Source: Thermodesulfobacteriota bacterium (GTDB lineage: Bacteria; Desulfobacterota; BSN033; UBA1163). From it: 64,000 nucleotides of DNA. Position 1 is the stretch's first letter; each line of letters starts with the position of its first letter. Positions 1 to 64,000 of the stretch are shown piece after piece. The notes under the pieces were generated by a model. It was not told where the DNA came from and ran no database searches. It saw only the letters and a program-made list of their open reading frames with translations. The position numbers and the translations under genes were made by a program. The stretch is taken from contig JAOAHX010000005.1 in assembly GCA_026415035.1 (NCBI GenBank), positions 62,001 to 126,000 of the forward strand. Reading direction: 5' to 3'.

Positions 1-199
1 CGAGCTCCCTCTCATCCGGTTGAGGGGTGATCTGTTGGGCCAGACGGATCAGCCGGTCTGTCTCTCCGGCCATGGCTGAGACGACGACGACCACCTCGTG
101 GCCCTGCTGTTTGGTCCGGATGACTCGTTCCGCCACGTTCCGGATCCGGTCGAGATCTCCGACGGACGTCCCGCCATATTTTTGAACGACCAATGCCAT
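1..199 (-). CDS. lysC: Aspartate kinase, N-terminal part (runs off window)
   Basis: The first 66 codons of an amino-acid kinase. It would phosphorylate L-aspartate in the first step of lysine, threonine and methionine synthesis in the cytoplasm. The product opens with the family motif KYGGTSVGD at residues 7-15 and continues with [14 protein letters not shown], typical of aspartokinase strand 2. The ATG at 199 is preceded by a clear GGGAGGGAAGG Shine-Dalgarno sequence. The catalytic remainder and the ACT regulatory domains lie outside the window. It is the last visible gene of the minus-strand run that starts with ftsH; tsaE lies 67 bases upstream. Confidence 0.9.
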
Positions 200-266
200 A
201 GCACCTTCCCTCCCTTTAAAAGTTCAGCCTCAAGGCTTCGGAGTTCATCCTAGGGAACCCAGACCT

Positions 267-767
267 TTATTCGAGAGAGGGTTCCAAACTCCCCCGGGCG
301 ATTTGGGAACTCAGGGTTTGGACCAACCCTTCATACCTCTTCCCCTGGGGGATGATCTCGATGAGCCGGGTTTTTGGACCGGCATATTGAATATGGATCT
401 CCAGCCGTTCCTTGGGGAGGAGAAAACAGGCCCTTTCTGCCCATTCGATGGCCGTGATGCCCTGCCCCTCCATATAATCCTCCACCCCCAGGGCCAAGAG
501 GTCCTCCTCCCCCAACCGGAAGAAATCCATATGGTAGAAAGGGATGGGCCCTGAATATTCGTGGATCAGGGTGAAGGACGGGCTGGAGACATAGACCGAT
601 TTTTTGACCCCTGCGCCCTCTGCAAGCCCTTTGATCATCAGGGTCTTTCCCGCTCCCAATTCTCCACTCAAGGCGACCACATCTCCCGGTCGCAAGAGAC
701 GTCCGATCTGCCTCCCGAGCCGGAGGGTCTCTGAGGGGTTTCGGGAGCGAACGACCACTTTATCCAT
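267..767 (-). CDS. tsaE: TsaE, ATPase of tRNA t6A synthesis
   Basis: TsaE is the P-loop ATPase that works with TsaB and TsaD to form N6-threonylcarbamoyladenosine at position 37 of ANN-reading tRNAs. The 166-residue product has the Walker A motif GELGAGKT (about residues 35-42), followed by SSPSFTLIHEY and the HMDFFRL strand usual for the family, and WAER near residue 110. Length is typical. tsaD is in the same window (58388-59398) but far away; tsaB is not seen. The upstream side shows no good Shine-Dalgarno sequence, so translation may be weak or coupled. It sits between the DUF151 gene and lysC. Confidence 0.93.
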   Translation of the reverse strand: MDKVVVRSRNPSETLRLGRQIGRLLRPGDVVALSGELGAGKTLMIKGLAEGAGVKKSVYVSSPSFTLIHEYSGPIPFYHMDFFRLGEEDLLALGVEDYMEGQGITAIEWAERACFLLPKERLEIHIQYAGPKTRLIEIIPQGKRYEGLVQTLSSQIARGSLEPSLE

Positions 768-863
768 TCAAAGGAGGTCTCGTTCCTAAACATCGAATCC
801 GAAAGCGATGGCTTCGGCGCTGCCGCTCTTCGCCTTGAGAGGCTCGACCTCCTGAAGGCCGAA

Positions 864-1337
864 TCAGGCCTTATATTTGAAGTCCTCTGGGTTGAGGCGT
901 TCGAGCCATTCCTTCAATTGATCGCCCTCTTTTTCGAAGTCGATCGTCCGGGCCTTCTCGATCACCTCTTCGGCCACGAAGATCGGGGCCTCTCCGGCAA
1001 GGGCGATGGCGATGGCATCGCTGGGTCTGGAGTCGATCAGGATCTCCTCGCCTTTCCGGAGGAGATGGATCACCGCGTAGTAGGTGTTCTCCTTCAGGTC
1101 GTTGACCACGATCTTGATCACCCGGGAGTCGAGGGTTTTGAGGACGTTATGGATTAAATCATGGGTCATGGGCCGATGGGATTGGACCTTCTTCAATTTC
1201 ATGGCGATCGCGTTCGCCTCGAAAGGGCCGATCCAGATGGGCAACCCGGTCTTTTCCTCAAGGTCCATCAAGAGGACGACGAACCCGTTCGATGTCGAAT
1301 CAAAGGTCAGGAATTTCACCTTCATCTCGATTAACAT
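864..1337 (-). CDS. DUF151 bifunctional nuclease-like protein
   Basis: A 157-residue protein of the DUF151 / bifunctional nuclease (BFN) family, whose cellular role in bacteria is not settled. Visible family marks are the opening MKVKFLTFDSTSNGFVVLLMD, LPIWIGPFEANAIA (about 33-46), RPMTHDLIHNVL and the conserved SRPSDAIAIALA near residue 104. The ATG at 1337 follows AAAGGAG with about 8 bases between. It lies 41 bases after the eRF1-like gene in the ftsH-lysC run, so it is probably co-transcribed with it. The family call is firm; nuclease activity is only known from other members and should not be assumed. Confidence 0.88.
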   Translation of the reverse strand: MLIEMKVKFLTFDSTSNGFVVLLMDLEEKTGLPIWIGPFEANAIAMKLKKVQSHRPMTHDLIHNVLKTLDSRVIKIVVNDLKENTYYAVIHLLRKGEEILIDSRPSDAIAIALAGEAPIFVAEEVIEKARTIDFEKEGDQLKEWLERLNPEDFKYKA

Positions 1338-1378
1338 ACGGGATCTCCTTTCATCCCCCTTTCAGAGGAGATGAACCC

Positions 1379-2518
1379 TCAGCGAAACCTCAACGAGGCG
1401 GCGACGTGTTCGTGTTCCTTAAGCAGCGGGTTGCCTTCCGCCCACTTGACCTCACCGTCCTGACGAAAAACGAACCGGACCATCTCCTCGCCCAAGTCGA
1501 CCCCTTTGGCCTCTTCTTTGCACAGGGGGCAGACGAAAGTTGTGGAAGAAGGATCTTGGAGGAAGAGGGTCCCGCACCGGAGGCAATGTCCTCCGGGCAA
1601 GTGGAAGGCCGCGGAGAGATAGAGGGTCTGGACCCGGCCCTGGTTTATTGCCTCCAAGACACCGTTGAGACCGAAGACCGCCCGGCCTCCCTGGTAGGCC
1701 TTCTCCCGGAGCTCCTCCACCTCCTGGAAGACCTTCTCCTTCTCCCGCTGGAAGAGACGTTCGTAGATCCGTCTCAAGATGGTGGACCGCTCCTCCGAAA
1801 AGTCCAGGGGGAAGGCATCGGTGATATGCTGTCTGACCCGTTCCGGGAGAAACCCCCTAAAATGGGCCAGGGTCCGATCCTGGCCGATGAGGACCACCCG
1901 CTTCCACTTCCCGGTGTCGAAGAGATTGGTTAACTGTTCGGCGACCTCCTTATGGTGTTTATTCCGATGCTCTTGGATGTGACGCTGGTATCTCAGCTGG
2001 GCCCATCCCCCCTGGTCGTGCCAGCCTGGGACATAGTTCTCGATCGTGGATTCCGATACCAGCCCTTCGAGGGAGATCTCGAAGAGCCTGGCCGAATCGG
2101 TCTCCACCATGACGGCGAGGGTGTCCTGATATTGGGAGGCAAGCCTCACGAGGGGCCTGAGGACGGGGAGCCTGTCGAGATAGAACTCATTGTCAAAGGG
2201 CATGAAGGAAGGGTAGACGAGAAAGATATCGGACCCCCTCGACGAGAAGAGGGCCATCCCGTCGATCGCCTCATCATAAGAACGCCGGATCAACCCTTCG
2301 ACGAACTTCTCGACCCTGGCCAGGTCCTCCTCGAATGCCAAAAGCCCCTCTTTCCCCTTGAGGAGTTCCTTTCCCCTCTTGAGTTGATTTTTGATGAAGA
2401 GACGGGTCCGTTCTCGTTGCTGTTCGGAATCCCACCGGGTGTTCAGATAGAGGGAGACAAAGGGAGAAGGCCCCTCTTCGATCCGGGCCAATTTGCGGAT
2501 TTCGTTTTTCATCTCCAT
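1379..2518 (-). CDS. Bacterial eRF1-like (baeRF / Vms1-type) protein
   Basis: About 379 residues. The middle holds the glycine-rich loop GWHDQGGWAQLRYQRH, which matches the GGx-x-x-R loop of bacterial archaeo-eukaryotic release-factor-like (baeRF) proteins, related to eukaryotic eRF1 and Vms1. The C-terminus has a CxxC-x(14)-CxxC zinc ribbon (HCLRCG ... FVCPLC). Relatives in eukaryotes release stalled nascent chains; the bacterial function is largely untested. I chose the ATG at 2518; an in-frame TTG at 2569 would overlap the nnr stop codon by three bases and add 17 residues of poor quality. Its position directly after nnr suggests co-transcription. Confidence 0.75.
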   Translation of the reverse strand: MEMKNEIRKLARIEEGPSPFVSLYLNTRWDSEQQRERTRLFIKNQLKRGKELLKGKEGLLAFEEDLARVEKFVEGLIRRSYDEAIDGMALFSSRGSDIFLVYPSFMPFDNEFYLDRLPVLRPLVRLASQYQDTLAVMVETDSARLFEISLEGLVSESTIENYVPGWHDQGGWAQLRYQRHIQEHRNKHHKEVAEQLTNLFDTGKWKRVVLIGQDRTLAHFRGFLPERVRQHITDAFPLDFSEERSTILRRIYERLFQREKEKVFQEVEELREKAYQGGRAVFGLNGVLEAINQGRVQTLYLSAAFHLPGGHCLRCGTLFLQDPSSTTFVCPLCKEEAKGVDLGEEMVRFVFRQDGEVKWAEGNPLLKEHEHVAASLRFR

Positions 2519-2565
2519 AGGAACCCCGCACCCGAAATCAATCCTAACAGACTTTCCATAGGGAA

Positions 2566-4116
2566 TCAAACCCTTCCTTGGAGGAGGTCGGGGATCTTTC
2601 GAATGAGGTCGGTGGCCACGAGAGACTTCTCCCCTAACTCCTGGGCCACCTGGTCTCCGGCTAAACCGTGAAGGTAAACCGATGCCTGAAGGGAGAAGAG
2701 GGTGTCATATCCCTGGCAGAGGAGCCCGCCGATCATCCCGGCCAAGACATCGCCCGTTCCGCCGGTGGCCAGGCCCGCATTGCCTGTCGGGTTGATGTAG
2801 ATTTCTCCCTTGGGAGTGCCGATCAATGTGCGGAACCCTTTGAGGACGAGGTAGCTGTGGGTGGACTGCGAATAATTTCGACAGACCTCCAGGCGTTTCT
2901 CCTGAACCTCTTTCCCCGTGGATTGAATCAACCTGGCCATCTCTCCCGGATGGGGGGTCAGGATGAGGGATCGGTTGGGAAGGGGGAGGAACTTGGGTTG
3001 GGTGGCGATGGCATTCAACCCATCGGCATCGATCACCAAGGGCAGGGAGATCGCTTTGATGAGCTTCAGGACGAGAGCCTGGGTCTCTTTGAATGTCCCG
3101 ATGCCAGGCCCGATCACCACCGCCTTCTTGTTTTCACAGAGTTTGAGGATGGGATGGAATGCCCTCTGGCTGAGGGTCTGTTTGGGGGTTTCGGGCATCG
3201 GTTCGGTCATGACCTCAGTCAGTTTCGTTTCCATGATGGGATTCAAGCTCTTCGGGATGGCAAGCGTGACCAGACCCGCGCCCATCCTGAGGGCCGCCTC
3301 GCAGACCATCGCCGCCGCGCCGGTCTTGCCCACCGACCCTGCGATCACCAAAAGGTGGCCGTAATCGCCCTTATGGGTATCCGGACGTCTTGGTATGGAG
3401 AGGACCTCGAAGATCTTCTTCCCCTCCAGGAGGTGGGTGGAGAGGTTTTCTTCCTCCACCAGCCTTTTGGGGAAACCGATGTCGATCACCTTCAGGGTGC
3501 CGACATATTCTGTCCCGGGGGAGAGGAGGAGCCCCACCTTCGGCAGTCCGAAGGTGACTGTAAGCGTTGCCCGGACCGCTGTTCCCAACGGCCTTCCGGT
3601 GTTGGCGTTCAAACCGGAGGGGACGTCGACCGCCACGATGGGGACTCTTTGACTGTTGAGATGATCGATCACCTCCCGGTAATATCCTCTGACCTCGGCA
3701 TCGAGGCCTGTCCCGAAAATGGCATCGACCAAGAGGTCGGCATATTCGACGTCCCGTCTCACCTTCTGGTACTCTTTTGAAGAGGGGGCAGGATAGATCT
3801 CACCTCCCATCCGGTGGAGGATGGTGTAATTCGTCTCCGCATCCCCCCGGAGGGACTTGGGATCGGCGAGGAGGATCACTTTGACCGCGATCCCCCGATG
3901 GACCAAATGCCTGGCGATGACGAACCCATCCCCTCCGTTATTTCCCTTTCCCGCGATGATCACCACCCGCTTTTTCTGGATCTCGGGAAAGGCGTCGAGA
4001 ATCGCCTCTGTTGCGCCCCTTCCGGCATTCTCCATGAGGAGGATGCCTGGGATCCGGTAGGTTTCGATGGCCTTACGATCGAGTTCCTGCATCTGTTCGG
4101 CGGTTGCCACTTTCAT
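2566..4116 (-). CDS. nnr: Bifunctional NAD(P)HX epimerase / dehydratase
   Basis: A metabolite-repair enzyme that reverses hydration of NADH and NADPH. The 516-residue chain has the epimerase domain first (about 1-215; GKGNNGGDG at 56-64, then DAIFGTGL) and the ADP/ATP-dependent dehydratase domain second (about 235-510; VVIGPGIGT, LTPHPGEMARL, GNAGLATGGTGDVLAGMIGG). This two-domain form and length are standard in bacteria. The start overlaps the acpS stop by four bases, so translation is probably coupled. No key motif is missing. Confidence 0.95.
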   Translation of the reverse strand: MKVATAEQMQELDRKAIETYRIPGILLMENAGRGATEAILDAFPEIQKKRVVIIAGKGNNGGDGFVIARHLVHRGIAVKVILLADPKSLRGDAETNYTILHRMGGEIYPAPSSKEYQKVRRDVEYADLLVDAIFGTGLDAEVRGYYREVIDHLNSQRVPIVAVDVPSGLNANTGRPLGTAVRATLTVTFGLPKVGLLLSPGTEYVGTLKVIDIGFPKRLVEEENLSTHLLEGKKIFEVLSIPRRPDTHKGDYGHLLVIAGSVGKTGAAAMVCEAALRMGAGLVTLAIPKSLNPIMETKLTEVMTEPMPETPKQTLSQRAFHPILKLCENKKAVVIGPGIGTFKETQALVLKLIKAISLPLVIDADGLNAIATQPKFLPLPNRSLILTPHPGEMARLIQSTGKEVQEKRLEVCRNYSQSTHSYLVLKGFRTLIGTPKGEIYINPTGNAGLATGGTGDVLAGMIGGLLCQGYDTLFSLQASVYLHGLAGDQVAQELGEKSLVATDLIRKIPDLLQGRV

Positions 4117-4499
4117 CGTTCTCTTCCCTCTAACAAGACCTGGGCCACGGCAAAGGGGCGGTCGTGGGAAAGGGTGAGGTGGGTCCTTTCAACCCGACAG
4201 GCATGGAGGATCTCCTTCGCTTTCCCGTGCAGGAGGAGAAAGGGCCTGCCGGAGGGATCGTTCTCCACCTCGATCTCCCTCCAATGGATCCCATGGCGAA
4301 GCCCTGAGCCGAGGGCTTTGAGGAAGGCCTCCTTTGCGGCAAACCGGGTTGCGAAGCATTCTGCCGAGTGGGCCCTTCGTTGACACCGATCGATCTCCCG
4401 GCCCGTGTAAACCCTCTCCAGGAACCGGTCCCCCCAGCGAAGCAAGACCCTCTCGATCCGTTCAATGTTGACGATGTCGAGGCCTGTTCCGATGATCAT
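4113..4499 (-). CDS. acpS: Holo-ACP synthase
   Basis: AcpS transfers the 4'-phosphopantetheine arm from CoA to acyl carrier protein. The 128-residue product has MIIGTGLDIVNIERIE at the N-terminus and the metal/CoA motif ATRFAAKEAFLKALGSGL in the middle, ending with LSHDRPFAVAQVLLE. I chose the ATG at 4499, which gives the standard MIIGTGLD start; a GTG at 4511 adds only four residues. The gene follows pdxJ by 22 bases and overlaps nnr by four. The pdxJ-acpS-nnr order is common in Proteobacteria and relatives. Confidence 0.95.
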   Translation of the reverse strand: MIIGTGLDIVNIERIERVLLRWGDRFLERVYTGREIDRCQRRAHSAECFATRFAAKEAFLKALGSGLRHGIHWREIEVENDPSGRPFLLLHGKAKEILHACRVERTHLTLSHDRPFAVAQVLLEGRER

Positions 4500-4521
4500 C
4501 GATATCCACACCGTCTTGGAT

Positions 4522-5301
4522 TCAACGCGGGGAGATGGACCCCGATGGGGGTCGGAACCGTTTCCCCGACTCCGAACCCGTCAGCCCTTCGCGAATGAGG
4601 GCGATCATCTCCTTGACGGCCCGTTCCAGCCCCACCAAGACCGCCCGGGCAATGATGCTGTGGCCGATGTTGAGCTCCTCGATCTCCTGGATCTCGGCGA
4701 TTCTCCGCACATTCGTATAGTTGAGGCCATGGCCTGCAGCGATCCGAAGGTTTTTTTGGGAGGCCACGGCGACGGCATCGAGGATCTTTTTGAGCTCCCG
4801 ATCGGCCTGGGCCGAATGGGTGGCCTCGCAATAATGGCCGGTGTGGATCTCGATGGCGTCTGCCCCGACCTCTTCACAAGCCCTGATCTGATCGGGGTCC
4901 GGGTCGACGAAGAGGCTGACGGTGATCCTTCCTTTTTTCAATCGCTGGATCGTCCTCTTAAGGTCCTTGGAGTGTTTGATGACATCGAGCCCTCCCTCTG
5001 TGGTCAGCTCTTCCCTCCGCTCCGGGACGAGGGTCACAAGGTCGGGACGGACCGAAAGGGCGATCCGGACCATCTCCTCGGTGGCGGCCATCTCGAGGTT
5101 GAGCTGGGTCTGGATGGTCTCCCTCAGCAGGCGAAGGTCCCGGTCTTGGATGTGCCGCCTGTCCTCCCGCAGATGGCAGACGATGCCATCCGCTCCAGCC
5201 AGCTCCACGAGCATGGCCGCTGCCACGGGATCGGGGTAGGCCACTCCCCTGGCCTGTCTCACCGTTGCCACGTGATCGATGTTCACCCCCAGTCTCTTCA
5301 T
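4522..5301 (-). CDS. pdxJ: Pyridoxine 5'-phosphate synthase
   Basis: PdxJ condenses 1-deoxyxylulose 5-phosphate with 3-amino-2-oxopropyl phosphate to give pyridoxine 5'-phosphate. Motifs: [17 protein letters not shown] at the start, [26 protein letters not shown] and [11 protein letters not shown] (near 193). At 259 residues it is about 20 longer than usual; the excess is an Arg/Ser/Pro-rich tail ([18 protein letters not shown]) that looks like read-through of spacer rather than a domain. The ATG at 5301 has AGGAGG upstream. It lies directly between folP and acpS. Confidence 0.96.
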
Positions 5302-5352
5302 AGGTCTCGCCTCCTCTTTCAGCGTTTCCCCCCGTTTACCGATGGTTTCTTC

Positions 5353-6555
5353 TCACTCCGTTGCCCTTCGGATGGCATCCACGATCACAAGGGTCCTCTT
5401 CGCTTCGCGGACATCATGGGCTCGGAGGATGTGTGCGCCCTTCATCGCCCCGATGGCGATGCTCGCCAGGGTGCCTTCGAGGCGTTGATCCGGCGGCGCA
5501 TCGAGGAGTTTTCCGATGAAGCTCTTCCTCGAGGGTCCGAGCAGAATGGGTTTTCCGAGGATTCGCAGCTCCGGAAGGGATTGGATGAGGAGAAGGTTGT
5601 GCTCAAGATTCTTCCCGAAGCCGATGCCGGGATCGACGATGATCTGTTCGGGATCGACGCCAACCGACTCCGCCTTGCGAATGGCCTCTCTAAGAGAGCG
5701 GAGGATCTCGGACCAGAGGGAGTGATAATGGACCTCCTTCTGCATCGTCTCCGGCCTTCCCCGGATATGCATCAAAACGATCGGGATTCCTTCCTTTGCC
5801 GCCACCTTCGCCAGATCGGGATCGAAGCTCAGGCCACTGATGTCATTGATGATCTCCGCTCCTGCCTCGATGGCCCTCCGGGCCACCTCCGATTTGTAGG
5901 TGTCGATGGAGATGGGAACGGGAATCTCCTTGGCTAGCCGTTCGATAACCGGCAACACCCGGCGGAGTTCCTCGTCGGAATCGAGCGGCCGGGAACCCGG
6001 TCGGGTCGATTCTCCCCCGATGTCGAGGATATCGGCCCCCTCCTCCACCAACCGGAGCCCGTGGGCGATCGCCTTTTCACGATCGAAATAGAGGCCCCCG
6101 TCCGAAAAAGAATCGGGGGTCACGTTCAAGATTCCCATGAGGAGGGTTTTTTCTCCGAGGTGAAAGGTTTTCTTCCGACAGCGGAGGACGAAACGATCTT
6201 TCGTCACATTGACAAGGGTCTCTCTCAGGGTTTGGGCAAGCCCTTGGAGATGGGGATAGGCCTCCAATTTGACAATCAGTTTCTCGATCTGTCGGTGCGT
6301 CCCCATCAACAGCCCATCCAGGGATGGGCCGTTGCAGTCGAGGGCCCTTTTGTCCACCGCCATGTCTCCGCCGAGGCAGAGCATCTCCTGCTTGAGGAGG
6401 TTGGCGGTGCGGGGATCGATCCCTTCGATTTTGAAGTTGAAGTGGAGGGCCTTCCCCCTCATCCGCTCGATCCCAGTCGGATCGGCTCCCACCTTCTCGA
6501 TCTGGCGGACGGCCTCTTCGAGATTGAAGATCGGGAGGGATCGGACGAGTATCAT
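5353..6555 (-). CDS. folP: Dihydropteroate synthase with N-terminal extension
   Basis: Makes 7,8-dihydropteroate from the pterin diphosphate and p-aminobenzoate in folate synthesis. The TIM-barrel synthase occupies about residues 130-400: GILNVTPDSFSDGG, GADILDIGGESTRPGS, PISIDTYKSEVA, IINDISG, DPGIGFGK and GPSRKSF are all present. About 125 residues precede it (LFKIEGIDPRTANLLKQEM region), making the protein 400 residues against about 280 in E. coli; long forms of this kind occur in anaerobic bacteria. The start is near ftsH (102 bases, with a strong hairpin between them). The extension's function is unknown to me. Confidence 0.93.
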   Translation of the reverse strand: MILVRSLPIFNLEEAVRQIEKVGADPTGIERMRGKALHFNFKIEGIDPRTANLLKQEMLCLGGDMAVDKRALDCNGPSLDGLLMGTHRQIEKLIVKLEAYPHLQGLAQTLRETLVNVTKDRFVLRCRKKTFHLGEKTLLMGILNVTPDSFSDGGLYFDREKAIAHGLRLVEEGADILDIGGESTRPGSRPLDSDEELRRVLPVIERLAKEIPVPISIDTYKSEVARRAIEAGAEIINDISGLSFDPDLAKVAAKEGIPIVLMHIRGRPETMQKEVHYHSLWSEILRSLREAIRKAESVGVDPEQIIVDPGIGFGKNLEHNLLLIQSLPELRILGKPILLGPSRKSFIGKLLDAPPDQRLEGTLASIAIGAMKGAHILRAHDVREAKRTLVIVDAIRRATE

Positions 6556-6619
6556 CCTTTGCGAACCATCGCCTCTCTCCCCCTGACAAGGGGCATCGAT
6601 CGGGAAGGGGGCTTGCGAA

Positions 6620-6641
6620 GGGCAGGGATCTTTCCCTGCCC
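6620..6641. repeat. Perfect 9-bp hairpin between ftsH and folP
   Basis: GGGCAGGGA and TCCCTGCCC form a perfect stem with a four-base TCTT loop. There is no T-run on the minus-strand side after it, so it is not a classic terminator for ftsH. It may be a processing or stability element that sets different levels of ftsH and folP message. Confidence 0.6.
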
Positions 6642-6657
6642 AAGGGTCCTCAAGGGT

Positions 6658-8451
6658 TCATACCGCTTCCCCACGGATGATCCGGTCGATCTGGGTTCCA
6701 TCGAGGACCTCTTTTTCAAGAAGGGTATTGGCCAGGCGATGGAGCAACTCGATATTGGACTGGAGGATCTCCTTGGCCCTTTGGTAACTCTGCATGACGA
6801 TCGCCCTGACCTCGGCATCGATCAATTGGGCGGTCTCTTCGCTGTAGTCCCGGTGCTGCGTGATCTCCCGGCCGAGGAAGATCTGCTCCTCCCTCTGTCC
6901 GAAAGAGAGAGGGCCGAGTTTTTCGCTCATCCCCCACTCACAGACCATCTTTCTGGCCAGCTCGGTGGAGCGTTCGATATCGTTTCCGGCGCCTGTGGTG
7001 AGCCGATTTAAGACCAACTCCTCGGCAGCCCTTCCTCCCATCATCACGGCGATGTTGTTGAGGAGATAATCCTTGGGATAGGTATGCTTCTCGTCGATGG
7101 GGAGCTGCTGGGTGATCCCGAGGGCCCTGCCCCTCGGGATGATGGTGACTTTGTGGATGGGATCGGTTCCCGGAATCATCTTGGCCACCAGGGTATGGCC
7201 CGCCTCGTGGATGGCGGTGATTCTCCTTTCCTCATAGGGGATGATCATCGATTTTCTTTCCACGCCCATCAGGACCTTGTCCTTGGCCTGTTCGAAGTCG
7301 GACATGTCCACTCTTTCTTTTCCGAGGCGTGCCGCCAACAGGGCCGCTTCGTTGACAAGGTTCTCGAGATCGGCACCGGTGAACCCCGGGGTCCCTCGGG
7401 CAAGGAGGGAGAGATCGACATCGTCGGCGAGCGGGGTCCGTTTGGTATGGACTTTCAGAATCTCTTCCCTTCCTTTCACGTCCGGAACCGGGACCACCAC
7501 CTGCCGGTCAAATCTCCCCGGTCGGAGGAGGGCCGGATCGAGCACGTCCGGCCGGTTGGTGGCCGCGATCAGGATGACCCCTTCGTTCGATTCGAAGCCG
7601 TCCATCTCCACGAGCAACTGGTTGAGGGTCTGCTCCCGTTCGTCATGGCCTCCGCCCAGTCCGGCACCCCTGTGTCTTCCCACCGCATCGATCTCATCGA
7701 TGAAGATGATGCAGGGCGCATTCCTCTTGCCCTGGAGGAAGAGATCCCGAACCCTTGAGGCGCCCACCCCCACGAACATCTCCACGAAGTCTGAGCCACT
7801 GATGCTGAAGAAGGGGACGTCGGCCTCGCCCGCAATGGCCCTCGCCAGGAGGGTCTTTCCCGTGCCCGGAGCCCCGATGAGAAGGACCCCTTTGGGGATC
7901 CTTCCGCCCAGCTTCGTAAATCGCTTCGGATCCCTCAGGAAGGCGATGATCTCTTCGAGCTCATCCTTGGCCTCATCAATGCCCGCCACGTCGTCGAAGG
8001 TCACTTTATGCTGGTCCTTGGTGAGGATCTTTGGCTTGCTCTTCCCGAAGGAGAAGGCCTTTCCCCCGCCAATCTGCATCTGTCTCATAAAGAAGAGCCA
8101 GACCCCGATGAGGATCAACATCGGAAACCAAGAGATGAGCAGGTTCTGCCAGAGTGGGGTCTCCTCTTCCTTTTTCGCTCGGATGGTGATCCTCTTCTCT
8201 CTCAAGATCTTGATCATTTCCGGATCCTCTGGGGCATAGGTTCTGTAGCGCTTTCCCTCGAGGTCCTTCCAGGTGATGCTTCTTCCTTTCGTCTCCACAT
8301 CGAGGACGCGGTTGCCCTCGACGGCGTTGATAAAGTCGCTGTAACTCTTTTCGATTTCGGTCAGGCGGGGTTTGGTGAAGAGATTGAAGAGGAGGATCAT
8401 GATGATGAGGATGATCGCCCAGAAGAGAAGGTTTTTTAAGAGGGAATTCAA
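6658..8451 (-). CDS. ftsH: ATP-dependent zinc metalloprotease FtsH
   Basis: Membrane-anchored AAA protease that degrades misfolded membrane and regulatory proteins. Two N-terminal membrane segments (about 7-26 and 109-121) flank a roughly 80-residue periplasmic part. The AAA domain has Walker A GAPGTGKT (193-200), Walker [13 protein letters not shown] and the arginine-finger region RPGRFDRQV; the zinc site is HEAGH near residue 416. Length 597 is slightly short of E. coli because the C-terminal tail is brief. The start appears to be TTG at 8451 with AGGAGG eight bases before it. It is the first gene of the minus-strand run down to lysC. Confidence 0.96.
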
Positions 8452-8640
8452 TCTCTTCTCCTCCTTGGAGTTCCGCTTCAGACTAACACAAATCCTCTGT
8501 CAATTCAATATGGTGAACAGTCTTATGCCCCAATGACGAGGAAGGGAGGTGAGGGCGAGGGGCATTAAAATTTTTCTTTGAAAACAAAATGTTGGATGAA
8601 ATTTGGGGACGGGCTCTTCGGTCGGTCTCCTCCCCGCGCC

Positions 8641-8667
8641 TTGCAACTTACGAAGAAACCCTATAAA
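8641..8667 (+). promoter_or_regulatory. Weak candidate promoter of the Crp/Fnr gene
   Basis: TTGCAA (8641-8646) and TATAAA (8662-8667) with a short 15-base spacer, 51 bases before the regulator's ATG. A small inverted repeat GTTC-TT-GAAC (8677-8686) lies at the expected start site and could be an autoregulatory site. The rest of the 266-base divergent spacer 8452-8717 shows nothing else I can name. Confidence 0.35.
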
Positions 8668-8717
8668 TTAAATCGGGTTCTTGAACAGGGATCTTTTTCC
8701 TTAGCCCAGGAGGGAGC

Positions 8718-9410
8718 ATGGCGGTCGATCTTTTGAAGAAGTGCCCTCTCTTTGCTGGATTGACGGATGAGGGATTGCAGAAGGTCAGGGGCATTGCGGT
8801 CTTTAAGCGATCAAAAAAAAAGGAAATTCTCTTTGCAGAAGGTGAGGAGGCTAAGGGATTTTATGTCGTCCTCCGCGGAAGGGTGAAGGTTTATAAAATT
8901 TCTCCAGAGGGGAAGGAGCAGATCCTTCATGTCGTCCAAGCCCCGGACTCTTTTGCCGAAGCCGCCCTCTTTCAGGAAGGGACTTACCCTGCCTTTGCCG
9001 AATCGATGGAGGAATGTCAGCTCCTTTTTATTCCCAAGCGGGATTTCCTTCAGATGATCCAGGAGAATCCGCAGCTCAGCATCAATATGATCGTCTCCCT
9101 CTCCCAATATCTCAGGCGATTTGCCTCCCTCATCGAGGAGCTCTCGCTCAAGGAGGTCTCCTCCCGTTTAGCCAAATATCTCCTCGACCTCTCGGTTAAG
9201 GGGATGAGGGAAGGGAAGGCCCCTAACGAGGTGGAGCTCGATCTTACCAAGACCCAACTTGCCCTGAAGCTCGGCACGATCAGTGAAACCCTTTCGAGAA
9301 CCTTTTCGAAACTGAAGGCAAAAGGGGTGATCGGAGTCGAAAAGAACCGAATTCGTATCCTGAAAAGGGATGTCCTCGAAGAGATCTCCTCTGGTTTGAG
9401 GGTATATTAG
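8718..9410 (+). CDS. Crp/Fnr family transcription regulator
   Basis: A 230-residue DNA-binding regulator: cyclic-nucleotide-type beta-barrel at about 10-120, dimer helix around 125-155 and a winged helix-turn-helix at about 160-215. The recognition helix reads TISETLSRTFSKL, with Glu190, Ser193 and Arg194 in the E-x-x-S-R pattern that FNR-type proteins use on TTGAT half-sites. The N-terminal cysteine cluster of true FNR is absent (only Cys9 and Cys100), so it is not an FNR-style Fe-S oxygen sensor. DNR or HcpR-like roles are possible. The ATG has GGAGGGAGC before it. It is divergent from ftsH. Confidence 0.9.
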   Translation: MAVDLLKKCPLFAGLTDEGLQKVRGIAVFKRSKKKEILFAEGEEAKGFYVVLRGRVKVYKISPEGKEQILHVVQAPDSFAEAALFQEGTYPAFAESMEECQLLFIPKRDFLQMIQENPQLSINMIVSLSQYLRRFASLIEELSLKEVSSRLAKYLLDLSVKGMREGKAPNEVELDLTKTQLALKLGTISETLSRTFSKLKAKGVIGVEKNRIRILKRDVLEEISSGLRVY

Positions 9411-9516
9411 CCTTCCTTTCATAACCCCCTAAAAATCGGCACATAAATGGACAAAATGGCAAATCTCATTTCTCTATAATTTCAATAAATTGTTAGTTGG
9501 GCCGACCCTTTCAGAC

Positions 9517-9562
9517 ATTTTATACCATTCCCGAGTGGCAAAGCTCCGAGGGCCAATAAAAT
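9517..9562 (+). promoter_or_regulatory. Enhancer-like element upstream of sigma-54 site A
   Basis: ATTTTATAC (9517-9525) begins 97 bases before the -24 GG of the promoter at 9613, and CCGAGGGCCAATAAAAT (9546-9562) follows. Both recur at matching places upstream of the second sigma-54 promoter (41214-41222 and 41244-41260). Here only one half of the palindrome seen at 41204-41224 is present. Activator binding is inference. Confidence 0.55.
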
Positions 9563-9572
9563 TTCTCATTTT

Positions 9573-9585
9573 TTTCAAATGGTTA
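9573..9585 (+). promoter_or_regulatory. IHF-like site, region A
   Basis: TTTCAAATGGTTA matches the IHF consensus WATCAANNNNTTR at all but one position. It ends 29 bases before the -24 GG, the same spacing as the perfect IHF match in region B. It sits between enhancer-like element and promoter, as expected for a bend that brings a sigma-54 activator to the polymerase. Confidence 0.5.
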
Positions 9586-9612
9586 TGAATTTTGTGGGGA
9601 AAATGTTGGGTT

Positions 9613-9628
9613 GGGCATGGTTGTTGCT
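9613..9628 (+). promoter_or_regulatory. Sigma-54 (-24/-12) promoter A
   Basis: GGGCATG-GTTG-TTGCT fits the consensus TGGCACG-N4-TTGCW with two mismatches and has the required GG-N10-GC (GG 9614-9615, GC 9626-9627). The expected start near 9639 gives a leader of about 29 bases before the ATG at 9668. Confidence 0.65.
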
Positions 9629-9667
9629 TTTGAGTAGGCCAATCCCATTTGATCCGAGAGGTGAGAG

Positions 9668-9778
9668 ATGAATCCAATCTTTTTCGAATTAGCCTCTGCC
9701 AATTTTGTAACAATCTGCATCCTTCTTTTAGGGGCCATCGGAGTAATCCGCATTGCCAAGACTTACCTGGAAGCCTAA
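9668..9778 (+). CDS. Tiny single-pass membrane protein (36 residues)
   Basis: A short reading frame starting MNPIFFELASANF and ending AKTYLEA. Residues about 10-28 (NFVTICILLLGAIGVIRI) form one membrane span with a basic end. The start follows GAGAGGTGAGAG. I recognise no family. Its reality is supported by the Shine-Dalgarno-like sequence, by the sigma-54-type promoter 40 bases upstream, and by a second tiny membrane gene 25 bases downstream before a clear terminator. It could act as a small regulator or subunit of a membrane complex, but nothing in the sequence says which. Confidence 0.6.
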   Translation: MNPIFFELASANFVTICILLLGAIGVIRIAKTYLEA

Positions 9779-9803
9779 GAAGAGGATCGAGAAGGAGGGC
9801 GCG

Positions 9804-9956
9804 ATGGAAGCCAATCACGTAGTTACGCTTCCGAGGATCAAAGAGGAACCGCAGAGGATCGAGATCAACCCCAAAAGGGTGGCCGAATGGACGTTGATCT
9901 TCACCAATGCCTTCTATATCGCCTATTTTTTCGGTCGATTGTTGAAGATCATCTAA
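9804..9956 (+). CDS. Small tail-anchored membrane protein (50 residues)
   Basis: Starts MEANHVVTLPRIKEE after a strong GAAGGAGGGCGCG ribosome site. The first 27 residues are polar and charged; residues about 29-47 (EWTLIFTNAFYIAYFFGRLL) form a single aromatic-rich C-terminal span, so the polar part probably faces the cytoplasm. No family recognised. It is the second gene of a two-gene unit with the 36-residue protein, closed by the terminator at 10013. The two spans could pair with each other. Confidence 0.7.
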   Translation: MEANHVVTLPRIKEEPQRIEINPKRVAEWTLIFTNAFYIAYFFGRLLKII

Positions 9957-10012
9957 TTGGTAATCGGGCTCATCGAGGGCTTCAATCCCCAGCCTCCTTT
10001 AACCCCTAACCT

Positions 10013-10058
10013 GGAGGGCGGCCTTCTTCGTTGGAAGAGGGTCGCCCTTCCTTTTTTT
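10013..10058 (+). terminator. Rho-independent terminator after small membrane genes
   Basis: GGAGGGCG pairs with CGCCCTTCC across an inner CTTC/GAAG helix, followed by seven T residues (10052-10058). It closes the 9668-9956 unit and separates it from the prenyltransferase gene. Confidence 0.8.
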
Positions 10059-10102
10059 ATTCCCCAGTTGAATTTTGAGGACGTTTATTCTAATTGTTAA
10101 TC

Positions 10103-11017
10103 ATGAGGGGGACCTCCTTTTTCACCGCCTGGTGGAGACTTTCGAGAATCCCGTTCCTCTCGGTCGGGGTCTTTCCATTGATTTTGGGCTTTGCCCTTGC
10201 CCGGCGCTCAGGATATGAGGCCCCGCTGGGGCTCTATCTGCTTTCCATCGTTGCCACCGTCCTCATCATGTGGATGACTTACTATTTGGGGGAGTGGAAT
10301 GATCTGGGGGGAGATCGGATCAACCGAACCTTCAACCGATTTTCGGGTGGGTCGAGGGTCCTCGTCGAAGGGGTCCTCCCTCCCTGGATTTCGCTTCTCT
10401 TCGGGTACCTCTGCCTCGGGGGGAGTATCCTCCTCGGTCTCTATCTCCGCTGGAGATATCAAACAGGTCCTTGGACGCTTCTTCTGGGAGGGGTCGGCAT
10501 TTTTTCGGGATTTTTCTATTCCGGAAAGCCCCTTCGGTTCGCCTATCGTGGATTGGGGGAGGTTCTTATCGGGTTCTGTTACGGTTGGCTTCCGATTGCC
10601 ACCGGATTCTACCTCTGCGCAGGATTTATCAGCGACCGAGTCTTCTGGCTCTCCCTCCCTATTGGACTGACGGTCTTCAATGTGATTTTGATCAACGAGT
10701 TCCCTGACGAAGAGGCCGATCGCCACATCGGGAAGAGAAACCTGGTCGTTCGATTCGGCAAGGAGAGGATGGGTGACCTCTATATGGCCCTCTCCATCTT
10801 GGCGGGACTCTTCTTCATCAAGATGGTGAGGATTTCAGGAAAAGGCCCATGGCTTTGGGCCCTTATCGCCTTTCCTGGGCTTCTCATCCTCTACAATCTT
10901 TGGATGGTCTGGAAGGAGGCCTATCGAGAACCGAAGAGGTTGGAATCCCTCTGCCGAAATACCCTCGCGGTCAATCTCTCGATGACGCTCATTCTCACGC
11001 TTCTCCAGGGGCTATAG
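10103..11017 (+). CDS. UbiA/MenA-type prenyltransferase
   Basis: A polytopic membrane enzyme of the UbiA superfamily that joins a polyprenyl diphosphate to an aromatic acceptor. It carries the two Asp-rich sites: NDLGGDRINR (about residue 62) and NEFPDEEADRHIGKRNL (about 200), and eight or so membrane spans in 304 residues. The second site resembles MenA (1,4-dihydroxy-2-naphthoate polyprenyltransferase), which would make menaquinone, the usual quinone of anaerobes. No other men gene is in the window, so the acceptor is not certain. I chose ATG 10103 over a TTG nine bases upstream. The next gene follows by 22 bases. Confidence 0.8.
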   Translation: MRGTSFFTAWWRLSRIPFLSVGVFPLILGFALARRSGYEAPLGLYLLSIVATVLIMWMTYYLGEWNDLGGDRINRTFNRFSGGSRVLVEGVLPPWISLLFGYLCLGGSILLGLYLRWRYQTGPWTLLLGGVGIFSGFFYSGKPLRFAYRGLGEVLIGFCYGWLPIATGFYLCAGFISDRVFWLSLPIGLTVFNVILINEFPDEEADRHIGKRNLVVRFGKERMGDLYMALSILAGLFFIKMVRISGKGPWLWALIAFPGLLILYNLWMVWKEAYREPKRLESLCRNTLAVNLSMTLILTLLQGL

Positions 11018-11039
11018 CCACTGGGATGGGGAGACGATC

Positions 11040-12179
11040 TTGGAAGAACTCCAAAAGGTGATCCAGAAAGTCGAAGCCGACCTTCAGGAGGGAAGGTCAG
11101 AGGGGGAAGTCCTCCATCACCTCCTTTCCTTTGTGGGTGAAGATCTTAATAAGTCAGAACAGGCGATTGAAGCCTTAGGAAAGATGGGCCATCCCCAGGC
11201 AGGGCGCCTCCTTCGGCGATGGTCGGAGGCCACCCCCGATAAAAAGATCCAAAAGATGATCAAAAGGTCGATTTACCGGCTAAAAAGTAAAGGGATCGCC
11301 GTCGAGGAGCCTTCTCTGAAGGGAGAACGACCGATTTTTCGGCTCCCGCCTTCGGAACCCCCTGTGGGTTTTGGGGGCCCTTTCGATTCTTTGGGACAGC
11401 GATTTCTCTTGCTCTCCGTTCCCCGCCCGGGTCGGGGGATTTTGGTGGTGCAGGGGCTTCTGAGTGATACTGAGGGATGGATAGACTGTTCTGTTGGAGA
11501 GATGGGGAGGAAGCACTTTAAAGAGCTTCTGGAAAAGATCCAGAAGAGTCTTCCTTTCCCCCTGGTGGAGATGGAGGCCTCCTATGTGGCCTTTCTCTTC
11601 GACGAGGCCTACCGACTCTCCCTCCACCAAGGGAAGACACCTCCCCAGGATTATCTGGAACGGAGGAGGGAGGTCGAGGCCGTTAAGAAAACCTACTCCC
11701 GACCCATTATCTATTCCCTGCTTCCGGAGGAAGAGATCGAGAGGGAGGAGGGGATCTTCGAAAAGGGGGCTGAACTCCACCAGATCGATCTCTTTTCCTC
11801 CTGGATCCTCAACGAGGAAGTGACCCAACCCTATGTCGAAGAGGTGCGAATGGCGGAAGAGTCGAGATTGGTTCTCCAGCCCTTCCAGAAAGAGGCCCGA
11901 CTCCACGAGATCTACCAGAGGGCCCTCTCAGAAATCTTTTCCGACGAGGTGCGGTCTCGGTACCGAAATAGGATGGAGGAGATGGCCTACTACCTTTTCC
12001 AGGCAGGGAAGAGGGAAGAGGCAAAGCTCTCCCTTTCCGTCGCCCTCTCCCTCAAAAGGCCGTTCAATCCGATTCGACCCAACCCGTTCCTCTTTCACCT
12101 GGTGGTGAAATCCATTTTAACTTACTTGTCTGAACGTCAGAAAAGAGAGAGGGAATTTTCATTGATCACTCGACCCTAA
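11040..12179 (+). CDS. Protein of unknown function (379 residues)
   Basis: I do not recognise this protein. The first 85 residues are helical and charged (EELQKVIQKVEADLQEG, then EQAIEALGKMGHPQAGRLL), resembling one or two HEAT-type repeats. A central region around 110-150 is beta-like (FLLLSVPRPGRGILVVQGLLSD); the C-terminal third is charged and helical. No signal peptide or membrane span is visible, so it is probably cytoplasmic. It appears to start with TTG at 11040 after GGGGAGA. It lies between the prenyltransferase and the AsmA-like gene and may share their transcript. Confidence 0.65.
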   Translation: MEELQKVIQKVEADLQEGRSEGEVLHHLLSFVGEDLNKSEQAIEALGKMGHPQAGRLLRRWSEATPDKKIQKMIKRSIYRLKSKGIAVEEPSLKGERPIFRLPPSEPPVGFGGPFDSLGQRFLLLSVPRPGRGILVVQGLLSDTEGWIDCSVGEMGRKHFKELLEKIQKSLPFPLVEMEASYVAFLFDEAYRLSLHQGKTPPQDYLERRREVEAVKKTYSRPIIYSLLPEEEIEREEGIFEKGAELHQIDLFSSWILNEEVTQPYVEEVRMAEESRLVLQPFQKEARLHEIYQRALSEIFSDEVRSRYRNRMEEMAYYLFQAGKREEAKLSLSVALSLKRPFNPIRPNPFLFHLVVKSILTYLSERQKREREFSLITRP

Positions 12180-12180
12180 A

Positions 12181-12211
12181 CTCCCTCCCCCCAGGCCCCG
12201 GAAGGAGGGAG
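12181..12211. repeat. 8-bp inverted repeat in spacer
   Basis: CTCCCTCC and GGAGGGAG pair across a 15-base C-rich loop just after the 379-residue gene. No T-run follows, so termination is unlikely; it could hinder read-through or hide a ribosome site. Confidence 0.4.
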
Positions 12212-12232
12212 CGAAGATAGACATCAGACTCG

Positions 12233-13288
12233 ATGAAAAAATGGTTGATCCTCACCGGGCTCCTCCTCGTCCTGCTCGCAGGGGCCTACTTCGGTCTTTC
12301 CTCCCATGCGGTAAAAGCCCTCCAGCCTCAACTTCAGAAGGCCTTCGGTCAAGGGGTGACGATCGGCCAGATCAGGGCCAAGGGGACTTTCCTTTCTGTT
12401 TATGGACTTCAATGGAAGAACCTTCCGTCCGATCCGCCCTTTTTGAAGGTCGAGGAGATGAGGGTCTATCCCTCGCCCTTTGCCCTATTGAAACGGGACG
12501 CCCCTTTTCGAAAAATCGTCCTCATCAAACCGGCCCTCACCGTCTTCAGGACCCGCGAGGGGCATTGGGTAGGGCCTTGGGGGAGGAAGAGGGAAGGGGT
12601 GGTGGCCCATCGAGGCGGAGAGGATATCGAAAAGAAGGAGGGGTCAGGGAAAGATGGATCATTCCTAACCGGGTTGATCCGGATCGAGAGGGGCTGCCTC
12701 GAGATCGAGGATCGAGGCCTTGGAGAGGTTTCCCAGAGGATCCTTTTATACGATGTGGATGCGGATCTCAGGCCCACCGGATACCCCTCGACCCGATCTT
12801 CTGTCGAATTGAAAGGAAGAGGAGGGATAGGAGGTCCGGGAGGGGAGATCTCCATAAAAGGGTGGATCGATCTCTCGACGTCGGAGATGGACCTTGCGGT
12901 GACCCTGAGGGAGATTGAATTGAAATGTTTCGAACCCTATTACCGGAAGAGGGTATCTTCAGAGATCGATTCCGGAAGATTGAGTGGAGCGATTCGCATC
13001 GCCGTCCATGGGGGCATGCTCGACCTCAACGGAGGGCTGGAACTGGTCGGGCTGAAGTTTAGACGGAAGGAAGGGACTTTTTTCTACATCCCCACGAAGA
13101 CCCTCCAAGACCGCTTGGAGGCGAAAGGGGGCCGCCTCGCCCTTCCCTTTAAATTGCGTGCCGATCTGAAGGATCCCCAGCTCCATCTTCAAACCCTTCT
13201 CCTCTGGCAGATTGGGCTTGCCCTGGCCGAGGCCCTTGGATTTCCGGTGAAAAAGATGGAGGGGGTTGACCTCCCTCGAATCAATTGA
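12233..13288 (+). CDS. AsmA-like membrane-anchored protein
   Basis: 351 residues with one N-terminal anchor (about 3-23) and a long, beta-rich periplasmic part. The pattern VKALQPQLQKAFGQGVTIGQIRAKGTFLSVYGLQWKN..., then repeated strands such as VEEMRVYPSPFALLKRD and IVLIKPALTVFRTREGHW resembles the N-terminal region of AsmA/DUF748-type proteins that help outer-membrane lipid or protein assembly. Residues around 120-145 are low-complexity and charged. The family call rests on overall look, not on a diagnostic motif. It follows the unknown 379-residue gene and precedes the ketoacyl synthase by 24 bases. Confidence 0.5.
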   Translation: MKKWLILTGLLLVLLAGAYFGLSSHAVKALQPQLQKAFGQGVTIGQIRAKGTFLSVYGLQWKNLPSDPPFLKVEEMRVYPSPFALLKRDAPFRKIVLIKPALTVFRTREGHWVGPWGRKREGVVAHRGGEDIEKKEGSGKDGSFLTGLIRIERGCLEIEDRGLGEVSQRILLYDVDADLRPTGYPSTRSSVELKGRGGIGGPGGEISIKGWIDLSTSEMDLAVTLREIELKCFEPYYRKRVSSEIDSGRLSGAIRIAVHGGMLDLNGGLELVGLKFRRKEGTFFYIPTKTLQDRLEAKGGRLALPFKLRADLKDPQLHLQTLLLWQIGLALAEALGFPVKKMEGVDLPRIN

Positions 13289-13312
13289 TATATATGGCGC
13301 AACTTCAATCCC

Positions 13313-14650
13313 ATGGAGAAGGAGATGAGATCGACGGACAGAAGGGTCGTCATCACGGGGATAGGGCCAGTGACACCAGTGGGGATCGGAAAGGAGGCCT
13401 ATTGGGAGAGCCTCATCCAGGGGAGATCCGCGTTTAAGCGGATCGAGTTTCCCGGATATGACATGAGTCAATATCGGTGCCGGATCGGGGCCCCGATCGA
13501 AGGGTTCGATCTAAGCCATTTCGTGACCCAAACGAAACACGCCAAGTATTTTGGGAAGACCACCCAGTATGCGATCGCGGCCACCAAACTTGCCCTCGAA
13601 GATGCGGGCATCGAGATCGAGAGAAACGAAGGTGAGGGGAAGACCTCCGGGGATTCGAGGAACGAGTATCGGTTGAGAGGGATCGACCCCTTCAGGGTGG
13701 GCGTCATCCTCGGCGTGAGCGTCGAGTCGATGGAGCTTTTAGAAGCCTATCATAGCCGTTTTTTGAACCGAGGGGTGAGGGGCATCTCACCTTTTGCCCT
13801 TCCCAATATTTATTTGAGCGCCATCACCTCCCACGTGGCCCAGTACTTTTCCATCCGGGGCACCTCCTTTGCCCTCTCCACGGCGTGCGCCTCGGCCACC
13901 CATGCGATGGCCAACAGTTACTTCCAGATCCGCTTGGGCAGGGAAGACCTGGTGGTGACCGGCGGATCGGATGCCTGTTTGACCCCCTATGTCTTCGGAG
14001 GGTTCGATGTCCTTCGGGCGATGTCGACCCGCAACGACGAACCCCAGAAGGCCTGTCGGCCTTTCGACAAGGAGAGGGATGGATTTGTGATGGCCGAGGG
14101 AGCCGGGGTCCTGATCTTCGAAGAGCTCGAACATGCCCGTCAGCGTGGGGCTCGAATCTATGCCGAGGTCGTGGGCGTCGGGATGACCGCGGATGCCTAC
14201 CACCTCACAGAGCCCGCTCCGGATGGGAGAGCCTTGGGAAGGGCCATTCGAGAGGCCCTCGACATGGCCGGCATCCGTCCGGAAGAGGTCGATTACATCA
14301 ACCCCCACGGGACCTCGACGCCGCTCAACGATAAGGTGGAGACCAAGGTGATCAAGGACGTGTTCGGCGAGAAGGCCTATGGGATTCCCATCAGTTCCAC
14401 GAAATCGATCACGGGCCATCTCCTGGGAGCGGCCGGAGGGGTGGAGGCGATCGCCGTGGTTATGAGCATCGAGAGGGGGATGATCCATCCCACCCTCAAT
14501 CTGGATGTCCCGGATCCGGAGTGCGATCTCGATTATGTGCCTCACCACCCTCGCCGAAAAGAGGTGAGGGTCGGACTCTCGATTTCAGCGGGCTTTGGAG
14601 GGGTCAACAGCACCCTCCTGCTCAAAAAGATCGAGATTCCTTCTCTATGA
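13313..14650 (+). CDS. Beta-ketoacyl-ACP synthase (FabF family)
   Basis: A condensing enzyme that extends acyl-ACP with malonyl-ACP. The Cys-His-His triad is visible: STACASATHA (Cys near 188), NPHGTST (His near 330) and SITGHLLGAAGG (His near 365). The 445 residues include an extra stretch of about 20 between the first helix layer and the VGVILG strand (ERNEGEGKTSGDSRNEYRLRG) not found in E. coli FabF. No acp, fabG or fabD is next to it, unlike the usual fab cluster, so it may serve a secondary lipid pathway rather than bulk fatty acid synthesis. I therefore give no symbol. Confidence 0.88.
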   Translation: MEKEMRSTDRRVVITGIGPVTPVGIGKEAYWESLIQGRSAFKRIEFPGYDMSQYRCRIGAPIEGFDLSHFVTQTKHAKYFGKTTQYAIAATKLALEDAGIEIERNEGEGKTSGDSRNEYRLRGIDPFRVGVILGVSVESMELLEAYHSRFLNRGVRGISPFALPNIYLSAITSHVAQYFSIRGTSFALSTACASATHAMANSYFQIRLGREDLVVTGGSDACLTPYVFGGFDVLRAMSTRNDEPQKACRPFDKERDGFVMAEGAGVLIFEELEHARQRGARIYAEVVGVGMTADAYHLTEPAPDGRALGRAIREALDMAGIRPEEVDYINPHGTSTPLNDKVETKVIKDVFGEKAYGIPISSTKSITGHLLGAAGGVEAIAVVMSIERGMIHPTLNLDVPDPECDLDYVPHHPRRKEVRVGLSISAGFGGVNSTLLLKKIEIPSL

Positions 14651-14679
14651 ATCTCCTCGCCCTGGCCCGCCCGGACGGG

Positions 14680-14707
14680 TTGACACCCCGTCGGGAAAAC
14701 GTATAAT
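14680..14707 (+). promoter_or_regulatory. Consensus sigma-70 promoter
   Basis: TTGACA (14680-14685), a 16-base spacer and TATAAT (14702-14707): both hexamers are perfect. It stands 28 bases before the histidine kinase start codon and lies in the short gap after the ketoacyl synthase. Confidence 0.85.
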
Positions 14708-14735
14708 ATTTTTAAGCCGAAACAAAGGGAAATCG

Positions 14736-16568
14736 ATGAATCCTCCTCTCGACCAGGAGTTGATCCGTTCGATCCTCTCCGAACTTCAGGCCAAGGGGTG
14801 CCGCCTCTCCCCGGAAGAAGCGACGGGGGTCGTCGATCTCATCAAGGAGAGGATCCTCTTCCACTACGTAGACCAGGTCATCCATCAAGCGGATACGATC
14901 CTCGAAATCAACCCCTCCCTTTCCGAGCGGGAGATCCTTCAGACCCTTGCCCGGAATGTGGTCGAATTCCTCGGCGCCGAGGCCGCAACCATCCGGATCT
15001 ACAACCCGAGCAAGAAAGAGATGGTCTCCTTCGGTTCTTATCCGGCAGAAGGGGACGACCGGGAGGTGGTGATCCCCTTCGATGATACGATCGCAGGGGA
15101 GGTCGTCCGGAGCAAGAAGAGCTACTTCGTGCCCAGCATCGCCAAAGAGGAGAAGTACAAGGGAAAGGAGAAGGTGGAGAAGAAAGGGATCCACTCGATG
15201 CTCGCCGTTCCCATCTCCATTCCCCGCTTCTCCTTGAAGGACGTGGACACGGAGGGATGTATCCAGATCTATTTCAAGGAAGAGGGGAAGGTCTTCACCC
15301 CTTTGGAGACGAGAATCGCCGAGACCCTGGCCAAACGGGTGAGCTACGTGATCGCCCGGAAGCGGATCATGGATCTCCAGAAGATGAGCACGACGAAGGA
15401 CCGGATCGTGGAGCAGATCTTCCTCAAACTGGGCAAACGGGGCGGGGTGAAGATGAAGGAGGTCTTCAATCTGGTCATTCCCGAGTTGGCCGACTTCATG
15501 AGGATTCAGCGCTGCTCTCTCTTTTCGGTCATGGAGGATCGGACCCAGGTGGTGCTGGAGGCCGGATTCCCCGAGGCCCAACACGGGATCGGGAAGGTCT
15601 TTTCGGTGAAGGAATCGCCCTATATCCGCACCATTGTGGAGCAGACCGGTCCCTTCGGCGATTTTGAGTACGAAAAGATTCATCCCAACTATCTCCACAT
15701 CCTCCATCCCCAGAAGAGCTCGCTGCTTCCCCCGGATTTGAAACGCTTTCTCGAAAGCCAACAAATCCATTCTGTCCTCTACATTCCCCTGCGGGTCGAT
15801 GGGAAGGTCGAATATTTTCTCGCCTTCGATGCCCAGGCCCAGCACCCGGGCTTCACAGAAGAAGAGATCGAGATCTTCGCCCTCTTTGGAAAGGAGCTGA
15901 TGAAAGGCCTCCGGCTGGAGAAGATGGACGATATCCTCCACGATTTCAAGAATCCCGCCATCGCCCTGGCGGGGTTCGCCAAAAGGATCCAGAAGATCCT
16001 GGCCGACGGTGATTACCCCGCGAAGAAGGAGAAGGTGGACCAGGCCCTCGAGATCGTGCTGAAAGAGAGTTCAAGGATTCAGGAGCTGGCCCTGACCCTC
16101 CACGGTGAAGGAAGGGAGGAGGTGGTCGACCTCTCGGAAAGGTTGGAGCGGAGGGCCCTGATCAACGAAGAGGCCATCGCGGAACTGAAGAAGGGCAATG
16201 TCCGATTCCCGGAAAGATCCCTGACGACCCCCTTGTGGATCCGGTGCTATCCCCTTCACCTGGAAAGGGTCCTCGACAATCTCCTCAACAATGCCTCCAA
16301 CGCCATCCCTGAGGAAGGCGGGGAACTTTCGATTCGGTCCTATCGAGAGGGCGATTGGGCCGTGGCGGAGATTTCGAATACCGGTCAGATCTCCGAGGAG
16401 GATCGAGACCGATTGCTCATGGGGGAGGGCAGGGGAAGGGGCCTCCACATCACCACACGCCTCGTCAAAAAGATGGGAGGGAAGATGGAGATGGAGACCG
16501 GTGCTGGCCGGACGACCTTTCGCGTCAAATTTCCCTTGGCGAGGCAGCCCTCGATCGGATCGGACTGA
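14736..16568 (+). CDS. GAF-domain sensor histidine kinase
   Basis: 610 residues, no membrane span, so a soluble sensor. A GAF domain at about 60-205 and a second GAF-like domain at about 225-390 precede a HisKA-like segment with the motif ILHDFKNPAIALAG (His402), and a short HATPase_c domain with LERVLDNLLNNASNAI and a GRGLHITTRLVKKMGG box at the end. The D-box DTG is replaced by NTGQIS, which occurs in some kinases. No response regulator is adjacent. The ATG at 14736 lies 28 bases downstream of a perfect promoter; an upstream in-frame start would run inside the ketoacyl synthase and is rejected. Confidence 0.85.
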   Translation: MNPPLDQELIRSILSELQAKGCRLSPEEATGVVDLIKERILFHYVDQVIHQADTILEINPSLSEREILQTLARNVVEFLGAEAATIRIYNPSKKEMVSFGSYPAEGDDREVVIPFDDTIAGEVVRSKKSYFVPSIAKEEKYKGKEKVEKKGIHSMLAVPISIPRFSLKDVDTEGCIQIYFKEEGKVFTPLETRIAETLAKRVSYVIARKRIMDLQKMSTTKDRIVEQIFLKLGKRGGVKMKEVFNLVIPELADFMRIQRCSLFSVMEDRTQVVLEAGFPEAQHGIGKVFSVKESPYIRTIVEQTGPFGDFEYEKIHPNYLHILHPQKSSLLPPDLKRFLESQQIHSVLYIPLRVDGKVEYFLAFDAQAQHPGFTEEEIEIFALFGKELMKGLRLEKMDDILHDFKNPAIALAGFAKRIQKILADGDYPAKKEKVDQALEIVLKESSRIQELALTLHGEGREEVVDLSERLERRALINEEAIAELKKGNVRFPERSLTTPLWIRCYPLHLERVLDNLLNNASNAIPEEGGELSIRSYREGDWAVAEISNTGQISEEDRDRLLMGEGRGRGLHITTRLVKKMGGKMEMETGAGRTTFRVKFPLARQPSIGSD

Positions 16569-16598
16569 CCCTTTCTGACTCCCAGGGGAGGAACGGGG

Positions 16599-17741
16599 AT
16601 GGCGTTGGCTGGGGGGGGAGAGATGGAGCAATTTCATTGTCCGCTCTGCGGCCGGTCCTATCCGGTCGATTCCACCCGCTGGCGATGCGACTGTGGCTCA
16701 CCCCTTGACCTCCGGTTCTCGCCTCGATTTCCCGAAAAAAAGATCGTTCATAGAGGGGCCACCCTCTGGAGGTATCGGGAGGCGCTTCCCATCCTGGAGG
16801 ACCGATCGATTCTCTCCTTCGGGGAGGGGTTCACCCCCCTGGAGGAGATGGAGTTTCACGGCCAAAGGGTCTGGGTAAAGATCGACTATCTCTTTCCGAC
16901 GGGCTCTTACAAAGATCGAGGGGCCACCGTGCTTCTCAGCAAGGTGAACGAGCTGGGGGTCCGGCGGGTCGTGGAAGATTCTTCGGGAAATGCGGGTTCC
17001 TCCATCGCTGCCTATAGCGCAAAGGCCGGGATCGAGTGTCACATCTACACCCCCCGGACGACCTCGGAAGGAAAGTTAAGCCAGATCCGGATGTATGGAG
17101 CCAGGTTACACAGGATCGAGGGGTCGAGGGAGGAGACGGCGCGCATGGCCATGGCGGTGGCCAAGAGGATCTACTATGCCAGCCACTGCTGGAACCCCTA
17201 TTTCCTCCATGGAACGAAGACCTTTGCCTTCGAGGTTTGGGAACAGATGGGATGGCGATCGCCCGACACGCTCGTCCTTCCCGTTGGCCACGGGACGCTC
17301 CTGTTGGGGGCCTACATCGGGTTTAAGGAGCTGAAAGAGGCGGGGAGGGTGAAAGGGCTTCCCAAGTTGGTGGGCATTCAGGCCGAAGCCTGCTCACCCC
17401 TTTATCAGGCCTATGTAAGGGGGCTTGAAGGGATCCCCGAGATTGTAAAGGGAGAGACCCTTGCCGAAGGAATCGCCATCGCCGAACCTGTGAGGGCGCG
17501 ACAGATTTTGGAGGTCCTGCGGGAGACCGGCGGAGAGATCCTGACGGTGACCGAGACCGAGATCCTACGGGCCTGGAAAGAGATGGGGCGAAGAGGCCAT
17601 TTCATCGAGCCCACCTCCGCGGCTACCATCGCCGGCCTAAAAAGATATTTAAGGAAGAGAGGGAAGAACGAGCGAATCGTCTCGAGCCTCACGGGCACGG
17701 GGTTGAAAGCGGTCGATACGCTCCGGAAGTTTCGGCTCTGA
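16599..17741 (+). CDS. Threonine synthase-like PLP enzyme
   Basis: A fold-type II pyridoxal-phosphate enzyme of 380 residues. It opens with a zinc ribbon (FHCPLCGRSYP ... WRCDCGSPLDL), as in archaeal-type threonine synthases, then the PLP lysine in PTGSYKDRGA, the SSGNAGSS loop that grips the substrate, a glycine-rich phosphate loop LPVGHGTLLLG and the SLTGTGLKAVD end. The likely reaction is O-phosphohomoserine to threonine. Close relatives of unknown substrate exist, so I keep the call at family level. The ATG at 16599 has AGGGGAGG seven bases upstream; an ATG at 16623 is the alternative. Confidence 0.8.
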   Translation: MALAGGGEMEQFHCPLCGRSYPVDSTRWRCDCGSPLDLRFSPRFPEKKIVHRGATLWRYREALPILEDRSILSFGEGFTPLEEMEFHGQRVWVKIDYLFPTGSYKDRGATVLLSKVNELGVRRVVEDSSGNAGSSIAAYSAKAGIECHIYTPRTTSEGKLSQIRMYGARLHRIEGSREETARMAMAVAKRIYYASHCWNPYFLHGTKTFAFEVWEQMGWRSPDTLVLPVGHGTLLLGAYIGFKELKEAGRVKGLPKLVGIQAEACSPLYQAYVRGLEGIPEIVKGETLAEGIAIAEPVRARQILEVLRETGGEILTVTETEILRAWKEMGRRGHFIEPTSAATIAGLKRYLRKRGKNERIVSSLTGTGLKAVDTLRKFRL

Positions 17742-17780
17742 GGATCACGGCAAGGCCTCGAAACAGGCCCATCCCTTCCC

Positions 17781-17809
17781 TTGACAGCCCCCCCTTCAAT
17801 GGTTAAATT
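17781..17809 (+). promoter_or_regulatory. Candidate promoter of NEW3-ABC unit
   Basis: TTGACA (17781-17786) with TTAAAT or TAAATT at 16-17 bases spacing, about 58 bases before the NEW3 protein start. Confidence 0.5.
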
Positions 17810-17866
17810 ATCGGCACCTGTGTCCCCTTTTCAAATCGACCGAGTCCATTGTGAGGAGGGAAGTCT

Positions 17867-19084
17867 ATGGGTCGTAGGGTCCGATATGTGAGCCAATCGC
17901 TGTTCATCCTTGCCTTGGCCGCCCTTTTCCTATCCGGGGGATTTCTTATGGCCTCTGAGGAGAAGGAGAAGAAGGATACGAGGCCGGAGCGGGGGATTGC
18001 GGTCTACCCGGAGTATTCGACGGTCTCGGTGGGCAGGGGTGAGACGGTTCGGATGGATTTGACCTTGGAGAACAAGGGCCGAAACGACGAGACGATCGAT
18101 GTGAGGATCTCTTCGGTCCCGAAAGGTTGGCGGGCCACGATGAAGGGAGGCGGATTCCATGTCTCCGGAATGTACGTCGCCAACGGGAAGTCGCGAAACC
18201 TGACCCTGACCTTGGAGCCTGACAAGACCGTGGGGCCTGGGTCGTACACTTTCCAGTTTGATGCCCAGACCTCGGACGGGAAGTTCACCTCCTCGCATAA
18301 ATTGACGGTCAATGTGTTGGAAAGGGTCCCCGGGGCAGAGGAGCTTCAGATCACGACCTCTTATCCGGTCTTGCGAGGGCAGCCGGACGCCCTGTTCGAG
18401 TTTTCCCTCGAGGTGACGAACAAGAGCGACAGCGATCGGACGGTCAACCTTTCCGCCATCGGTCCCGAGAAGTGGGAGATCAATTTCAAGCCCTCCTGGG
18501 AGACCAAGCAGATTTCGAGCCTCGTGATGAAGGGGGGACAGAGCCAGACGGTGAAGGTGGAGGTTTCCCCTCAGCGGGATTCGAAGGCCGGGGAGTATCC
18601 GATCCTGGTCAGGGTGAGCGCGGGGGAGCAGAAGGCCGAGGCGAGGTTGATGGTCGTCCTGACGGGGACTTACAAACTGGATGCAGGCACGCCCACGGGG
18701 ATCCTTTCGCTCGAGACGATGGTGGGCAAGCCCGCGACGGTCTCCCTCTTTGTAAAGAATACGGGATCGGCCATCAATCGAAATATCAGCTTCTCCTCCT
18801 TCAAACCCGAAAACTGGGAGGTGAAGTTCAATCCCGAAAAGATCGAGGCCTTGGAGCCGAATCAGTTGAAGCAGGTGGAGGTGACGATCACCCCAGCCAA
18901 AGAGGCCCTGGTGGGCGATTATTCGGTGGGGTTGATGGTGGATGGCGAGAGGGGAAGTAGCAAGACCGTGGAGCTTCGGACGACGGTGAGGGCCTCGACG
19001 ACCTGGGGGTGGGTCGGCATCGGCATCATCGTCTTTGTGATCGCGGGGTTGTGTGCCCTGTTCATCTGGTTGGGGAGGCGTTGA
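17867..19084 (+). CDS. NEW3-domain membrane protein of an ABC cassette
   Basis: 405 residues: an N-terminal signal/anchor (about 10-29), three consecutive Ig-like NEW3-type beta domains (about 42-150, 155-265 and 275-375), and a C-terminal span (about 380-402) ending in a short basic tail. The repeated pattern is an extended sandwich with xLTLENKG-, LEVTNKS- and LFVKNTGS- strands, the last two followed by a tryptophan motif (PEKWEINFKP, PENWEVKFNP). It is translated just ahead of an ABC ATPase (one base gap) and a permease, so it is probably the extracytoplasmic part of that transporter. Substrate unknown. Confidence 0.8.
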   Translation: MGRRVRYVSQSLFILALAALFLSGGFLMASEEKEKKDTRPERGIAVYPEYSTVSVGRGETVRMDLTLENKGRNDETIDVRISSVPKGWRATMKGGGFHVSGMYVANGKSRNLTLTLEPDKTVGPGSYTFQFDAQTSDGKFTSSHKLTVNVLERVPGAEELQITTSYPVLRGQPDALFEFSLEVTNKSDSDRTVNLSAIGPEKWEINFKPSWETKQISSLVMKGGQSQTVKVEVSPQRDSKAGEYPILVRVSAGEQKAEARLMVVLTGTYKLDAGTPTGILSLETMVGKPATVSLFVKNTGSAINRNISFSSFKPENWEVKFNPEKIEALEPNQLKQVEVTITPAKEALVGDYSVGLMVDGERGSSKTVELRTTVRASTTWGWVGIGIIVFVIAGLCALFIWLGRR

Positions 19085-19085
19085 G

Positions 19086-19838
19086 GTGGAGCGACCGATT
19101 GTCGTGGAGACCGAGGACCTGACCAAGCGGTATGGGACGAAGACCGCGGTGGACCGGCTCAACCTCCGGATCGAGGAGGGAGAGATCTTCGGCTTTCTCG
19201 GTCCGAACGGGGCGGGCAAGACGACGTCGATCCTGATGTTTCTCGGTCTGACGGAGCCGACCTCCGGAAAGGTGAGGGTTTTGGGGTTCGATCCGACCCG
19301 GGAGCCCTTTAAGGTGAAGGAGCAGGTGGGCTATCTGCCGGAGAACGTCGGTTTTTACGATGACATGGACGCGAGGCAGAACCTTCGCTACATTGCGAGG
19401 TTGAACCGCATCCCAGAGGAGGTGGCCGAGAAGCGGATCGACTATTGGTTGGAGGTGGTTGGGCTCTCCGGAGAGGCGTCGAAGAAGGTGGGCGCCTATT
19501 CGAAGGGGATGAGGCAGCGTCTGGGCATCGCCGAGGTCTTGATCAAGGAGCCGAGATTGGTCTTTCTCGATGAGCCCACGATCGGGCTGGATCCGGACGG
19601 GACGAACCGGATGCTCGACCTGATCCAATCCCTGAGCCGGCAGAAGAGGATCACGATCTTTCTCTCCTCCCATCTGCTCGATCAGGTCCAGAGGATCTGC
19701 GACCGGGTGGGGATCATGATCAAGGGGAGCCTGGTGGCGATGGGACCGATCGAGGAGCTGGCCAAAAGGAAGTTGGGGCTCGATCAGCAGGATTATACGC
19801 TGGAAGAGATCTACATGAAGTACTTCAGGGAGGCTTGA
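19086..19838 (+). CDS. ABC transporter ATP-binding protein
   Basis: 250 residues: Walker A GPNGAGKTT (about 38-46), Q-loop region, signature YSKGMRQRLGIA (about 137-148) and Walker B LVFLDEPTIGLD. The signature is the YSKGM type of ABC-2 / drug-efflux and gliding-type transporters. I chose GTG at 19086, which follows GGGGAGG and sits one base after the preceding stop. It pairs with the permease at 19840 and the NEW3 protein at 17867. Confidence 0.9.
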   Translation: MERPIVVETEDLTKRYGTKTAVDRLNLRIEEGEIFGFLGPNGAGKTTSILMFLGLTEPTSGKVRVLGFDPTREPFKVKEQVGYLPENVGFYDDMDARQNLRYIARLNRIPEEVAEKRIDYWLEVVGLSGEASKKVGAYSKGMRQRLGIAEVLIKEPRLVFLDEPTIGLDPDGTNRMLDLIQSLSRQKRITIFLSSHLLDQVQRICDRVGIMIKGSLVAMGPIEELAKRKLGLDQQDYTLEEIYMKYFREA

Positions 19839-19839
19839 T

Positions 19840-20805
19840 TTGCACGGCGTATTGACCATCTTCAGGAAGGAGCTCGGGGACCATTTCAACAGTTTGAGAT
19901 TCATCCTCATCACCGGGCTGATCGTGATGGTGGGCGTCATCGTCACCTCCATGGTGGGGATGGCCATACAGGAGGAGTTGAAGGGGATGGCCAAGCCGAC
20001 GCTCCTCTTCTTGCTCCTTTTCACCTCCACCGGGAAGCTCTTCTCCTTCGTCCAGTTCATCGGGTTTTTCGGCCCCCTTTTGGGCATCTTTTTGGGATTC
20101 GACTCGATCAACCGGGAGCGGGTTTCGAGAACCCTCTCGAAACTGGTCTCCCAGCCCATCTACCGCGATTCGATCATCAACGCCAAGTTTCTCGCCGGGG
20201 TCGTGGTCATCGCCGTCGTCCTTTTGGCCACGGTGTTGCTCATCTCTGGGTTAGGCATCCGATTGATCGGGGTGATCCCCGGGGTGGAAGAGGTCTCTCG
20301 ATTAGGCCTCTATGTGCTGGTGAGCCTTCTTTATATCTCCTTCTGGCTGGGGATCTCGATCCTCTTTTCGGTCCTCTTCCGCAGCACGGCCACCTCGGCC
20401 CTGGCCGCGCTGGCCCTCTGGATCTTCTTCTCCTTCTTCGTGGGTCTGGGGGCGGGTGTCCTGGCCGATGCGGTGGCTCCGGTGAAACAGACCGCCTCCG
20501 GCGTGGACGCCGAGGTTTTGCTCCGCCACGAAAAGATCCAGCGCTACATCTCCATGTTCTCTCCCATGACCCTCTATAGCGAGGCCACCGTCACCCTGTT
20601 GGATCCGATGCGAAAGACGACCAGGGCCCTGATTCTGATGGGCCCCCTGGAAAGGCTCTCGATGAGCCGCTTTCAGAACCCCTTGCCCCTGCTCGAAAGC
20701 ATTCTCATCGTCATCCCCCACCTCATCTCCATCGTGGCGATCACCTTTCTCTGCTTCGGCATCTGCTACTACGCCTTCATGAGACAGGAGATCCGAACGG
20801 TCTAA
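19840..20805 (+). CDS. ABC-2 type permease
   Basis: 321 residues with about six membrane spans (near 20-40, 65-85, 110-135, 150-175, 180-215 and 285-310). It opens TIFRKELGDHFNSLRFI, the amphipathic entry usual in ABC-2 permeases, with a long loop between spans 1 and 2. Start appears to be TTG at 19840 after GGGAGG, one base after the ATPase stop. It forms a three-gene unit with the NEW3 protein and ATPase. Similar units occur in anaerobic bacteria and archaea; the cargo is not known to me. Confidence 0.85.
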   Translation: MHGVLTIFRKELGDHFNSLRFILITGLIVMVGVIVTSMVGMAIQEELKGMAKPTLLFLLLFTSTGKLFSFVQFIGFFGPLLGIFLGFDSINRERVSRTLSKLVSQPIYRDSIINAKFLAGVVVIAVVLLATVLLISGLGIRLIGVIPGVEEVSRLGLYVLVSLLYISFWLGISILFSVLFRSTATSALAALALWIFFSFFVGLGAGVLADAVAPVKQTASGVDAEVLLRHEKIQRYISMFSPMTLYSEATVTLLDPMRKTTRALILMGPLERLSMSRFQNPLPLLESILIVIPHLISIVAITFLCFGICYYAFMRQEIRTV

Positions 20806-20854
20806 TCTCGATCGAAGGTGGATTGATGGGGAACGGGGGGCGAAACAGGAAGCC

Positions 20855-22207
20855 ATGACATCGTCCGATCCCCATCCCTCCCCGAGCCTCTTTCCCCCTG
20901 TCAAGAAACGGGAGATCTTCGGCTGGGCCATGTACGACTTCGGCAACTCGGCCTTTGCCACCACCATCCTCTCGGTCATCTTCAACCACTATTTTGCGAC
21001 CGTGGTGGCAGGCGGGGAGAAGGGGGTAGACCTCTTGGGATTTCGTCTCCACGGGGCCTCGTTCTTCACCTTCTCCGTCTCCCTCAGCATGCTCATTTCG
21101 GCCATCCTCGCCCCTTTCTTAGGAGCGGTGGCCGATACCTCGGCCTCGAAGAAGCGTTTTCTTATGGTCTTCTGTTATCTCGGCGTCCTCTTCACCGGCC
21201 TTCTCTTTTTTGTGGGGGAGGGAGATCACTGGAAGGGGGCCATCTTCTTCATCCTCGCCAACCTCGGATTTGCCGGGGGCAATGTCTACTACAATGCCTT
21301 TCTCCCCGAGATTTCGACCGACCGCAATATCGGAAGGATCTCCGGGCTCGGTTGGGCCCTGGGATATATCGGTGGGGGAGCACTTCTGGCGCTCAACCTC
21401 ATGATGCTTCAATATCCGGAGACGATTGGTTTCCCCAAAGGCACCTTTACGGTTCAGGACTGTTTCCTCTCGGTCGCCCTCTGGTGGTTTGTCTTCTCTC
21501 TGCCCCTCTTTCTCCTCCTCCGGGAGAGGGCCGAGAAGACCCCCCTCGATCCCGGGAAGAACTATTTCACCCTGGGATACCTTCGTCTCCGGCATACCTT
21601 TAAGAGGATCCGGACCTTCAGGGAGCTGACGAAATTTCTGGCCGCCTTCTTGATCTACAACGAAGGAATCGAAACGGTGATCGTGATGGCGTCGATCTTT
21701 GGGGCAGAGGTGATCCGGATGGAGACCGGAGAGATCATCCTCTTCTTTCTCCTGGTCCAGGGCATCGCCTTCCTCGGATCTCTCTTGTTCGGATTCTTGG
21801 CCGATGCCCTCGGCAACAAGAGGACGATCATGATCTCCTTGGCCATCTGGTCCTTGATCGTGGTCTGGGCGTTCCAACTGGGGATCTTCTGGGACCCAAA
21901 GACCGAATACTGGATTCTTGGGATCCTCACCGGGATCGTTTTAGGTGGAAGTCAGGCCTCCTCACGGTCCCTACAAGGACTATTCACTCCGGATGCCAAC
22001 AGCGCAGAATTCTATGGATTTTTTGCTGTATCCGGGAAATTCGCCTCGGTCTTCGGACCCCTGATCTATGGGATATTGATCGCCCTGACCGGAGACGTTC
22101 AGTCCGGGATCCTCTCGGTGCTCGCCTTCTTCGTGGCAGGGGGGATCCTCCTCTGGCAGGTGGACGAGAAGAAGGGGATGGAAGAGAGAGAACACCCTAT
22201 CCTTTGA
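20855..22207 (+). CDS. MFS carrier of UMF1 family
   Basis: 450 residues with about 12 membrane spans. The UMF1 marks are the start GWAMYDFGNSAFATTILSVIFNHYF and the loop AVADTSASKKRFLM. This family is related to the yeast vacuolar Atg22 amino-acid exporter; bacterial members are mostly untested. Gene stands alone, 49 bases after the permease, and converges with the Fe-S gene on the other strand. The 60-base gap between them shows no clear terminator. Confidence 0.85.
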   Translation: MTSSDPHPSPSLFPPVKKREIFGWAMYDFGNSAFATTILSVIFNHYFATVVAGGEKGVDLLGFRLHGASFFTFSVSLSMLISAILAPFLGAVADTSASKKRFLMVFCYLGVLFTGLLFFVGEGDHWKGAIFFILANLGFAGGNVYYNAFLPEISTDRNIGRISGLGWALGYIGGGALLALNLMMLQYPETIGFPKGTFTVQDCFLSVALWWFVFSLPLFLLLRERAEKTPLDPGKNYFTLGYLRLRHTFKRIRTFRELTKFLAAFLIYNEGIETVIVMASIFGAEVIRMETGEIILFFLLVQGIAFLGSLLFGFLADALGNKRTIMISLAIWSLIVVWAFQLGIFWDPKTEYWILGILTGIVLGGSQASSRSLQGLFTPDANSAEFYGFFAVSGKFASVFGPLIYGILIALTGDVQSGILSVLAFFVAGGILLWQVDEKKGMEEREHPIL

Positions 22208-22268
22208 TCGTGGGCGACCTCCCCCATCCTCACCACTCAACCCAACCCCGTTTTCCCTCCCCCCTGGA

Positions 22269-23036
22269 TCAATGAGGGTGGGCGAATCTCCTGGCCTGGG
22301 TTTCCGATTCGGGTTTGATTTCACCCCGGATCCCGATCTTTACCTTTTTCAACGGGATCTCTTTTCCAGAGGCCAGGATGGCATCCTCCGTGGCCTTGAC
22401 CAGGCCGAAACAGCACGGGACCTCCATAAAGGGAACGGTCACGCTTTTGATCCGGTTCGCCTTGAAGATGGCGGTCAGCTTTTCCCGGTAAAACTGGATA
22501 TCGTCCAGTTTTGGACACCCCACCACCACCGCCTTCCCCTTGAGAAAATCATTGTGAAAATCGGGGTAGGCAAAGGGAACGCAGTCGGCAGCGACGAGGA
22601 GTTCGGCCTCCTGAAAGTAGGGGGCATCGACCGGAACCAGTTTCAATTGAACCGGCCACTGGGAGAGCTGCGAGACCGAGGGAGACCTGGCCTCCGATTC
22701 GGCGCTCCGGGGAGGGGCCTGAAATTGAAGAACCCTTGAAGAGGGACACCCTGAAAATTCAGGTTGGGGGTGGGGTCCTGGGGAAACCTCCTTGTGTCGA
22801 TGGAGGTGGTCCTCCACGGCCTTCTCATCGAACTCCTCGGCCTCTCGTTCGATGATCCGGATGGCATCCTCAGGGCAATGGCCGAGGCATGCGCCCAGAC
22901 CATCGCAGAACTTGTCGGAGAGAAGCCTCGCCTTCCCATCGACGATCTGAAGGGCCCCTTCGGCACAGTTGGGGATACAGAGACCGCACCCCGTGCATTT
23001 TTCTTCATCGATTTGGACAATTTTGCGGATCGCCAT
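22269..23036 (-). CDS. Fe-S protein, FrdX-like ferredoxin
   Basis: 255 residues. The N-terminus carries one full 4Fe-4S motif (Cys14, 17, 20, 24: CTGCGLCIPNC) and a second, shorter set (Cys44, 50, 54: CDGLGACLGHC). The C-terminal half has conserved cysteines in VAADCVPFAY, VVGCPKLDD and VPCCFGL, which may bind another cluster or a metal. The middle (about 85-125) is low-complexity Pro/Ser. Proteins of this build are found beside hybrid-cluster protein genes in anaerobes and answer to nitrosative stress; no hcp gene is in view here. An FNR-like box lies 63 bases before the start. Confidence 0.75.
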   Translation of the reverse strand: MAIRKIVQIDEEKCTGCGLCIPNCAEGALQIVDGKARLLSDKFCDGLGACLGHCPEDAIRIIEREAEEFDEKAVEDHLHRHKEVSPGPHPQPEFSGCPSSRVLQFQAPPRSAESEARSPSVSQLSQWPVQLKLVPVDAPYFQEAELLVAADCVPFAYPDFHNDFLKGKAVVVGCPKLDDIQFYREKLTAIFKANRIKSVTVPFMEVPCCFGLVKATEDAILASGKEIPLKKVKIGIRGEIKPESETQARRFAHPH

Positions 23037-23098
23037 GGTTCAGTCCTCCTTTGGATATCGTTTTACTTTAAGGATAAGAGAGGTTAAGACCTTCTGCC

Positions 23099-23112
23099 TT
23101 GATTTAGGTCAA
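23099..23112. promoter_or_regulatory. FNR/DNR-like box
   Basis: TTGATTTAGGTCAA is the FNR-type palindrome TTGAT-N4-ATCAA with one mismatch. It lies 63 bases upstream of the Fe-S gene's start on the minus strand. The recognition helix of the Crp/Fnr regulator at 8718 has the E-x-x-S-R pattern suited to TTGAT half-sites. Confidence 0.65.
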
Positions 23113-23166
23113 AAGGCCAAACCTTGGAGCGGAAGGAAAGAGGGGAAGAAGCGGATCGGAGGAGGG

Positions 23167-23508
23167 CTATAGGTTGCTCTGTTTTTCGGCGAAATCGCCC
23201 ACGATGGGCAGTTTATATTTTTCTCCCTGGAAGGCTTTGAACATCAAGAAGAGCCAGAGGAGGAGCGTCAGAATCGAAAGTAGGAGGGACAAAATCCACC
23301 CGATGAAGGGGATCACGCTGAGGATGATCATCGCGACGAAAAGGGGAAGAAAGACCGCCAGGGATTGGGCCGCATGGAACCTTACGAACCTGCTTTCTCG
23401 CTCGAGGGCTAAAAAGAGGATTCCCGTCACCCACCCCAAGACATAGCTGAGCAAGGCCTCGATGTTCTCGTCGATTCCAAGGGATGTTTTCTTCGGTTGA
23501 GGCTCCAT
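23167..23508 (-). CDS. DUF4870-type small membrane protein
   Basis: 113 residues of the DUF4870 (Tic20-like) family of unknown function. Pattern: a short polar start, ENIEALLSYVLGWVTGILFLALE (first span), RFVRFHAAQSLAVF (the conserved amphipathic linker) and two further spans (about 55-72 and 75-95). I chose the second of two adjacent ATGs (23508) because it sits five bases from AGGAGGG. A promoter with an A/T upstream element lies directly before it. Divergent from the EamA gene. Confidence 0.85.
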   Translation of the reverse strand: MEPQPKKTSLGIDENIEALLSYVLGWVTGILFLALERESRFVRFHAAQSLAVFLPLFVAMIILSVIPFIGWILSLLLSILTLLLWLFLMFKAFQGEKYKLPIVGDFAEKQSNL

Positions 23509-23530
23509 CATTACCCTCCTTGTGGCGTTC

Positions 23531-23578
23531 TATTTACCAAATCCTCGGTCACCCGTCAAGTGAAAAAAAATTTTTTTT
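23531..23578 (-). promoter_or_regulatory. Promoter with A8T8 upstream element
   Basis: On the minus strand TTGACG, a 17-base spacer and TAAATA (23559 to 23531) lead to the DUF4870 gene. AAAAAAAATTTTTTTT (23563-23578) sits immediately upstream of the -35 box, where an UP element would be. Confidence 0.65.
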
Positions 23579-23622
23579 ATGCTAAGGATGAGCAGGATTT
23601 CGATCATGGGGGAGAAGAGAGG

Positions 23623-24513
23623 GTGTCCTGGCAGGCCTTCACGGCCGTGGTGATTTGGGGGTTCTCGTTCATTGCCACGAAGGTGGCCTTGAGGGAGCTC
23701 CATCCCTTCACTCTCTTGACGCTTCGTTACGGGATCGGCGCTCTGGTCCTCCTCGGGGTTCAATTAAGCCGGGATAGGGACTTTTTGAAGCGATATGCCC
23801 GGCGGGACTGGGGTCATCTCTTCCTCCTCGCCGCCACGGGCGTTTCAGGCCTCGGCCTGCTTCAGGCCTACGGGCTTCTCCATACGACGGCGATGCATAC
23901 CGGGTGGATCATCGCCATCAATCCCATTCTGATCCTGATCCTGGCCCGTTTCTTCCTCGGTGAAGGGATCACCTTCCGCAAGGTCGTGGGGATCGTCTTG
24001 GGCTTTTTCGGAGTCTTTCTCATCATCTCCAAAGGGGTTTTTTCCCTCGACCTCCTTCGGTTCGCCTCCACATACGGCGACCTCTTGATCCTTGCCAGCG
24101 CCTTGGCCTGGAGCGGCTTCACCGTCGCAGGCAAAGGGTTTATTTCGAGGTTCCCTCCCTTGGCCACGGTAACCACGCTCATGCTCGTGGGATGCCTGCT
24201 CGTGCTTCCCCCGAGCCTTCTCAAGGGGGATTGGGGGAACCTGTTTTCCCTTTCAGGGACGACCTGGGCGGGCCTCCTCTTTTTAGGCATCTTCTGTTCG
24301 GGATTGGGCTATCTCCTCTGGTATGCCGCCCTTGAGAAGAAGGACTCGGGCGCGGTCGGTATGTATCTCTATTTGGAACCTTTTGCCACCCTCATCGGGG
24401 CCTCTCTCTATCTGGCCGAGCCCCTGGAATGGATGACCTTGGCCGGGGGGACCCTGGTTCTGGGGGGAGTGGCCCTGGCCACAGGGACTCGAGATCGGAC
24501 AAGGAAGGATTAA
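23623..24513 (+). CDS. EamA-family (DMT) transporter
   Basis: A ten-span drug/metabolite transporter of 296 residues made of two EamA repeats of about 140 residues. The first opens WQAFTAVVIWGFSFIATKVALRELHPFTLLTLRYGIGALVLL, the second begins near LLILASALAWSGFTVAGKGF and ends GAVGMYLYLEPFATLIGASLYLAEPL. Substrate cannot be told. GTG at 23623 follows GGGGGAGAAGAGAG; upstream in-frame codons run through the A/T tract and look non-coding. The ABC exporter genes follow after nine bases, so they may share a message. Confidence 0.88.
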   Translation: MSWQAFTAVVIWGFSFIATKVALRELHPFTLLTLRYGIGALVLLGVQLSRDRDFLKRYARRDWGHLFLLAATGVSGLGLLQAYGLLHTTAMHTGWIIAINPILILILARFFLGEGITFRKVVGIVLGFFGVFLIISKGVFSLDLLRFASTYGDLLILASALAWSGFTVAGKGFISRFPPLATVTTLMLVGCLLVLPPSLLKGDWGNLFSLSGTTWAGLLFLGIFCSGLGYLLWYAALEKKDSGAVGMYLYLEPFATLIGASLYLAEPLEWMTLAGGTLVLGGVALATGTRDRTRKD

Positions 24514-24522
24514 ATCCTCCGG

Positions 24523-26286
24523 ATGAAGGACAAAGGAATCCGATCTTTCAACACCCTGAAAGAAGACCTTTTCAAGAACCGGTGGCCCATCCTGATCGGC
24601 CTTTTCGCCCTGATCGTCGTCGATCTCCTACAGCTCCTCATCCCGAGGGTCGTAAAATGGGCCATCGACGATCTTGCCTCAGGCCAGGGGGATTCATCCC
24701 GGTTGCTCCTTTACGGCGGGCAGATCCTGGTTCTGGCCCTCGGCATCGGGGGGTTCCGTTATCTCTGGCGCTATCTTCTCCTGGGCGCTTCGCGTCGGGT
24801 CGAGATGGCCTTGAGGGAACGATTTTTCAGCCATCTCCAGACGCTCTCTCCCTCCTACTTCTCCAGGACGAAGATCGGGGACCTGATGGCCCACGCCCTT
24901 AACGACATCGAGGCGGTCCGGATGGCGATGGCCCTGGGTCTCGTCTTTCTGGTCGACACGATCGTCCTGGGCATCCTCTCCCTCTTCTTCATGGTCTACA
25001 TCCATCCCCTGCTGACTTTCTATGCCGTCTTGCCCATGCCCTTGATCGCTGCCGTCGCCCTCTTCTTCAGCCGCACCATCCATCGACGCTACGAGGTGCT
25101 CCAGCGAGCCTTCTCTCAACTCACTGAGACGGTAAGGGAGGCGATCGCGGGGATCCGGGTGATCCGGGCCTATGTCCTGGAGGAGGTCGAAAGAGAGAAG
25201 CTCTCCCAGGTGGGCATGGATTATATCCAGAAGAACGTCTCCCTCACCCGGACCTGGGGGATCTTCTTTCCCCTCCTCCTCTTCCTTTCCAATCTCTCCC
25301 TGGCCCTGGTTCTCTATTTAGGAGGGAGGTTGACGATCCTCTTCTCCATTTCAGCCGGGGATTTCGTCGCCTTCATGAGCTACCTTGGGATGCTCAGCTG
25401 GCCCATGATGGCCATCGGGTGGGCGATCAACATGATTCAGCGGGGAGCGGCCTCGATGGGCCGGATCAACCGAATCCTCGCTGAGACCCCGGAGATCTCC
25501 GATGCCCCCCAGGCCACCTTCTTAGGCCCCTTGAGGGGAGGGATCGAGGTCAGGGGCCTCACCGTCTCGCCGAAAAACGGTGGGCCCCCGATCCTCGAGG
25601 ATGTCCATCTCAACCTCCGTCCGGGGGAGAAGGTGGCGATCGTCGGAAGGACGGGATCGGGCAAGACCGTTCTCTGTCAGCTTCTGGTGAGGATGTTGGA
25701 GTCGCCGGAGGGGACGATCTTCTACGACGGGCATGAGATTCATCAGATTCCCCTGAAGGTTCTGCGGTCATCGATCGGCTATGTCCCTCAAGAGACCTTC
25801 CTCTTCTCCGACACGGTCCGGGAGAACATCGCCTTCGGCAGACCCGAGGCCACGTTGAAGGAGATCGAAGAGGCTGCCCGTTTGGCCCAGATCCATGACG
25901 AGATCAAAGAATTTCCCGCAGGTCTCGACACCGTGATTGGAGAGAAAGGGATCACCCTTTCGGGAGGGCAGAGGCAGCGGATCGCCATCGCCAGGGCGGT
26001 CCTGATGAATGCCCCCATCTTCATCCTCGACGATGCCCTCTCTTCCGTGGACCTCCAGACCGAGGAGAAGATCCTTGAAGGCCTGGAGACCTTTCTCAAA
26101 GGGAGGACGACCCTCCTCATCACCCATCGGATTGCGCCCCTTCGAAAAGCGGACCGAATCATCGTCCTGGAGAAAGGGAGGGTGGCCGAGATGGGAGATC
26201 ACGTGACGCTCCTCTCCCGAGGGGGGCTTTACGCGAAACTCTATTGGGAGAGGACGATGGAAGAGGAGATGGAGAGGGATCGATGA
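24523..26286 (+). CDS. ABC exporter half-transporter 1 (degenerate site)
   Basis: 587 residues: six membrane spans (about 20-310) then the ATPase domain (about 340-575). Walker A is GRTGSGKT, signature LSGGQRQRIAIARA, Walker B FILDDALSSVD, H-loop THRI. The residue after the Walker B Asp is Asp rather than the catalytic Glu, as in the degenerate site of heterodimeric exporters. The partner at 26354 has a normal Glu but an altered signature, so the two fit as one heterodimer. Cargo unknown; lipids or drugs are usual for this class. Confidence 0.92.
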   Translation: MKDKGIRSFNTLKEDLFKNRWPILIGLFALIVVDLLQLLIPRVVKWAIDDLASGQGDSSRLLLYGGQILVLALGIGGFRYLWRYLLLGASRRVEMALRERFFSHLQTLSPSYFSRTKIGDLMAHALNDIEAVRMAMALGLVFLVDTIVLGILSLFFMVYIHPLLTFYAVLPMPLIAAVALFFSRTIHRRYEVLQRAFSQLTETVREAIAGIRVIRAYVLEEVEREKLSQVGMDYIQKNVSLTRTWGIFFPLLLFLSNLSLALVLYLGGRLTILFSISAGDFVAFMSYLGMLSWPMMAIGWAINMIQRGAASMGRINRILAETPEISDAPQATFLGPLRGGIEVRGLTVSPKNGGPPILEDVHLNLRPGEKVAIVGRTGSGKTVLCQLLVRMLESPEGTIFYDGHEIHQIPLKVLRSSIGYVPQETFLFSDTVRENIAFGRPEATLKEIEEAARLAQIHDEIKEFPAGLDTVIGEKGITLSGGQRQRIAIARAVLMNAPIFILDDALSSVDLQTEEKILEGLETFLKGRTTLLITHRIAPLRKADRIIVLEKGRVAEMGDHVTLLSRGGLYAKLYWERTMEEEMERDR

Positions 26287-26353
26287 AGGATCTCGTGGCC
26301 GGGATGGGGTTCATTTTCTCTTTTCGACTCCGAAGCTCATAGACGGAGGTCCC

Positions 26354-28504
26354 ATGTACACCGATTTTGGCTATATGGAGGAGGGCAAGCTCGGAAGGCC
26401 TTACGACTGGAGGCTTTTGGCCAGGCTTTGGACCTTTCTCAGACGTTACTGGGGATTGATGGGGTTTTCCCTCCTCATCGTCTTGGTGATGGCAGGCCTC
26501 GATCTCCTCGTGCCTTACCTTACCAAGGAGGCCATCGATCGATACATCCTTCCCCATGCGAGGGTGGCCGACCTTCGAGGGGTGGATCGGGCAGAGAGGG
26601 AGCGCTTTCTTAAACGGTTTGGAGAGGTTCTCATCCCGATGAAAGAAGAGGAAAGGTTTCTCCTTCCTTCCGAGGTCTTGAGATCGATGGACCGGAAAGA
26701 GGCCTCCCGCTATCAGAAGGCTGGCCTCCTTTCTGAGGGTCGCTACTACCTCTTCATCCCTCAAGGGGAGGAGGAGGCCATCATTGGAAAATATCCCGAA
26801 ATCTTCAGCCGAACAGGGCCCTATGTTTACCTCCCTCTGGAGCGGGCAAGGGAGTTGGCGTGGCCCGATCGGATCGTCCTGAGGGGAAGGGATATCGCGG
26901 GCGTGTTCCACCTCGCCCTACTCACGGTTCTGGTCCTGGCCATCCACTTCGGCCTCAATTTCCTTCAGGTCTATACCATCGAGTTGGCGGGTCAGAGGAT
27001 GATGCATGACCTCCGGATGAGGGTCTTTACCCACCTTCAGGAGTTACCCCTCTCCTTCTTCGATCGGAATCCTGTCGGAAGGCTGGTGACCCGCCTCACC
27101 AATGACGTTCAAAACGTTCATGAAATGTTCACCTCGGTGTTCGTCAATCTGTTCCGGGATGTCATCCTCCTTTTCGGGATCATGATCCTGCTCCTCTACC
27201 TCGATCGGGGTTTGGCCCTGGTCTCCTTTGCGGTCCTCCCCCTGATCTTCCTCACCACCCTCCTCTTCAGCCGGCTGGCGCGTGAGGCCTTCCGGGAGAT
27301 CCGCTTCAAGGTGGCCCAGATGAACAGTTTTCTGCAGGAGCATCTGGCCGGGATCGCAGTCGTCCAGCACTTCCGACGGGAGGAGGAGGATCGGAGGCGG
27401 TTCGGAAAGATCAACGAGGCCCACTACCTGGCCAACATGAGGCAGATCACCCTCTATGCCTTCTTTGTGCCATTGATCGAAATCCTCAGCACAGGGGCCA
27501 CCGGCCTCCTCATCTGGTATGGCGGGGGCAAGGTGATCCAGGAGGCCCTGAGCCTGGGCGTCCTGGTGGCCTTCCTCTCTTATATCCGGATGTTCTTCCA
27601 GCCCATCCGGGACCTCTCCGAAAAGTATAATATCATGCAGTCTGCCATGGCCTCTCTCGAGCGGATCTTCGGGTTGCTCGACGAGAAGGGAGGGCCTTCC
27701 CTGGTGCGGTCGCCCATCCGAAGGAAGGTGTTGGGGCAGATCGAGTTTCAAGAGGTCTCCTTCTCTTATAACGGGAAGGATCGGGTTCTCCACCAGGTCT
27801 CTTTCGCCGTCAAGCCTGGCGAGACGGTCGCCATCGTCGGCGCCACCGGTTCCGGAAAGACCACCCTCTTCTCCCTGTTAGAGCGATTTTACGAGCCGGA
27901 AGAGGGGAGGATCCTTCTGGACGGGATCGACCTCCGAGAATGGGATCTCCGTGATCTTCGGTCCCAGTTTGGCCTCGTGATGCAGGACACCTTTCTTTTC
28001 GCCGGCGAGATCGAAGAGAATATCACAATGGGGAAGGTTTGGGCCGATCGAGATCAGGTGAGGGAGGTGGCCCGCCTCGTCAATGCCCATTCCTTCATCG
28101 AGCGCCTCCCGCAGGGATATCGGACGCGGGTGGGCGAGGGGGGGGAGGTCCTTTCGTCGGGCCAGAGACAGCTCCTGGCCTTCGCCAGGGCGCTCTACGT
28201 CGACCCCAGGGTCCTGCTCCTCGATGAAGCGACCTCCCATGTCGATCCGGAGACGGAACGACTGATCCAAGACGGATTGGTCCGGTTACTCCGGGGGAGG
28301 ACCGCCCTCATCATCGCGCACCGGCTCTCCACCATCCAACACGCCGACCGGATCGTCGTCCTCCACAAAGGGAAGGTGAGAGAAATCGGTACCCACGCAG
28401 AATTGATCGCCCAAAAAGGGTATTATTTCCGCCTCTACCAGGTCCAGTTTGGCATAAGGGGTCTCCCATCGGTCTCTCTCGATCTTGAGGCCAGCCCCGG
28501 TTGA
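26354..28504 (+). CDS. ABC exporter half-transporter 2 (with periplasmic insert)
   Basis: 716 residues. A first span at about 37-57 is followed by an insert of roughly 115 residues (about 66-180; HARVADLRGVDRAERERFL to WPDRIVLRGRD), predicted to lie outside the membrane, before the remaining five spans. The ATPase domain (about 475-700) has Walker A GATGSGKTT, Walker B LLLDEATSHVD with the catalytic Glu, H-loop AHRLST, but signature LSSGQRQ instead of LSGGQ. That variant should face the Asp-type Walker B of the partner at 24523. The insert is unusual for half-transporters and might hold or gate the cargo. Confidence 0.92.
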   Translation: MYTDFGYMEEGKLGRPYDWRLLARLWTFLRRYWGLMGFSLLIVLVMAGLDLLVPYLTKEAIDRYILPHARVADLRGVDRAERERFLKRFGEVLIPMKEEERFLLPSEVLRSMDRKEASRYQKAGLLSEGRYYLFIPQGEEEAIIGKYPEIFSRTGPYVYLPLERARELAWPDRIVLRGRDIAGVFHLALLTVLVLAIHFGLNFLQVYTIELAGQRMMHDLRMRVFTHLQELPLSFFDRNPVGRLVTRLTNDVQNVHEMFTSVFVNLFRDVILLFGIMILLLYLDRGLALVSFAVLPLIFLTTLLFSRLAREAFREIRFKVAQMNSFLQEHLAGIAVVQHFRREEEDRRRFGKINEAHYLANMRQITLYAFFVPLIEILSTGATGLLIWYGGGKVIQEALSLGVLVAFLSYIRMFFQPIRDLSEKYNIMQSAMASLERIFGLLDEKGGPSLVRSPIRRKVLGQIEFQEVSFSYNGKDRVLHQVSFAVKPGETVAIVGATGSGKTTLFSLLERFYEPEEGRILLDGIDLREWDLRDLRSQFGLVMQDTFLFAGEIEENITMGKVWADRDQVREVARLVNAHSFIERLPQGYRTRVGEGGEVLSSGQRQLLAFARALYVDPRVLLLDEATSHVDPETERLIQDGLVRLLRGRTALIIAHRLSTIQHADRIVVLHKGKVREIGTHAELIAQKGYYFRLYQVQFGIRGLPSVSLDLEASPG

Positions 28505-28530
28505 CAAAAGAAATTGGCGTATCCTATAAA
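28501..28530 (+). promoter_or_regulatory. Candidate promoter overlapping exporter stop codon
   Basis: TTGACA (28501-28506), 18-base spacer, TATAAA (28525-28530). The next ATG is at 28540, so the transcript would have almost no leader. It may instead be part of the coding sequence if the TTG at 28501 is used as start. Confidence 0.5.
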
Positions 28531-28539
28531 GAATACGAG

Positions 28540-28746
28540 ATGAAAAAGGAGCAAGAGAAGGGGCCGGGTCAAGAGAAGGAGGCGAAGGGCAGAGAGATCG
28601 ATTTGAACCTCCTCTTCCCCGGGAGGGATTACGATCTGAATCGTCTCTTCCCCGATGAGGGGATGAGGAGACTCCTGGTCGAGCTTAAGAGGAACCGGAG
28701 GGAGATCGATCGGTTCATCAAAGGGCTCCGGCTGGAGGAGGAATAG
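28540..28746 (+). CDS. Small charged protein with DLNxLFP repeats
   Basis: 68 residues from the ATG at 28540; an in-frame TTG at 28501 overlapping the exporter stop would add 13. The N-terminus is Lys/Glu-rich (KKEQEKGPGQEKEAKGRE). The core has the short repeat DLNLLFPGRDYDLNRLFPDEG, i.e. DLN-x-LFP twice, 12 residues apart, then a charged helix RRLLVELKRNRREIDRFIKGL. No family recognised. Its stop is directly followed by the zinc-ribbon gene, so the two are translated together. The repeat could be a docking motif. Confidence 0.65.
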   Translation: MKKEQEKGPGQEKEAKGREIDLNLLFPGRDYDLNRLFPDEGMRRLLVELKRNRREIDRFIKGLRLEEE

Positions 28747-28989
28747 ATGAGGTGTCCCCACTGCCAGGGATCCCTTCCCCACCTTCATTGCGAGGCCTGT
28801 GGAGGGGACATCCCTGAGAGGAGCCGATTCTGCTGCTGGTGTGGGAGACCGGTGACGGAAGCGGTCGATGAGGAGGGCCCGCAAGAGAGGGTTTTGTGCA
28901 GCGATGGAACCTGCATCGGCATCATCAACGAGGACGGAATCTGCAACATCTGCGGAAAGCCCTTATCGACCCCTGGAGAGGGGCCTTAA
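28747..28989 (+). CDS. Double zinc-ribbon small protein
   Basis: 80 residues with three CxxC pairs of zinc-ribbon type: CPHC and CEAC near the start, CCWCGRPV at about 30-37, and CNICGKPL near 67. FCCWCGRPV and ICNICGKPL are the usual knuckle forms. Such proteins often bind other proteins or nucleic acid. It begins at the base after the previous stop (TAG ATG) with GGAGGA upstream in the previous gene. Function unknown; lon follows after a promoter. Confidence 0.75.
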   Translation: MRCPHCQGSLPHLHCEACGGDIPERSRFCCWCGRPVTEAVDEEGPQERVLCSDGTCIGIINEDGICNICGKPLSTPGEGP

Positions 28990-29005
28990 CATCACCCCCC
29001 GGCGT

Positions 29006-29034
29006 TTGACAGGGTGAGGATGAGTGATTATGTT
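29006..29034 (+). promoter_or_regulatory. Candidate lon promoter
   Basis: TTGACA (29006-29011), 17-base spacer and TATGTT (29029-29034), 51 bases before the lon ATG. No heat-shock-type sigma-32 sequence or CIRCE element is evident. Confidence 0.55.
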
Positions 29035-29084
29035 TTTTTTAAGGCGTCCAAGCCTTCGGTATTTGAACCAAGCGGGAGGAAAGG

Positions 29085-31508
29085 ATGATCTTTTTGCCTA
29101 AAAGCGGGGCGGACAAAGAGGAGAAAGGGAAGGAGGAACGGATTAATGTCCCTTCAGAGCTCCCCATCCTTCCCCTCCGGGGGACCGTTCTCTATCCCGA
29201 CCTGATCCTGCCCATCATGGTGGGTCGAAAGCGATCGATCAAGTTGATCGACGATGCCATGGACTCCAACCGGATCATCGGCATCGTCACCCAGAAGCGG
29301 TCCGAGATCGAGGATCCGAAGGAGAACGATCTCTACTCGGTCGGCGTGGCCGCCCTGATTTTGAGGATGATCCGAGAATTGGACGGAAGTCAGCGGGTGA
29401 TCGTCCAGGGGATCTCCAGGGTCAGGGTGAAGGAATACACCCAGCGCGACCCCTACTACAAAGCCCGGATCGAGGTGCTCGAGGAGTCCTACGCGCCCAG
29501 CGTGGAGATCGAGGCCTTGATGATGAATCTGAAGAACCTCTTTCAGAGGGCCGTTGAGTTGGCTCCCTATTTAACGGCCGAGCTCGGCGCGATGGTGAAT
29601 AATATCAAATCCCCTCCCATCCTTGCCGATCTGATCGCCTCCAATCTCAACGTCTCCACCCACGAGAAACAGGGGATCTTGGAGACGGTCGACGTCCGAG
29701 AGCGGTTGGCCAAGGTCCACCTCATCCTGAACAAAGAGGTCCAGGTGCTGGAGTTGGGGAACAAGATCCAATCCCAGGTGAAGGAGGATATGGATCGGAC
29801 CCAGAGGGAGTATTATCTCCGCGAGCAATTGAAGGCGATCAAGAAGGAGCTGGGCGAGCTCGATGATCATACCAGCGAGATCAAGGAGCTGAGGGAGAAG
29901 ATCAAGAAGGCCAAGATGCCGCCCGAGGTCGTGGCCGCGGCGGAGAAGGAGCTGGACCGTCTCTCGAAGATTCCACCGGCCTCGGCCGAGTATACGGTCT
30001 CGCGAACCTATCTCGACTGGCTGGTCGAACTCCCCTGGTCCGTTTCGACCGAGGACAACCTCGATATCCAGAATGCCCAGCGGACGCTCGATGAGGACCA
30101 TTATGATCTCGAAAAGGTGAAGAAGAGGATCCTCGAATACCTGGCCGTCCGAAAACTGAAGGCCGACATGAAAGGGCCGATCCTCTGTTTTGTCGGTCCT
30201 CCGGGCGTTGGGAAGACCTCCCTTGGGAGGTCGATCGCCAGGGCAATGGGGAGGAAGTTCATCCGGATCTCCCTTGGGGGGGTGAGGGACGAGGCGGAGA
30301 TCCGGGGCCACCGCCGAACCTATGTCGGCGCCCTGCCCGGCCGGATCATCCAGGGGATCAAAAAGGCCGGTTCCAACAACCCGGTTTTCATGCTTGACGA
30401 GGTGGACAAGATCGGGATGGACTTCCGGGGAGATCCCTCCTCCGCCCTTCTCGAGGTCCTCGACCCCGAACAGAACTACTCCTTCTCCGACCATTACATC
30501 GACCTGCCCTTCGATCTCTCCAAGGTGATGTTCATCACCACGGCCAACGTCCTCGATACGATCCCCCCGCCGCTGAGGGATCGCATGGAGACGTTGGAGC
30601 TTCCCGGCTACAGCGAAGAGCAGAAGATGATGATCGCCAAGCAATTCCTCATCCCGAAGCAGATCACCGAACACGGGTTGACGGCCGAACACATCGAATT
30701 TCAGGAGTCCGCCATCCAGACGATCATCAGCTCCTATACCCGGGAGGCGGGAGTGAGAAATTTGGAGCGGGAGATCGCGGCCATTTGCCGGAGCGTGGCC
30801 AAGGACGTGGCCTCGGGAAATAGCCATGAAAAGGTGGTGGTCACCCAGGAGAACCTCCACAAGTTCCTCGGCCCTGTCAAATTCTTCCCCGAAGTGGCGG
30901 AACGGACCTCCGAACCGGGAGTGGCCACGGGGCTGGCCTGGACGCCCACCGGGGGGGATATCATCTTCGTCGAGGCCACGAAGATGCGGGGGGAGAAAGG
31001 CCTGACCCTGACCGGGCAGTTGGGCGATGTGATGAAGGAATCCGCCCAGGCGGCCCTGGCCTATGTCCGGTCGAAGGCGAAGGAACTCGGGATCGAAGAA
31101 GACTTCTTCACCAAGCATGACATCCACATCCACGTGCCGGCGGGAGCTATCCCAAAGGACGGACCCTCCGCCGGGATCACGATGTTCGTCGCCCTCACCT
31201 CCCTCCTCACCAACAAACCCGTCCGCAGCGACGTGGCGATGACGGGCGAGATCACCCTAAGGGGCCTCGTCCTTCCGGTCGGGGGCATCAAGGAGAAGGT
31301 CCTTGCGGGGATGAGGGCGGGGATCAAGACGATCATCCTGCCGAAGAAGAACGAGAAGGACCTCGAAGAAATTCCCGAACATATCCGGAATCAGATGAAT
31401 TTCAAGTTCATCCAGAAAATGGACGAGGCGATCGAGTTGGCCCTCAAGCAACCCGAACCGACCGAGGTCCCCAAGACCGACCATGGGGCCTTAACGGTCA
31501 CGGCATGA
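29085..31508 (+). CDS. lon: ATP-dependent Lon protease
   Basis: Cytoplasmic AAA+ serine protease that removes damaged and regulatory proteins. 807 residues: LAN substrate-binding domain (about 25-215, starting [20 protein letters not shown]), coiled-coil linker, AAA+ domain with Walker [10 protein letters not shown] and [10 protein letters not shown], and the C-terminal protease with [11 protein letters not shown] (catalytic Ser) and the Lys in [11 protein letters not shown]. Start ATG follows GGGAGGAAAGG. amrB begins at the very next base after the stop, so the two are translated together. Confidence 0.97.
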
Positions 31509-32753
31509 ATGGGTGAGGAATTTCCAAGACTGAGGAAGGTTAATGTCTTTCCCGTCCAGATGTCCGGGGAGACGCTGGTTTGCCTGCAAGACCCCTTCCA
31601 CATCAGCGACAAAACCCTCTTCCTTCCGCCTTCCCTATTTTTCGTGGTCTCCCTCTTTGACGGTCGGCATTCCATCCTCGACATCCAAGCCGAATACCTG
31701 AGAAGGTTCGGGGAACTCCTCTATAGGGAGAAGATCGAGGAGCTCATCCATCAGCTCGACGAGACGCTCTTTCTCGAGGGCGAGCGGTTTGAACAGGTCC
31801 AGAGGCAGATCGAGCAGGCCTTCAGGGAGGCCCCGGTCCGGGAGGCGATCTTTGCCGGAAAGAGTTATGAGAGGGACCCGGGGAGGCTGAAGGCCCAGCT
31901 CTCCTCCTACTTCACCGATCCCGATGGCCCCGGCCCGCTCTCGAAGGGCGAGGAGAAGCGAAAGGTGAAGGGGGTGATCGCTCCCCATATCGATTTTCAA
32001 CGGGGGGGGACCTGTTATGCCTTCGCCCATCGCGAGCTCTGGAACAGTCCCCTTCCAGATTGTTTCGTCCTCTTCGGAACGGCTCACGGGCCGATGGATC
32101 AGCCCTTTGCGCTGACCCGCAAAACCTTTCTCACCCCCCTCGGCCCTCTCGAAGTGGATCGTGAGCTGATCGAGGCCATCCAGTCCCGCTATCCCGAGGA
32201 CTTGTTCCGAAACGAGGGGGCCCATCGAACGGAACACTCCATCGAATTTCAATGCGTCTTTCTCCGGTACCTCTTTCCTGAACCCACCCCCTTAAGGATC
32301 GTGCCCATCCTGAGCGGGTCGGTCCACGAGGCGATCGAGAAAGGAATCTCGCCTTGGGAACTGATGCCGGTTCGGAAATTCCTTGAGGCGTTGAGCGAGT
32401 CGGTCGCCTCCCTTAAACGCGAGGTCTGTTATCTTGCCAGCGCCGACCTGGCCCATGTGGGACCTCAATTCGGAGATCCCGAAGGGATCGGGGAGGGGGG
32501 GCTCTACCTCCTCGAAAGGGCAGACCTGGAGATGCTCGGCCAGGCGGAAAGGATGGAGGCAGAGGGTTTCTACTCTACCGTGGCGAGGGAAGGGGACCGG
32601 AGGCGGATCTGTGGGCTGCCGGCCATCTATGGGATGCTCAAAGTGATGGAGGCAGAAAAGGGAAGGCTTCTCAAATACGGGCAGGCCTATACGCCGGAGA
32701 CGAAATCCGTCGTCACCTTTGCCAGCCTGGTCTTCTATGGGGGAGGGGCTTAA
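31509..32753 (+). CDS. amrB: AmmeMemoRadiSam system protein B (MEMO family)
   Basis: 414 residues. The C-terminal two thirds (about 155-412) is the MEMO fold: APHIDFQRGG, FGTAHGP, HRTEHSIEFQ and SADLAHVGPQF supply the metal-type His/Asp/Cys positions. About 150 residues precede it (FDGRHSILDIQAEYLRRFGELLYREKIEELIHQLDETLFLEG), a helical region resembling a winged-helix/PqqD-like module, found in some bacterial members. The usual partners AmrA and the radical SAM protein AmrS are not adjacent; instead lon is, with no gap. The biological role of the system is not established. Confidence 0.88.
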   Translation: MGEEFPRLRKVNVFPVQMSGETLVCLQDPFHISDKTLFLPPSLFFVVSLFDGRHSILDIQAEYLRRFGELLYREKIEELIHQLDETLFLEGERFEQVQRQIEQAFREAPVREAIFAGKSYERDPGRLKAQLSSYFTDPDGPGPLSKGEEKRKVKGVIAPHIDFQRGGTCYAFAHRELWNSPLPDCFVLFGTAHGPMDQPFALTRKTFLTPLGPLEVDRELIEAIQSRYPEDLFRNEGAHRTEHSIEFQCVFLRYLFPEPTPLRIVPILSGSVHEAIEKGISPWELMPVRKFLEALSESVASLKREVCYLASADLAHVGPQFGDPEGIGEGGLYLLERADLEMLGQAERMEAEGFYSTVAREGDRRRICGLPAIYGMLKVMEAEKGRLLKYGQAYTPETKSVVTFASLVFYGGGA

Positions 32754-32800
32754 GGAATCCCGGATTTCGGAATCGGATCCTGCCGGATGGATTCCCTTTT
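32754..32800. terminator. Possible terminator between convergent genes
   Basis: GGAATCC (32754-32760) pairs with GGATTCC (32789-32795) around an inner CGG/CCG repeat, followed by CTTTTCC. It stands just after amrB and before the convergent small coiled-coil gene. Confidence 0.4.
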
Positions 32801-32812
32801 CCAAGAAGGGGG

Positions 32813-33052
32813 TTAAGAGGGTTTGGTCCGGATCTTCTCCAGGGAGGGATAGAGCTGGGCCAGTTGGGTTTCGATCTCTGAAGGGAGATCGACCTGGAGG
32901 CTGAGGATCCTTTCGCGGATGAGGGCCAAGGCCCCCAACCTTTCGGTCACCTCTTTCGGGGTCACCCGACCCAGTCGCTTCGAAAGCTCCTTGACCTCTT
33001 CGTTGAGAAATTCGACCAGCTTGAAGACTTCTGAGAGCCTCTTTTGAGCCAT
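32813..33052 (-). CDS. Small coiled-coil protein of unknown function
   Basis: 79 residues, helical and charged throughout: a heptad-like stretch at about 5-30 (LSEVFKLVEFLNEEVKELSKRLGRV) and a second helix at about 35-65. No membrane span, no cysteine. I recognise no family. ATG at 33052, with AGGAGGG about 11 bases upstream, and a good promoter (TTGAAA-N17-TATAGG) before it, separate from the transglutaminase gene, support it as real. Confidence 0.65.
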   Translation of the reverse strand: MAQKRLSEVFKLVEFLNEEVKELSKRLGRVTPKEVTERLGALALIRERILSLQVDLPSEIETQLAQLYPSLEKIRTKPS

Positions 33053-33085
33053 CTCGCGAAGGTCCCTCCTGTCTTTGATGGACTC

Positions 33086-33114
33086 CCTATATCCGATCTA
33101 AGCGGGGATTTCAA
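33086..33114 (-). promoter_or_regulatory. Candidate promoter of small coiled-coil gene
   Basis: Minus strand: TTGAAA (33114-33109), 17-base spacer, TATAGG (33091-33086); leader of about 27 bases containing AGGAGGG. Confidence 0.5.
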
Positions 33115-33127
33115 GGAGCCAGGGGTC

Positions 33128-33826
33128 TCACGGGTTGATCACGTCCTCGGTCTCAAAGTCCCGAAGGGGGTGCGAGCCCTCCTCGAACCGTTTGATCCAT
33201 CGATTGACCCGCTCTTCGCCATAAGCGGCTTTCCATTCCGCAAGGATATGTTCCACGGGGATGTCCTCGTAGATCCCTTCCAGCCTCACATATTCCATAA
33301 ACTTCTGCTTCTCGAGATTGTAGGGCTGAAAGAGCGAGTCTTCTCGGCCATTGAATTCAAGAGGGACCACCTTGTGTCTCAGACAGAGCTCCCGATTGAA
33401 GGCCGGGGTGGCTTTGACCCACTTCCCCTCAAGATAGAACTCCACAAATCCGTGCGAGACGAAGAGGTCCGTCCCGAGGAAATCAAGGAGCTGTTGGGTG
33501 GCGAGGTGGTTTCGAACGGTCGCCAGACCGACCCGGGAGGGGATGCCGCAGGCCCTTCCGAGGGCGCAGAGGAGGGACGCCTTGGGCACGCAGAAGCTTC
33601 TGCCCCTTTTGAGGACAAAACTGGCCCGGTAATGCTCCGGGAGATAGAAAGGAGAATAGGGGTCGTACCGAATACCGTCCCGGACCGCCAGGTAGAGCTT
33701 GACCGCCATCTCCACCGGGTCCTTTGACGACCCGATCACCTCCTTGGCGAATCCGATGACGCTCGGGTGGTGACTGTCGATGATCGCGGTGGGGAGGAGA
33801 AAACGGAGGTTTGTCTCTCGTTCCAT
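33128..33826 (-). CDS. Transglutaminase-like protein with altered triad
   Basis: 232 residues of the transglutaminase-like superfamily (cysteine protease fold). The Cys is in KRGRSFCVPKASLLCALGRACGIPSRVG, the His in VSHGFVEFYLEGKWVKATPAFN. In most members the strand after the His ends in a Trp-x-x-x-Asp-Pro pattern; here that site reads WVKATPAFN, so the usual Asp seems replaced by Thr. The enzyme could still act through another acid or be catalytically dead. No signal peptide is visible. The predicted promoter's -10 box ends six bases before the ATG, which points to a leaderless message. Confidence 0.82.
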   Translation of the reverse strand: MERETNLRFLLPTAIIDSHHPSVIGFAKEVIGSSKDPVEMAVKLYLAVRDGIRYDPYSPFYLPEHYRASFVLKRGRSFCVPKASLLCALGRACGIPSRVGLATVRNHLATQQLLDFLGTDLFVSHGFVEFYLEGKWVKATPAFNRELCLRHKVVPLEFNGREDSLFQPYNLEKQKFMEYVRLEGIYEDIPVEHILAEWKAAYGEERVNRWIKRFEEGSHPLRDFETEDVINP

Positions 33827-33832
33827 AACCTC

Positions 33833-33861
33833 AATATAAATGCTTCGACCCCTTCTTTCAA
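33833..33861 (-). promoter_or_regulatory. Candidate promoter, likely leaderless
   Basis: Minus strand TTGAAA (33861-33856), 17-base spacer, TATATT (33838-33833), then only GAGGTT before the ATG of the transglutaminase-like gene. Confidence 0.55.
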
Positions 33862-33869
33862 CCTCTCGA

Positions 33870-34664
33870 TTAAATCCGGCCAGGAAGGATCGCTCCGATG
33901 CCCAGTCCTATTCTGACCCATAGCGCTCCGAGGCAAGTAACTCCCAGGAGGATCAAGACCCAGTAGTCCCTTCCCTTCATCTGGAGTTCGACATAAAAGG
34001 TCCGTTTCGCCCTGGGATCGAACCCTTTCGACTCCAGGGACATCGCCAGGAGGTTGGTGTAGCGGATCGCATAAACGAAGAGGGGAACGGCTTGAGGAAT
34101 GAACTTCCCGAGACGGCGGAAAAGAGGGCCAGACTCCACATCGAGCCCCCTCGAGATCTGGGCCTGGACGATGGTGGCTCCGGCGCCCACGAAGGTTGGA
34201 ACGAGCCTGAAGGCAGCCGAAAGGGCAAAGGCTATCGGATAAGGAAGCCCCAACCGGATCAGGCCGTGGGCGATCTCTTCATGGCGTGTGGTGGAAAGAA
34301 AGATCAGGCCGATGATCACAAAGGTTGAAAGACGAAGGCCCATGGCGAGGCCATAGAGGAGGGCTTCGACGCTGAGGTCAACCCTTCCAAGGGTCCCAAG
34401 CGGGGTGGGACCCTTTACAAAGAAGGGCCAGAGGATTGCACTGAAGAGGAAGAGGAGGAGGAGAAGATACCGAAGGCGATAAACCTGTCCGAGCGATCCT
34501 GAGAAGAAGGCGAGCAGGATCAGGCCCAGGCTGATGGGAAGCAAAAAGAGGGGATGGTTGAAGCAGAGGCAGAGGATGGACAGTCCTGTCGCCCCGAACA
34601 TTTTGGTCCGGGGGTCAAGCCGGTGAAGGGGGGTCTCTTGATCGATGTAAAGAAAGAGATTCAT
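33870..34664 (-). CDS. ecfT: ECF transporter transmembrane protein T
   Basis: 264 residues, about five or six spans (near 25-60, 65-85, 105-130, 140-165, 235-260). It has the family start DQETPLHRLDPRTKMFGA and the two Ala-Arg-Gly-type coupling helices: ARG motif form AQISRGLD (near 170) and ESKGFDPRAKRTFY (near 210), which lock onto the two ATPases. It is the last gene of the S, A-A', T unit. Couples ATP use to uptake by the S protein. Confidence 0.92.
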   Translation of the reverse strand: MNLFLYIDQETPLHRLDPRTKMFGATGLSILCLCFNHPLFLLPISLGLILLAFFSGSLGQVYRLRYLLLLLFLFSAILWPFFVKGPTPLGTLGRVDLSVEALLYGLAMGLRLSTFVIIGLIFLSTTRHEEIAHGLIRLGLPYPIAFALSAAFRLVPTFVGAGATIVQAQISRGLDVESGPLFRRLGKFIPQAVPLFVYAIRYTNLLAMSLESKGFDPRAKRTFYVELQMKGRDYWVLILLGVTCLGALWVRIGLGIGAILPGRI

Positions 34665-34729
34665 TGCTGCCTTTCCTCAGGGCTTTGACGACCGAGGAAA
34701 TGGGGTCGCCCCATTCCCCTGGCCGAAAC

Positions 34730-36436
34730 TCATGGAGATGGATCGAGACAGGGACCTTGGGATCGTTTTAGCTCCTCCACGATCCCCTCCACGGTGAGGG
34801 CTTGGGTCCCCAACCAGTTGCTCAAACGCGCCACGGGAGGAGGCCGAAGGGAGGCCTGTTTCAATCTGGCCTCATCCGCAAAGACCGACCGAGTCTCTCC
34901 ATCCAAAAAGACGGAGCCCTCTTTCAGGACGATGGTCCGGGTCGCATACTCTGCCGCCACCCCCATCGAATGGGTAATGACGATGATGGTGTGCCCTTTC
35001 AAACGCAGCCCCCTCAACATCTCCATCATGCTCTTTTGGTGGAAGTAATCGAGGCCCGTGGTGGGTTCATCGAGGATGATCACGTCGGGACGGGTGGCCA
35101 GAACCGAGGCCACGGCCACGCGCTGTCGATCTCCTTTGGTCAGGCTGAAGGGATTCCGCTCCTCGTATCCCTGGAGCCCGACCGTTCTGAGCGCCTCGGT
35201 CACGCGTCTCTCGATGGTCCCCGGGGCCTCGCCCAGGGCCTTCAGCCCAAACCCCACCTCCTCCCGGACGGTCCTGGCGAAGATCTGATGGTCGGGGTTC
35301 TGGAAGACATAACCGACCAACCGTGCGAGGTCTCGATGACGGTAGCCGGTCGTTGGGCGGCCCCTGACCCACACCCGACCGGAGGTGGGTTTGAGGAGTC
35401 CGTTCAGGTGTTTCGCCAGGGTCGTCTTTCCCGAGCCATTCTGTCCAAGGATGGCTACGAACTCTCCCTCTTCGATGGCGAGATCGATGCCTTTCAAGGC
35501 CTCGATCGAATGGCGGGGGTAGGTGAATCTCAATCCCTCGACGATCAAGACCGGGGATCCCTTCGGCCCGGAATGGGGGCTTTGGGAGGGCTGATAAGGT
35601 TTAGGGGAGGCGAGGTTGGACCTCTCCATGCAGGCGATGGCCTCTTCGACGGTGAGAGGGGTTTCTGGCCACCCCATCCTTTTGAAGAAGTCGACCGTCG
35701 AAAGAGGCCCGATGCCGCAGGCCCTGAGCCTCTCTGGGTCTGAGAGGATCTCCTTAGGGGGTCCCTGGGCCACGAGCTCTCCCTCTCTCATCAGCCACAC
35801 CTGATCGGCCAGAAGGGCGGTCTCCGGCTCATGGTCGACGACGAGGAGGATCCGATTCTGTCTGCGGAGGGTTTCGGCCAGGGAGAGGACGGCTTCCCGG
35901 CCCGCCGGGTCGAGATCCGTGGTCGGCTCGTCCATCACAAGGATCTCAGGTTCCAGGGTGAGGACCGACCCGATGGCGAGGCGCTGTTTTTGGCCACCCG
36001 AGAGGGTGGCCGGTTCTCGCCTGCGAAGATTCTCAAGACCGATGAGGGGGAGGGTTCGAGCGATGCGGGCTTCGATTTCCTTCCTGGGGAGGCAGTGATT
36101 TTCAGGGCCGAAGGCCAATTCGAGTTCCACGTTGGTGGAGAAGAGCTGGGCCTCGAAGTCCTGGAGGACCAGCCCCACGAAGCGGGACATCTCCGCAACC
36201 GATCGGGTGGCAACCTCCCTCCCTTTGACCACCACGCGACCCTGGTAATCTCCCCTGAAAAATCTTGGCACAAGACCATTAAAAGAGGCGCAGAGGGTCG
36301 ACTTCCCTGCCCCACCGTGGCCCATGAGGACGATGAAGCGCCCTTCGTCGATCTCGGCGCAGATCTTAAGGAGCGAGGGGCGATGGCTCCTCTGATAGGT
36401 GAAGGAGAGGTTCTCCACGGAGATGGCAGGCCCCAT
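34730..36436 (-). CDS. ECF transporter fused ATPases (A-A')
   Basis: 568 residues carrying two ABC ATPase domains in one chain, about 1-245 and 290-530. Domain 1: Walker A GHGGAGKST, signature LSGGQKQRLAI, Walker B LVMDEPTTDLD. Domain 2: Walker A GQNGSGKTT, signature SLTKGDRQRVAVAS, Walker B IILDEPTTGLD. The LTKGD signature in domain 2 departs from LSGGQ but similar forms occur in fused EcfA chains. Fusion makes the pairing fixed. It lies between the S component and EcfT. Confidence 0.92.
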   Translation of the reverse strand: MGPAISVENLSFTYQRSHRPSLLKICAEIDEGRFIVLMGHGGAGKSTLCASFNGLVPRFFRGDYQGRVVVKGREVATRSVAEMSRFVGLVLQDFEAQLFSTNVELELAFGPENHCLPRKEIEARIARTLPLIGLENLRRREPATLSGGQKQRLAIGSVLTLEPEILVMDEPTTDLDPAGREAVLSLAETLRRQNRILLVVDHEPETALLADQVWLMREGELVAQGPPKEILSDPERLRACGIGPLSTVDFFKRMGWPETPLTVEEAIACMERSNLASPKPYQPSQSPHSGPKGSPVLIVEGLRFTYPRHSIEALKGIDLAIEEGEFVAILGQNGSGKTTLAKHLNGLLKPTSGRVWVRGRPTTGYRHRDLARLVGYVFQNPDHQIFARTVREEVGFGLKALGEAPGTIERRVTEALRTVGLQGYEERNPFSLTKGDRQRVAVASVLATRPDVIILDEPTTGLDYFHQKSMMEMLRGLRLKGHTIIVITHSMGVAAEYATRTIVLKEGSVFLDGETRSVFADEARLKQASLRPPPVARLSNWLGTQALTVEGIVEELKRSQGPCLDPSP

Positions 36437-36466
36437 AGGGTCGTTTTGGCCCTTTCTTCGGAAGAG

Positions 36467-37213
36467 TTACAAGAGGAGGCCCCCCAGGAGGATCGCGGCC
36501 GTAGAGATCCAGCCGATCGCCAGGGCGGGAAGGTCGGAGAGCATCCCTCCGGCGATCCCAAAGATCGAGCCGAGGGTTACCAACCAGGCGCCGAGGGGAC
36601 CGGCCAGGGGAAGGCCGATCTCTTCTTCCCCCATGACCTCCGGCCAAAAGAGGCCGAGTTGATCCTTGACGACGGGGTAGACCGAGAGGAAGAGGGCCAG
36701 GCCGATCAGGCTGCCGAGGGTGTCGTTGATGGTGATGATCTTTGAGAGGACGGCATAGGGGACGAGGCCGAGGGTATCGGCAAACGTGCTGATCACGATC
36801 GCACAGGAGGCACTCGAGATATAAGCGATGAGGAGGTAACTCGTCCAGCTCCGCCAGCTCCCCTTTCTCCATTCCCGCGAGGTCTCGGCGAAGGGGACGA
36901 GGGTCGTCCAGAGGGTATAGGGAAGATAACCGAGGAGGAAGTTCCCCACAAACCCTCCGATCGAACCGGGGCCGAAGGTCCCTCCGAAGAGATCTCCGAG
37001 GAGGTTTCCAAAGGCCGTGCCCCAAGCCCCAGCCGGGCCGAAGAGCAGGCCGAAGACCATCGGAAAGATATTGGCCACCCTCACCTCCGTGAAGCCCGGG
37101 ATGAGGGGGATGGCGGTCTTGAAGGCGAGGAGGGCGGCCGAATAGATGGCTGCGCAGACCGCTACCAGAAGGATCATCCGGGTGTTGTGCCACATGGTCC
37201 ATGCCGCTTTCAT
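36467..37213 (-). CDS. ECF transporter substrate-binding S component
   Basis: 248 residues with six or so membrane spans. The region VRVANIFPMVFGLLFGPAGAWGTAFGNLLGDLFGGTFGPGSIGGFVGNFLLGYLPYTLW has the glycine-rich loops of S components, with a resemblance to QueT-like ones. I cannot tell the vitamin or ion. No cobalamin, thiamine or preQ1 riboswitch is evident in the 156-base leader. yjbQ, a protein with weak thiamin-phosphate synthase activity in vitro, is divergent, a mild hint only. Confidence 0.8.
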   Translation of the reverse strand: MKAAWTMWHNTRMILLVAVCAAIYSAALLAFKTAIPLIPGFTEVRVANIFPMVFGLLFGPAGAWGTAFGNLLGDLFGGTFGPGSIGGFVGNFLLGYLPYTLWTTLVPFAETSREWRKGSWRSWTSYLLIAYISSASCAIVISTFADTLGLVPYAVLSKIITINDTLGSLIGLALFLSVYPVVKDQLGLFWPEVMGEEEIGLPLAGPLGAWLVTLGSIFGIAGGMLSDLPALAIGWISTAAILLGGLLL

Positions 37214-37255
37214 CGGGCCTTTGCTTCCTCCTTCTTCCCGATTCCGATGGGGTAA

Positions 37256-37284
37256 AGGATATCAAATCGCTCTGGGAAAATCAA
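37256..37284 (-). promoter_or_regulatory. Candidate promoter of ECF unit
   Basis: Minus strand TTGATT (37284-37279), 17-base spacer, TATCCT (37261-37256), about 43 bases before the S component ATG. Confidence 0.5.
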
Positions 37285-37306
37285 TGCGAAATCCCTCGGG
37301 ATGCGA

Positions 37307-37322
37307 TTGAGATTCTCCTCAA
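37307..37322. promoter_or_regulatory. Operator-like palindrome in divergent spacer
   Basis: TTGAG-N6-CTCAA, followed at once by a TATGAT (37325-37330) that could be the yjbQ -10 box. Its position between the ECF and yjbQ promoters would suit a shared repressor. Confidence 0.4.
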
Positions 37323-37369
37323 GTTATGATATGAGGAGATGATGTCATCCTCGGAGGGAGGGGAGGAAG

Positions 37370-37795
37370 ATGGGAGAGATCCTTTCCTTGCGAAGTTCGA
37401 AACGCACGGAGTTCATCGAGATCACCCGGCAAGTGGCAGAGATCGTCCAGAGGTCGGGCGTCAAGGAGGGGATTTGCTGTCTCTACGTCCCCCACACGAC
37501 CGCGGCCGTCACCATCAATGAAAATGCCGATCCGAGCGTTCCAAGAGACATCCTGATGGCCCTCAACAAGATCGTCCCCTTCGAAGACCGCTACGAACAT
37601 ACCGAGGGGAATGCGGCAGCCCATATCAAGTCGAGCCTGATCGGTTGCTCCCAAACCCTCTTGATCGAATCAGGCCGGCTGCTGCTCGGGACCTGGCAAG
37701 GGATCTTCTTCTGTGAATTCGATGGGCCCCGCAGCCGACAGGTTCATGTCAGGGTCGTGGCCAGTGGCCCGATCGAACGACATGGCCAGGGGTGA
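37370..37795 (+). CDS. yjbQ: YjbQ family (UPF0047) protein
   Basis: 141 residues. The family motifs are present: VPHTTAAVTINENADPSV (about 42-59), AHIKSSLIGCSQTLLIESGRLLLGTWQGIFFCEFDGPR. Members form trimers and have weak thiamin-phosphate synthase activity in vitro; the physiological role is unknown. ATG at 37370 follows GGAGGGAGGGGAGGAAG. The stop overlaps the phosphatase gene by four bases (GTGA), so both are made together. Confidence 0.92.
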   Translation: MGEILSLRSSKRTEFIEITRQVAEIVQRSGVKEGICCLYVPHTTAAVTINENADPSVPRDILMALNKIVPFEDRYEHTEGNAAAHIKSSLIGCSQTLLIESGRLLLGTWQGIFFCEFDGPRSRQVHVRVVASGPIERHGQG

Positions 37796-38586
37796 ATCTT
37801 CCGGCGCGGCGAACGATGATCCTCGAAGATCTTTGCGATCAGGTGCGGAGGGTAGTCGAGGGAGAGCCCCGGCTGATTCAGCTCCCCTCCGAAGGGAAGG
37901 TCGTCTTCGTGGGAGATACCCATGGGGACCTGGAGGCCTCCGAGAGGGTGATCGATCGTTACCTGAGGGAGCCTTACCGGATCGTCTTCTTAGGAGATTA
38001 TGTCGATCGGGGAGACGACTCGGAAGGGAATATTCAATTCCTGTTCCGGATGAAACGGGACCATCCCGAGGAGATCTTTCTCCTGGCCGGCAATCACGAA
38101 GGGTTTATGACCAAACCCCTCTACCCGGCCGATTTCTGGGAATCCCTCCCGGCGAGGAAGAGGAGGCTCTATGACCAGGTCTTCTCCGCCTTGCCGCTCT
38201 GTGCGACCTCCTCCAACGGGGTGATCGCCCTCCACGGCGCCCTTCCGGATTTAAGGGTTCTGGAGGAGCTGAACCGGATCGAATGGGGGGACTCGAACTG
38301 GGACAGGATCGTCTGGGGCGATTTCGTCGAGGCCGGAGGGGATTTTCTCGGCCAGCCCTGGGGGAGGCCCCAATTCGGGGGAGACTATTTCTGCCGGCTC
38401 ATGGAAAGGTACCAAAAGCGGTTGTTGATCCGTTCCCATCAACCCAACGCTCCTACCTTGATGTTTCAAGACCGCTGTATTACGATTTTTACCTCCCGCG
38501 CCTATCCCCTGGCGAGGACGATCGTGGTGGCCGACATGGAAAAGGAGATACGGGGGGCAGGCGATGTCAGGATCGAGAGGATCTGA
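37792..38586 (+). CDS. PPP-type metallophosphoesterase
   Basis: 264 residues of the serine/threonine protein phosphatase (calcineurin-like) family. Metal-binding motifs in order: GDTHGDLEAS (about 43-52), FLGDYVDRGDD (about 70-80), LLAGNHEGF (about 102-110), and later His residues in ALHGAL and IRSHQPN. All signature residues of the PPP class are there. The start is taken as GTG overlapping the yjbQ stop (GTGA); ATG at 37816 is the alternative. Target proteins or nucleotides unknown. Confidence 0.88.
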   Translation: MNLPARRTMILEDLCDQVRRVVEGEPRLIQLPSEGKVVFVGDTHGDLEASERVIDRYLREPYRIVFLGDYVDRGDDSEGNIQFLFRMKRDHPEEIFLLAGNHEGFMTKPLYPADFWESLPARKRRLYDQVFSALPLCATSSNGVIALHGALPDLRVLEELNRIEWGDSNWDRIVWGDFVEAGGDFLGQPWGRPQFGGDYFCRLMERYQKRLLIRSHQPNAPTLMFQDRCITIFTSRAYPLARTIVVADMEKEIRGAGDVRIERI

Positions 38587-38661
38587 CCGCCTTAGGGTTT
38601 CTCCCTATCTCAGGGAGGCTTGAGCCTCGATCGGGGCTCGATTTGAACAGGGAGAAGGCGG
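38587..38661 (+). other. Structured spacer, possible RNA element
   Basis: Begins right after the phosphatase stop. CCGCCTT (38587-38593) and CTCCCT (38601-38606) pair with AGGGAGAAGGCGG (38649-38661), leaving a seven-base bulge. Inside, GAGGC-TTGA-GCCTC and the alternative GAGCC/GGCTC pairing around CGATCG compete. No T-run follows. It could be a leader for the HAD gene or an intergenic stem. Confidence 0.4.
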
Positions 38662-38685
38662 AGGGTTGAGGAGGGGATTTTTGCC

Positions 38686-39333
38686 TTGGTACGAATCGTT
38701 TCCTTCGATATGGACGGGACGTTAGTGGATCCAGAATTTACCGATTGGGTCTGGCTTCACGGGATCCCCGAACTTTATGCCCGAAAGCATGGCCATAGCT
38801 TCTCCGAGGCCAAGGCCCTTGTGGTGGAGGAATATCGGAAGGTGGGCGAGGCTGCGGTGGAGTGGTATGACATTCAATACTGGTTCCGAAGGTTTGAGCT
38901 CGAGGAGGATTGGGAGACCTTGATGAGGCGATATGCGGACAAGATCATCGCCTATGAGGACAGCCATCCCACCTTGGAGCGCTTGAAGGGGAGGTATTCC
39001 CTCATCCTCTCCTCGAATGCTGGCAGGGAGTTCATTCAGATCGAGATGGAGGTGGCCGGCCTGAAGAACTACTTCGAACATCTCTTTTCCGCCACCTCGG
39101 ACTTCGGGGTGGTGAAGAAGACCCCTCAGTTTTACCTAAGGATCTGTGAGATCCTCCAGGTCGAGCCCAACGAGATCCTCCATGTCGGCGACCACTACGA
39201 ATTCGATTATCTCATCCCCCGCTCTGTGGGCATTCAGGCCTACTTTCTGGACCGCGCCGGAAAACAGGACGGAGACTCGGTCCTATCGGATTTGAGAGAA
39301 CTCGAAAGAAGGCTTCCCCTCCGTTCCCCTTAA
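38686..39333 (+). CDS. HAD-family hydrolase
   Basis: 215 residues with the four HAD motifs: FDMDGTLV (nucleophile Asp near residue 8), LILSSNA, KKTPQFYL (Lys) and HVGDHYEFDYLIP. The cap inserted after motif 1 is helical (C1 type). Substrate not predictable: phosphatase on a small metabolite is most likely. The start seems to be TTG at 38686, with GAGGAGGGG eight bases upstream; no ATG fits before motif 1. Confidence 0.85.
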   Translation: MVRIVSFDMDGTLVDPEFTDWVWLHGIPELYARKHGHSFSEAKALVVEEYRKVGEAAVEWYDIQYWFRRFELEEDWETLMRRYADKIIAYEDSHPTLERLKGRYSLILSSNAGREFIQIEMEVAGLKNYFEHLFSATSDFGVVKKTPQFYLRICEILQVEPNEILHVGDHYEFDYLIPRSVGIQAYFLDRAGKQDGDSVLSDLRELERRLPLRSP

Positions 39334-39418
39334 CCCCCCTCCCCTCCAAAGCGAGATTGAAAGGGCAATCCCCTTTATGGTAGGATTCTGAGCGGAGCGT
39401 CAAAAGGAGGAAGAGCGG

Positions 39419-40819
39419 ATGGCATCGAGCCCGAGGATTTTGGTGGTCGATGACGAGGCGATCGTCTGCGAAAGCTGTCAGAGGATCCTCGAAGACGAGG
39501 GGTTGGAAGTGGAGACGGCCCTGAGCGGGGCCGAGGCCTTCGCCAAGATGAGGGAGAATCCCTACGATATCGTCATCACCGACCTGAAGATGCCGGGCAT
39601 CGACGGAATGGAGGTCCTCCGGACGATCAAAAGGGAGTATCCGGATACGATCGTGATCATGATCACCGGCTTTTCGACCGTGGAGACCGCGGTGGAAGCC
39701 ATGAAATTGGGTGCCTTCGACTACATCCCCAAACCCTTTACCCCCGACGAGGTCTCCGTCGTGGTCAAAAAGGCGATCGAGCAGAAGAAGCTCCTGCTCG
39801 AGAATGTTTATCTCCGACAGGAACTCCAGGAAAAATACGGGTTTCATAATATCATCGGGAAAAGCAAAAAGATGCAGGAGATTTACCGGATCATCGCCAA
39901 GGTGGCTCCCACCGACAGCACGGTCCTCATCCACGGTCAGAGCGGGACGGGCAAAGAACTGATCGCCAGGGCAATCCACTATAACAGCCCCCGACGAGAC
40001 AAACAGTTCGTGACCGTCGATTGTGCCGTCCTGGCCGAGAATCTCCTCGAGAGCGAGCTGTTCGGCCATATCCGGGGCTCGTTTACCGGCGCGGTGACGA
40101 CCAAACCCGGCCTTTTCGAGGTGGCCGATGGAGGAACGCTCTTCCTCGATGAGATCGGCAACATCAGTTTGGCCATCCAAGCAAAACTCCTGAGGGTGCT
40201 CCAGGAGAGGGAGTTCACGCCCGTCGGGGGCACCAAATCCAAAAAGGTCGACATTCGCCTCATCGCGGCCACCAATAAAGACCTGGAAAAGATGATCCAG
40301 GAGGGGACCTTTCGGGAAGACCTCTATTATCGACTGAACATCGTCCCGATCTTTCTTCCCCCCTTGAAGGAGCGGCAGGAGGATATTCCCGCCTTGGCCA
40401 TGCATTTTCTCAAAAAGTACTCTGAGGAGATGGGAAAGTCGATCAAGGGGTTTACTCCGGAAGCGATGGAGAGGCTCATGAAATACCCATGGCCTGGCAA
40501 TGTCCGGGAGCTCGAAAACGTGATCGAACGCACGGTGGTGATGATGGACGAAGAGATGGTTCGAGTAGAGCATCTGATCCTGCCGGGCCAGAAAAGGGCA
40601 GAGGAGATCGAGCGCATCCCGATGACGAGCGAAGAGTTGAAGGAGATCAAGAAGCAACTGAGGGAGAAAGCGGTGGAGGAGGTCGAAAGGGCCTTTGTGA
40701 TCAAGGCCCTCGAGAGGAACCAATGGAATGTGACCAGGGCCGCAGAGGAGGTGGGGATGTTACGGCCCAATTTCCAGGCGCTGATGAGAAAATATGGTTT
40801 AAGAGTCCGGGAAGACTAA
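39419..40819 (+). CDS. NtrC-family sigma-54 activator (response regulator)
   Basis: 466 residues in the classic order: receiver domain (1-120; DDE at 11-13, phospho-Asp55, Lys105), AAA+ domain (145-380; Walker A GQSGTGKE 173-180, sigma-54 contact loop GSFTGA 220-225, Walker [12 protein letters not shown]), and a Fis-type helix-turn-helix near 430-458 ([25 protein letters not shown]). The GAFTGA loop has Ser for the first Ala, a change seen in some active members. No kinase gene is adjacent. The nearest sigma-54-type promoter is B, 490 bases after its stop. ATG follows AAAAGGAGG. Confidence 0.94.
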
Positions 40820-40882
40820 GGCAATAAATATTCCCGTCGAGACTGTCCCGAAACATAGGCATGATCGGAAGAGCTTGAACCG

Positions 40883-41089
40883 GTGTCTGATTTCTTTAAA
40901 TGGCTGATTATGGGTTGGTCATTTGTGGTGGTCGGGATAGCGGCCTTAGGCCTTGTCCTCATTGTTAAGTATGGGGAGATCAAAAAAATTGAGACCGATG
41001 ATGTAACTCTCTGTTTTATTATTACTTTTTTCTGTTGGCTCATCCCCATCATCGCCTTTTCCATCCTCGCCAGGACGCTCGGCTTTTAA
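40883..41089 (+). CDS. Small two-span membrane protein
   Basis: 68 residues from GTG 40883: first span about 8-28 (LIMGWSFVVVGIAALGLVLIV), a short charged loop KYGEIKKIETDD, second span about 42-64. No family recognised. Base composition is more AT-rich than its neighbours. The ribosome site is weak (GGAAGAG). It sits between the sigma-54 activator and the AT-rich control region; its coding status rests on the continuous membrane pattern. Confidence 0.5.
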   Translation: MSDFFKWLIMGWSFVVVGIAALGLVLIVKYGEIKKIETDDVTLCFIITFFCWLIPIIAFSILARTLGF

Positions 41090-41203
41090 AGTCTTTTTCA
41101 TCAGGATTTTTAGGCGCAAAGATTGTATATTTTTTTTATTTTTAAAAAAAGATAAAAGATTATGGAAAAATTACCCCATTTTTGTTCAGAATTTCTCAAA
41201 TTG

Positions 41204-41224
41204 ATGTATAATAATTTTATACAT
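41204..41224. promoter_or_regulatory. Enhancer palindrome upstream of sigma-54 site B
   Basis: ATGTATAA-N5-TTATACAT, perfect 8-base arms. Its right half ATTTTATAC starts 97 bases before the -24 GG, the same distance as the matching ATTTTATAC in region A. The position, about 110-130 bases before the expected transcript start, is usual for NtrC-type activator sites. It lies in an AT-rich 336-base non-coding stretch (41090-41425). Confidence 0.6.
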
Positions 41225-41243
41225 AATGGCGTGGATGGGTATT

Positions 41244-41260
41244 CCGGGTACCAATTAAAT
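41244..41260 (+). promoter_or_regulatory. Block shared with region A
   Basis: CCGGGTACCAATTAAAT is 13/17 identical to CCGAGGGCCAATAAAAT at 9546-9562, at nearly the same distance from the promoter (one base shift). A GTGG lies a little upstream in both. It overlaps the palindrome TTAAATATTTAA (41255-41266). Confidence 0.5.
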
Positions 41261-41269
41261 ATTTAATAA

Positions 41270-41282
41270 AATCAAAATGTTA
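41270..41282 (+). promoter_or_regulatory. IHF site, region B
   Basis: AATCAAAATGTTA is an exact match to WATCAANNNNTTR. It ends 29 bases before the -24 GG and lies between the enhancer palindrome and the promoter. Confidence 0.65.
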
Positions 41283-41309
41283 AATCTGAAAGAGAAGTAA
41301 ATTTAAGGT

Positions 41310-41325
41310 TGGCATTTGAAATGCA
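41310..41325 (+). promoter_or_regulatory. Sigma-54 (-24/-12) promoter B
   Basis: TGGCATT-TGAA-ATGCA with GG (41311-41312), ten bases, GC (41323-41324). Three changes from TGGCACG-N4-TTGCA. Expected start near 41336, giving a leader of about 90 bases that includes a small GGAGG/CCTCC hairpin (41345-41365). Confidence 0.65.
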
Positions 41326-41425
41326 AAAAAATTTTAAAAAACGAGGAGGCCTTTAAGATACCTCCGGCCAACTCGGGATCGAGACGAATAGGCCTTCAAA
41401 TTGGTAGGAAAGGAAGGGTGGCAAG

Positions 41426-41671
41426 GTGAAAAGAGTTTTTGGATTACTCTCCCTCATGCTCGTGTTCGGCCTCTCCCTCTTTACGCTTGGAATTGCCCAT
41501 ATAGGGGGAATCAAAGGTGTGGGGCTGATCGGGATGTGGTTCTTTTATACTTTTGGCACGATCATCGTCTTAGCCCAGTTGATTCCGGCGGGCATTGTTC
41601 TGTTCGGGTTCATCGCAACCGGCATCTCTTCATATAGGAATAGAGAAGAAAGGCCAGTACCGGTGGTTTAA
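41426..41671 (+). CDS. Small two-span membrane protein under sigma-54 promoter
   Basis: 81 residues from GTG 41426. Span 1 about 5-27 (FGLLSLMLVFGLSLFTLGIAH), span 2 about 40-68 (FYTFGTIIVLAQLIPAGIVLFGFIATGI), then a charged tail SSYRNREERPVPVV. No family recognised and no clear similarity to the 36- and 50-residue proteins behind promoter A beyond being small and membrane-bound. The ribosome site is AGGAAGG. It is the first gene after promoter B and 105 bases before the receiver protein. Confidence 0.65.
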   Translation: MKRVFGLLSLMLVFGLSLFTLGIAHIGGIKGVGLIGMWFFYTFGTIIVLAQLIPAGIVLFGFIATGISSYRNREERPVPVV

Positions 41672-41776
41672 GCTCCCCCGAAGCTCCTTCCTCCTCTGGA
41701 ACCAAGGATGGTGGGGGTTGGTCCGGGTCAAATTGGAATGGGCTTTTGAGGGGAGGATCCGATCCAGGGATGAGCG

Positions 41777-42205
41777 ATGAAGTCAAACATGATCCTCATT
41801 GCCTATCAGGATGATTTAGGCCTCCGTTCGCTGACCACCTTTTTCCACGGCCTTGGTTATAGGATTGAAACGGCAAGGACCATCAGCGAGATGATCCCAA
41901 AAGTCAGAAAAGGGAAGAGCGATGTCCTGCTCTTGGACGACGAGTTGGAAGGGGTGAAGGCCTTCGATCTGGTTCCCCTCTTGAAACATATTCGGCCGAG
42001 ACTCCAGGTGATCGTCGTCTCTTCCGAGACCTCCCTGGAGAAGGTGAAGCGACTCAGGGAGGCGGGGATCTTCTACCACGCAACGAAGCCGATCGATCTC
42101 GAAGAGGTGAGGTCCGCGGTGGGTTGCGCCTTTGAGAAAATCGAAAGGGAAGGCCTGAAAGCAAGAGGTATTCCTTTTTGGGTCCCAGGGAGGGTTCCAG
42201 CATGA
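41777..42205 (+). CDS. Stand-alone receiver-domain protein
   Basis: 142 residues, a single CheY-like domain without output domain. Acidic pocket Asp12-Asp13, likely phospho-Asp54 in VLLLDDELEG, Ser/Thr in VVSSET (81-85) and Lys104 in HATKPID are all in place; a short basic tail follows. It ends in ATGA overlap with the cytochrome c gene, so both are translated together. This suggests that the receiver works with or controls the redox complex, perhaps by contact. Which kinase feeds it is unknown. Confidence 0.85.
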   Translation: MKSNMILIAYQDDLGLRSLTTFFHGLGYRIETARTISEMIPKVRKGKSDVLLLDDELEGVKAFDLVPLLKHIRPRLQVIVVSSETSLEKVKRLREAGIFYHATKPIDLEEVRSAVGCAFEKIEREGLKARGIPFWVPGRVPA

Positions 42206-43251
42206 GGTGGAGATCATTTAAATCTGGAGGGGTCCTGGTGGGGTTTCTCCTTTTTGCCCTTTTCGGGGTGGGCATGGGAATGGCTTGGGGAGAGAACGCC
42301 AAGTGTTTAACGTGTCATCGGGATGAGCGATTGGTCAAAACCGATGCGCGAGGCAACAAGATCGCCCTCCATCTCAACGAGGAGGAGTTCAAACGGAGTG
42401 TCCATGGAAAGCTCGCCTGCACCGACTGCCACACCCGAATCGTGGACGGGACGCATGCCAAAAAAGGGGTCAAAGAGGCGGATCGAAAGGTGGACTGTGG
42501 GGCCTGCCATGAGGCCTCGGAGGCTTTATTCAAGACGAGCGTCCACAGCACGAAGGCCAGCATCGCCTGCAAAGAATGTCACGGATACCATTATATGAGG
42601 CCTTTGACAGATCCGAAATCGACCACCTACCGGACCAATCTCGTTCAAACCTGTGGCGCCTGCCATGCTGAGGAGAGCAAGCAATTCGCCGAAAGCGTCC
42701 ACGGGGTTGGCCTCTCGAGGGGGAGGCCCAACCATCCCACCTGCACCACTTGCCACGGCACCCACGGGATTAAGCCCAGGACCGATCCCGATTCCGCCGT
42801 CCATGAGAGAAAGATCGCCATCACCACCTGTCCCCAATGTCATGCCGCTGAACAGATCACGAGGGAGTATCGGTTCACCACGAAGCCGGTCAAATCCTAC
42901 TACGACAGCTTCCATGGCCTTTCTTATCGCGGGGGCGACACGTTCTCGGCCAACTGTGCCAGCTGCCATGGGGTCCACGATATCCGTCCGTCGAGCGACC
43001 CCAAATCCATGGTCCACAAGGATAACCTCCAGAAGACCTGCGGAAGTTGCCATCCCGGGGCTTCTGTCAATTTTGCAAAAGGCAAGATCCATACCCTTCC
43101 TGACATCAAGGAAGGCGATTTCGGCGAAAAGGTCCTCGGGTGGGTGAGGGTCGTCTATATTGTCTTGATCGTGACCGTCCTCGGAGGGATGCTCTTCTTC
43201 AATTTCACCGACTGGTTGAGAAAGACGATTGACCGAAGACCGAGAGATTAA
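42202..43251 (+). CDS. Nine-haem cytochrome c, membrane-anchored
   Basis: 349 residues. An N-terminal signal/anchor (about 9-31, VLVGFLLFALFGVGMGMAWG) leads to nine CxxCH haem sites: CLTCH (from residue 35), CTDCH, CGACH, CKECH, CGACH, CTTCH, CPQCH, CASCH and CGSCH. A C-terminal span (about 316-337) ends in a basic tail, so the haem part lies in the periplasm and is held to the membrane. Many extra His residues can be second haem ligands. The cytochrome b gene follows by 12 bases; together they would move electrons between the quinone pool and the periplasm. Confidence 0.93.
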   Translation: MRWRSFKSGGVLVGFLLFALFGVGMGMAWGENAKCLTCHRDERLVKTDARGNKIALHLNEEEFKRSVHGKLACTDCHTRIVDGTHAKKGVKEADRKVDCGACHEASEALFKTSVHSTKASIACKECHGYHYMRPLTDPKSTTYRTNLVQTCGACHAEESKQFAESVHGVGLSRGRPNHPTCTTCHGTHGIKPRTDPDSAVHERKIAITTCPQCHAAEQITREYRFTTKPVKSYYDSFHGLSYRGGDTFSANCASCHGVHDIRPSSDPKSMVHKDNLQKTCGSCHPGASVNFAKGKIHTLPDIKEGDFGEKVLGWVRVVYIVLIVTVLGGMLFFNFTDWLRKTIDRRPRD

Positions 43252-43263
43252 GGAGTTTGGGCC

Positions 43264-44091
43264 ATGGGAAGAAGATACCTACGCATGACCTTAAATGAAA
43301 GGATTCAGCACCTCAATTTGGCCATCAATTTTACGATCTTGGTCATCACCGGCTTCGCCCTGAGATTCCCGGAGGCCTTCTGGGCATCACCCATCACGGA
43401 TGTCCCTATGGGAATGACCTTTCGGGGTTTCCTCCATCGCCTCTCCGGGGCCGCGATCGTCACCCTTGGAGGGTACCACCTCCTCTATTTGGCCTTCACC
43501 GAGAGGGGGAGGAGAATCGCCCTCGATATGATCCCCACTTTCAAGGACCTCCAGGACCTCTGGGAGACCCTGAAGAATAATCTCTTCATCAACCGCCCCC
43601 CAAAAGAGATCAAGATGGGCCGGTTCAACTTCAGAGAGAAGTTAGAGTATTTCGGGTTGATCTGGGGGACGATCGTCATGACCGTGACCGGGTTCATCCT
43701 CTGGTTCAAGGAGGAGTGGCTCCGGTTCTTCCCCCTTTGGACCTTTGAGGTGGCCCGGGCCATCCACTTCTACGAGGCCATCTTGGCCACCTTCACCATC
43801 CTCATCTGGCATTTCTATTCGGTCATCTTAAACCCCGATGTCTATCCGATGAACTGGGCCTGGATCAACGGCTACCTGACTGAACACGAGATGGAACTGG
43901 AGCATGGTCTGGAACTGGAGCGGATCAAGGCCGAGGAGAGACGGAGATGGCTCTCCCTTGATGAAGGAGGAAAGGGGGGAGCAAACGTCTACCCCCTCCA
44001 CCAGGAAAAGAGACAGAAATTTTCGATCAAGACCCTTTACGGCGTCGTCCAACACCTCAATGAGTCGATCAAGAACTGGAAAGGGATGTGA
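43264..44091 (+). CDS. Membrane cytochrome b (b561/formate dehydrogenase gamma-like)
   Basis: 275 residues, four main spans (about 17-33, 53-78, 125-145, 160-188). Likely haem His: LNERIQHLNLAI, FLHRLSGAAIVTLGGYHLL, AIHFYEAILATFTILIWHFYS. These are placed as in the di-haem b subunits that exchange electrons with quinone. The C-terminal 85 residues are polar and cytoplasmic. It is the membrane partner of the nine-haem cytochrome encoded just upstream. Direction (quinol oxidation or quinone reduction) cannot be told. Confidence 0.88.
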   Translation: MGRRYLRMTLNERIQHLNLAINFTILVITGFALRFPEAFWASPITDVPMGMTFRGFLHRLSGAAIVTLGGYHLLYLAFTERGRRIALDMIPTFKDLQDLWETLKNNLFINRPPKEIKMGRFNFREKLEYFGLIWGTIVMTVTGFILWFKEEWLRFFPLWTFEVARAIHFYEAILATFTILIWHFYSVILNPDVYPMNWAWINGYLTEHEMELEHGLELERIKAEERRRWLSLDEGGKGGANVYPLHQEKRQKFSIKTLYGVVQHLNESIKNWKGM

Positions 44092-44139
44092 GCCTCGCCC
44101 TACATGGGCATGAGAACAGGACGGAGGAGGTGACCTTCA

Positions 44140-44313
44140 GTGAAATTGAAAGATGGCCTTAAAGGACGTTATGGGCCCTATCCGAAGCGAAAGGGGAGAA
44201 GAAGACAGCCTTCCCAAGAGAGTGGCTACCTCAGGAGATGTTACGATTGGCTAAAATGGAGGGCTGAGAAGGTCGGAGGGATCATCCTCCATCGCCCTTG
44301 CCTCCAACCTTGA
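44140..44313 (+). CDS. Small basic protein, 57 residues, uncertain
   Basis: An open frame starting GTG AAA TTG eight bases after GGAGGAGG. The product is very basic (KLKDGLKGRYGPYPKRKGRRR at the start, then RRCYDWLKWRAEK). No family recognised and no membrane span. It would be the last gene of the redox unit, before the terminator at 44407. It may be a chance frame; the good ribosome site is the main support. Confidence 0.4.
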   Translation: MKLKDGLKGRYGPYPKRKGRRRQPSQESGYLRRCYDWLKWRAEKVGGIILHRPCLQP

Positions 44314-44406
44314 TCGAACGCTCACGGGTCGCCTTCGATCCCGTCGGCCAGGAGGATGAATCCCTAAGCTTATTTTTCATTCGACGGCGCTAAGAGACGA
44401 ATTTCG

Positions 44407-44474
44407 CCCTATATATCCTCTCACTCCCACCATCCACACCCCACCCAAACGGAGAGGATATATAGGGTTTTTTT
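44407..44474 (+). terminator. Strong terminator of the redox operon
   Basis: CCCTATATATCCTCTC (44407-44422) and its exact complement GAGAGGATATATAGGG (44452-44467) form a perfect 16-bp stem with a 29-base loop, then seven T residues. It separates the cytochrome unit from the M48 protease gene. The remainder of the spacer (44314-44406) shows nothing I can name. Confidence 0.85.
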
Positions 44475-44475
44475 A

Positions 44476-44504
44476 TTGTCGTGTCCCAGGGAACGTGTTA
44501 AGAT
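44476..44504 (+). promoter_or_regulatory. Weak candidate promoter of M48 gene
   Basis: TTGTCG (44476-44481), 17-base spacer, TAAGAT (44499-44504), directly after the terminator and 28 bases before the ATG. Confidence 0.35.
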
Positions 44505-44532
44505 TAGGGTCAAACGTTTCCGTCGAGGACCG

Positions 44533-45951
44533 ATGAGCCGTCAACCTCATCTTTATTTCTGCTATCTTCTGATGCTCCTTCTTCCCTTCTTCCATCTCCT
44601 TGAAAGCCCCCTGGCCATGACGGTTGAAGCCGAGAAGAAGATGGGGGAGAAGATTCTGCTCGAGCTCGAACCGAGAATCGAGCGGGTCAGGGACCTGACC
44701 CTGCAGGCCTATATCGATCGGATTGGCCAGACCTTGGTGGCGCAGGCAGGGCCGACCCCTTTCGAGATTACTTTCTCCATCATCAAGGGGACGGATCCGA
44801 ATGCCTTTGCCATTCCGGGAGGACACATCTTTTTGACGACCGGCCTCCTGGTCTCCGCGGACAGTGAGCAGGAACTTGCGGGGGTGATCAGTCACGAGAT
44901 CGCCCACGTGATGGGCCGGCATGTCGCCCAGCTCATCGAGCGATCCAAGCGGTTGAACATCGCCTCCTTGGCCGCCATCATCGCAGGGGCCCTCATAGGC
45001 GGAGGGGGGAAGGTCACGGAGGCCGTGGCCGTGACCGCCTTGGCAGCCTCCGAGGCCTTCGCCCTGAAATATACTCGGGACATGGAGGTGGAGGCCGATC
45101 AGAATGCGCTCCTCTACCTGAACCGCGCCGGCTACGATCCGAAAGGCCTGGTCTCCTTTATGAATAAGATATACAAGCTGAGCCTTACCCTCGGACCAGG
45201 CATCCCTCCCTATCTCTCGACCCATCCCGCCATCGGAGACCGGATCTCTTTGATGGAGAACCTCCTCCAGGCAGGGACCCGGGCCGCAGGCCTTCCTCCT
45301 TATCGAGTCTTAGAATCGTATCGGAAGATTCAGGCCAAGGCCTTCGTGGAGGAGCGAGAGCCCCACGTAGCGGTCCAGCATTTTCAATCCCTCATCGATG
45401 CCCATCCGGGGGAATCGGATTTTCATTACGGTCTGGGAATGGCTTATCGGAAAACGGGGAGGATGGATAGGGCCATCGAGGCCTTCCAAGCGGGGCTTTC
45501 GCTCTCCTCCGAGGACAGATGTCTCTTAAGGGAGTTGGGCATCACTTACTTCTTGTCCGGAAAATTGGACGAGGCCTGCAAAGCCCTGGAGGCGGTCCAG
45601 GCCTCTTCTCAGACGAGTGGGGATCGCTTCGAGGATTGGTCCGGGGTGTACTTTCTCGGAAGATGCTACCTTGAGATGGGGAGGCTCGCCCAGGCCCTCG
45701 CCTCATTCCAGAAGGTGAGAGGTCGATTCTCCGATTGGCCGGAGGTCTACCATAGCCTCGGCTCCGTTTACGGAAGGATGGGCCAAAAAGGGCTGTCCCA
45801 TTTCTATTTCGGAAAACATTTTAAACTGAGGCGAGACAGCCGGAGCGCCCTGCTCCATTTTCGAACTGCCCTCGAGGGACTGGAGAGGGGAAGCCCTGAG
45901 AGGCAGGAGGCCCTGAGGGAGATTCAGGAATTGAGCGGAACGAAGAAATGA
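44533..45951 (+). CDS. M48 metalloprotease with TPR tail (BepA-like)
   Basis: 472 residues with a signal peptide (about 8-30, LYFCYLLMLLLPFFHLLESPLA), an M48 zinc protease domain with HEIAH (121-125) and the third ligand in EVEAD (about 185-189), and four to five TPR-like repeats (about 270-455; FHYGLGMAYRKTGRMDRAIEAFQAGL, VYFLGRCYLEMGRLAQALASFQK). This layout matches BepA/YfgC, which guards outer-membrane protein assembly in the periplasm. ATG 44533 was chosen over an upstream GTG because it puts the signal peptide at the start. Confidence 0.9.
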   Translation: MSRQPHLYFCYLLMLLLPFFHLLESPLAMTVEAEKKMGEKILLELEPRIERVRDLTLQAYIDRIGQTLVAQAGPTPFEITFSIIKGTDPNAFAIPGGHIFLTTGLLVSADSEQELAGVISHEIAHVMGRHVAQLIERSKRLNIASLAAIIAGALIGGGGKVTEAVAVTALAASEAFALKYTRDMEVEADQNALLYLNRAGYDPKGLVSFMNKIYKLSLTLGPGIPPYLSTHPAIGDRISLMENLLQAGTRAAGLPPYRVLESYRKIQAKAFVEEREPHVAVQHFQSLIDAHPGESDFHYGLGMAYRKTGRMDRAIEAFQAGLSLSSEDRCLLRELGITYFLSGKLDEACKALEAVQASSQTSGDRFEDWSGVYFLGRCYLEMGRLAQALASFQKVRGRFSDWPEVYHSLGSVYGRMGQKGLSHFYFGKHFKLRRDSRSALLHFRTALEGLERGSPERQEALREIQELSGTKK

Positions 45952-45997
45952 TCAAGAGCAGTTCCTTGAAGGGGAGACGATCGTCATCGGAGGAGCC

Positions 45998-46528
45998 ATG
46001 GGCGAGGTAGAACGTTATTGCGAAAAGGCCATCGAGAAAGGGATGGACGATGCCAGAGTGATCGATCCGGCCTCGATCGTCACCGCGGAATGGGTCAGGA
46101 TGAAATGTCAGTTCGGCTGTCCCGGATACGGGAGAAGTCACTGCTGTCCCCCCCATACCCCAACCCCGGAGACCACCCGAAAGGTGATCGATTCCTACCG
46201 AACGGCCATTCTCCTCCACCGGAGGATCCCAGACGGGAGAAGGCGACGGGAGGAGACGAGACATTTCAATACAGGGGTCGTTCAGCTCGAAATTGACATT
46301 TTTTTGGACGGCTATTATAAAGCCTTCAGCATGACCTCGGGCCCCTGCCGGCTCTGCAAGGAGTGCGACCTCCAACAACCCTGCAAACACGGGATGGAGG
46401 CGAGACCCTCAATGGAGGCCTGCGGCATCGATGTCTTCGAGACCGCAAGGAGGAACGGGTTGGAGATCCGGGTCGTCCGCAGTCCCGAGGAGAGACAGGA
46501 CATCTTCGGTTTGATCCTGGTGGAATAG
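45998..46528 (+). CDS. DUF2284 cysteine-rich metal-binding protein
   Basis: 176 residues. Two cysteine groups are visible: MKCQFGCPGYGRSHCCPPHTPTP (about 35-56) and CRLCKECDLQQPCKHGMEARPSMEACGIDVF (about 110-145), the marks of DUF2284, thought to bind an Fe-S cluster or another metal. Such proteins are common in anaerobes, often as single genes; function unknown. ATG follows GGAGGAGCC. It lies 46 bases after the M48 gene. Confidence 0.88.
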   Translation: MGEVERYCEKAIEKGMDDARVIDPASIVTAEWVRMKCQFGCPGYGRSHCCPPHTPTPETTRKVIDSYRTAILLHRRIPDGRRRREETRHFNTGVVQLEIDIFLDGYYKAFSMTSGPCRLCKECDLQQPCKHGMEARPSMEACGIDVFETARRNGLEIRVVRSPEERQDIFGLILVE

Positions 46529-46634
46529 GAAGTCGGCCCACTTTTAAGGCCATAGGGGACCCTGACCTTTGGCCCCTCGGAAAAGGAGGAAAGCCCCCCA
46601 TCCCGGAATTTCGAAGAGGGCAGATAGAACCTCT

Positions 46635-49334
46635 ATGAAGAGCGAGAAGAAGGAGAGAACCGAGGAGGCCCTCAGGCTCAACCGCGATCTGTCGATTCTG
46701 AACACCATCGGCCAGGATGTGAACGAATCGGTCGATCTTGACGAGATCCTCAACCGGAGCCTCGACAAGGTGGTGGAGTTGACTGACATTCAGTCGGCGG
46801 GGATCTACCTCCTCGAAGAGAATACCGGTGAGCTGGTCTTCGCGGCCCACCGAGGATTTTCCAAGGCCTTTGCCAAAGGGGTCAAACGGATCAAATTGGG
46901 GGAGGGAGCCACGGGAAAGGTGGCCCTCACCGGAGAGCCCCTCTTCATCGAAGACTACCCCTCCTATCCCGAGGCCCTTTCCTTCGCCCTCGAGGAGGGT
47001 TTGAGGTCGCTCGCCCTGATCCCTTTGAAGTCGAGGAGTAAGATCTACGGGACCCTTAACCTCGCCATGAAGGTCCCTTATGCCTTCACCCCCTCGTCGC
47101 GGAATCTCTTCCTCTCGATCGGGCAGACCATCAGCGGCGCCATGGAACGGGCCTTCCTCTATGCGGAAAATGTCCGACGCCTCGAGGAGCAAAAGACGCT
47201 TTACGCGATCGGGCAGGAGATCGTCTCGAAGCTCGAATTGAAGGTCATCCTCGACAAGATCATCAAGAGCGCGATCGAACTCTTGAAGGCCGATGCCGGG
47301 TCGATCGCCCTCTGGGACAATCGGAAACAGGCCTATGTCTATGTCGTCGCCCATGGGTTGACCGAGATCTTAATCGGGAAGGAGGTCTCCCCCTCCTCGA
47401 GAGGGATCGGGGCCGAGGTCCTGAAGAGGAAGAGGCCCGTTCTCTATGAGAATTACGACCTCCATCCCAACCGTCTGGTGGAGCTCGATCCCTTTCACCT
47501 GAAAGAGGTCTTGGGGGTTCCGTTGATCGTCCGGGAGATGGTCATCGGCGTGATGATCGTCTGCACGAAGGACCCTCGGAAGCATTTTGGGGAAAAGGAC
47601 ATCGAACTGCTCTCCTCCTTCGGCCAGCAGGCCGCGATCGCCATCGGCAACGCCCAGCTCTACGAGGACTCGTTATCGAAGATCCGGCATCTGACCGCCC
47701 TCTATGAGATCAGCCGAAAGCTCTCCTCCACCCTCGATCTCGACGAGTTGCTCCAGCGGGCCCTGGAATTGATTCGAGAGAAGTGGGGATATGCCCTCTG
47801 CGGCATCTTCCTGCTCGATCGGGAGAAGAGGGAGCTCTATATTCGAAAGGTGATCGGCCGTGACTTTGAAGAGGTCAAGGAGATGCGATTTCGGGTGGGC
47901 CTGGATGGCATTGTCGGATGGGTGGCCCAGACCGGGGAACCCCTCTACGTTCCCGACGTCTCCAAGGACACGAGGTATATCCCCGGGTCTCCCGAAGGGA
48001 GATCGGAGGCCGCCTTCCCCCTCAAGGTCAGGGATCAGGTGATCGGCGTGCTCGACCTCGAAAGCAGGGAGCTCAACGGATTCGAAGAGGAGGACCTGAA
48101 GACCCTCTCCTCCTTCGCCAGCCAGGTGAGCATCTTCATCGAGAACGCGCAGCTCTTCTCCGATCTACGACAGACCCTGAGCGAGTTGAGGCAGGCCCAG
48201 GATCAGATCATCCAGGCGGAGAAGCTGAGGGCGATGGGCGAGATGGCCAGCGGCGTGGCCCATGATTTCAATAACGTCCTGGCCGCCATCCTCGGGAACA
48301 TCCAGCTCTTGCTCCACTCTCTGGAGACCTATGACCCCGAGGAGATCCGAGAACGTCTGAGGACGATCGAGAAGGCGGCCAAGGACGGGGCTGAGACGGT
48401 CCGCCGAATCCAGGAGTTCACGGGGAAGCGGCGAGACCGGGAGTTCATCCCCCTCTCCCTCAACGATCTCATCCAAGAGGTGGCCGCCATCACGGAGCCC
48501 CGTTGGAAGGACCAACCCCAGAAGAAGGGGATCTTCATCGAACTGGAAAAGGAGTTGGGCGATATCCCTCCGGTTCTGGGCAACCCATCGGAGTTGAGGG
48601 AAGTGTTGACCAACATCGTCTTCAATGCGGTCGATGCGATGCCGAAGGGAGGCCGGATCACCATTGCGACCCATCCCCATTCTGAGGATTGGGTCGAGGT
48701 CCGGATCTCGGATACAGGAATCGGCATGAGCGAGGAGGTGAAGAAGAGGATCTTCGACCCCTTCTTCACCACCAAAGGGGTGACGAGCTCGGGATTAGGA
48801 TTGAGCGTCTCCTACGGGATCATCAAACGCCACGGGGGCGAGATCCTGGTCGAGAGCGAACCCGGAAAGGGGACGACCTTCCTCCTCCACCTGCCCGTGG
48901 GATATGGAGAGGAGGTGAAGGAGGTTGACCAGGGGGCCAAGAGACCTGCGGGGGCGCTTCGCTCGGCCCGGATCTTGGTGATCGATGATGAGGAGGCGGT
49001 TCGGGATGTCCTCTCGAGAATGCTTCAGGCCAAAGGCCACCGGGTCGAGGTGGCCTCGGGAGGAGAGGAGGGGATCGAACGGTTCAAGAAGCAGCCCTTC
49101 GACTTGGTCTTCACCGATCTCGGAATGCCCAAGATCTCCGGTTGGGAGGTGGGCAAACGGTTGAAAGAGCTCAACCCGAAGATCCCCGTGATCATGATCA
49201 CGGGCTGGGGGATGGAGCTCGACCGAAAGAAGATGACCGAGAGCGGCATCGACCTCATCATCTCCAAACCCTTCAGCTTCGACCAGGTCACCCAGCTCAT
49301 CCACGAGGCTTTGGACCTGAAGGAGAGGATGTGA
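46635..49334 (+). CDS. Hybrid histidine kinase: three GAF domains, kinase, receiver
   Basis: 899 residues, soluble. GAF domains at about 25-180, 195-350 and 365-520, each with a DLDEIL-like entry helix; a coiled linker; HisKA with VAHDFNNVLAAILG (His near 540); HATPase_c with VLTNIVFNAVDAMPKGG, DTGIGMS and GLGLSV; then a C-terminal receiver (about 775-895) with VIDDEE, phospho-Asp in VFTDLGMP and Lys in ISKPF. The HDFNN form of the H-box is typical of NtrB-like kinases. It could pass phosphate to an unlinked regulator such as the activator at 39419, but nothing proves it. ATG 46635 preferred over TTG 46569. Confidence 0.88.
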   Translation: MKSEKKERTEEALRLNRDLSILNTIGQDVNESVDLDEILNRSLDKVVELTDIQSAGIYLLEENTGELVFAAHRGFSKAFAKGVKRIKLGEGATGKVALTGEPLFIEDYPSYPEALSFALEEGLRSLALIPLKSRSKIYGTLNLAMKVPYAFTPSSRNLFLSIGQTISGAMERAFLYAENVRRLEEQKTLYAIGQEIVSKLELKVILDKIIKSAIELLKADAGSIALWDNRKQAYVYVVAHGLTEILIGKEVSPSSRGIGAEVLKRKRPVLYENYDLHPNRLVELDPFHLKEVLGVPLIVREMVIGVMIVCTKDPRKHFGEKDIELLSSFGQQAAIAIGNAQLYEDSLSKIRHLTALYEISRKLSSTLDLDELLQRALELIREKWGYALCGIFLLDREKRELYIRKVIGRDFEEVKEMRFRVGLDGIVGWVAQTGEPLYVPDVSKDTRYIPGSPEGRSEAAFPLKVRDQVIGVLDLESRELNGFEEEDLKTLSSFASQVSIFIENAQLFSDLRQTLSELRQAQDQIIQAEKLRAMGEMASGVAHDFNNVLAAILGNIQLLLHSLETYDPEEIRERLRTIEKAAKDGAETVRRIQEFTGKRRDREFIPLSLNDLIQEVAAITEPRWKDQPQKKGIFIELEKELGDIPPVLGNPSELREVLTNIVFNAVDAMPKGGRITIATHPHSEDWVEVRISDTGIGMSEEVKKRIFDPFFTTKGVTSSGLGLSVSYGIIKRHGGEILVESEPGKGTTFLLHLPVGYGEEVKEVDQGAKRPAGALRSARILVIDDEEAVRDVLSRMLQAKGHRVEVASGGEEGIERFKKQPFDLVFTDLGMPKISGWEVGKRLKELNPKIPVIMITGWGMELDRKKMTESGIDLIISKPFSFDQVTQLIHEALDLKERM

Positions 49335-49336
49335 GC

Positions 49337-50242
49337 TCACCCCCATCGCCACAGGGCGACGATGAAGGTGATGAGGAAGACGAAGAGCAGGTTCATATAG
49401 GCCATGAAATAGAAGGCCTTCTCCGGGGCCGACCTTTCAGGTTTGGCCTTCCCTGGCAGCACCTCTCCCACCAAGGGCATGGCCAGGACCTTCTCCTCCC
49501 CGTGGGGAGCCGATTTGAGCGCTTCGGTCAGATCGTTTCCCGCCTGGTGCTTCCGAACATGGTTGCCCTCGACCCAGAGCTTGCTCAGACTCACGTCATA
49601 AATCTTTCCTCGGTAGGCGATGTAAGCCGGCCTCTTTTCGGCCCCATCGAAATGAGATAGCTCCTCCAAGGTGTAGGTCGACTTTTTTTCGACTCTCCGA
49701 TCGGCGGTCCGCCTTCTCAGCTTCGGGCCGATCCAAAAGGTGACCAGGCCGGCCGACAGGACCATCAGGGCGAAGAGAACGATTTTGAGGCTCAGGAGGA
49801 GGCCGAACCTGGTCGTGTAAAAGGCCTCCCAGGTCGGTATCCTTGCGATGGTGAGGGGGATGCCGGTGGCGGTCAGCAGGATCATCCCCAGCCATCCGAG
49901 GACCAGTTCCCCTTTTGGCAGCCCCTTGGCCGCATAAGCGGGCTTCAAGAGGAGGTGGACATAGAGGATCGTTCCGAACCAGGCGATGGCGGTCAAAAGA
50001 TGGAGATAACCGAGGGCCAATCGCATCCCCCTTTGAAGCGGTCGAAGGGGCCTGTAAAGGCCCCTGGCTTGGAGGTCTTCCTTAAAAACCTCTCCAGATT
50101 TGGTCAAGGTTCCTCCCGTGGGATCCACATGGCACCGCAGACAGTCCCACCCGGTCTGCTCGGCATACTCCGGGGTGGCGAAGGCCTGAAAAGGCAAGAG
50201 AAGGGCGAGCAACGCAAGGGTGAGGAAACGGCAGAGGTTCAT
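49337..50242 (-). CDS. c-haem / membrane / b5-like fusion protein
   Basis: 301 residues combining three parts. A signal peptide (1-22) leads to one CxxCH site (Cys34, Cys37, His38). Four spans follow (about 74-98, 114-132, 148-170, 276-299), with a CopD-like look (YLHLLTAIAWFGTILYVHLL). Between spans 3 and 4 lies a domain at about 188-262 resembling a cytochrome b5 fold (TYTLEELSHFDGAEKRPAYI, then GKIYDVS, with His228 and His247 as possible ligands). All parts would bind haem, so a membrane electron carrier is likely. A TATAAT box ends eight bases before the ATG. Confidence 0.75.
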   Translation of the reverse strand: MNLCRFLTLALLALLLPFQAFATPEYAEQTGWDCLRCHVDPTGGTLTKSGEVFKEDLQARGLYRPLRPLQRGMRLALGYLHLLTAIAWFGTILYVHLLLKPAYAAKGLPKGELVLGWLGMILLTATGIPLTIARIPTWEAFYTTRFGLLLSLKIVLFALMVLSAGLVTFWIGPKLRRRTADRRVEKKSTYTLEELSHFDGAEKRPAYIAYRGKIYDVSLSKLWVEGNHVRKHQAGNDLTEALKSAPHGEEKVLAMPLVGEVLPGKAKPERSAPEKAFYFMAYMNLLFVFLITFIVALWRWG

Positions 50243-50250
50243 CGGATGCT

Positions 50251-50279
50251 ATTATACCGGGGGTCTGAGCGATCGGCAA
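50251..50279 (-). promoter_or_regulatory. Promoter, likely leaderless
   Basis: Minus strand TTGCCG (50279-50274), 17-base spacer, perfect TATAAT (50256-50251). The ATG of the fusion gene at 50242 would be within a few bases of the transcript start. Confidence 0.6.
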
Positions 50280-50298
50280 GGCATGGGACCTCTCGGCC

Positions 50299-50327
50299 TT
50301 GAAAAAAGGAGAGCGATAGGCTATTTT
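50299..50327 (+). promoter_or_regulatory. Candidate secDF promoter
   Basis: TTGAAA (50299-50304), 17-base spacer, TATTTT (50322-50327), 58 bases before secD. Confidence 0.5.
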
Positions 50328-50385
50328 CATACAAACCTGGGGCGGCTTCCGTTCCCTGGGTTTCCTTTTGTGAGGGTGTTTTAAG

Positions 50386-51984
50386 ATGGGGAAAAGCTTG
50401 AAGTGGCGTCTGATCCTCTACCTGGCCGTCACCCTTTTTGCCCTCCTCCTCTTTCTTCCGAGCGTCGTGCCGGAATTGCCGGATTGGTATTTCAAGGTGA
50501 TCCCCACGGAAAAGGTCCATCTTGGCCTCGACCTCCAAGGCGGGATGCATCTCGTCCTCGAGGTCGAAGCGGAGAAGGCGGTTGAGAGCTACCTGGAGAG
50601 GGTGAAGAATGATTTGAGGGAGGACCTGAGAGACAAAGGGATCCCCGTGGGGAAGATCGAGACCGAGAGGAACGGCCGGCTCCTCTTAGAGGTGGCCGGG
50701 GAGAAGGCCAAATGGGAGAAGGTCCTGAGCCAGCGCTACTCGGCGATGCAAGAACTCTCGACCACGGCCCTGGGACAAGGGGTCTGGAAGGTCGTCCTCG
50801 TCCTCGACAGCCGCCAGGCCGACCAGATCCGGCGGAATGCCATCGACCAGGCCCTTGAGACGATTCGGAACCGAATCGACCAATTCGGGGTGGCGGAGCC
50901 CGAGATCACCCTTCAGGGGACGGACCGCATCCTCATCCAACTGCCTGGCATCCGCGACCCCCAGAGGGCCATCGACCTGATCGGCCGAACCGCCCTTCTC
51001 GAGTTCAAGCTGGTGGACGAGGAGGGAGATCTCGAGGAGGCCCTGAAGGGGAATGTGCCCGAAGGCAGCATCGTCCTCTACCAAAGGCAGGTCGACCCCA
51101 AGACGGGGGGCGTGAAGAAGGTTCCCTATCTCTTGAAAGAGAAGACCCTGATGACGGGCGAGGTGCTGAAGGACGCCCGCGTGGCCATCGACACCCAATT
51201 AAACGAACCCTATGTGGCTTTGGAATTCGACGATGTCGGCGCCAAGCTATTCGAGCAGATCACCGGCGCGAACGTGAAGAAGCGCTTGGCGATCATCTTA
51301 GATGACAACGTCTATTCCGCGCCGGTGATCCAGGAGAGGATCTCAGGCGGTCGGGCCCAGATCACCGGGCGATTCGATATGAAGGAGGCGAGCGATTTAG
51401 CCATCGTCCTGCGGGCGGGCGCCCTGCCCGCGCCTGTCAAGATCCTCGAACAGCGGAGCGTGGGGCCCTCCTTGGGTCAGGATTCGATCCGGCAGGGGAT
51501 CCTCTCCGTCGTGATCAGTGCCATTTTAGTGGCCCTCTTCATGATCTTCTACTATCGGCTCTCTGGCGTGATTGCCGATGTCGCCCTGCTCCTCAACATC
51601 CTCCTCGTCCTTGGGGCCTTGGCCATCTTCAGGGCGACCCTCACCCTGCCCGGGATTGCGGGACTGGTCCTCTCGATCGGGATGGCCGTGGACGCCAACA
51701 TCCTGATCCACGAGCGCATCAAGGAAGAGCTGCGTTGGGGAAAGACGATCCGGGCGGCCATCGATGAAGGCTATCGACGGGCCTTTCTCACCATCCTCGA
51801 TTCGAACCTGACGACCTTGATCGCCGCCCTCTTCCTCTATCAATTCGGGACGGGCCCGGTCAGGGGATTTGCGGTCACCCTTTCGATCGGGATCCTGGCC
51901 AACATCTTTACGGCGGTTTATGTGACCCGATGGGTCTTCGATTTTCTGACGTTGAAGGTGAAGGTGAAGCGGTTGAGCATCTAA
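50386..51984 (+). CDS. secD: Protein translocase subunit SecD
   Basis: 532 residues, six spans with a large periplasmic domain after the first. SecD with SecF uses the proton gradient to pull secreted proteins out of the SecYEG channel. Marks: GLDLQGGMHLVLEVE (about 47-61), IRNRIDQFGVAEPEI, the D4-type region LLEFKLVDEEG, and the RND-like spans with VDANILIHERIKEE (about 436-449). yajC, often upstream, is absent here. Start ATG at 50386. Confidence 0.97.
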   Translation: MGKSLKWRLILYLAVTLFALLLFLPSVVPELPDWYFKVIPTEKVHLGLDLQGGMHLVLEVEAEKAVESYLERVKNDLREDLRDKGIPVGKIETERNGRLLLEVAGEKAKWEKVLSQRYSAMQELSTTALGQGVWKVVLVLDSRQADQIRRNAIDQALETIRNRIDQFGVAEPEITLQGTDRILIQLPGIRDPQRAIDLIGRTALLEFKLVDEEGDLEEALKGNVPEGSIVLYQRQVDPKTGGVKKVPYLLKEKTLMTGEVLKDARVAIDTQLNEPYVALEFDDVGAKLFEQITGANVKKRLAIILDDNVYSAPVIQERISGGRAQITGRFDMKEASDLAIVLRAGALPAPVKILEQRSVGPSLGQDSIRQGILSVVISAILVALFMIFYYRLSGVIADVALLLNILLVLGALAIFRATLTLPGIAGLVLSIGMAVDANILIHERIKEELRWGKTIRAAIDEGYRRAFLTILDSNLTTLIAALFLYQFGTGPVRGFAVTLSIGILANIFTAVYVTRWVFDFLTLKVKVKRLSI

Positions 51985-52028
51985 CCCCCCCTGGTGGAAT
52001 GGGGGTGCAGAGCGGTTGAGCGAAGACG

Positions 52029-52940
52029 ATGGAGTTGATCCGGCCCGGAACCAAGTTCGATTTTATCGGGAAGAAGAGATTTACGATCTGGGTCTCGGCG
52101 ATCGCCCTTTTGATCAGCCTGGGGTCGATCTTTCTTCACAAAGGATTGAAATATGGCGTCGACTTCGCCGGAGGGATTCTGATCCAGGTCCGGTTCTCCC
52201 AGGCCGTCGAGATCGCCGAAGTTCGACAGGCCATGGAGGCCATGGGATCGAAGGATGCCATGGTCCAGAAGTTCGGAGGGGAGAACGAATTTTTGATCCG
52301 GGTGGAGAAGTCGGAGGAGGAGCTTGAACCCCTCTCCAAGAAGATCCAGGCCTCCCTCCAGGAGCGGTTCGAAGGGAGGGCGCCGGAGATCCGGCGAGTG
52401 GAGGTCGTCGGACCCAAAGTTGGGAAGGATTTAAAGAGAAAGGCGATCTGGGCCGTGGCCCTCTCCTTTGCCGCCATCCTCGTTTTCGTGGCCTGGAGGT
52501 TCAGGCAGGTCTCCTTTGGATTGGGAGGGATCGCTGCCCTCATCCACGACATCCTCATTACCTACGGTGCGATCTCCCTGGCGGGCCTGGAATACTCCCT
52601 TCCCCTGATGGCCGTCATCCTGACGATCATCGGGTTTTCCATCAACGATACCATCGTCATCTTCGACAGGGTTCGGGAGAACATGAAGAAGATGAGGAAG
52701 GAGACGCTCGAAACGATCTTCAACGTGAGCATCAACGAGACCCTTGGCCGGACGATCCTCACCTCCGGAACCGTGATGATGGTGGTCCTCATCCTCTTCA
52801 TCTTCGGCGGACCGGTGATTCACGATTTCGCCCTGACCCTGATCGTGGGCCTCGTCTCCGGGACGTATTCGACCATCTATGTGGCCAGCCCGGTCGTCCT
52901 CTTCTGGAACCGTTACTTCGCCAGGAAGAAGAAAGATTGA
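52029..52940 (+). CDS. secF: Protein translocase subunit SecF
   Basis: 303 residues with six spans and the short periplasmic domain after span 1. Marks: KYGVDFAGGILIQVRF (about 40-55), GFSINDTIVIFDRVREN (about 201-217) and SINETLGRTILTSGT. It starts 44 bases after secD and forms a complex with it. Length and motifs are normal. Confidence 0.97.
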   Translation: MELIRPGTKFDFIGKKRFTIWVSAIALLISLGSIFLHKGLKYGVDFAGGILIQVRFSQAVEIAEVRQAMEAMGSKDAMVQKFGGENEFLIRVEKSEEELEPLSKKIQASLQERFEGRAPEIRRVEVVGPKVGKDLKRKAIWAVALSFAAILVFVAWRFRQVSFGLGGIAALIHDILITYGAISLAGLEYSLPLMAVILTIIGFSINDTIVIFDRVRENMKKMRKETLETIFNVSINETLGRTILTSGTVMMVVLILFIFGGPVIHDFALTLIVGLVSGTYSTIYVASPVVLFWNRYFARKKKD

Positions 52941-52953
52941 CCCCGGCCTTTTC

Positions 52954-52982
52954 TTGACAGAACGGCAAGGAATATATTAATA
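52954..52982 (+). promoter_or_regulatory. Candidate promoter of rplM-rpsI
   Basis: TTGACA (52954-52959) followed by the AT-rich run AATATATTAATAG; TTAATA (52977-52982) is at the standard 17-base spacing. The L13 gene starts at 53003 after GAGGTAAC. Confidence 0.5.
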
Positions 52983-53002
52983 GATGTTTTTGAGGTAACT
53001 TT

Positions 53003-53431
53003 ATGAAGACCTTTCATGCCAAAAAAGAGGAAGTCAAACCCCAGTGGTATCTGGTGGATGCCGAGGGGAAGGTCCTGGGAAGATTGGCCGCCCAGGTGGC
53101 CAAGATCTTGAGGGGCAAACATAAACCCATCTTTACCCCCCACGTGGATACCGGCGATTTCGTCGTCGTGGTCAACGCCGAGAAGGTGACCCTGACCGGA
53201 AAGAAGTTGAAGGGGAAGGTGTACTATCGCCACACCGGCTATCCCGGCGGGATCCGGGAGATGACCGCGGAGAAGATGTTGGCCAAAAAGCCCGCCGAGA
53301 TGTTCCGGATGGCCGTCAAGGGAATGCTGCCCAAGACGAGCCTCGGGAGGCAGATGATCCAGAAATTGAAAGTCTATGCCGGGCCCACACACCCTCACGA
53401 AGCCCAGAAGCCCATCCCCCTAACGCTATGA
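53003..53431 (+). CDS. rplM: 50S ribosomal protein L13
   Basis: 142 residues, standard for bacterial L13, an early-assembly protein of the large subunit. Marks: [46 protein letters not shown] and [11 protein letters not shown]. It is followed by rpsI after 44 bases, the near-universal pairing. Confidence 0.98.
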
Positions 53432-53475
53432 GATAGGCCGACGGACGAAAACCCCTTTTAAAGAAGGAGAGACGA

Positions 53476-53865
53476 GTGCCAGAACCCATTTACGCCACCG
53501 GAAAGAGAAAGACCGCCATCGCCAGGGTATGGTTGGAGCCAGGCCAGGGAAGGTTCGTCGTCAACGAGCGGACCTTGAAGGAGTATTTCGGAAGGGAGAC
53601 CTGCGAGATGGTGATCATGCAGCCCTTCGACCTGACCGGAACTCGAAATCAGTTCGATGTGAAGGCCAAGGTTCATGGGGGCGGGATCGTGGGACAGTCC
53701 GAGGCGATCCGCCACGGGATCGCCAAGGCCCTCCTCCTTTACAACTCGGAATTTAAAGAGGTCCTGAGAAAGGCCGGCCTCCTCACCAGGGATTCGAGGA
53801 TTAAGGAGCGGAAGAAATACGGATTGCGAGGCGCCAGGAGGAGACCGCAGTATTCGAAGCGGTAA
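53476..53865 (+). CDS. rpsI: 30S ribosomal protein S9
   Basis: 129 residues starting with GTG at 53476 after GAAGGAGAG. Marks: [15 protein letters not shown] at the start, [22 protein letters not shown] in the middle, and the basic tail ending RRPQYSKR that reaches the P-site tRNA in ribosomes. A terminator follows 26 bases after the stop. Confidence 0.98.
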
Positions 53866-53890
53866 AGGCGAAACCCGACGGGGCGGAGCA

Positions 53891-53916
53891 AGGGAGGTGA
53901 GAGACCTCCCTTTTTT
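53891..53916 (+). terminator. Rho-independent terminator after rpsI
   Basis: GGGAGGT-GAGAG-ACCTCCC stem-loop with six T residues. Ends the ribosomal protein unit before argC. Confidence 0.9.
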
Positions 53917-53988
53917 GTTCACCCCGGCCGGGTTTGAAAGGCCGAGGTGCTTTCCTCATCCAATCGGGAAGGAAGAAGGAGGGTATTG

Positions 53989-55029
53989 ATGAAAACGAGG
54001 GTCGGGATCGTCGGGGCGACCGGATATACAGGGCTCGAGCTTCTCCGACTTCTCTTGCGACATCCCGAGGTCGAACTCACCGCGCTCACCTCCCAAAAGT
54101 ATGCGGGCCTTCCGATCGACCAGGTCTTCCCCTCCCTTTCGGGCCTGATCCAGGTGGAGTGCGAGGCCCTTTCGGTAGAGGCCCTTTCGAAGAAGGCCGA
54201 TTTCCTCTTCTGCGCCCTCCCCCACAAGACGGCGATGGAGACGGTCCCCTCCCTCTACCGAGCCGGAAAGAGGGTGGTGGACCTGAGCGCCGATTTCAGG
54301 TTGAAGGACGCCTCGGTGTATGAACGGTGGTATCAAAAGCACACCGCGCCAGAACTTTTAGGCGAATCGGTCTACGGGCTTCCGGAGCTACACCGTTCGA
54401 GAATCCGGACCGCCAAGATCGTCGGAAACCCCGGGTGTTATCCCACGGCCGCCCTCATCGGGTTGATCCCTTTGATTCAGAGGGAGCTGATCTCCCTTGA
54501 GGGGATTGTGATCGATTCGAAGTCAGGGGTGAGCGGTGCCGGTCGGGATCTGGTCCTGGAGTCGCTCTTCTGCGAGGTGAACGAAGGCGTCAAGGCCTAC
54601 AAAATCTTCAATCATCGACATACCCCCGAGATCGAGCAAGAGGCCAGTCTCCTGGCCCGAAAAAGGGTTTCGGTGACCTTCGTGCCCCATCTCATCCCCA
54701 TGGATCGGGGGATCCTGACGACCCTCTACGTTCAACTGGCCAAGGGGATCAAGGCCGAAGACCTCCTCCGAGCCTTTCGCGAAACCTATGAGGCCGAACC
54801 CTTCGTCCGGATCTACCCGAAGGGCAGGGTTCCGAATACGAAGGACGTGAGGGGTTCGAATTTCTGCGATGTCGGCGTGGCGGTGGATGAAACTGGCAGC
54901 CGGGGGGTGATCGTCACGGCGATCGACAACCTGGTGAAGGGGGCCTCAGGCCAGGCCATCCAGAACATGAACCTCATGCTGGGCTATCCCGAGACTTTGG
55001 GCCTCGAAGGGATCCCCTTGGTTCCTTAG
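53989..55029 (+). CDS. argC: N-acetyl-gamma-glutamyl-phosphate reductase
   Basis: 346 residues. Reduces N-acetylglutamyl phosphate to the semialdehyde with NADPH in arginine synthesis. Marks: VGIVGATGYTGLELLRLL (NADPH loop, about 4-21), the catalytic Cys in VGNPGCYPTA (near 147), and the His in KIFNHRHTPEI and FVPHLIPMDRGI. ATG 53989 follows GAAGGAGGG; the upstream in-frame extension is rejected. rplM-rpsI-argC is an order known in Desulfobacterota relatives. Confidence 0.96.
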   Translation: MKTRVGIVGATGYTGLELLRLLLRHPEVELTALTSQKYAGLPIDQVFPSLSGLIQVECEALSVEALSKKADFLFCALPHKTAMETVPSLYRAGKRVVDLSADFRLKDASVYERWYQKHTAPELLGESVYGLPELHRSRIRTAKIVGNPGCYPTAALIGLIPLIQRELISLEGIVIDSKSGVSGAGRDLVLESLFCEVNEGVKAYKIFNHRHTPEIEQEASLLARKRVSVTFVPHLIPMDRGILTTLYVQLAKGIKAEDLLRAFRETYEAEPFVRIYPKGRVPNTKDVRGSNFCDVGVAVDETGSRGVIVTAIDNLVKGASGQAIQNMNLMLGYPETLGLEGIPLVP

Positions 55030-55076
55030 CCCTCCGAAGCCTCAAGGCCCGCATTCCACGCTGTCCTTCCTCTTCA

Positions 55077-55105
55077 TTTACAACCCCTGGAGATTCTGTT
55101 AAATT
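55077..55105 (+). promoter_or_regulatory. Candidate mutS promoter, likely leaderless
   Basis: TTTACA (55077-55082), 17-base spacer, TAAATT (55100-55105); the ATG is at 55116 and no Shine-Dalgarno sequence lies between. Confidence 0.5.
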
Positions 55106-55115
55106 ATCCTTTCGT

Positions 55116-57722
55116 ATGGCCGAAAAACCCTACACGCCGATGATCCGGCAGTATCTTCAGATCAAGAGTCAATATCCCGATGCGATCCTCTTCTTTCGCA
55201 TGGGCGATTTCTACGAGATGTTCTTCGAGGATGCCGAGGTGGCCTCGAGGGAGTTGGAGATCGCCTTGACCTCGAGGGACAAGGGGAAGAAGGAGAGCAT
55301 CCCCCTCTGCGGCGTTCCCTATTTCACGGCCGAAAGTTATATTTCGAAACTCTTGCAGAAGGGATATAAGGTCGCCCTTTGTGATCAGGTGGAAGACCCG
55401 AAATCGGCCAAGGGGATCGTCAAAAGGGAGGTGGTTCGCGTCTTCACCCCGGGCCTTTCCACCGATCCCCTTCAGCTTGGGACCGGGGCGAACAATTATC
55501 TCATGGGGTTTTTGGCGGAGGGAGACGTCTTCGGCCTCGCCTTTCTCGACATCTCCACCGGCGAACTGAGGACAAGCCAGATCTCTGGGGTCGAGTCCTT
55601 TCTCAACGAGGCCCAGCGAAATGAACCCAAGGAGATCCTCACCCTTGAGAAGTTCAAGCAGCACCCCGCCTTCTCTCGGTTCAAGAGATGTTTCGAAGAC
55701 GCCCTGATCAATTACCTGGAGGATTCTACACCCGGGTCGCCCCTTCTCCTTCCCGAGACCTTTCGCGAGGCGATCCCGTCCGATTCTCCCCTCTCGGCCC
55801 TGGCGACGGCGATGGTCCTCCACTATGCGGAGGAGAACCAGAAGCGGCCCCTCTCCCATATTCGGTCGATCCTCTTCTACCGGATCCAGGATTACATGGT
55901 CCTCGACGAGGCGACCCAGCGGAATTTGGAGCTGACCCAGACGCTCTTCGATTCCGGCAAGAAGGGTTCCCTCTTCTGGGTCCTCGACGAGACGAGGACC
56001 CCCATGGGGAGCCGAAAGCTGAGGCAGTGGATGAATTACCCCCTGTTGGACCTTTCGACCATCGAGCGCAGGCTCGACAGCGTCGGGGAGTTGAAGGAGA
56101 AGAGGATCGAGAGAAGCCGTGTGAGGGAGGCTTTGCAGGGGGTTCTGGACATGGAGAGGCTGACCTCCCGCATCCTCCTCGGCCATGCCCATGCCCGGGA
56201 CCTGGTCGGATTGAAGGAATCGATCCGGAGACTTCCCGATCTCAAGATCCTCCTGCAGGCCTTCACCTCTCCTCTCTTGAAGGAGGTCGCGGAGCAGATC
56301 GAAGGCTTTGAGGACCTGTTTCAACTCCTCGAGGCGGCCATCGTCGATCAGCCCCCGGTGACCGTGAGAGAGGGAGGGATCATCAAACCCCACTTCGATC
56401 GAGAGCTGGACGAGCTGAGGGAGATCAGCAGGGAGGGGAAGAGATGGGTCCTCCAGTTGGAGGCCGAGGAGAGGAGGCGCACGGGGATCTCCTCTCTCAA
56501 GATCCGTTATAACCAGGTCTTCGGTTATTACATCGAGGTGACCAAGAGCAATCTTCACCTCGTCCCCGACCGTTACGTCCGGAAACAGACCTTGGTCAAT
56601 GCCGAGCGCTTCATCACGCCGGAACTGAAGGAGTTCGAGACCAAGGTGTTGGGGGCGGAGGAGGCGATCCGGCAGCTTGAATATCGGATCTTCGAGGAGG
56701 TCCTGAGGAAGGTCTCCGAGGCGACCCCCCGGCTCCAGAGGACCTCTTCGGCCATCGGGATGCTCGACGGCCTCGCCTCGCTCGCCGAGGTGGCGGACCG
56801 TTACGATTACTGCCGGCCCACATTGGACGAAAGCGGGGAGCTCTCCATCGTGGATGGCCGACATCCCGTCCTCGAACGGATGGCGTTGCCGGAACGATTC
56901 GTTCCCAACGACACCTTCCTCGATCTCCAGGAGCAACAAATCCTCATCCTCACCGGACCGAACATGGCCGGCAAGTCGACCTATCTCCGGCAGGTGGCGC
57001 TCATCGTCCTCATGGCCCAGATGGGCAGCTTCGTCCCCGCGGCCGAGGCCCGGATCGGGCTTGTGGACCGAATCTTCACCCGCATCGGCGCGCTGGACAA
57101 TCTCGCGAGAGGACAGAGCACCTTCATGGTCGAGATGAAGGAGATGGCCCGAATCCTCCAGGAGGCCACCTCGCGAAGCCTCGTCATCTTGGACGAGGTG
57201 GGGAGGGGGACGAGCACCTTCGATGGGCTGAGCATCGCCTGGTCGGTGGTGGAGTATCTTCACGATCATCCCTTTGTCAGGCCAAGGACCCTCTTCGCCA
57301 CGCACTATCACGAACTCACCGAGCTTGCCCTGACCAAAGAGAGGGTGAAGAACTACAACATGGCCGTGAAAGAGTGGGGAGGCGAGATCATCTTCCTCCG
57401 GAAGGTGGTGGAGGGAGGGACGAACCGTAGCTATGGGATTCAGGTGGCCAAATTGGCGGGCCTCCCCATGAAGGTGATCGACCGTGCCAGGGAGATCCTT
57501 TCGAACCTCGAGCGGGGAGAATTCGACGCGATGGGCATGCCGAGGCTTGCCCGCTCCAAGGGGACGCCATCGGCCCCGAAGACCCCATTCCAGCCATCCC
57601 TCTTCTCTCCGACCGATCCCCTCCGGATGGAGTTGAAGAGGATCGACCCAGACCGGATGACCCCGATCGAAGCCCTGAACGTCTTGAGCGAATTGAAGAA
57701 GCGGGCGGAGAAGGAAGCCTGA
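55116..57722 (+). CDS. mutS: DNA mismatch repair protein MutS
   Basis: 868 residues. Recognises mismatches and calls MutL. The mismatch-binding Phe-x-Glu is in [11 protein letters not shown] (about 28-38), then connector, lever and clamp domains, and a C-terminal ATPase with [14 protein letters not shown] (about 617-630), VIFTR-like [26 protein letters not shown] and [10 protein letters not shown]. Full length for MutS1. No mutL nearby. No ribosome site precedes the ATG. Confidence 0.97.
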
Positions 57723-57726
57723 TCTC

Positions 57727-58383
57727 ATGATTGATTTTCCAAAGGCAAGGGCCAAGATGGTCGAGGAGCAGATCGTCGAGAGGGGGATCAAAGACCCTCG
57801 CGTCATCGCTGCGATGCGGAAGGTCCCCAGGCACCTCTTCGTCGAGGAGGCCCTCCAGAATCAGGCTTACAATGACCGCCCCCTACCCATCGGAGAGAAA
57901 CAGACGATCTCCCAGCCCTATATGGTCGCCCTGATGACGGAGGCCCTCGAATTGGAGGGGACGGAAAGGGTGCTCGAGATCGGTACGGGTTCGGGATATC
58001 AGACCGCGATCTTGGCCGAACTGGCTCGGGAGGTCTACTCGATCGAACGGATTCGCTCGCTGGCCCTCCGGGCGAGAAAGCGGCTCTACGACCTCGGCTA
58101 CTACAACGTCGAAATCAAAATCTTCGACGGGACCTATGGATGGCCTGAAAAGGGCCCGTTTGACGCCATCATCGTCACCGCGGGTTCACCGGAGGTTCCG
58201 AGGCCCCTCTACGAGCAGCTCTCCACGGGGGGGAGGTTGGTCATCCCCGTGGGCGATGCCGAGGTCCAGGACCTCCTGCGAATCCGAAAGACGCCGGAGG
58301 GGATGAAAAAAGAGGATCTGGGCGGGTGCCGGTTCGTCAAGTTGATCGGAAGGTATGGCTGGGAAGAGGGAGAAGCCTTTTAG
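57727..58383 (+). CDS. pcm: Protein-L-isoaspartate O-methyltransferase
   Basis: 218 residues. Methylates isoaspartyl residues in aged proteins using S-adenosylmethionine. Marks: [41 protein letters not shown] and the SAM motif [16 protein letters not shown] (about 78-93), then [17 protein letters not shown] and GRLVIPVG. It starts four bases after the mutS stop and is followed by tsaD after four bases, so one message is likely. Confidence 0.96.
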
Positions 58384-58387
58384 GCCC

Positions 58388-59398
58388 ATGAGGATTCTGG
58401 CCATCGAGACGTCCTGCGACGATACGGGAGCGGCGGTCCTTCTCAACGGAAGGGAGATCCTCTCCAACGTCGTCTCCTCCCAAGTTCCGGTTCACCAGAA
58501 GTACGGTGGGGTCGTTCCGGAACTGGCCTCGAGGAGACACCTCGAAGCGATCGTTCCCATCGTAGAAGAGGCCCTCAGGGGAGCGGGGCTGACCCTGGAG
58601 GAGATCGATGCCGTGGCGGTTACGCAGGGCCCGGGGTTGGTGGGATCGCTCCTGGTAGGCCTCTCTTTTGCGAAGTCGATTGCCTTTGGCCGAAAGCTCC
58701 CCTTGATAGGGGTGAATCACCTTGAAGCCCACCTCTCGGCCATCTTTCTCGAGCCGAGGCGGCCGAGATTTCCTTATGTGGGGCTTGTGGTCTCAGGAGG
58801 CCATACGGCCCTCTTCCATGTGGAGGGGTTTGGAAAGTACCATCTCCTTGGCCAGACCAGAGACGATGCGGCAGGCGAGGCCTTCGATAAGGTGGCCAAA
58901 TGGCTCGGGTTGGGTTACCCGGGGGGGCCGATCATCGACCGGCTGGCCTCCGAGGGCAACCCCAAGGCCATCCGCTTTCCGAGGGCCTCGATCTCGAAGG
59001 ATTCCTTCGATTTCAGTTTCAGCGGGTTGAAGACCGCGGTCATCCAATACGTAAAAGCCCATTGGAATCCCGAAGAGGCCCTGCCACCCGGGGCAATCCA
59101 GGACATCGTCTCGAGCTTTCAGGAGGCGGTGGTCGATATCCTGATCAAGAAGACGTTTCACGCGGCCAGGCATCTCGGCGCAAAGCGGGTCGTCCTCAGC
59201 GGAGGGGTGGCCGCCAACCGGCGTCTCAGGCAGCGGATGGCGGAGGTCGCCTCGGATGAGAAGGTCCGCCTCTATCTCCCTTCCCCGGAGTTCTGCACCG
59301 ACAATGCCGCGATGGTGGGAGTGGTGGGTTATGAGTACTTGAAAAGGGGCATCCAGTCGCCGCTTTCCCTTAATGCCTTCTCGAGTCTGGCCGTCTGA
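58388..59398 (+). CDS. tsaD: TsaD, tRNA t6A transferase subunit
   Basis: 336 residues of the Kae1/YgjD family. With TsaB and TsaE it transfers the threonylcarbamoyl group to A37 of tRNA. Marks: ILAIETSCDDTGAAVL at the start, HQKYGGVVPELASRRHLEAI, the metal site NHLEAHLSA, VSGGHTAL, DDAAGEAFDKVAK and GGVAANRRLR. ATG at 58388; an in-frame start at 58355 would overlap pcm and is less likely. tsaE is elsewhere in this window (267-767). Confidence 0.96.
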   Translation: MRILAIETSCDDTGAAVLLNGREILSNVVSSQVPVHQKYGGVVPELASRRHLEAIVPIVEEALRGAGLTLEEIDAVAVTQGPGLVGSLLVGLSFAKSIAFGRKLPLIGVNHLEAHLSAIFLEPRRPRFPYVGLVVSGGHTALFHVEGFGKYHLLGQTRDDAAGEAFDKVAKWLGLGYPGGPIIDRLASEGNPKAIRFPRASISKDSFDFSFSGLKTAVIQYVKAHWNPEEALPPGAIQDIVSSFQEAVVDILIKKTFHAARHLGAKRVVLSGGVAANRRLRQRMAEVASDEKVRLYLPSPEFCTDNAAMVGVVGYEYLKRGIQSPLSLNAFSSLAV

Positions 59399-59473
59399 CC
59401 TTAGGATCTCGACCAGGGCATCGATTCCCACAGGTATCGGAAATCGCTTAAGGGGGAGGAGAAAGAAGGGGCG

Positions 59474-60370
59474 ATGACCTCGATCCGGCGGGAGCTTCGG
59501 CAATTCGGCCTTTCACCCAGGAAGGGGATGGGACAACACTTCCTCGTGGATCGGAGGGTCCTCGAAAGGATCCTCCGGACCGCAGAGGTTAGACCCGATG
59601 AGGTCGTCCTGGAGGTGGGGCCGGGGCTTGGGGAGTTGACGCTCGGCCTCGCAAGACTGGCAAGAAGGGTCATCTGTGTGGAGCTCGATTCAGGGCTTGC
59701 GGAGGTCCTCAAGCAGAAGGTGAAAGGGCTCTCCAATGTTGACATTCTCATAGAGGACATCCTGAAGACCGACTTTGAGGCCCTCTTCCTTCGGTTCCAA
59801 AGACCGCTCAAGGTGGTGGCCAACCTTCCCTACCAGATCTCCACTCCTCTCCTCTTTCGCTTCATGGAATCACGCCACCTCTTTTCCGACCTCACCCTGA
59901 TGTTGCAACGGGAGGTGGTCGAGCGCCTCGTCGCCCCTCCAGGCGGAAAGCCCTACGGCGCCCTCTCCGTCCTCATCCAGTCTGTCTCCGAACCCTCCCT
60001 CCGTTTTGTCGTAAGGCCCTCCGCCTTCTTTCCTCCCCCGAAGGTGGAGTCGGCAGTCGTTCGGATCCTCTGGAAGGAGAGAACGATCCTCGACCGGGTG
60101 GGCGAGGAGTGGTTTCGAAGGGTCGTCCGGGCCTCCTTCGGATATCGAAGAAAGACCCTGCTCAACGCCTTAAAACGCTCCGATCTTCTCCCCTCGGGTT
60201 CGATCGAGCCCCGACTGAAGGCCATCGGCATCGACCCGGGGAGGAGGCCAGAGACGCTCACCCTCGAGGAATTCGCCCTTCTCGCCGAGGGGTTGAGAGG
60301 CCCTGAAAAATCGATTGAAAAAGGCCCAGGGAATGATTATCTTAAAGGTGATTTAAACCCAAGGAGATGA
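59474..60370 (+). CDS. rsmA: 16S rRNA dimethyladenosine transferase
   Basis: 298 residues (KsgA). Dimethylates the two adjacent adenines near the 3' end of 16S rRNA during small-subunit maturation. Marks: [50 protein letters not shown] and [12 protein letters not shown]. The last 25 residues are basic and extra. The promoter of clpB appears to lie inside its 3' end. Confidence 0.95.
60315..60343 (+). promoter_or_regulatory. Candidate clpB promoter inside rsmA
   Basis: TTGAAA (60315-60320), 17-base spacer, TATCTT (60338-60343), 35 bases before the clpB ATG. No CIRCE element is visible. Confidence 0.45.
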
Positions 60371-60377
60371 AAGACGA

Positions 60378-62975
60378 ATGGATCCCGATAAATGGACGTT
60401 AAAAACCCAAGAGGCGCTTCAGAACGCCAAAAAGCTTGCGGAGCAGAGGAACCATCAACAGATCGATGTCGAACACCTCCTCTCCGCCCTCCTGATGCAA
60501 AAGGAAGGGATCGTCATCCCCATCGTCCAGAAGTTGGGGGCGAACCCGAATATGATCCTCTCCGACCTGGAGAGGGAGCTCGGACGGCTCCCGAAGGTGA
60601 CCGGAAGCCGGGTGCAGGTCTATCTCTCGAGCCGCCTCCATGAGATCCTGAATGCGGCGTGGGCCGAGGCAGAACGATTGACGGACGAGTACCTGTCGAC
60701 CGAGCATCTCCTCATCGCGATTGCCGACGAACGGGGGGGCGTCTCCTCCCAGATCCTCCAGAGGCACGGGGTGAGCAAAGATGCCATTCTCCGGGTGCTG
60801 CAGGAGATCCGTGGGTCGCACCGCGTCACCGACCAAACCCCGGAGGAGAAGTATCAGGCCCTGAAACGTTACAGTCGGGATCTGACCGAGGAGGCGAGGA
60901 AGGGAAAACTCGATCCCGTCATCGGCCGGGACGATGAGATCCGCCGGGTGATCCAGGTCCTCTCCCGGAGGACGAAGAACAACCCCGTCCTGATCGGAGA
61001 GCCGGGCGTTGGGAAGACGGCCATCGTCGAGGGACTGGCCCAGAGGATCGTCAAGGGCGATGTCCCGGAGACGCTGAAGAACAAGAAATTGGTGGCCCTC
61101 GACCTGGGGGCCCTGATCGCGGGGGCGAAATTCAGGGGAGAGTTCGAGGAGCGACTCAAGGCGGTGTTGAAAGAGGTGACGGCCTCGGCGGGAAACATCA
61201 TCCTCTTTATCGATGAGTTGCATACCTTGGTGGGCGCCGGAGCGGCCGAGGGAGCCATGGACGCCTCCAACATGCTCAAACCCGCCCTGGCCAGGGGGGA
61301 GCTGAGGTGCGTGGGCGCCACGACCCTCAACGAATACCGGAAATATGTGGAGAAGGATGCGGCCCTCGAGCGAAGGTTCCAACCGATCTACGTGGCCCAG
61401 CCCTCGGTGGAGGACACGATCGCCATCCTGAGAGGGTTGAAGGAACGATACGAGGTTCACCATGGGGTGAAGATTAAGGATTCCGCCCTCATCGCCGCGG
61501 CCACGCTCTCTCACCGTTACATCTCCGACCGTTTTTTGCCGGACAAGGCGGTCGATCTTATCGACGAGGCGGCCTCCAGGCTCCGGATCGAGATCGACAG
61601 CGTGCCCATGGAGATCGACGAGATTCAACGGAGGGTGATGCAACTGGAGATCGAGAGGCAGGCGCTCAAAAAGGAGAAGGATGAGGCCTCGCTGGAGAGA
61701 TTGAAAAAGCTGGAGGAAGAACTGACCCATCTGAAGGAGGAGGTCCAGAGGAAGAAACAGAGGTGGGAGCTGGAGAAACAGGCCATAACGCGCATCCATC
61801 AGATCAAGGAGCAGATGGAGAGGGTCCGGCAGTTGATGAAGGAGGCCGAGCGGGAAGCCGACTATTCGAGACTGGCCGAGTTGCAATATGGCGAGATGAT
61901 CCATCTGGAGAAAGAGTTGAAGGCCGAAGAGCAGAGGCTTGCGGAACTCCAAAAGAGCGGAAAGATGCTCAAGGAGGAGGTGGATGAGGAGGATGTGGCC
62001 GAGGTGGTCTCCAAATGGACCGGCATCCCGGTTTCGAAGATGCTCGAGGGAGAGGTCCAGAAGCTCCTCCGGATGGAGGAACGCCTGAGACAGAGGGTGG
62101 TGGGCCAGGAGGATGCGATCGTGGCCGTCTCCAATGCCGTCCGGAGAGCGAGGGCGGGGCTCCAGGACCCAAACCGTCCGATCGGCTCGTTCATCTTCAT
62201 GGGACCCACGGGGGTCGGAAAGACCGAATTGGCCCGGGCGCTGGCCGAATTTCTCTTCGACGATGAACAGGCCATGGTGCGGATCGACATGTCCGAGTTC
62301 ATGGAGAAGCATTCGGTAGCGCGACTGATCGGGGCTCCGCCCGGATATGTCGGCTACGAGGAGGGGGGGTATCTGACAGAGGCCGTCAGAAGAAGGCCCT
62401 ATTCCATCGTCCTGTTGGACGAGATCGAGAAGGCCCATCCCGAGGTTTTCAACATCCTCCTGCAGATCCTCGACGATGGGCGGTTGACCGACGGCCATGG
62501 GAGGACGGTCGATTTCAAGAACACGGTGGTGATCATGACCTCCAACATCGGCAGTCAATGGATCGTGGACTTGGGAGAGAAGGATTACGAGGAGATGAAA
62601 CGCCGGGTGATGGAGGCGGTCCGGTCCCATTTTAAACCGGAGTTTCTCAACCGGATCGACGAATTGGTCATCTTCCGGAGCCTGGGGATGGAGGAGATCA
62701 AGGCCATCGTGGAGATCCAGATCAAGAGGCTCGAAAAGCGGTTGGCCGAGAAGAAGATCGGGCTTGAGGTGACAGAAAAGGCAAAGGAATATCTGGCCAA
62801 AGAGGGATTCGATCCCTCCTACGGGGCCCGTCCCCTGAAACGGGTGATTCAGAAGGAGATCCAGGACAGATTGGCGCTCAAACTCCTCGAGGGAAGGTTC
62901 AAGGAAGGGGACACGGCCGTGGTCGATTTCGATTCGAGGAGGGGGGAGCTGGTCTTCAGGGATCAGGGGGGCTAA
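60378..62975 (+). CDS. clpB: Disaggregase chaperone ClpB
   Basis: 865 residues, full length. Solubilises aggregated proteins with DnaK. Double Clp N-domain (about 1-150), first AAA with GEPGVGKT (about 208-215), the long coiled-coil M domain (about 405-530) that sets ClpB apart from ClpA/C, second AAA with GPTGVGKTE (about 612-620) and sensor-2 region [11 protein letters not shown]. Start follows AAGGAGATGAAAGACGA. Confidence 0.97.
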
Positions 62976-62988
62976 CTCAATAATTTTC

Positions 62989-63017
62989 TTGACAATAATC
63001 GAAAAAAGGGCTATACA
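62989..63017 (+). promoter_or_regulatory. Promoter of tRNA-Val
   Basis: TTGACA (62989-62994), 17-base spacer, TATACA (63012-63017), 44 bases before the tRNA. Confidence 0.7.
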
Positions 63018-63061
63018 TACAAAAAACATGAAACCCTTGGGTACGAAAGGAGATGGTTCGT

Positions 63062-63136
63062 AGGCACGTAGCTCAGGGGGAGAGCGCTACCTTGACGCGG
63101 TAGAAGTCTGGGGTTCAAATCCCCACGTGCCTACCA
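63062..63136 (+). tRNA. tRNA-Val (anticodon GAC)
   Basis: Complete cloverleaf with encoded CCA: acceptor AGGCACG/CGTGCCT with discriminator A; D stem GCTC/GAGC; anticodon stem CTACC/GGTAG around loop TTGACGC, giving anticodon GAC (63094-63096) for valine; variable loop AAGTC; T arm TGGGG-TTCAAAT-CCCCA. The D loop is short (seven bases). Confidence 0.97.
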
Positions 63137-63194
63137 CTCAATTTTGAAGGAAGTGGAGCAAAAGCCTTTAAGAAGAAATTTTTAACACCCCAGC

Positions 63195-63245
63195 GGAAGA
63201 GGCATCATTCGATATTCGTTAAGGATGATGCCTCTTCCTTATTTT
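63195..63245 (+). terminator. Hairpin between tRNA-Val and thrS
   Basis: GGAAGAGGCATCAT (63195-63208) and ATGATGCCTCTTCC (63225-63238) form a perfect 14-bp stem with a 16-base loop, followed by TTATTTT. Most likely the terminator of the tRNA transcript; since it ends 23 bases before thrS it could also regulate thrS as an attenuator. Confidence 0.7.
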
Positions 63246-63260
63246 CATCGACCGGAGAGA

Positions 63261-64000
63261 ATGGAGGAAAGGATCACCCTCACCTTCCCCAACGGAGAGA
63301 AGAGGATCGTCCCGAAGGGTTCGAAGCTGATCGAGTTTGCGGATCGGGAGGCCGTGGCCGCCCAGGTGGACGGTGCGCTGGTCGACCTCTCGAAAGAGAT
63401 GGAGAAGGATGCCCTGATCACCTTCGTCTCAATCCACTCCAAAAAGGGGCTCGACATCTTACGCCATTCCGCCGCCCATGTCATGGCCCAGGCCGTCAAA
63501 GAGCTCTTCCCCTCGGCCAAGCTCACCTTCGGCCCCGCGACGGAGAACGGTTTCTATTATGATTTTGACTACGAGAGACCCTTCACCCCGGAGGATCTAA
63601 AATCGATCGAAAAGAGGATGGAAGAGATCGTCCGACAGGATCAGCCGTTCGTCCGGACCGACCTTCCTCGGGACGAAGCGATCGCCCTCTTTCAGGGGAG
63701 GGGAGAGCCTTACAAAGTGGAACATCTCCATGAGCTTCCCGATCAGGTCTCCCTCTACCGTCAGGGTTCCTTCGTCGACCTATGCGAAGGCCCCCATCTT
63801 CCTTCCACGGGGAAGATCCGGGCCTTCAAGTTGTTGAGCGTCTCCGGGACCTACTGGAGAGGAGATGCGCGCAATCAGGTCCTTCAACGCATCTACGGAA
63901 CGGCCTTTCCGGACCCTAAGGGGCTGGAGGATTATCTCCAGATGCTTGAGGAGGCCAAGAAGCGTGATCACCGGAAGCTCGGAAGGGAACTTGACCTCTT
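63261..64000 (+). CDS. thrS: Threonyl-tRNA synthetase, N-terminal part (runs off window)
   Basis: The first 246 codons. Charges tRNA-Thr. A TGS domain at about 1-62 (ITLTFPNGEKRIVPKGSK), then the editing domain with RHSAAHVMAQAV (His-x3-His) and DLCEGPHLPSTGKIRAFKL (Cys and His of the editing site). The start of the catalytic domain is just beyond the edge. ATG 63261 follows GGAGAG. Confidence 0.96.
   Translation, partial: MEERITLTFPNGEKRIVPKGSKLIEFADREAVAAQVDGALVDLSKEMEKDALITFVSIHSKKGLDILRHSAAHVMAQAVKELFPSAKLTFGPATENGFYYDFDYERPFTPEDLKSIEKRMEEIVRQDQPFVRTDLPRDEAIALFQGRGEPYKVEHLHELPDQVSLYRQGSFVDLCEGPHLPSTGKIRAFKLLSVSGTYWRGDARNQVLQRIYGTAFPDPKGLEDYLQMLEEAKKRDHRKLGRELDL

Follow-up and report, generated by a model that had tools for sequence, protein, structure and literature searches.

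A pseudo-receiver and a small membrane protein encoded with a two-gene, CbcL-like cytochrome pair in a Thermodesulfobacteriota bacterium

The described systems closest to the locus analysed here are respiratory complexes of Geobacter and receiver domains with an incomplete active site. CbcL of Geobacter carries nine haems, six membrane spans and a b-type domain like that of HydC/FdnI (PMC6295460). In the Cbc5 or CbcBA locus of G. sulfurreducens, GSU0594 is CbcA and GSU0593 is CbcB (PMC7726332), and CbcBA is reported to function at about -0.2 V, a potential that offers the cell very little energy (PMC12307469). From the same locus, GSU0596, annotated as a "response receiver", and GSU0597, annotated as "hypothetical", were counter-regulated together in a gsu1771 mutant (PMC10599522). 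Among signalling proteins, PMC12632262 discusses pseudo-receivers within a two-component system for CmrT and calls the on/off switching of bacterial pseudo-receivers a mystery.

We analysed a stretch of 64,000 nucleotides from a Thermodesulfobacteriota bacterium, referred to in its entirety as the window, in which a stand-alone receiver (REC) is encoded between a small membrane protein (SMP) and two cytochromes, CYC and CYB (Table 1). A first-pass annotation had listed five genes followed by a 16-bp stem, and all of them are present when the sequence is read and translated; the stem is 100% complementary, encloses a 29-nt loop and is followed by a T run. The small basic frame is a real gene, with homologues 3' of CYB in nine further loci of the same type (type 1, below) and 3' of REC in one type-2 locus. 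The predicted ATGA overlap between the REC stop and the CYC start lies at 42202-42205, and since a 4-nt overlap occurs in all 12 other readable type-1 loci, it is not a product of chance. Chance or mis-called genes can be ruled out for the operon as a whole, as every one of its genes recurs in synteny. The unit extends upstream to include an NtrC-type regulator, a 68-aa membrane protein, a palindrome and a sigma-54-like site. The conserved site upstream and the terminator-like stem downstream agree with a single mRNA. Downstream of the operon lie a large hybrid histidine kinase that ends in a receiver domain (46569-49334) and, on the minus strand, a frame with one CXXCH and several predicted membrane spans (49337-50242), which by eye appears CopD- and cytochrome-b5-like.

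Table 1. Features of the locus and their positions in the window
Feature	Position	Strand	Remark
NtrC-type sigma-54-dependent response regulator	39419..40819	+	REC-AAA+-Fis HTH, 466 aa
68-aa membrane protein	40883..41089	+	positionally conserved in the family's type-1 loci
Palindrome TGTATAATAATTTTATACA, candidate activator-binding site	41205..41223	.	recurs in relatives
Sigma-54 (-24/-12) promoter-like site TGGCATTTGAAATGCA	41310..41325	+	GG-N10-GC pattern
SMP-B (small membrane protein), QLIPA motif, 81 aa, GTG start	41426..41671	+	SMP profile
REC, stand-alone pseudo-receiver, 142 aa	41777..42205	+	PF00072
CYC, nine-haem cytochrome c, 349 aa	42202..43251	+	nine CXXCH
CYB, cytochrome b (b561 / formate dehydrogenase gamma type), 275 aa	43264..44091	+	PF01292
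Basic protein, 57 aa	44140..44313	+	homologues in family loci
Inverted repeat, probable terminator	44407..44467	+	arms 44407-44422 / 44452-44467

Loci from relatives in the same family are of two types. Type 1 has the order HAD, NtrC, 68-aa membrane protein, SMP-A, SMP-B, REC, CYC, CYB, basic protein and M48 peptidase, as far as each contig extends, while type 2 consists of SMP-A, SMP-B and REC alone. SMP-A is present in the type-1 loci of most relatives and absent from the window, where a leader of roughly 100 nt (41326-41425) remains after the sigma-54-like site. The genome also holds a second REC copy on another contig, 63% identical, in an SMP-SMP-REC arrangement with no cytochrome. The linkage of REC to the cytochromes is real and conserved in relatives.

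Both ends of CYC are hydrophobic, the N-terminus resembling a signal sequence and a membrane segment lying at the C-terminus; CYC from the window's genus has nine haems, that from two sister genera eleven. CYB scores 50 bits against Ni_hydr_CYTB (PF01292) and falls below the cut-off of TIGR01583. The nearest relative of CYC in its own genome is a 664-aa CbcL-like protein with nine haems and a C-terminal b561 domain. Measured against this protein, homology extends to both domains: CYC is 32% identical to the nine-haem half over 322 aa, and CYB 27% identical to the C-terminal half over 237 aa. The two parts are encoded by separate genes instead of one polypeptide. CYC and CYB look like the two halves of a CbcL-type menaquinol:cytochrome c oxidoreductase, a reading that follows from the nine haems and six spans described for Geobacter CbcL, and membership in the CbcL family suggests menaquinol as their electron donor. 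In comparison with the Cbc5 proteins, some 150 columns of CYC can be aligned with CbcA (hhalign E 5e-20), but the match of CYB to CbcB is weak (hhalign probability 15%).

The NtrC-type regulator (Sigma54_activat 246 bits, Response_reg 115 bits, HTH_8) is 85-89% identical and syntenic in the family's type-1 loci, and 56-68% identical to the NtrC proteins that adjoin REC loci of other families. The 68-aa membrane protein next to it has 82-93% identity among the family's type-1 loci, which makes it one of the best-conserved proteins encoded there, and has no Pfam or NCBIfam match above cut-off. The sigma-54-like site lies between the regulator gene and the operon and is invariant in the family. 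Sites of the GG-N10-GC pattern precede 103 of 133 cassettes (14/14 family loci of type 1, 12/12 of type 2 and 77/107 others), against about 1.5 expected in shuffled sequence, and a sigma-70 scan of the operon region found no excess over shuffles. By a strict pattern, 9 of 13 relatives have the palindrome 5' of this site; the regions before type-2 loci that were scanned for it are AT-rich. The regulator is the likely local activator of the operon.

The small membrane protein of the window had been described as a two-span protein. Two hydrophobic segments are indeed present, but the first is more likely signal-peptide-like than a second span: the second segment carries the motif Q-x-(hydrophobic)-P in 211 of 230 distinct SMPs, and 192 of these 211 have A-x-A between the segments. 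A cleaved signal, one membrane span and a short, mildly basic cytoplasmic tail fit the sequences best. The SMP-B of the window has A-H-I in place of A-x-A, which makes its own cleavage uncertain.

An SMP neighbour was found for 126 of the 140 distinct RECs. At the level of frames, an SMP lies within 400 nt on the same strand for 140 of 154 REC frames but not for any of the 593 frames used as controls at distances beyond 2.5 kb; this count comes from an earlier SMP profile that held some REC sequence, and the cleaned profile gives the same picture. The final SMP profile was built without REC frames. REC runs in frame into an SMP in 13 frames, two of which are one contig present twice (L069, L184). 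Most of these joins contain an internal ATG at which translation might restart, and L190 and L203 have only TTG codons; the AlphaFold model of one joined protein shows the expected helices only, at a low pLDDT of 69. A larger set of apparent REC-SMP fusions proved to be an artefact, the iterated SMP profile having absorbed REC sequence from fused frames. Judged by gene neighbourhood, the closest partner of REC is the SMP and not the cytochrome. The SMP statistics, together with the cytochrome-free copy in the same genome, rule out that REC is tied only to the cytochrome. The earlier view of a signalling protein tied to an electron-transfer pair holds for the linkage itself; there are also RECs that have SMPs but no cytochrome.

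To place the cassette in a wider context, we searched the phylum; the phylum-wide statements below are based on homology searches and gene order. Relatives of the REC profile (A1) occur in 43 of 395 sampled genomes and 22 of 245 genera, and a scan of named genomes matched Geomonas, Citrifermentans bremense, Geotalea, Geobacter, Malonomonas, Desulfuromusa and many uncultured relatives; these matches identify the phylum as Desulfobacterota. A search of viral contigs found no REC relatives. The coupling of a receiver to a multihaem cytochrome had been called unusual, which is true of the literature searched, where we found no description of the cassette as a system, but not of the phylum.

In most loci outside the window's family, SMP-REC-SMP leads into either CbcA-CbcB(-CbcC)-CbcD-CbcE or genes for a pentahaem cytochrome, an FeS protein and NrfD. 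Including CYC/CYB, RECs thus lie upstream of three kinds of quinol-linked complex that are unrelated to one another. The 137 classified RECs comprise 53 of the NrfD type, 23 with CbcA/CbcB, 13 with CYC/CYB, three NuoE fusions, ten at contig ends and 35 without a recognised complex directly downstream. The last group includes all type-2 loci of the family, so the target of REC need not be a neighbouring complex. A quick REC tree, which has few columns and long branches, requires repeated switches from one main complex type to the other, with supported branches forcing at least 4 to 6 of them, suggesting that cassette and complex have been recombined. One supported set in this tree unites the window's family, with both its cytochrome and its cytochrome-free loci, and the NuoE fusions.

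In the fusions, REC runs in frame into a NuoE-like domain (L068:3546-4529, minus strand; L114:259-1263, plus strand; L115:7281-8291, plus strand), a thioredoxin-fold [2Fe-2S] domain for which PF01257 was run on L068 only; haem-type kinase and NtrC hits lie upstream in L068 and L115. A separate observation concerns CbcD, annotated as a subunit of the complex. In L071, L103, L118 and many other loci it is homologous, over almost its full length, to the periplasmic sensor region of the neighbouring histidine kinases with haem motifs (hhalign E 1e-57), as if a kinase-less sensor had joined the complex.

The window's REC had been taken for a CheY-like protein. It matches Response_reg (PF00072) with 51.2 bits against a cut-off of 30.2, and its AlphaFold model (pLDDT 84, 58 sequences) is a plain receiver of five strand-helix units with a long last helix, the nearest PDB structures being 3crn, Spo0F and NtrC1 (TM-score 0.84/0.92 to 3crn_A). 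The Mg-binding acidic pair is replaced by Tyr-Gln, and the Asp at the phospho site, Ser and Lys are all retained. Across the family the pocket reads Y-Q-D / D / S / K: nearly all members have the non-acidic Tyr-Gln at the two positions of the acidic pair, the Asp57 equivalent is kept in 28 of 29 (Glu in one), and Ser and Lys in 29 of 29. RECs outside the family mostly read D-(E,K,R)-D and have Gly (86/111) or Ser (17/111) at the phospho site, together 103 of 111. Acidic pair, Asp57 and Lys occur together in none of the 140 distinct RECs, while the receivers of NtrC proteins from REC loci, aligned with the RECs, are canonical in 41 of 41 cases. These substitutions speak against the CheY-like reading. 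With a receiver fold and an incomplete pocket, REC is by sequence a pseudo-receiver as defined in PMC12632262, and it is presumably not phosphorylatable; given the retained Asp, Ser and Lys, rare or Mg-independent phosphorylation is conceivable.

We propose, with a probability of roughly 0.42, that SMP and REC form a phosphorylation-independent accessory module of a split CbcL-like menaquinol:cytochrome c oxidoreductase. The local NtrC-type activator would turn the operon on at its sigma-54 promoter, and the operon would supply the oxidoreductase as two polypeptides, CYC and CYB, and alongside it the module, consisting of a membrane-inserted SMP and a cytoplasmic pseudo-receiver. Without the usual Mg/aspartyl-phosphate site, REC may bind other proteins, either constitutively or under conformational control, docking on the short tail that the SMP has in the cytoplasm and, by way of the SMP, on the membrane-embedded quinol-oxidising subunit, presumably CYB. 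Such docking would assemble, stabilise or gate the complex. An accessory module fits best because the membrane partner is constant and the complex changes, no REC has an intact phospho-pocket, and operon and promoter type are shared. The in-frame REC-SMP joins and the NuoE fusions also favour it. Counting against it are the 35 RECs that lack a recognised complex directly downstream, the Asp, Ser and Lys kept in the window's REC, the internal ATG of most REC-SMP joins and the weak match of CYB to CbcB. Post-translational control of electron flow, suggested in the first-pass annotation, is conceivable, but without aspartate phosphorylation as its obvious trigger. That phosphorylation-independent receivers and single-span SMPs directly form an exchangeable accessory or gating module on inner-membrane quinol:cytochrome c oxidoreductases throughout the phylum is an extension we put forward tentatively, at less than even odds.

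The strongest competitors of this proposal are feedback on the local kinase/NtrC pair and a part in assembly. In the first, REC and SMP could provide feedback in the local two-component system, with REC binding the kinase or the receiver of NtrC, either as a competitor that cannot be phosphorylated or to form a heterodimer; operon expression would then be tuned, and the cytochromes would be merely output genes. An NtrC gene and a haem-type kinase hit both lie within 4.5 kb of 61 of the 116 cassettes with enough upstream sequence, the best solved-structure relatives of REC are Spo0F and NtrC-type receivers, and the discussion of CmrT offers a precedent. However, neither regulator lies within 4.5 kb in 31 of the 116, among them the family's type-2 loci, and feedback explains neither the constant company of one or two membrane proteins nor the NuoE fusions. 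We regard it as unlikely. The window's genome encodes a 527-aa histidine kinase with haem motifs (L217:6167-7750, plus strand) that is 36% identical to a Geobacter kinase adjoining a cassette; no NtrC gene was recognised beside it, and it is a candidate partner for the NtrC-type regulator of the window.

It is distinctly unlikely, in our estimate, that REC and SMP are assembly or biogenesis factors of multi-subunit quinol-linked complexes, acting in haem insertion, membrane insertion or stability, and not regulators of electron flow. The association with several unrelated complexes and the small, signal-bearing SMPs would suit such a role, and stand-alone copies might serve complexes encoded elsewhere, but a chaperone with a receiver fold would be unusual. 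Most improbable is a genuine phospho-switch in the window's family, with the Asp at the third position of Y-Q-D replacing the missing acidic pair: the conserved Asp57 equivalent, Ser and Lys favour it, but Tyr-Gln at the acidic pair and the one Glu at the phospho site speak against it, and the Gly or Ser at that site in most RECs outside the family means that a role common to all cannot need phosphorylation.

If the phylum-wide extension of the accessory-module proposal is correct, signalling domains would be working parts of respiratory complexes and not regulators of transcription. The choice among quinol-oxidising complexes in Geobacter-type cells, whose CbcBA genes adjoin the cassette, is a live question, for which the cassette, annotated only as "response receiver" and "hypothetical protein", offers a concrete, deletable candidate. 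As a large natural set of pseudo-receivers with fixed membrane partners, these proteins also make the on/off question raised in PMC12632262 testable.

Compared with known systems, REC shares with published pseudo-receivers and aspartate-less receivers a receiver fold without the full five active-site residues, but it is stand-alone, and its operon also encodes small membrane proteins and respiratory complexes; the portions of PMC12632262 and PMC4395418 that were searched contain no receiver group in such company. Cbc4-like FeS/NrfD complexes (cbcSTU) share, by type of subunit, cytochrome c, FeS and NrfD proteins with the 53 loci that encode these 3' of SMP-REC-SMP, whereas the cassette loci have a pentahaem cytochrome and homologues of CbcD and CbcE. 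The Geobacter Cbc5 or CbcBA locus (GSU0590-GSU0597) probably has, like the window, a REC/SMP cassette beside a cytochrome complex: one genome of a Geobacter sp. (H7geo, L071/L135) has the order HK-NtrC / SMP-REC-SMP-CbcA(7 haem)-CbcB-CbcC(12 haem)-CbcD-CbcE, and GSU0596 and GSU0597 are probably REC and SMP, as judged from gene order and annotation. In contrast to Cbc5, with its heptahaem CbcA, the window's cytochrome carries nine haems and is more like CbcL, its locus has no homologues of CbcC, CbcD or CbcE, and both SMPs precede REC in its family, the window retaining only one. CbcL, MtrH and MtoC combine nine haem motifs with a b-type domain as CYC and CYB do; the enzyme of the window differs from them in being divided between two genes and in its tie to REC and SMP.
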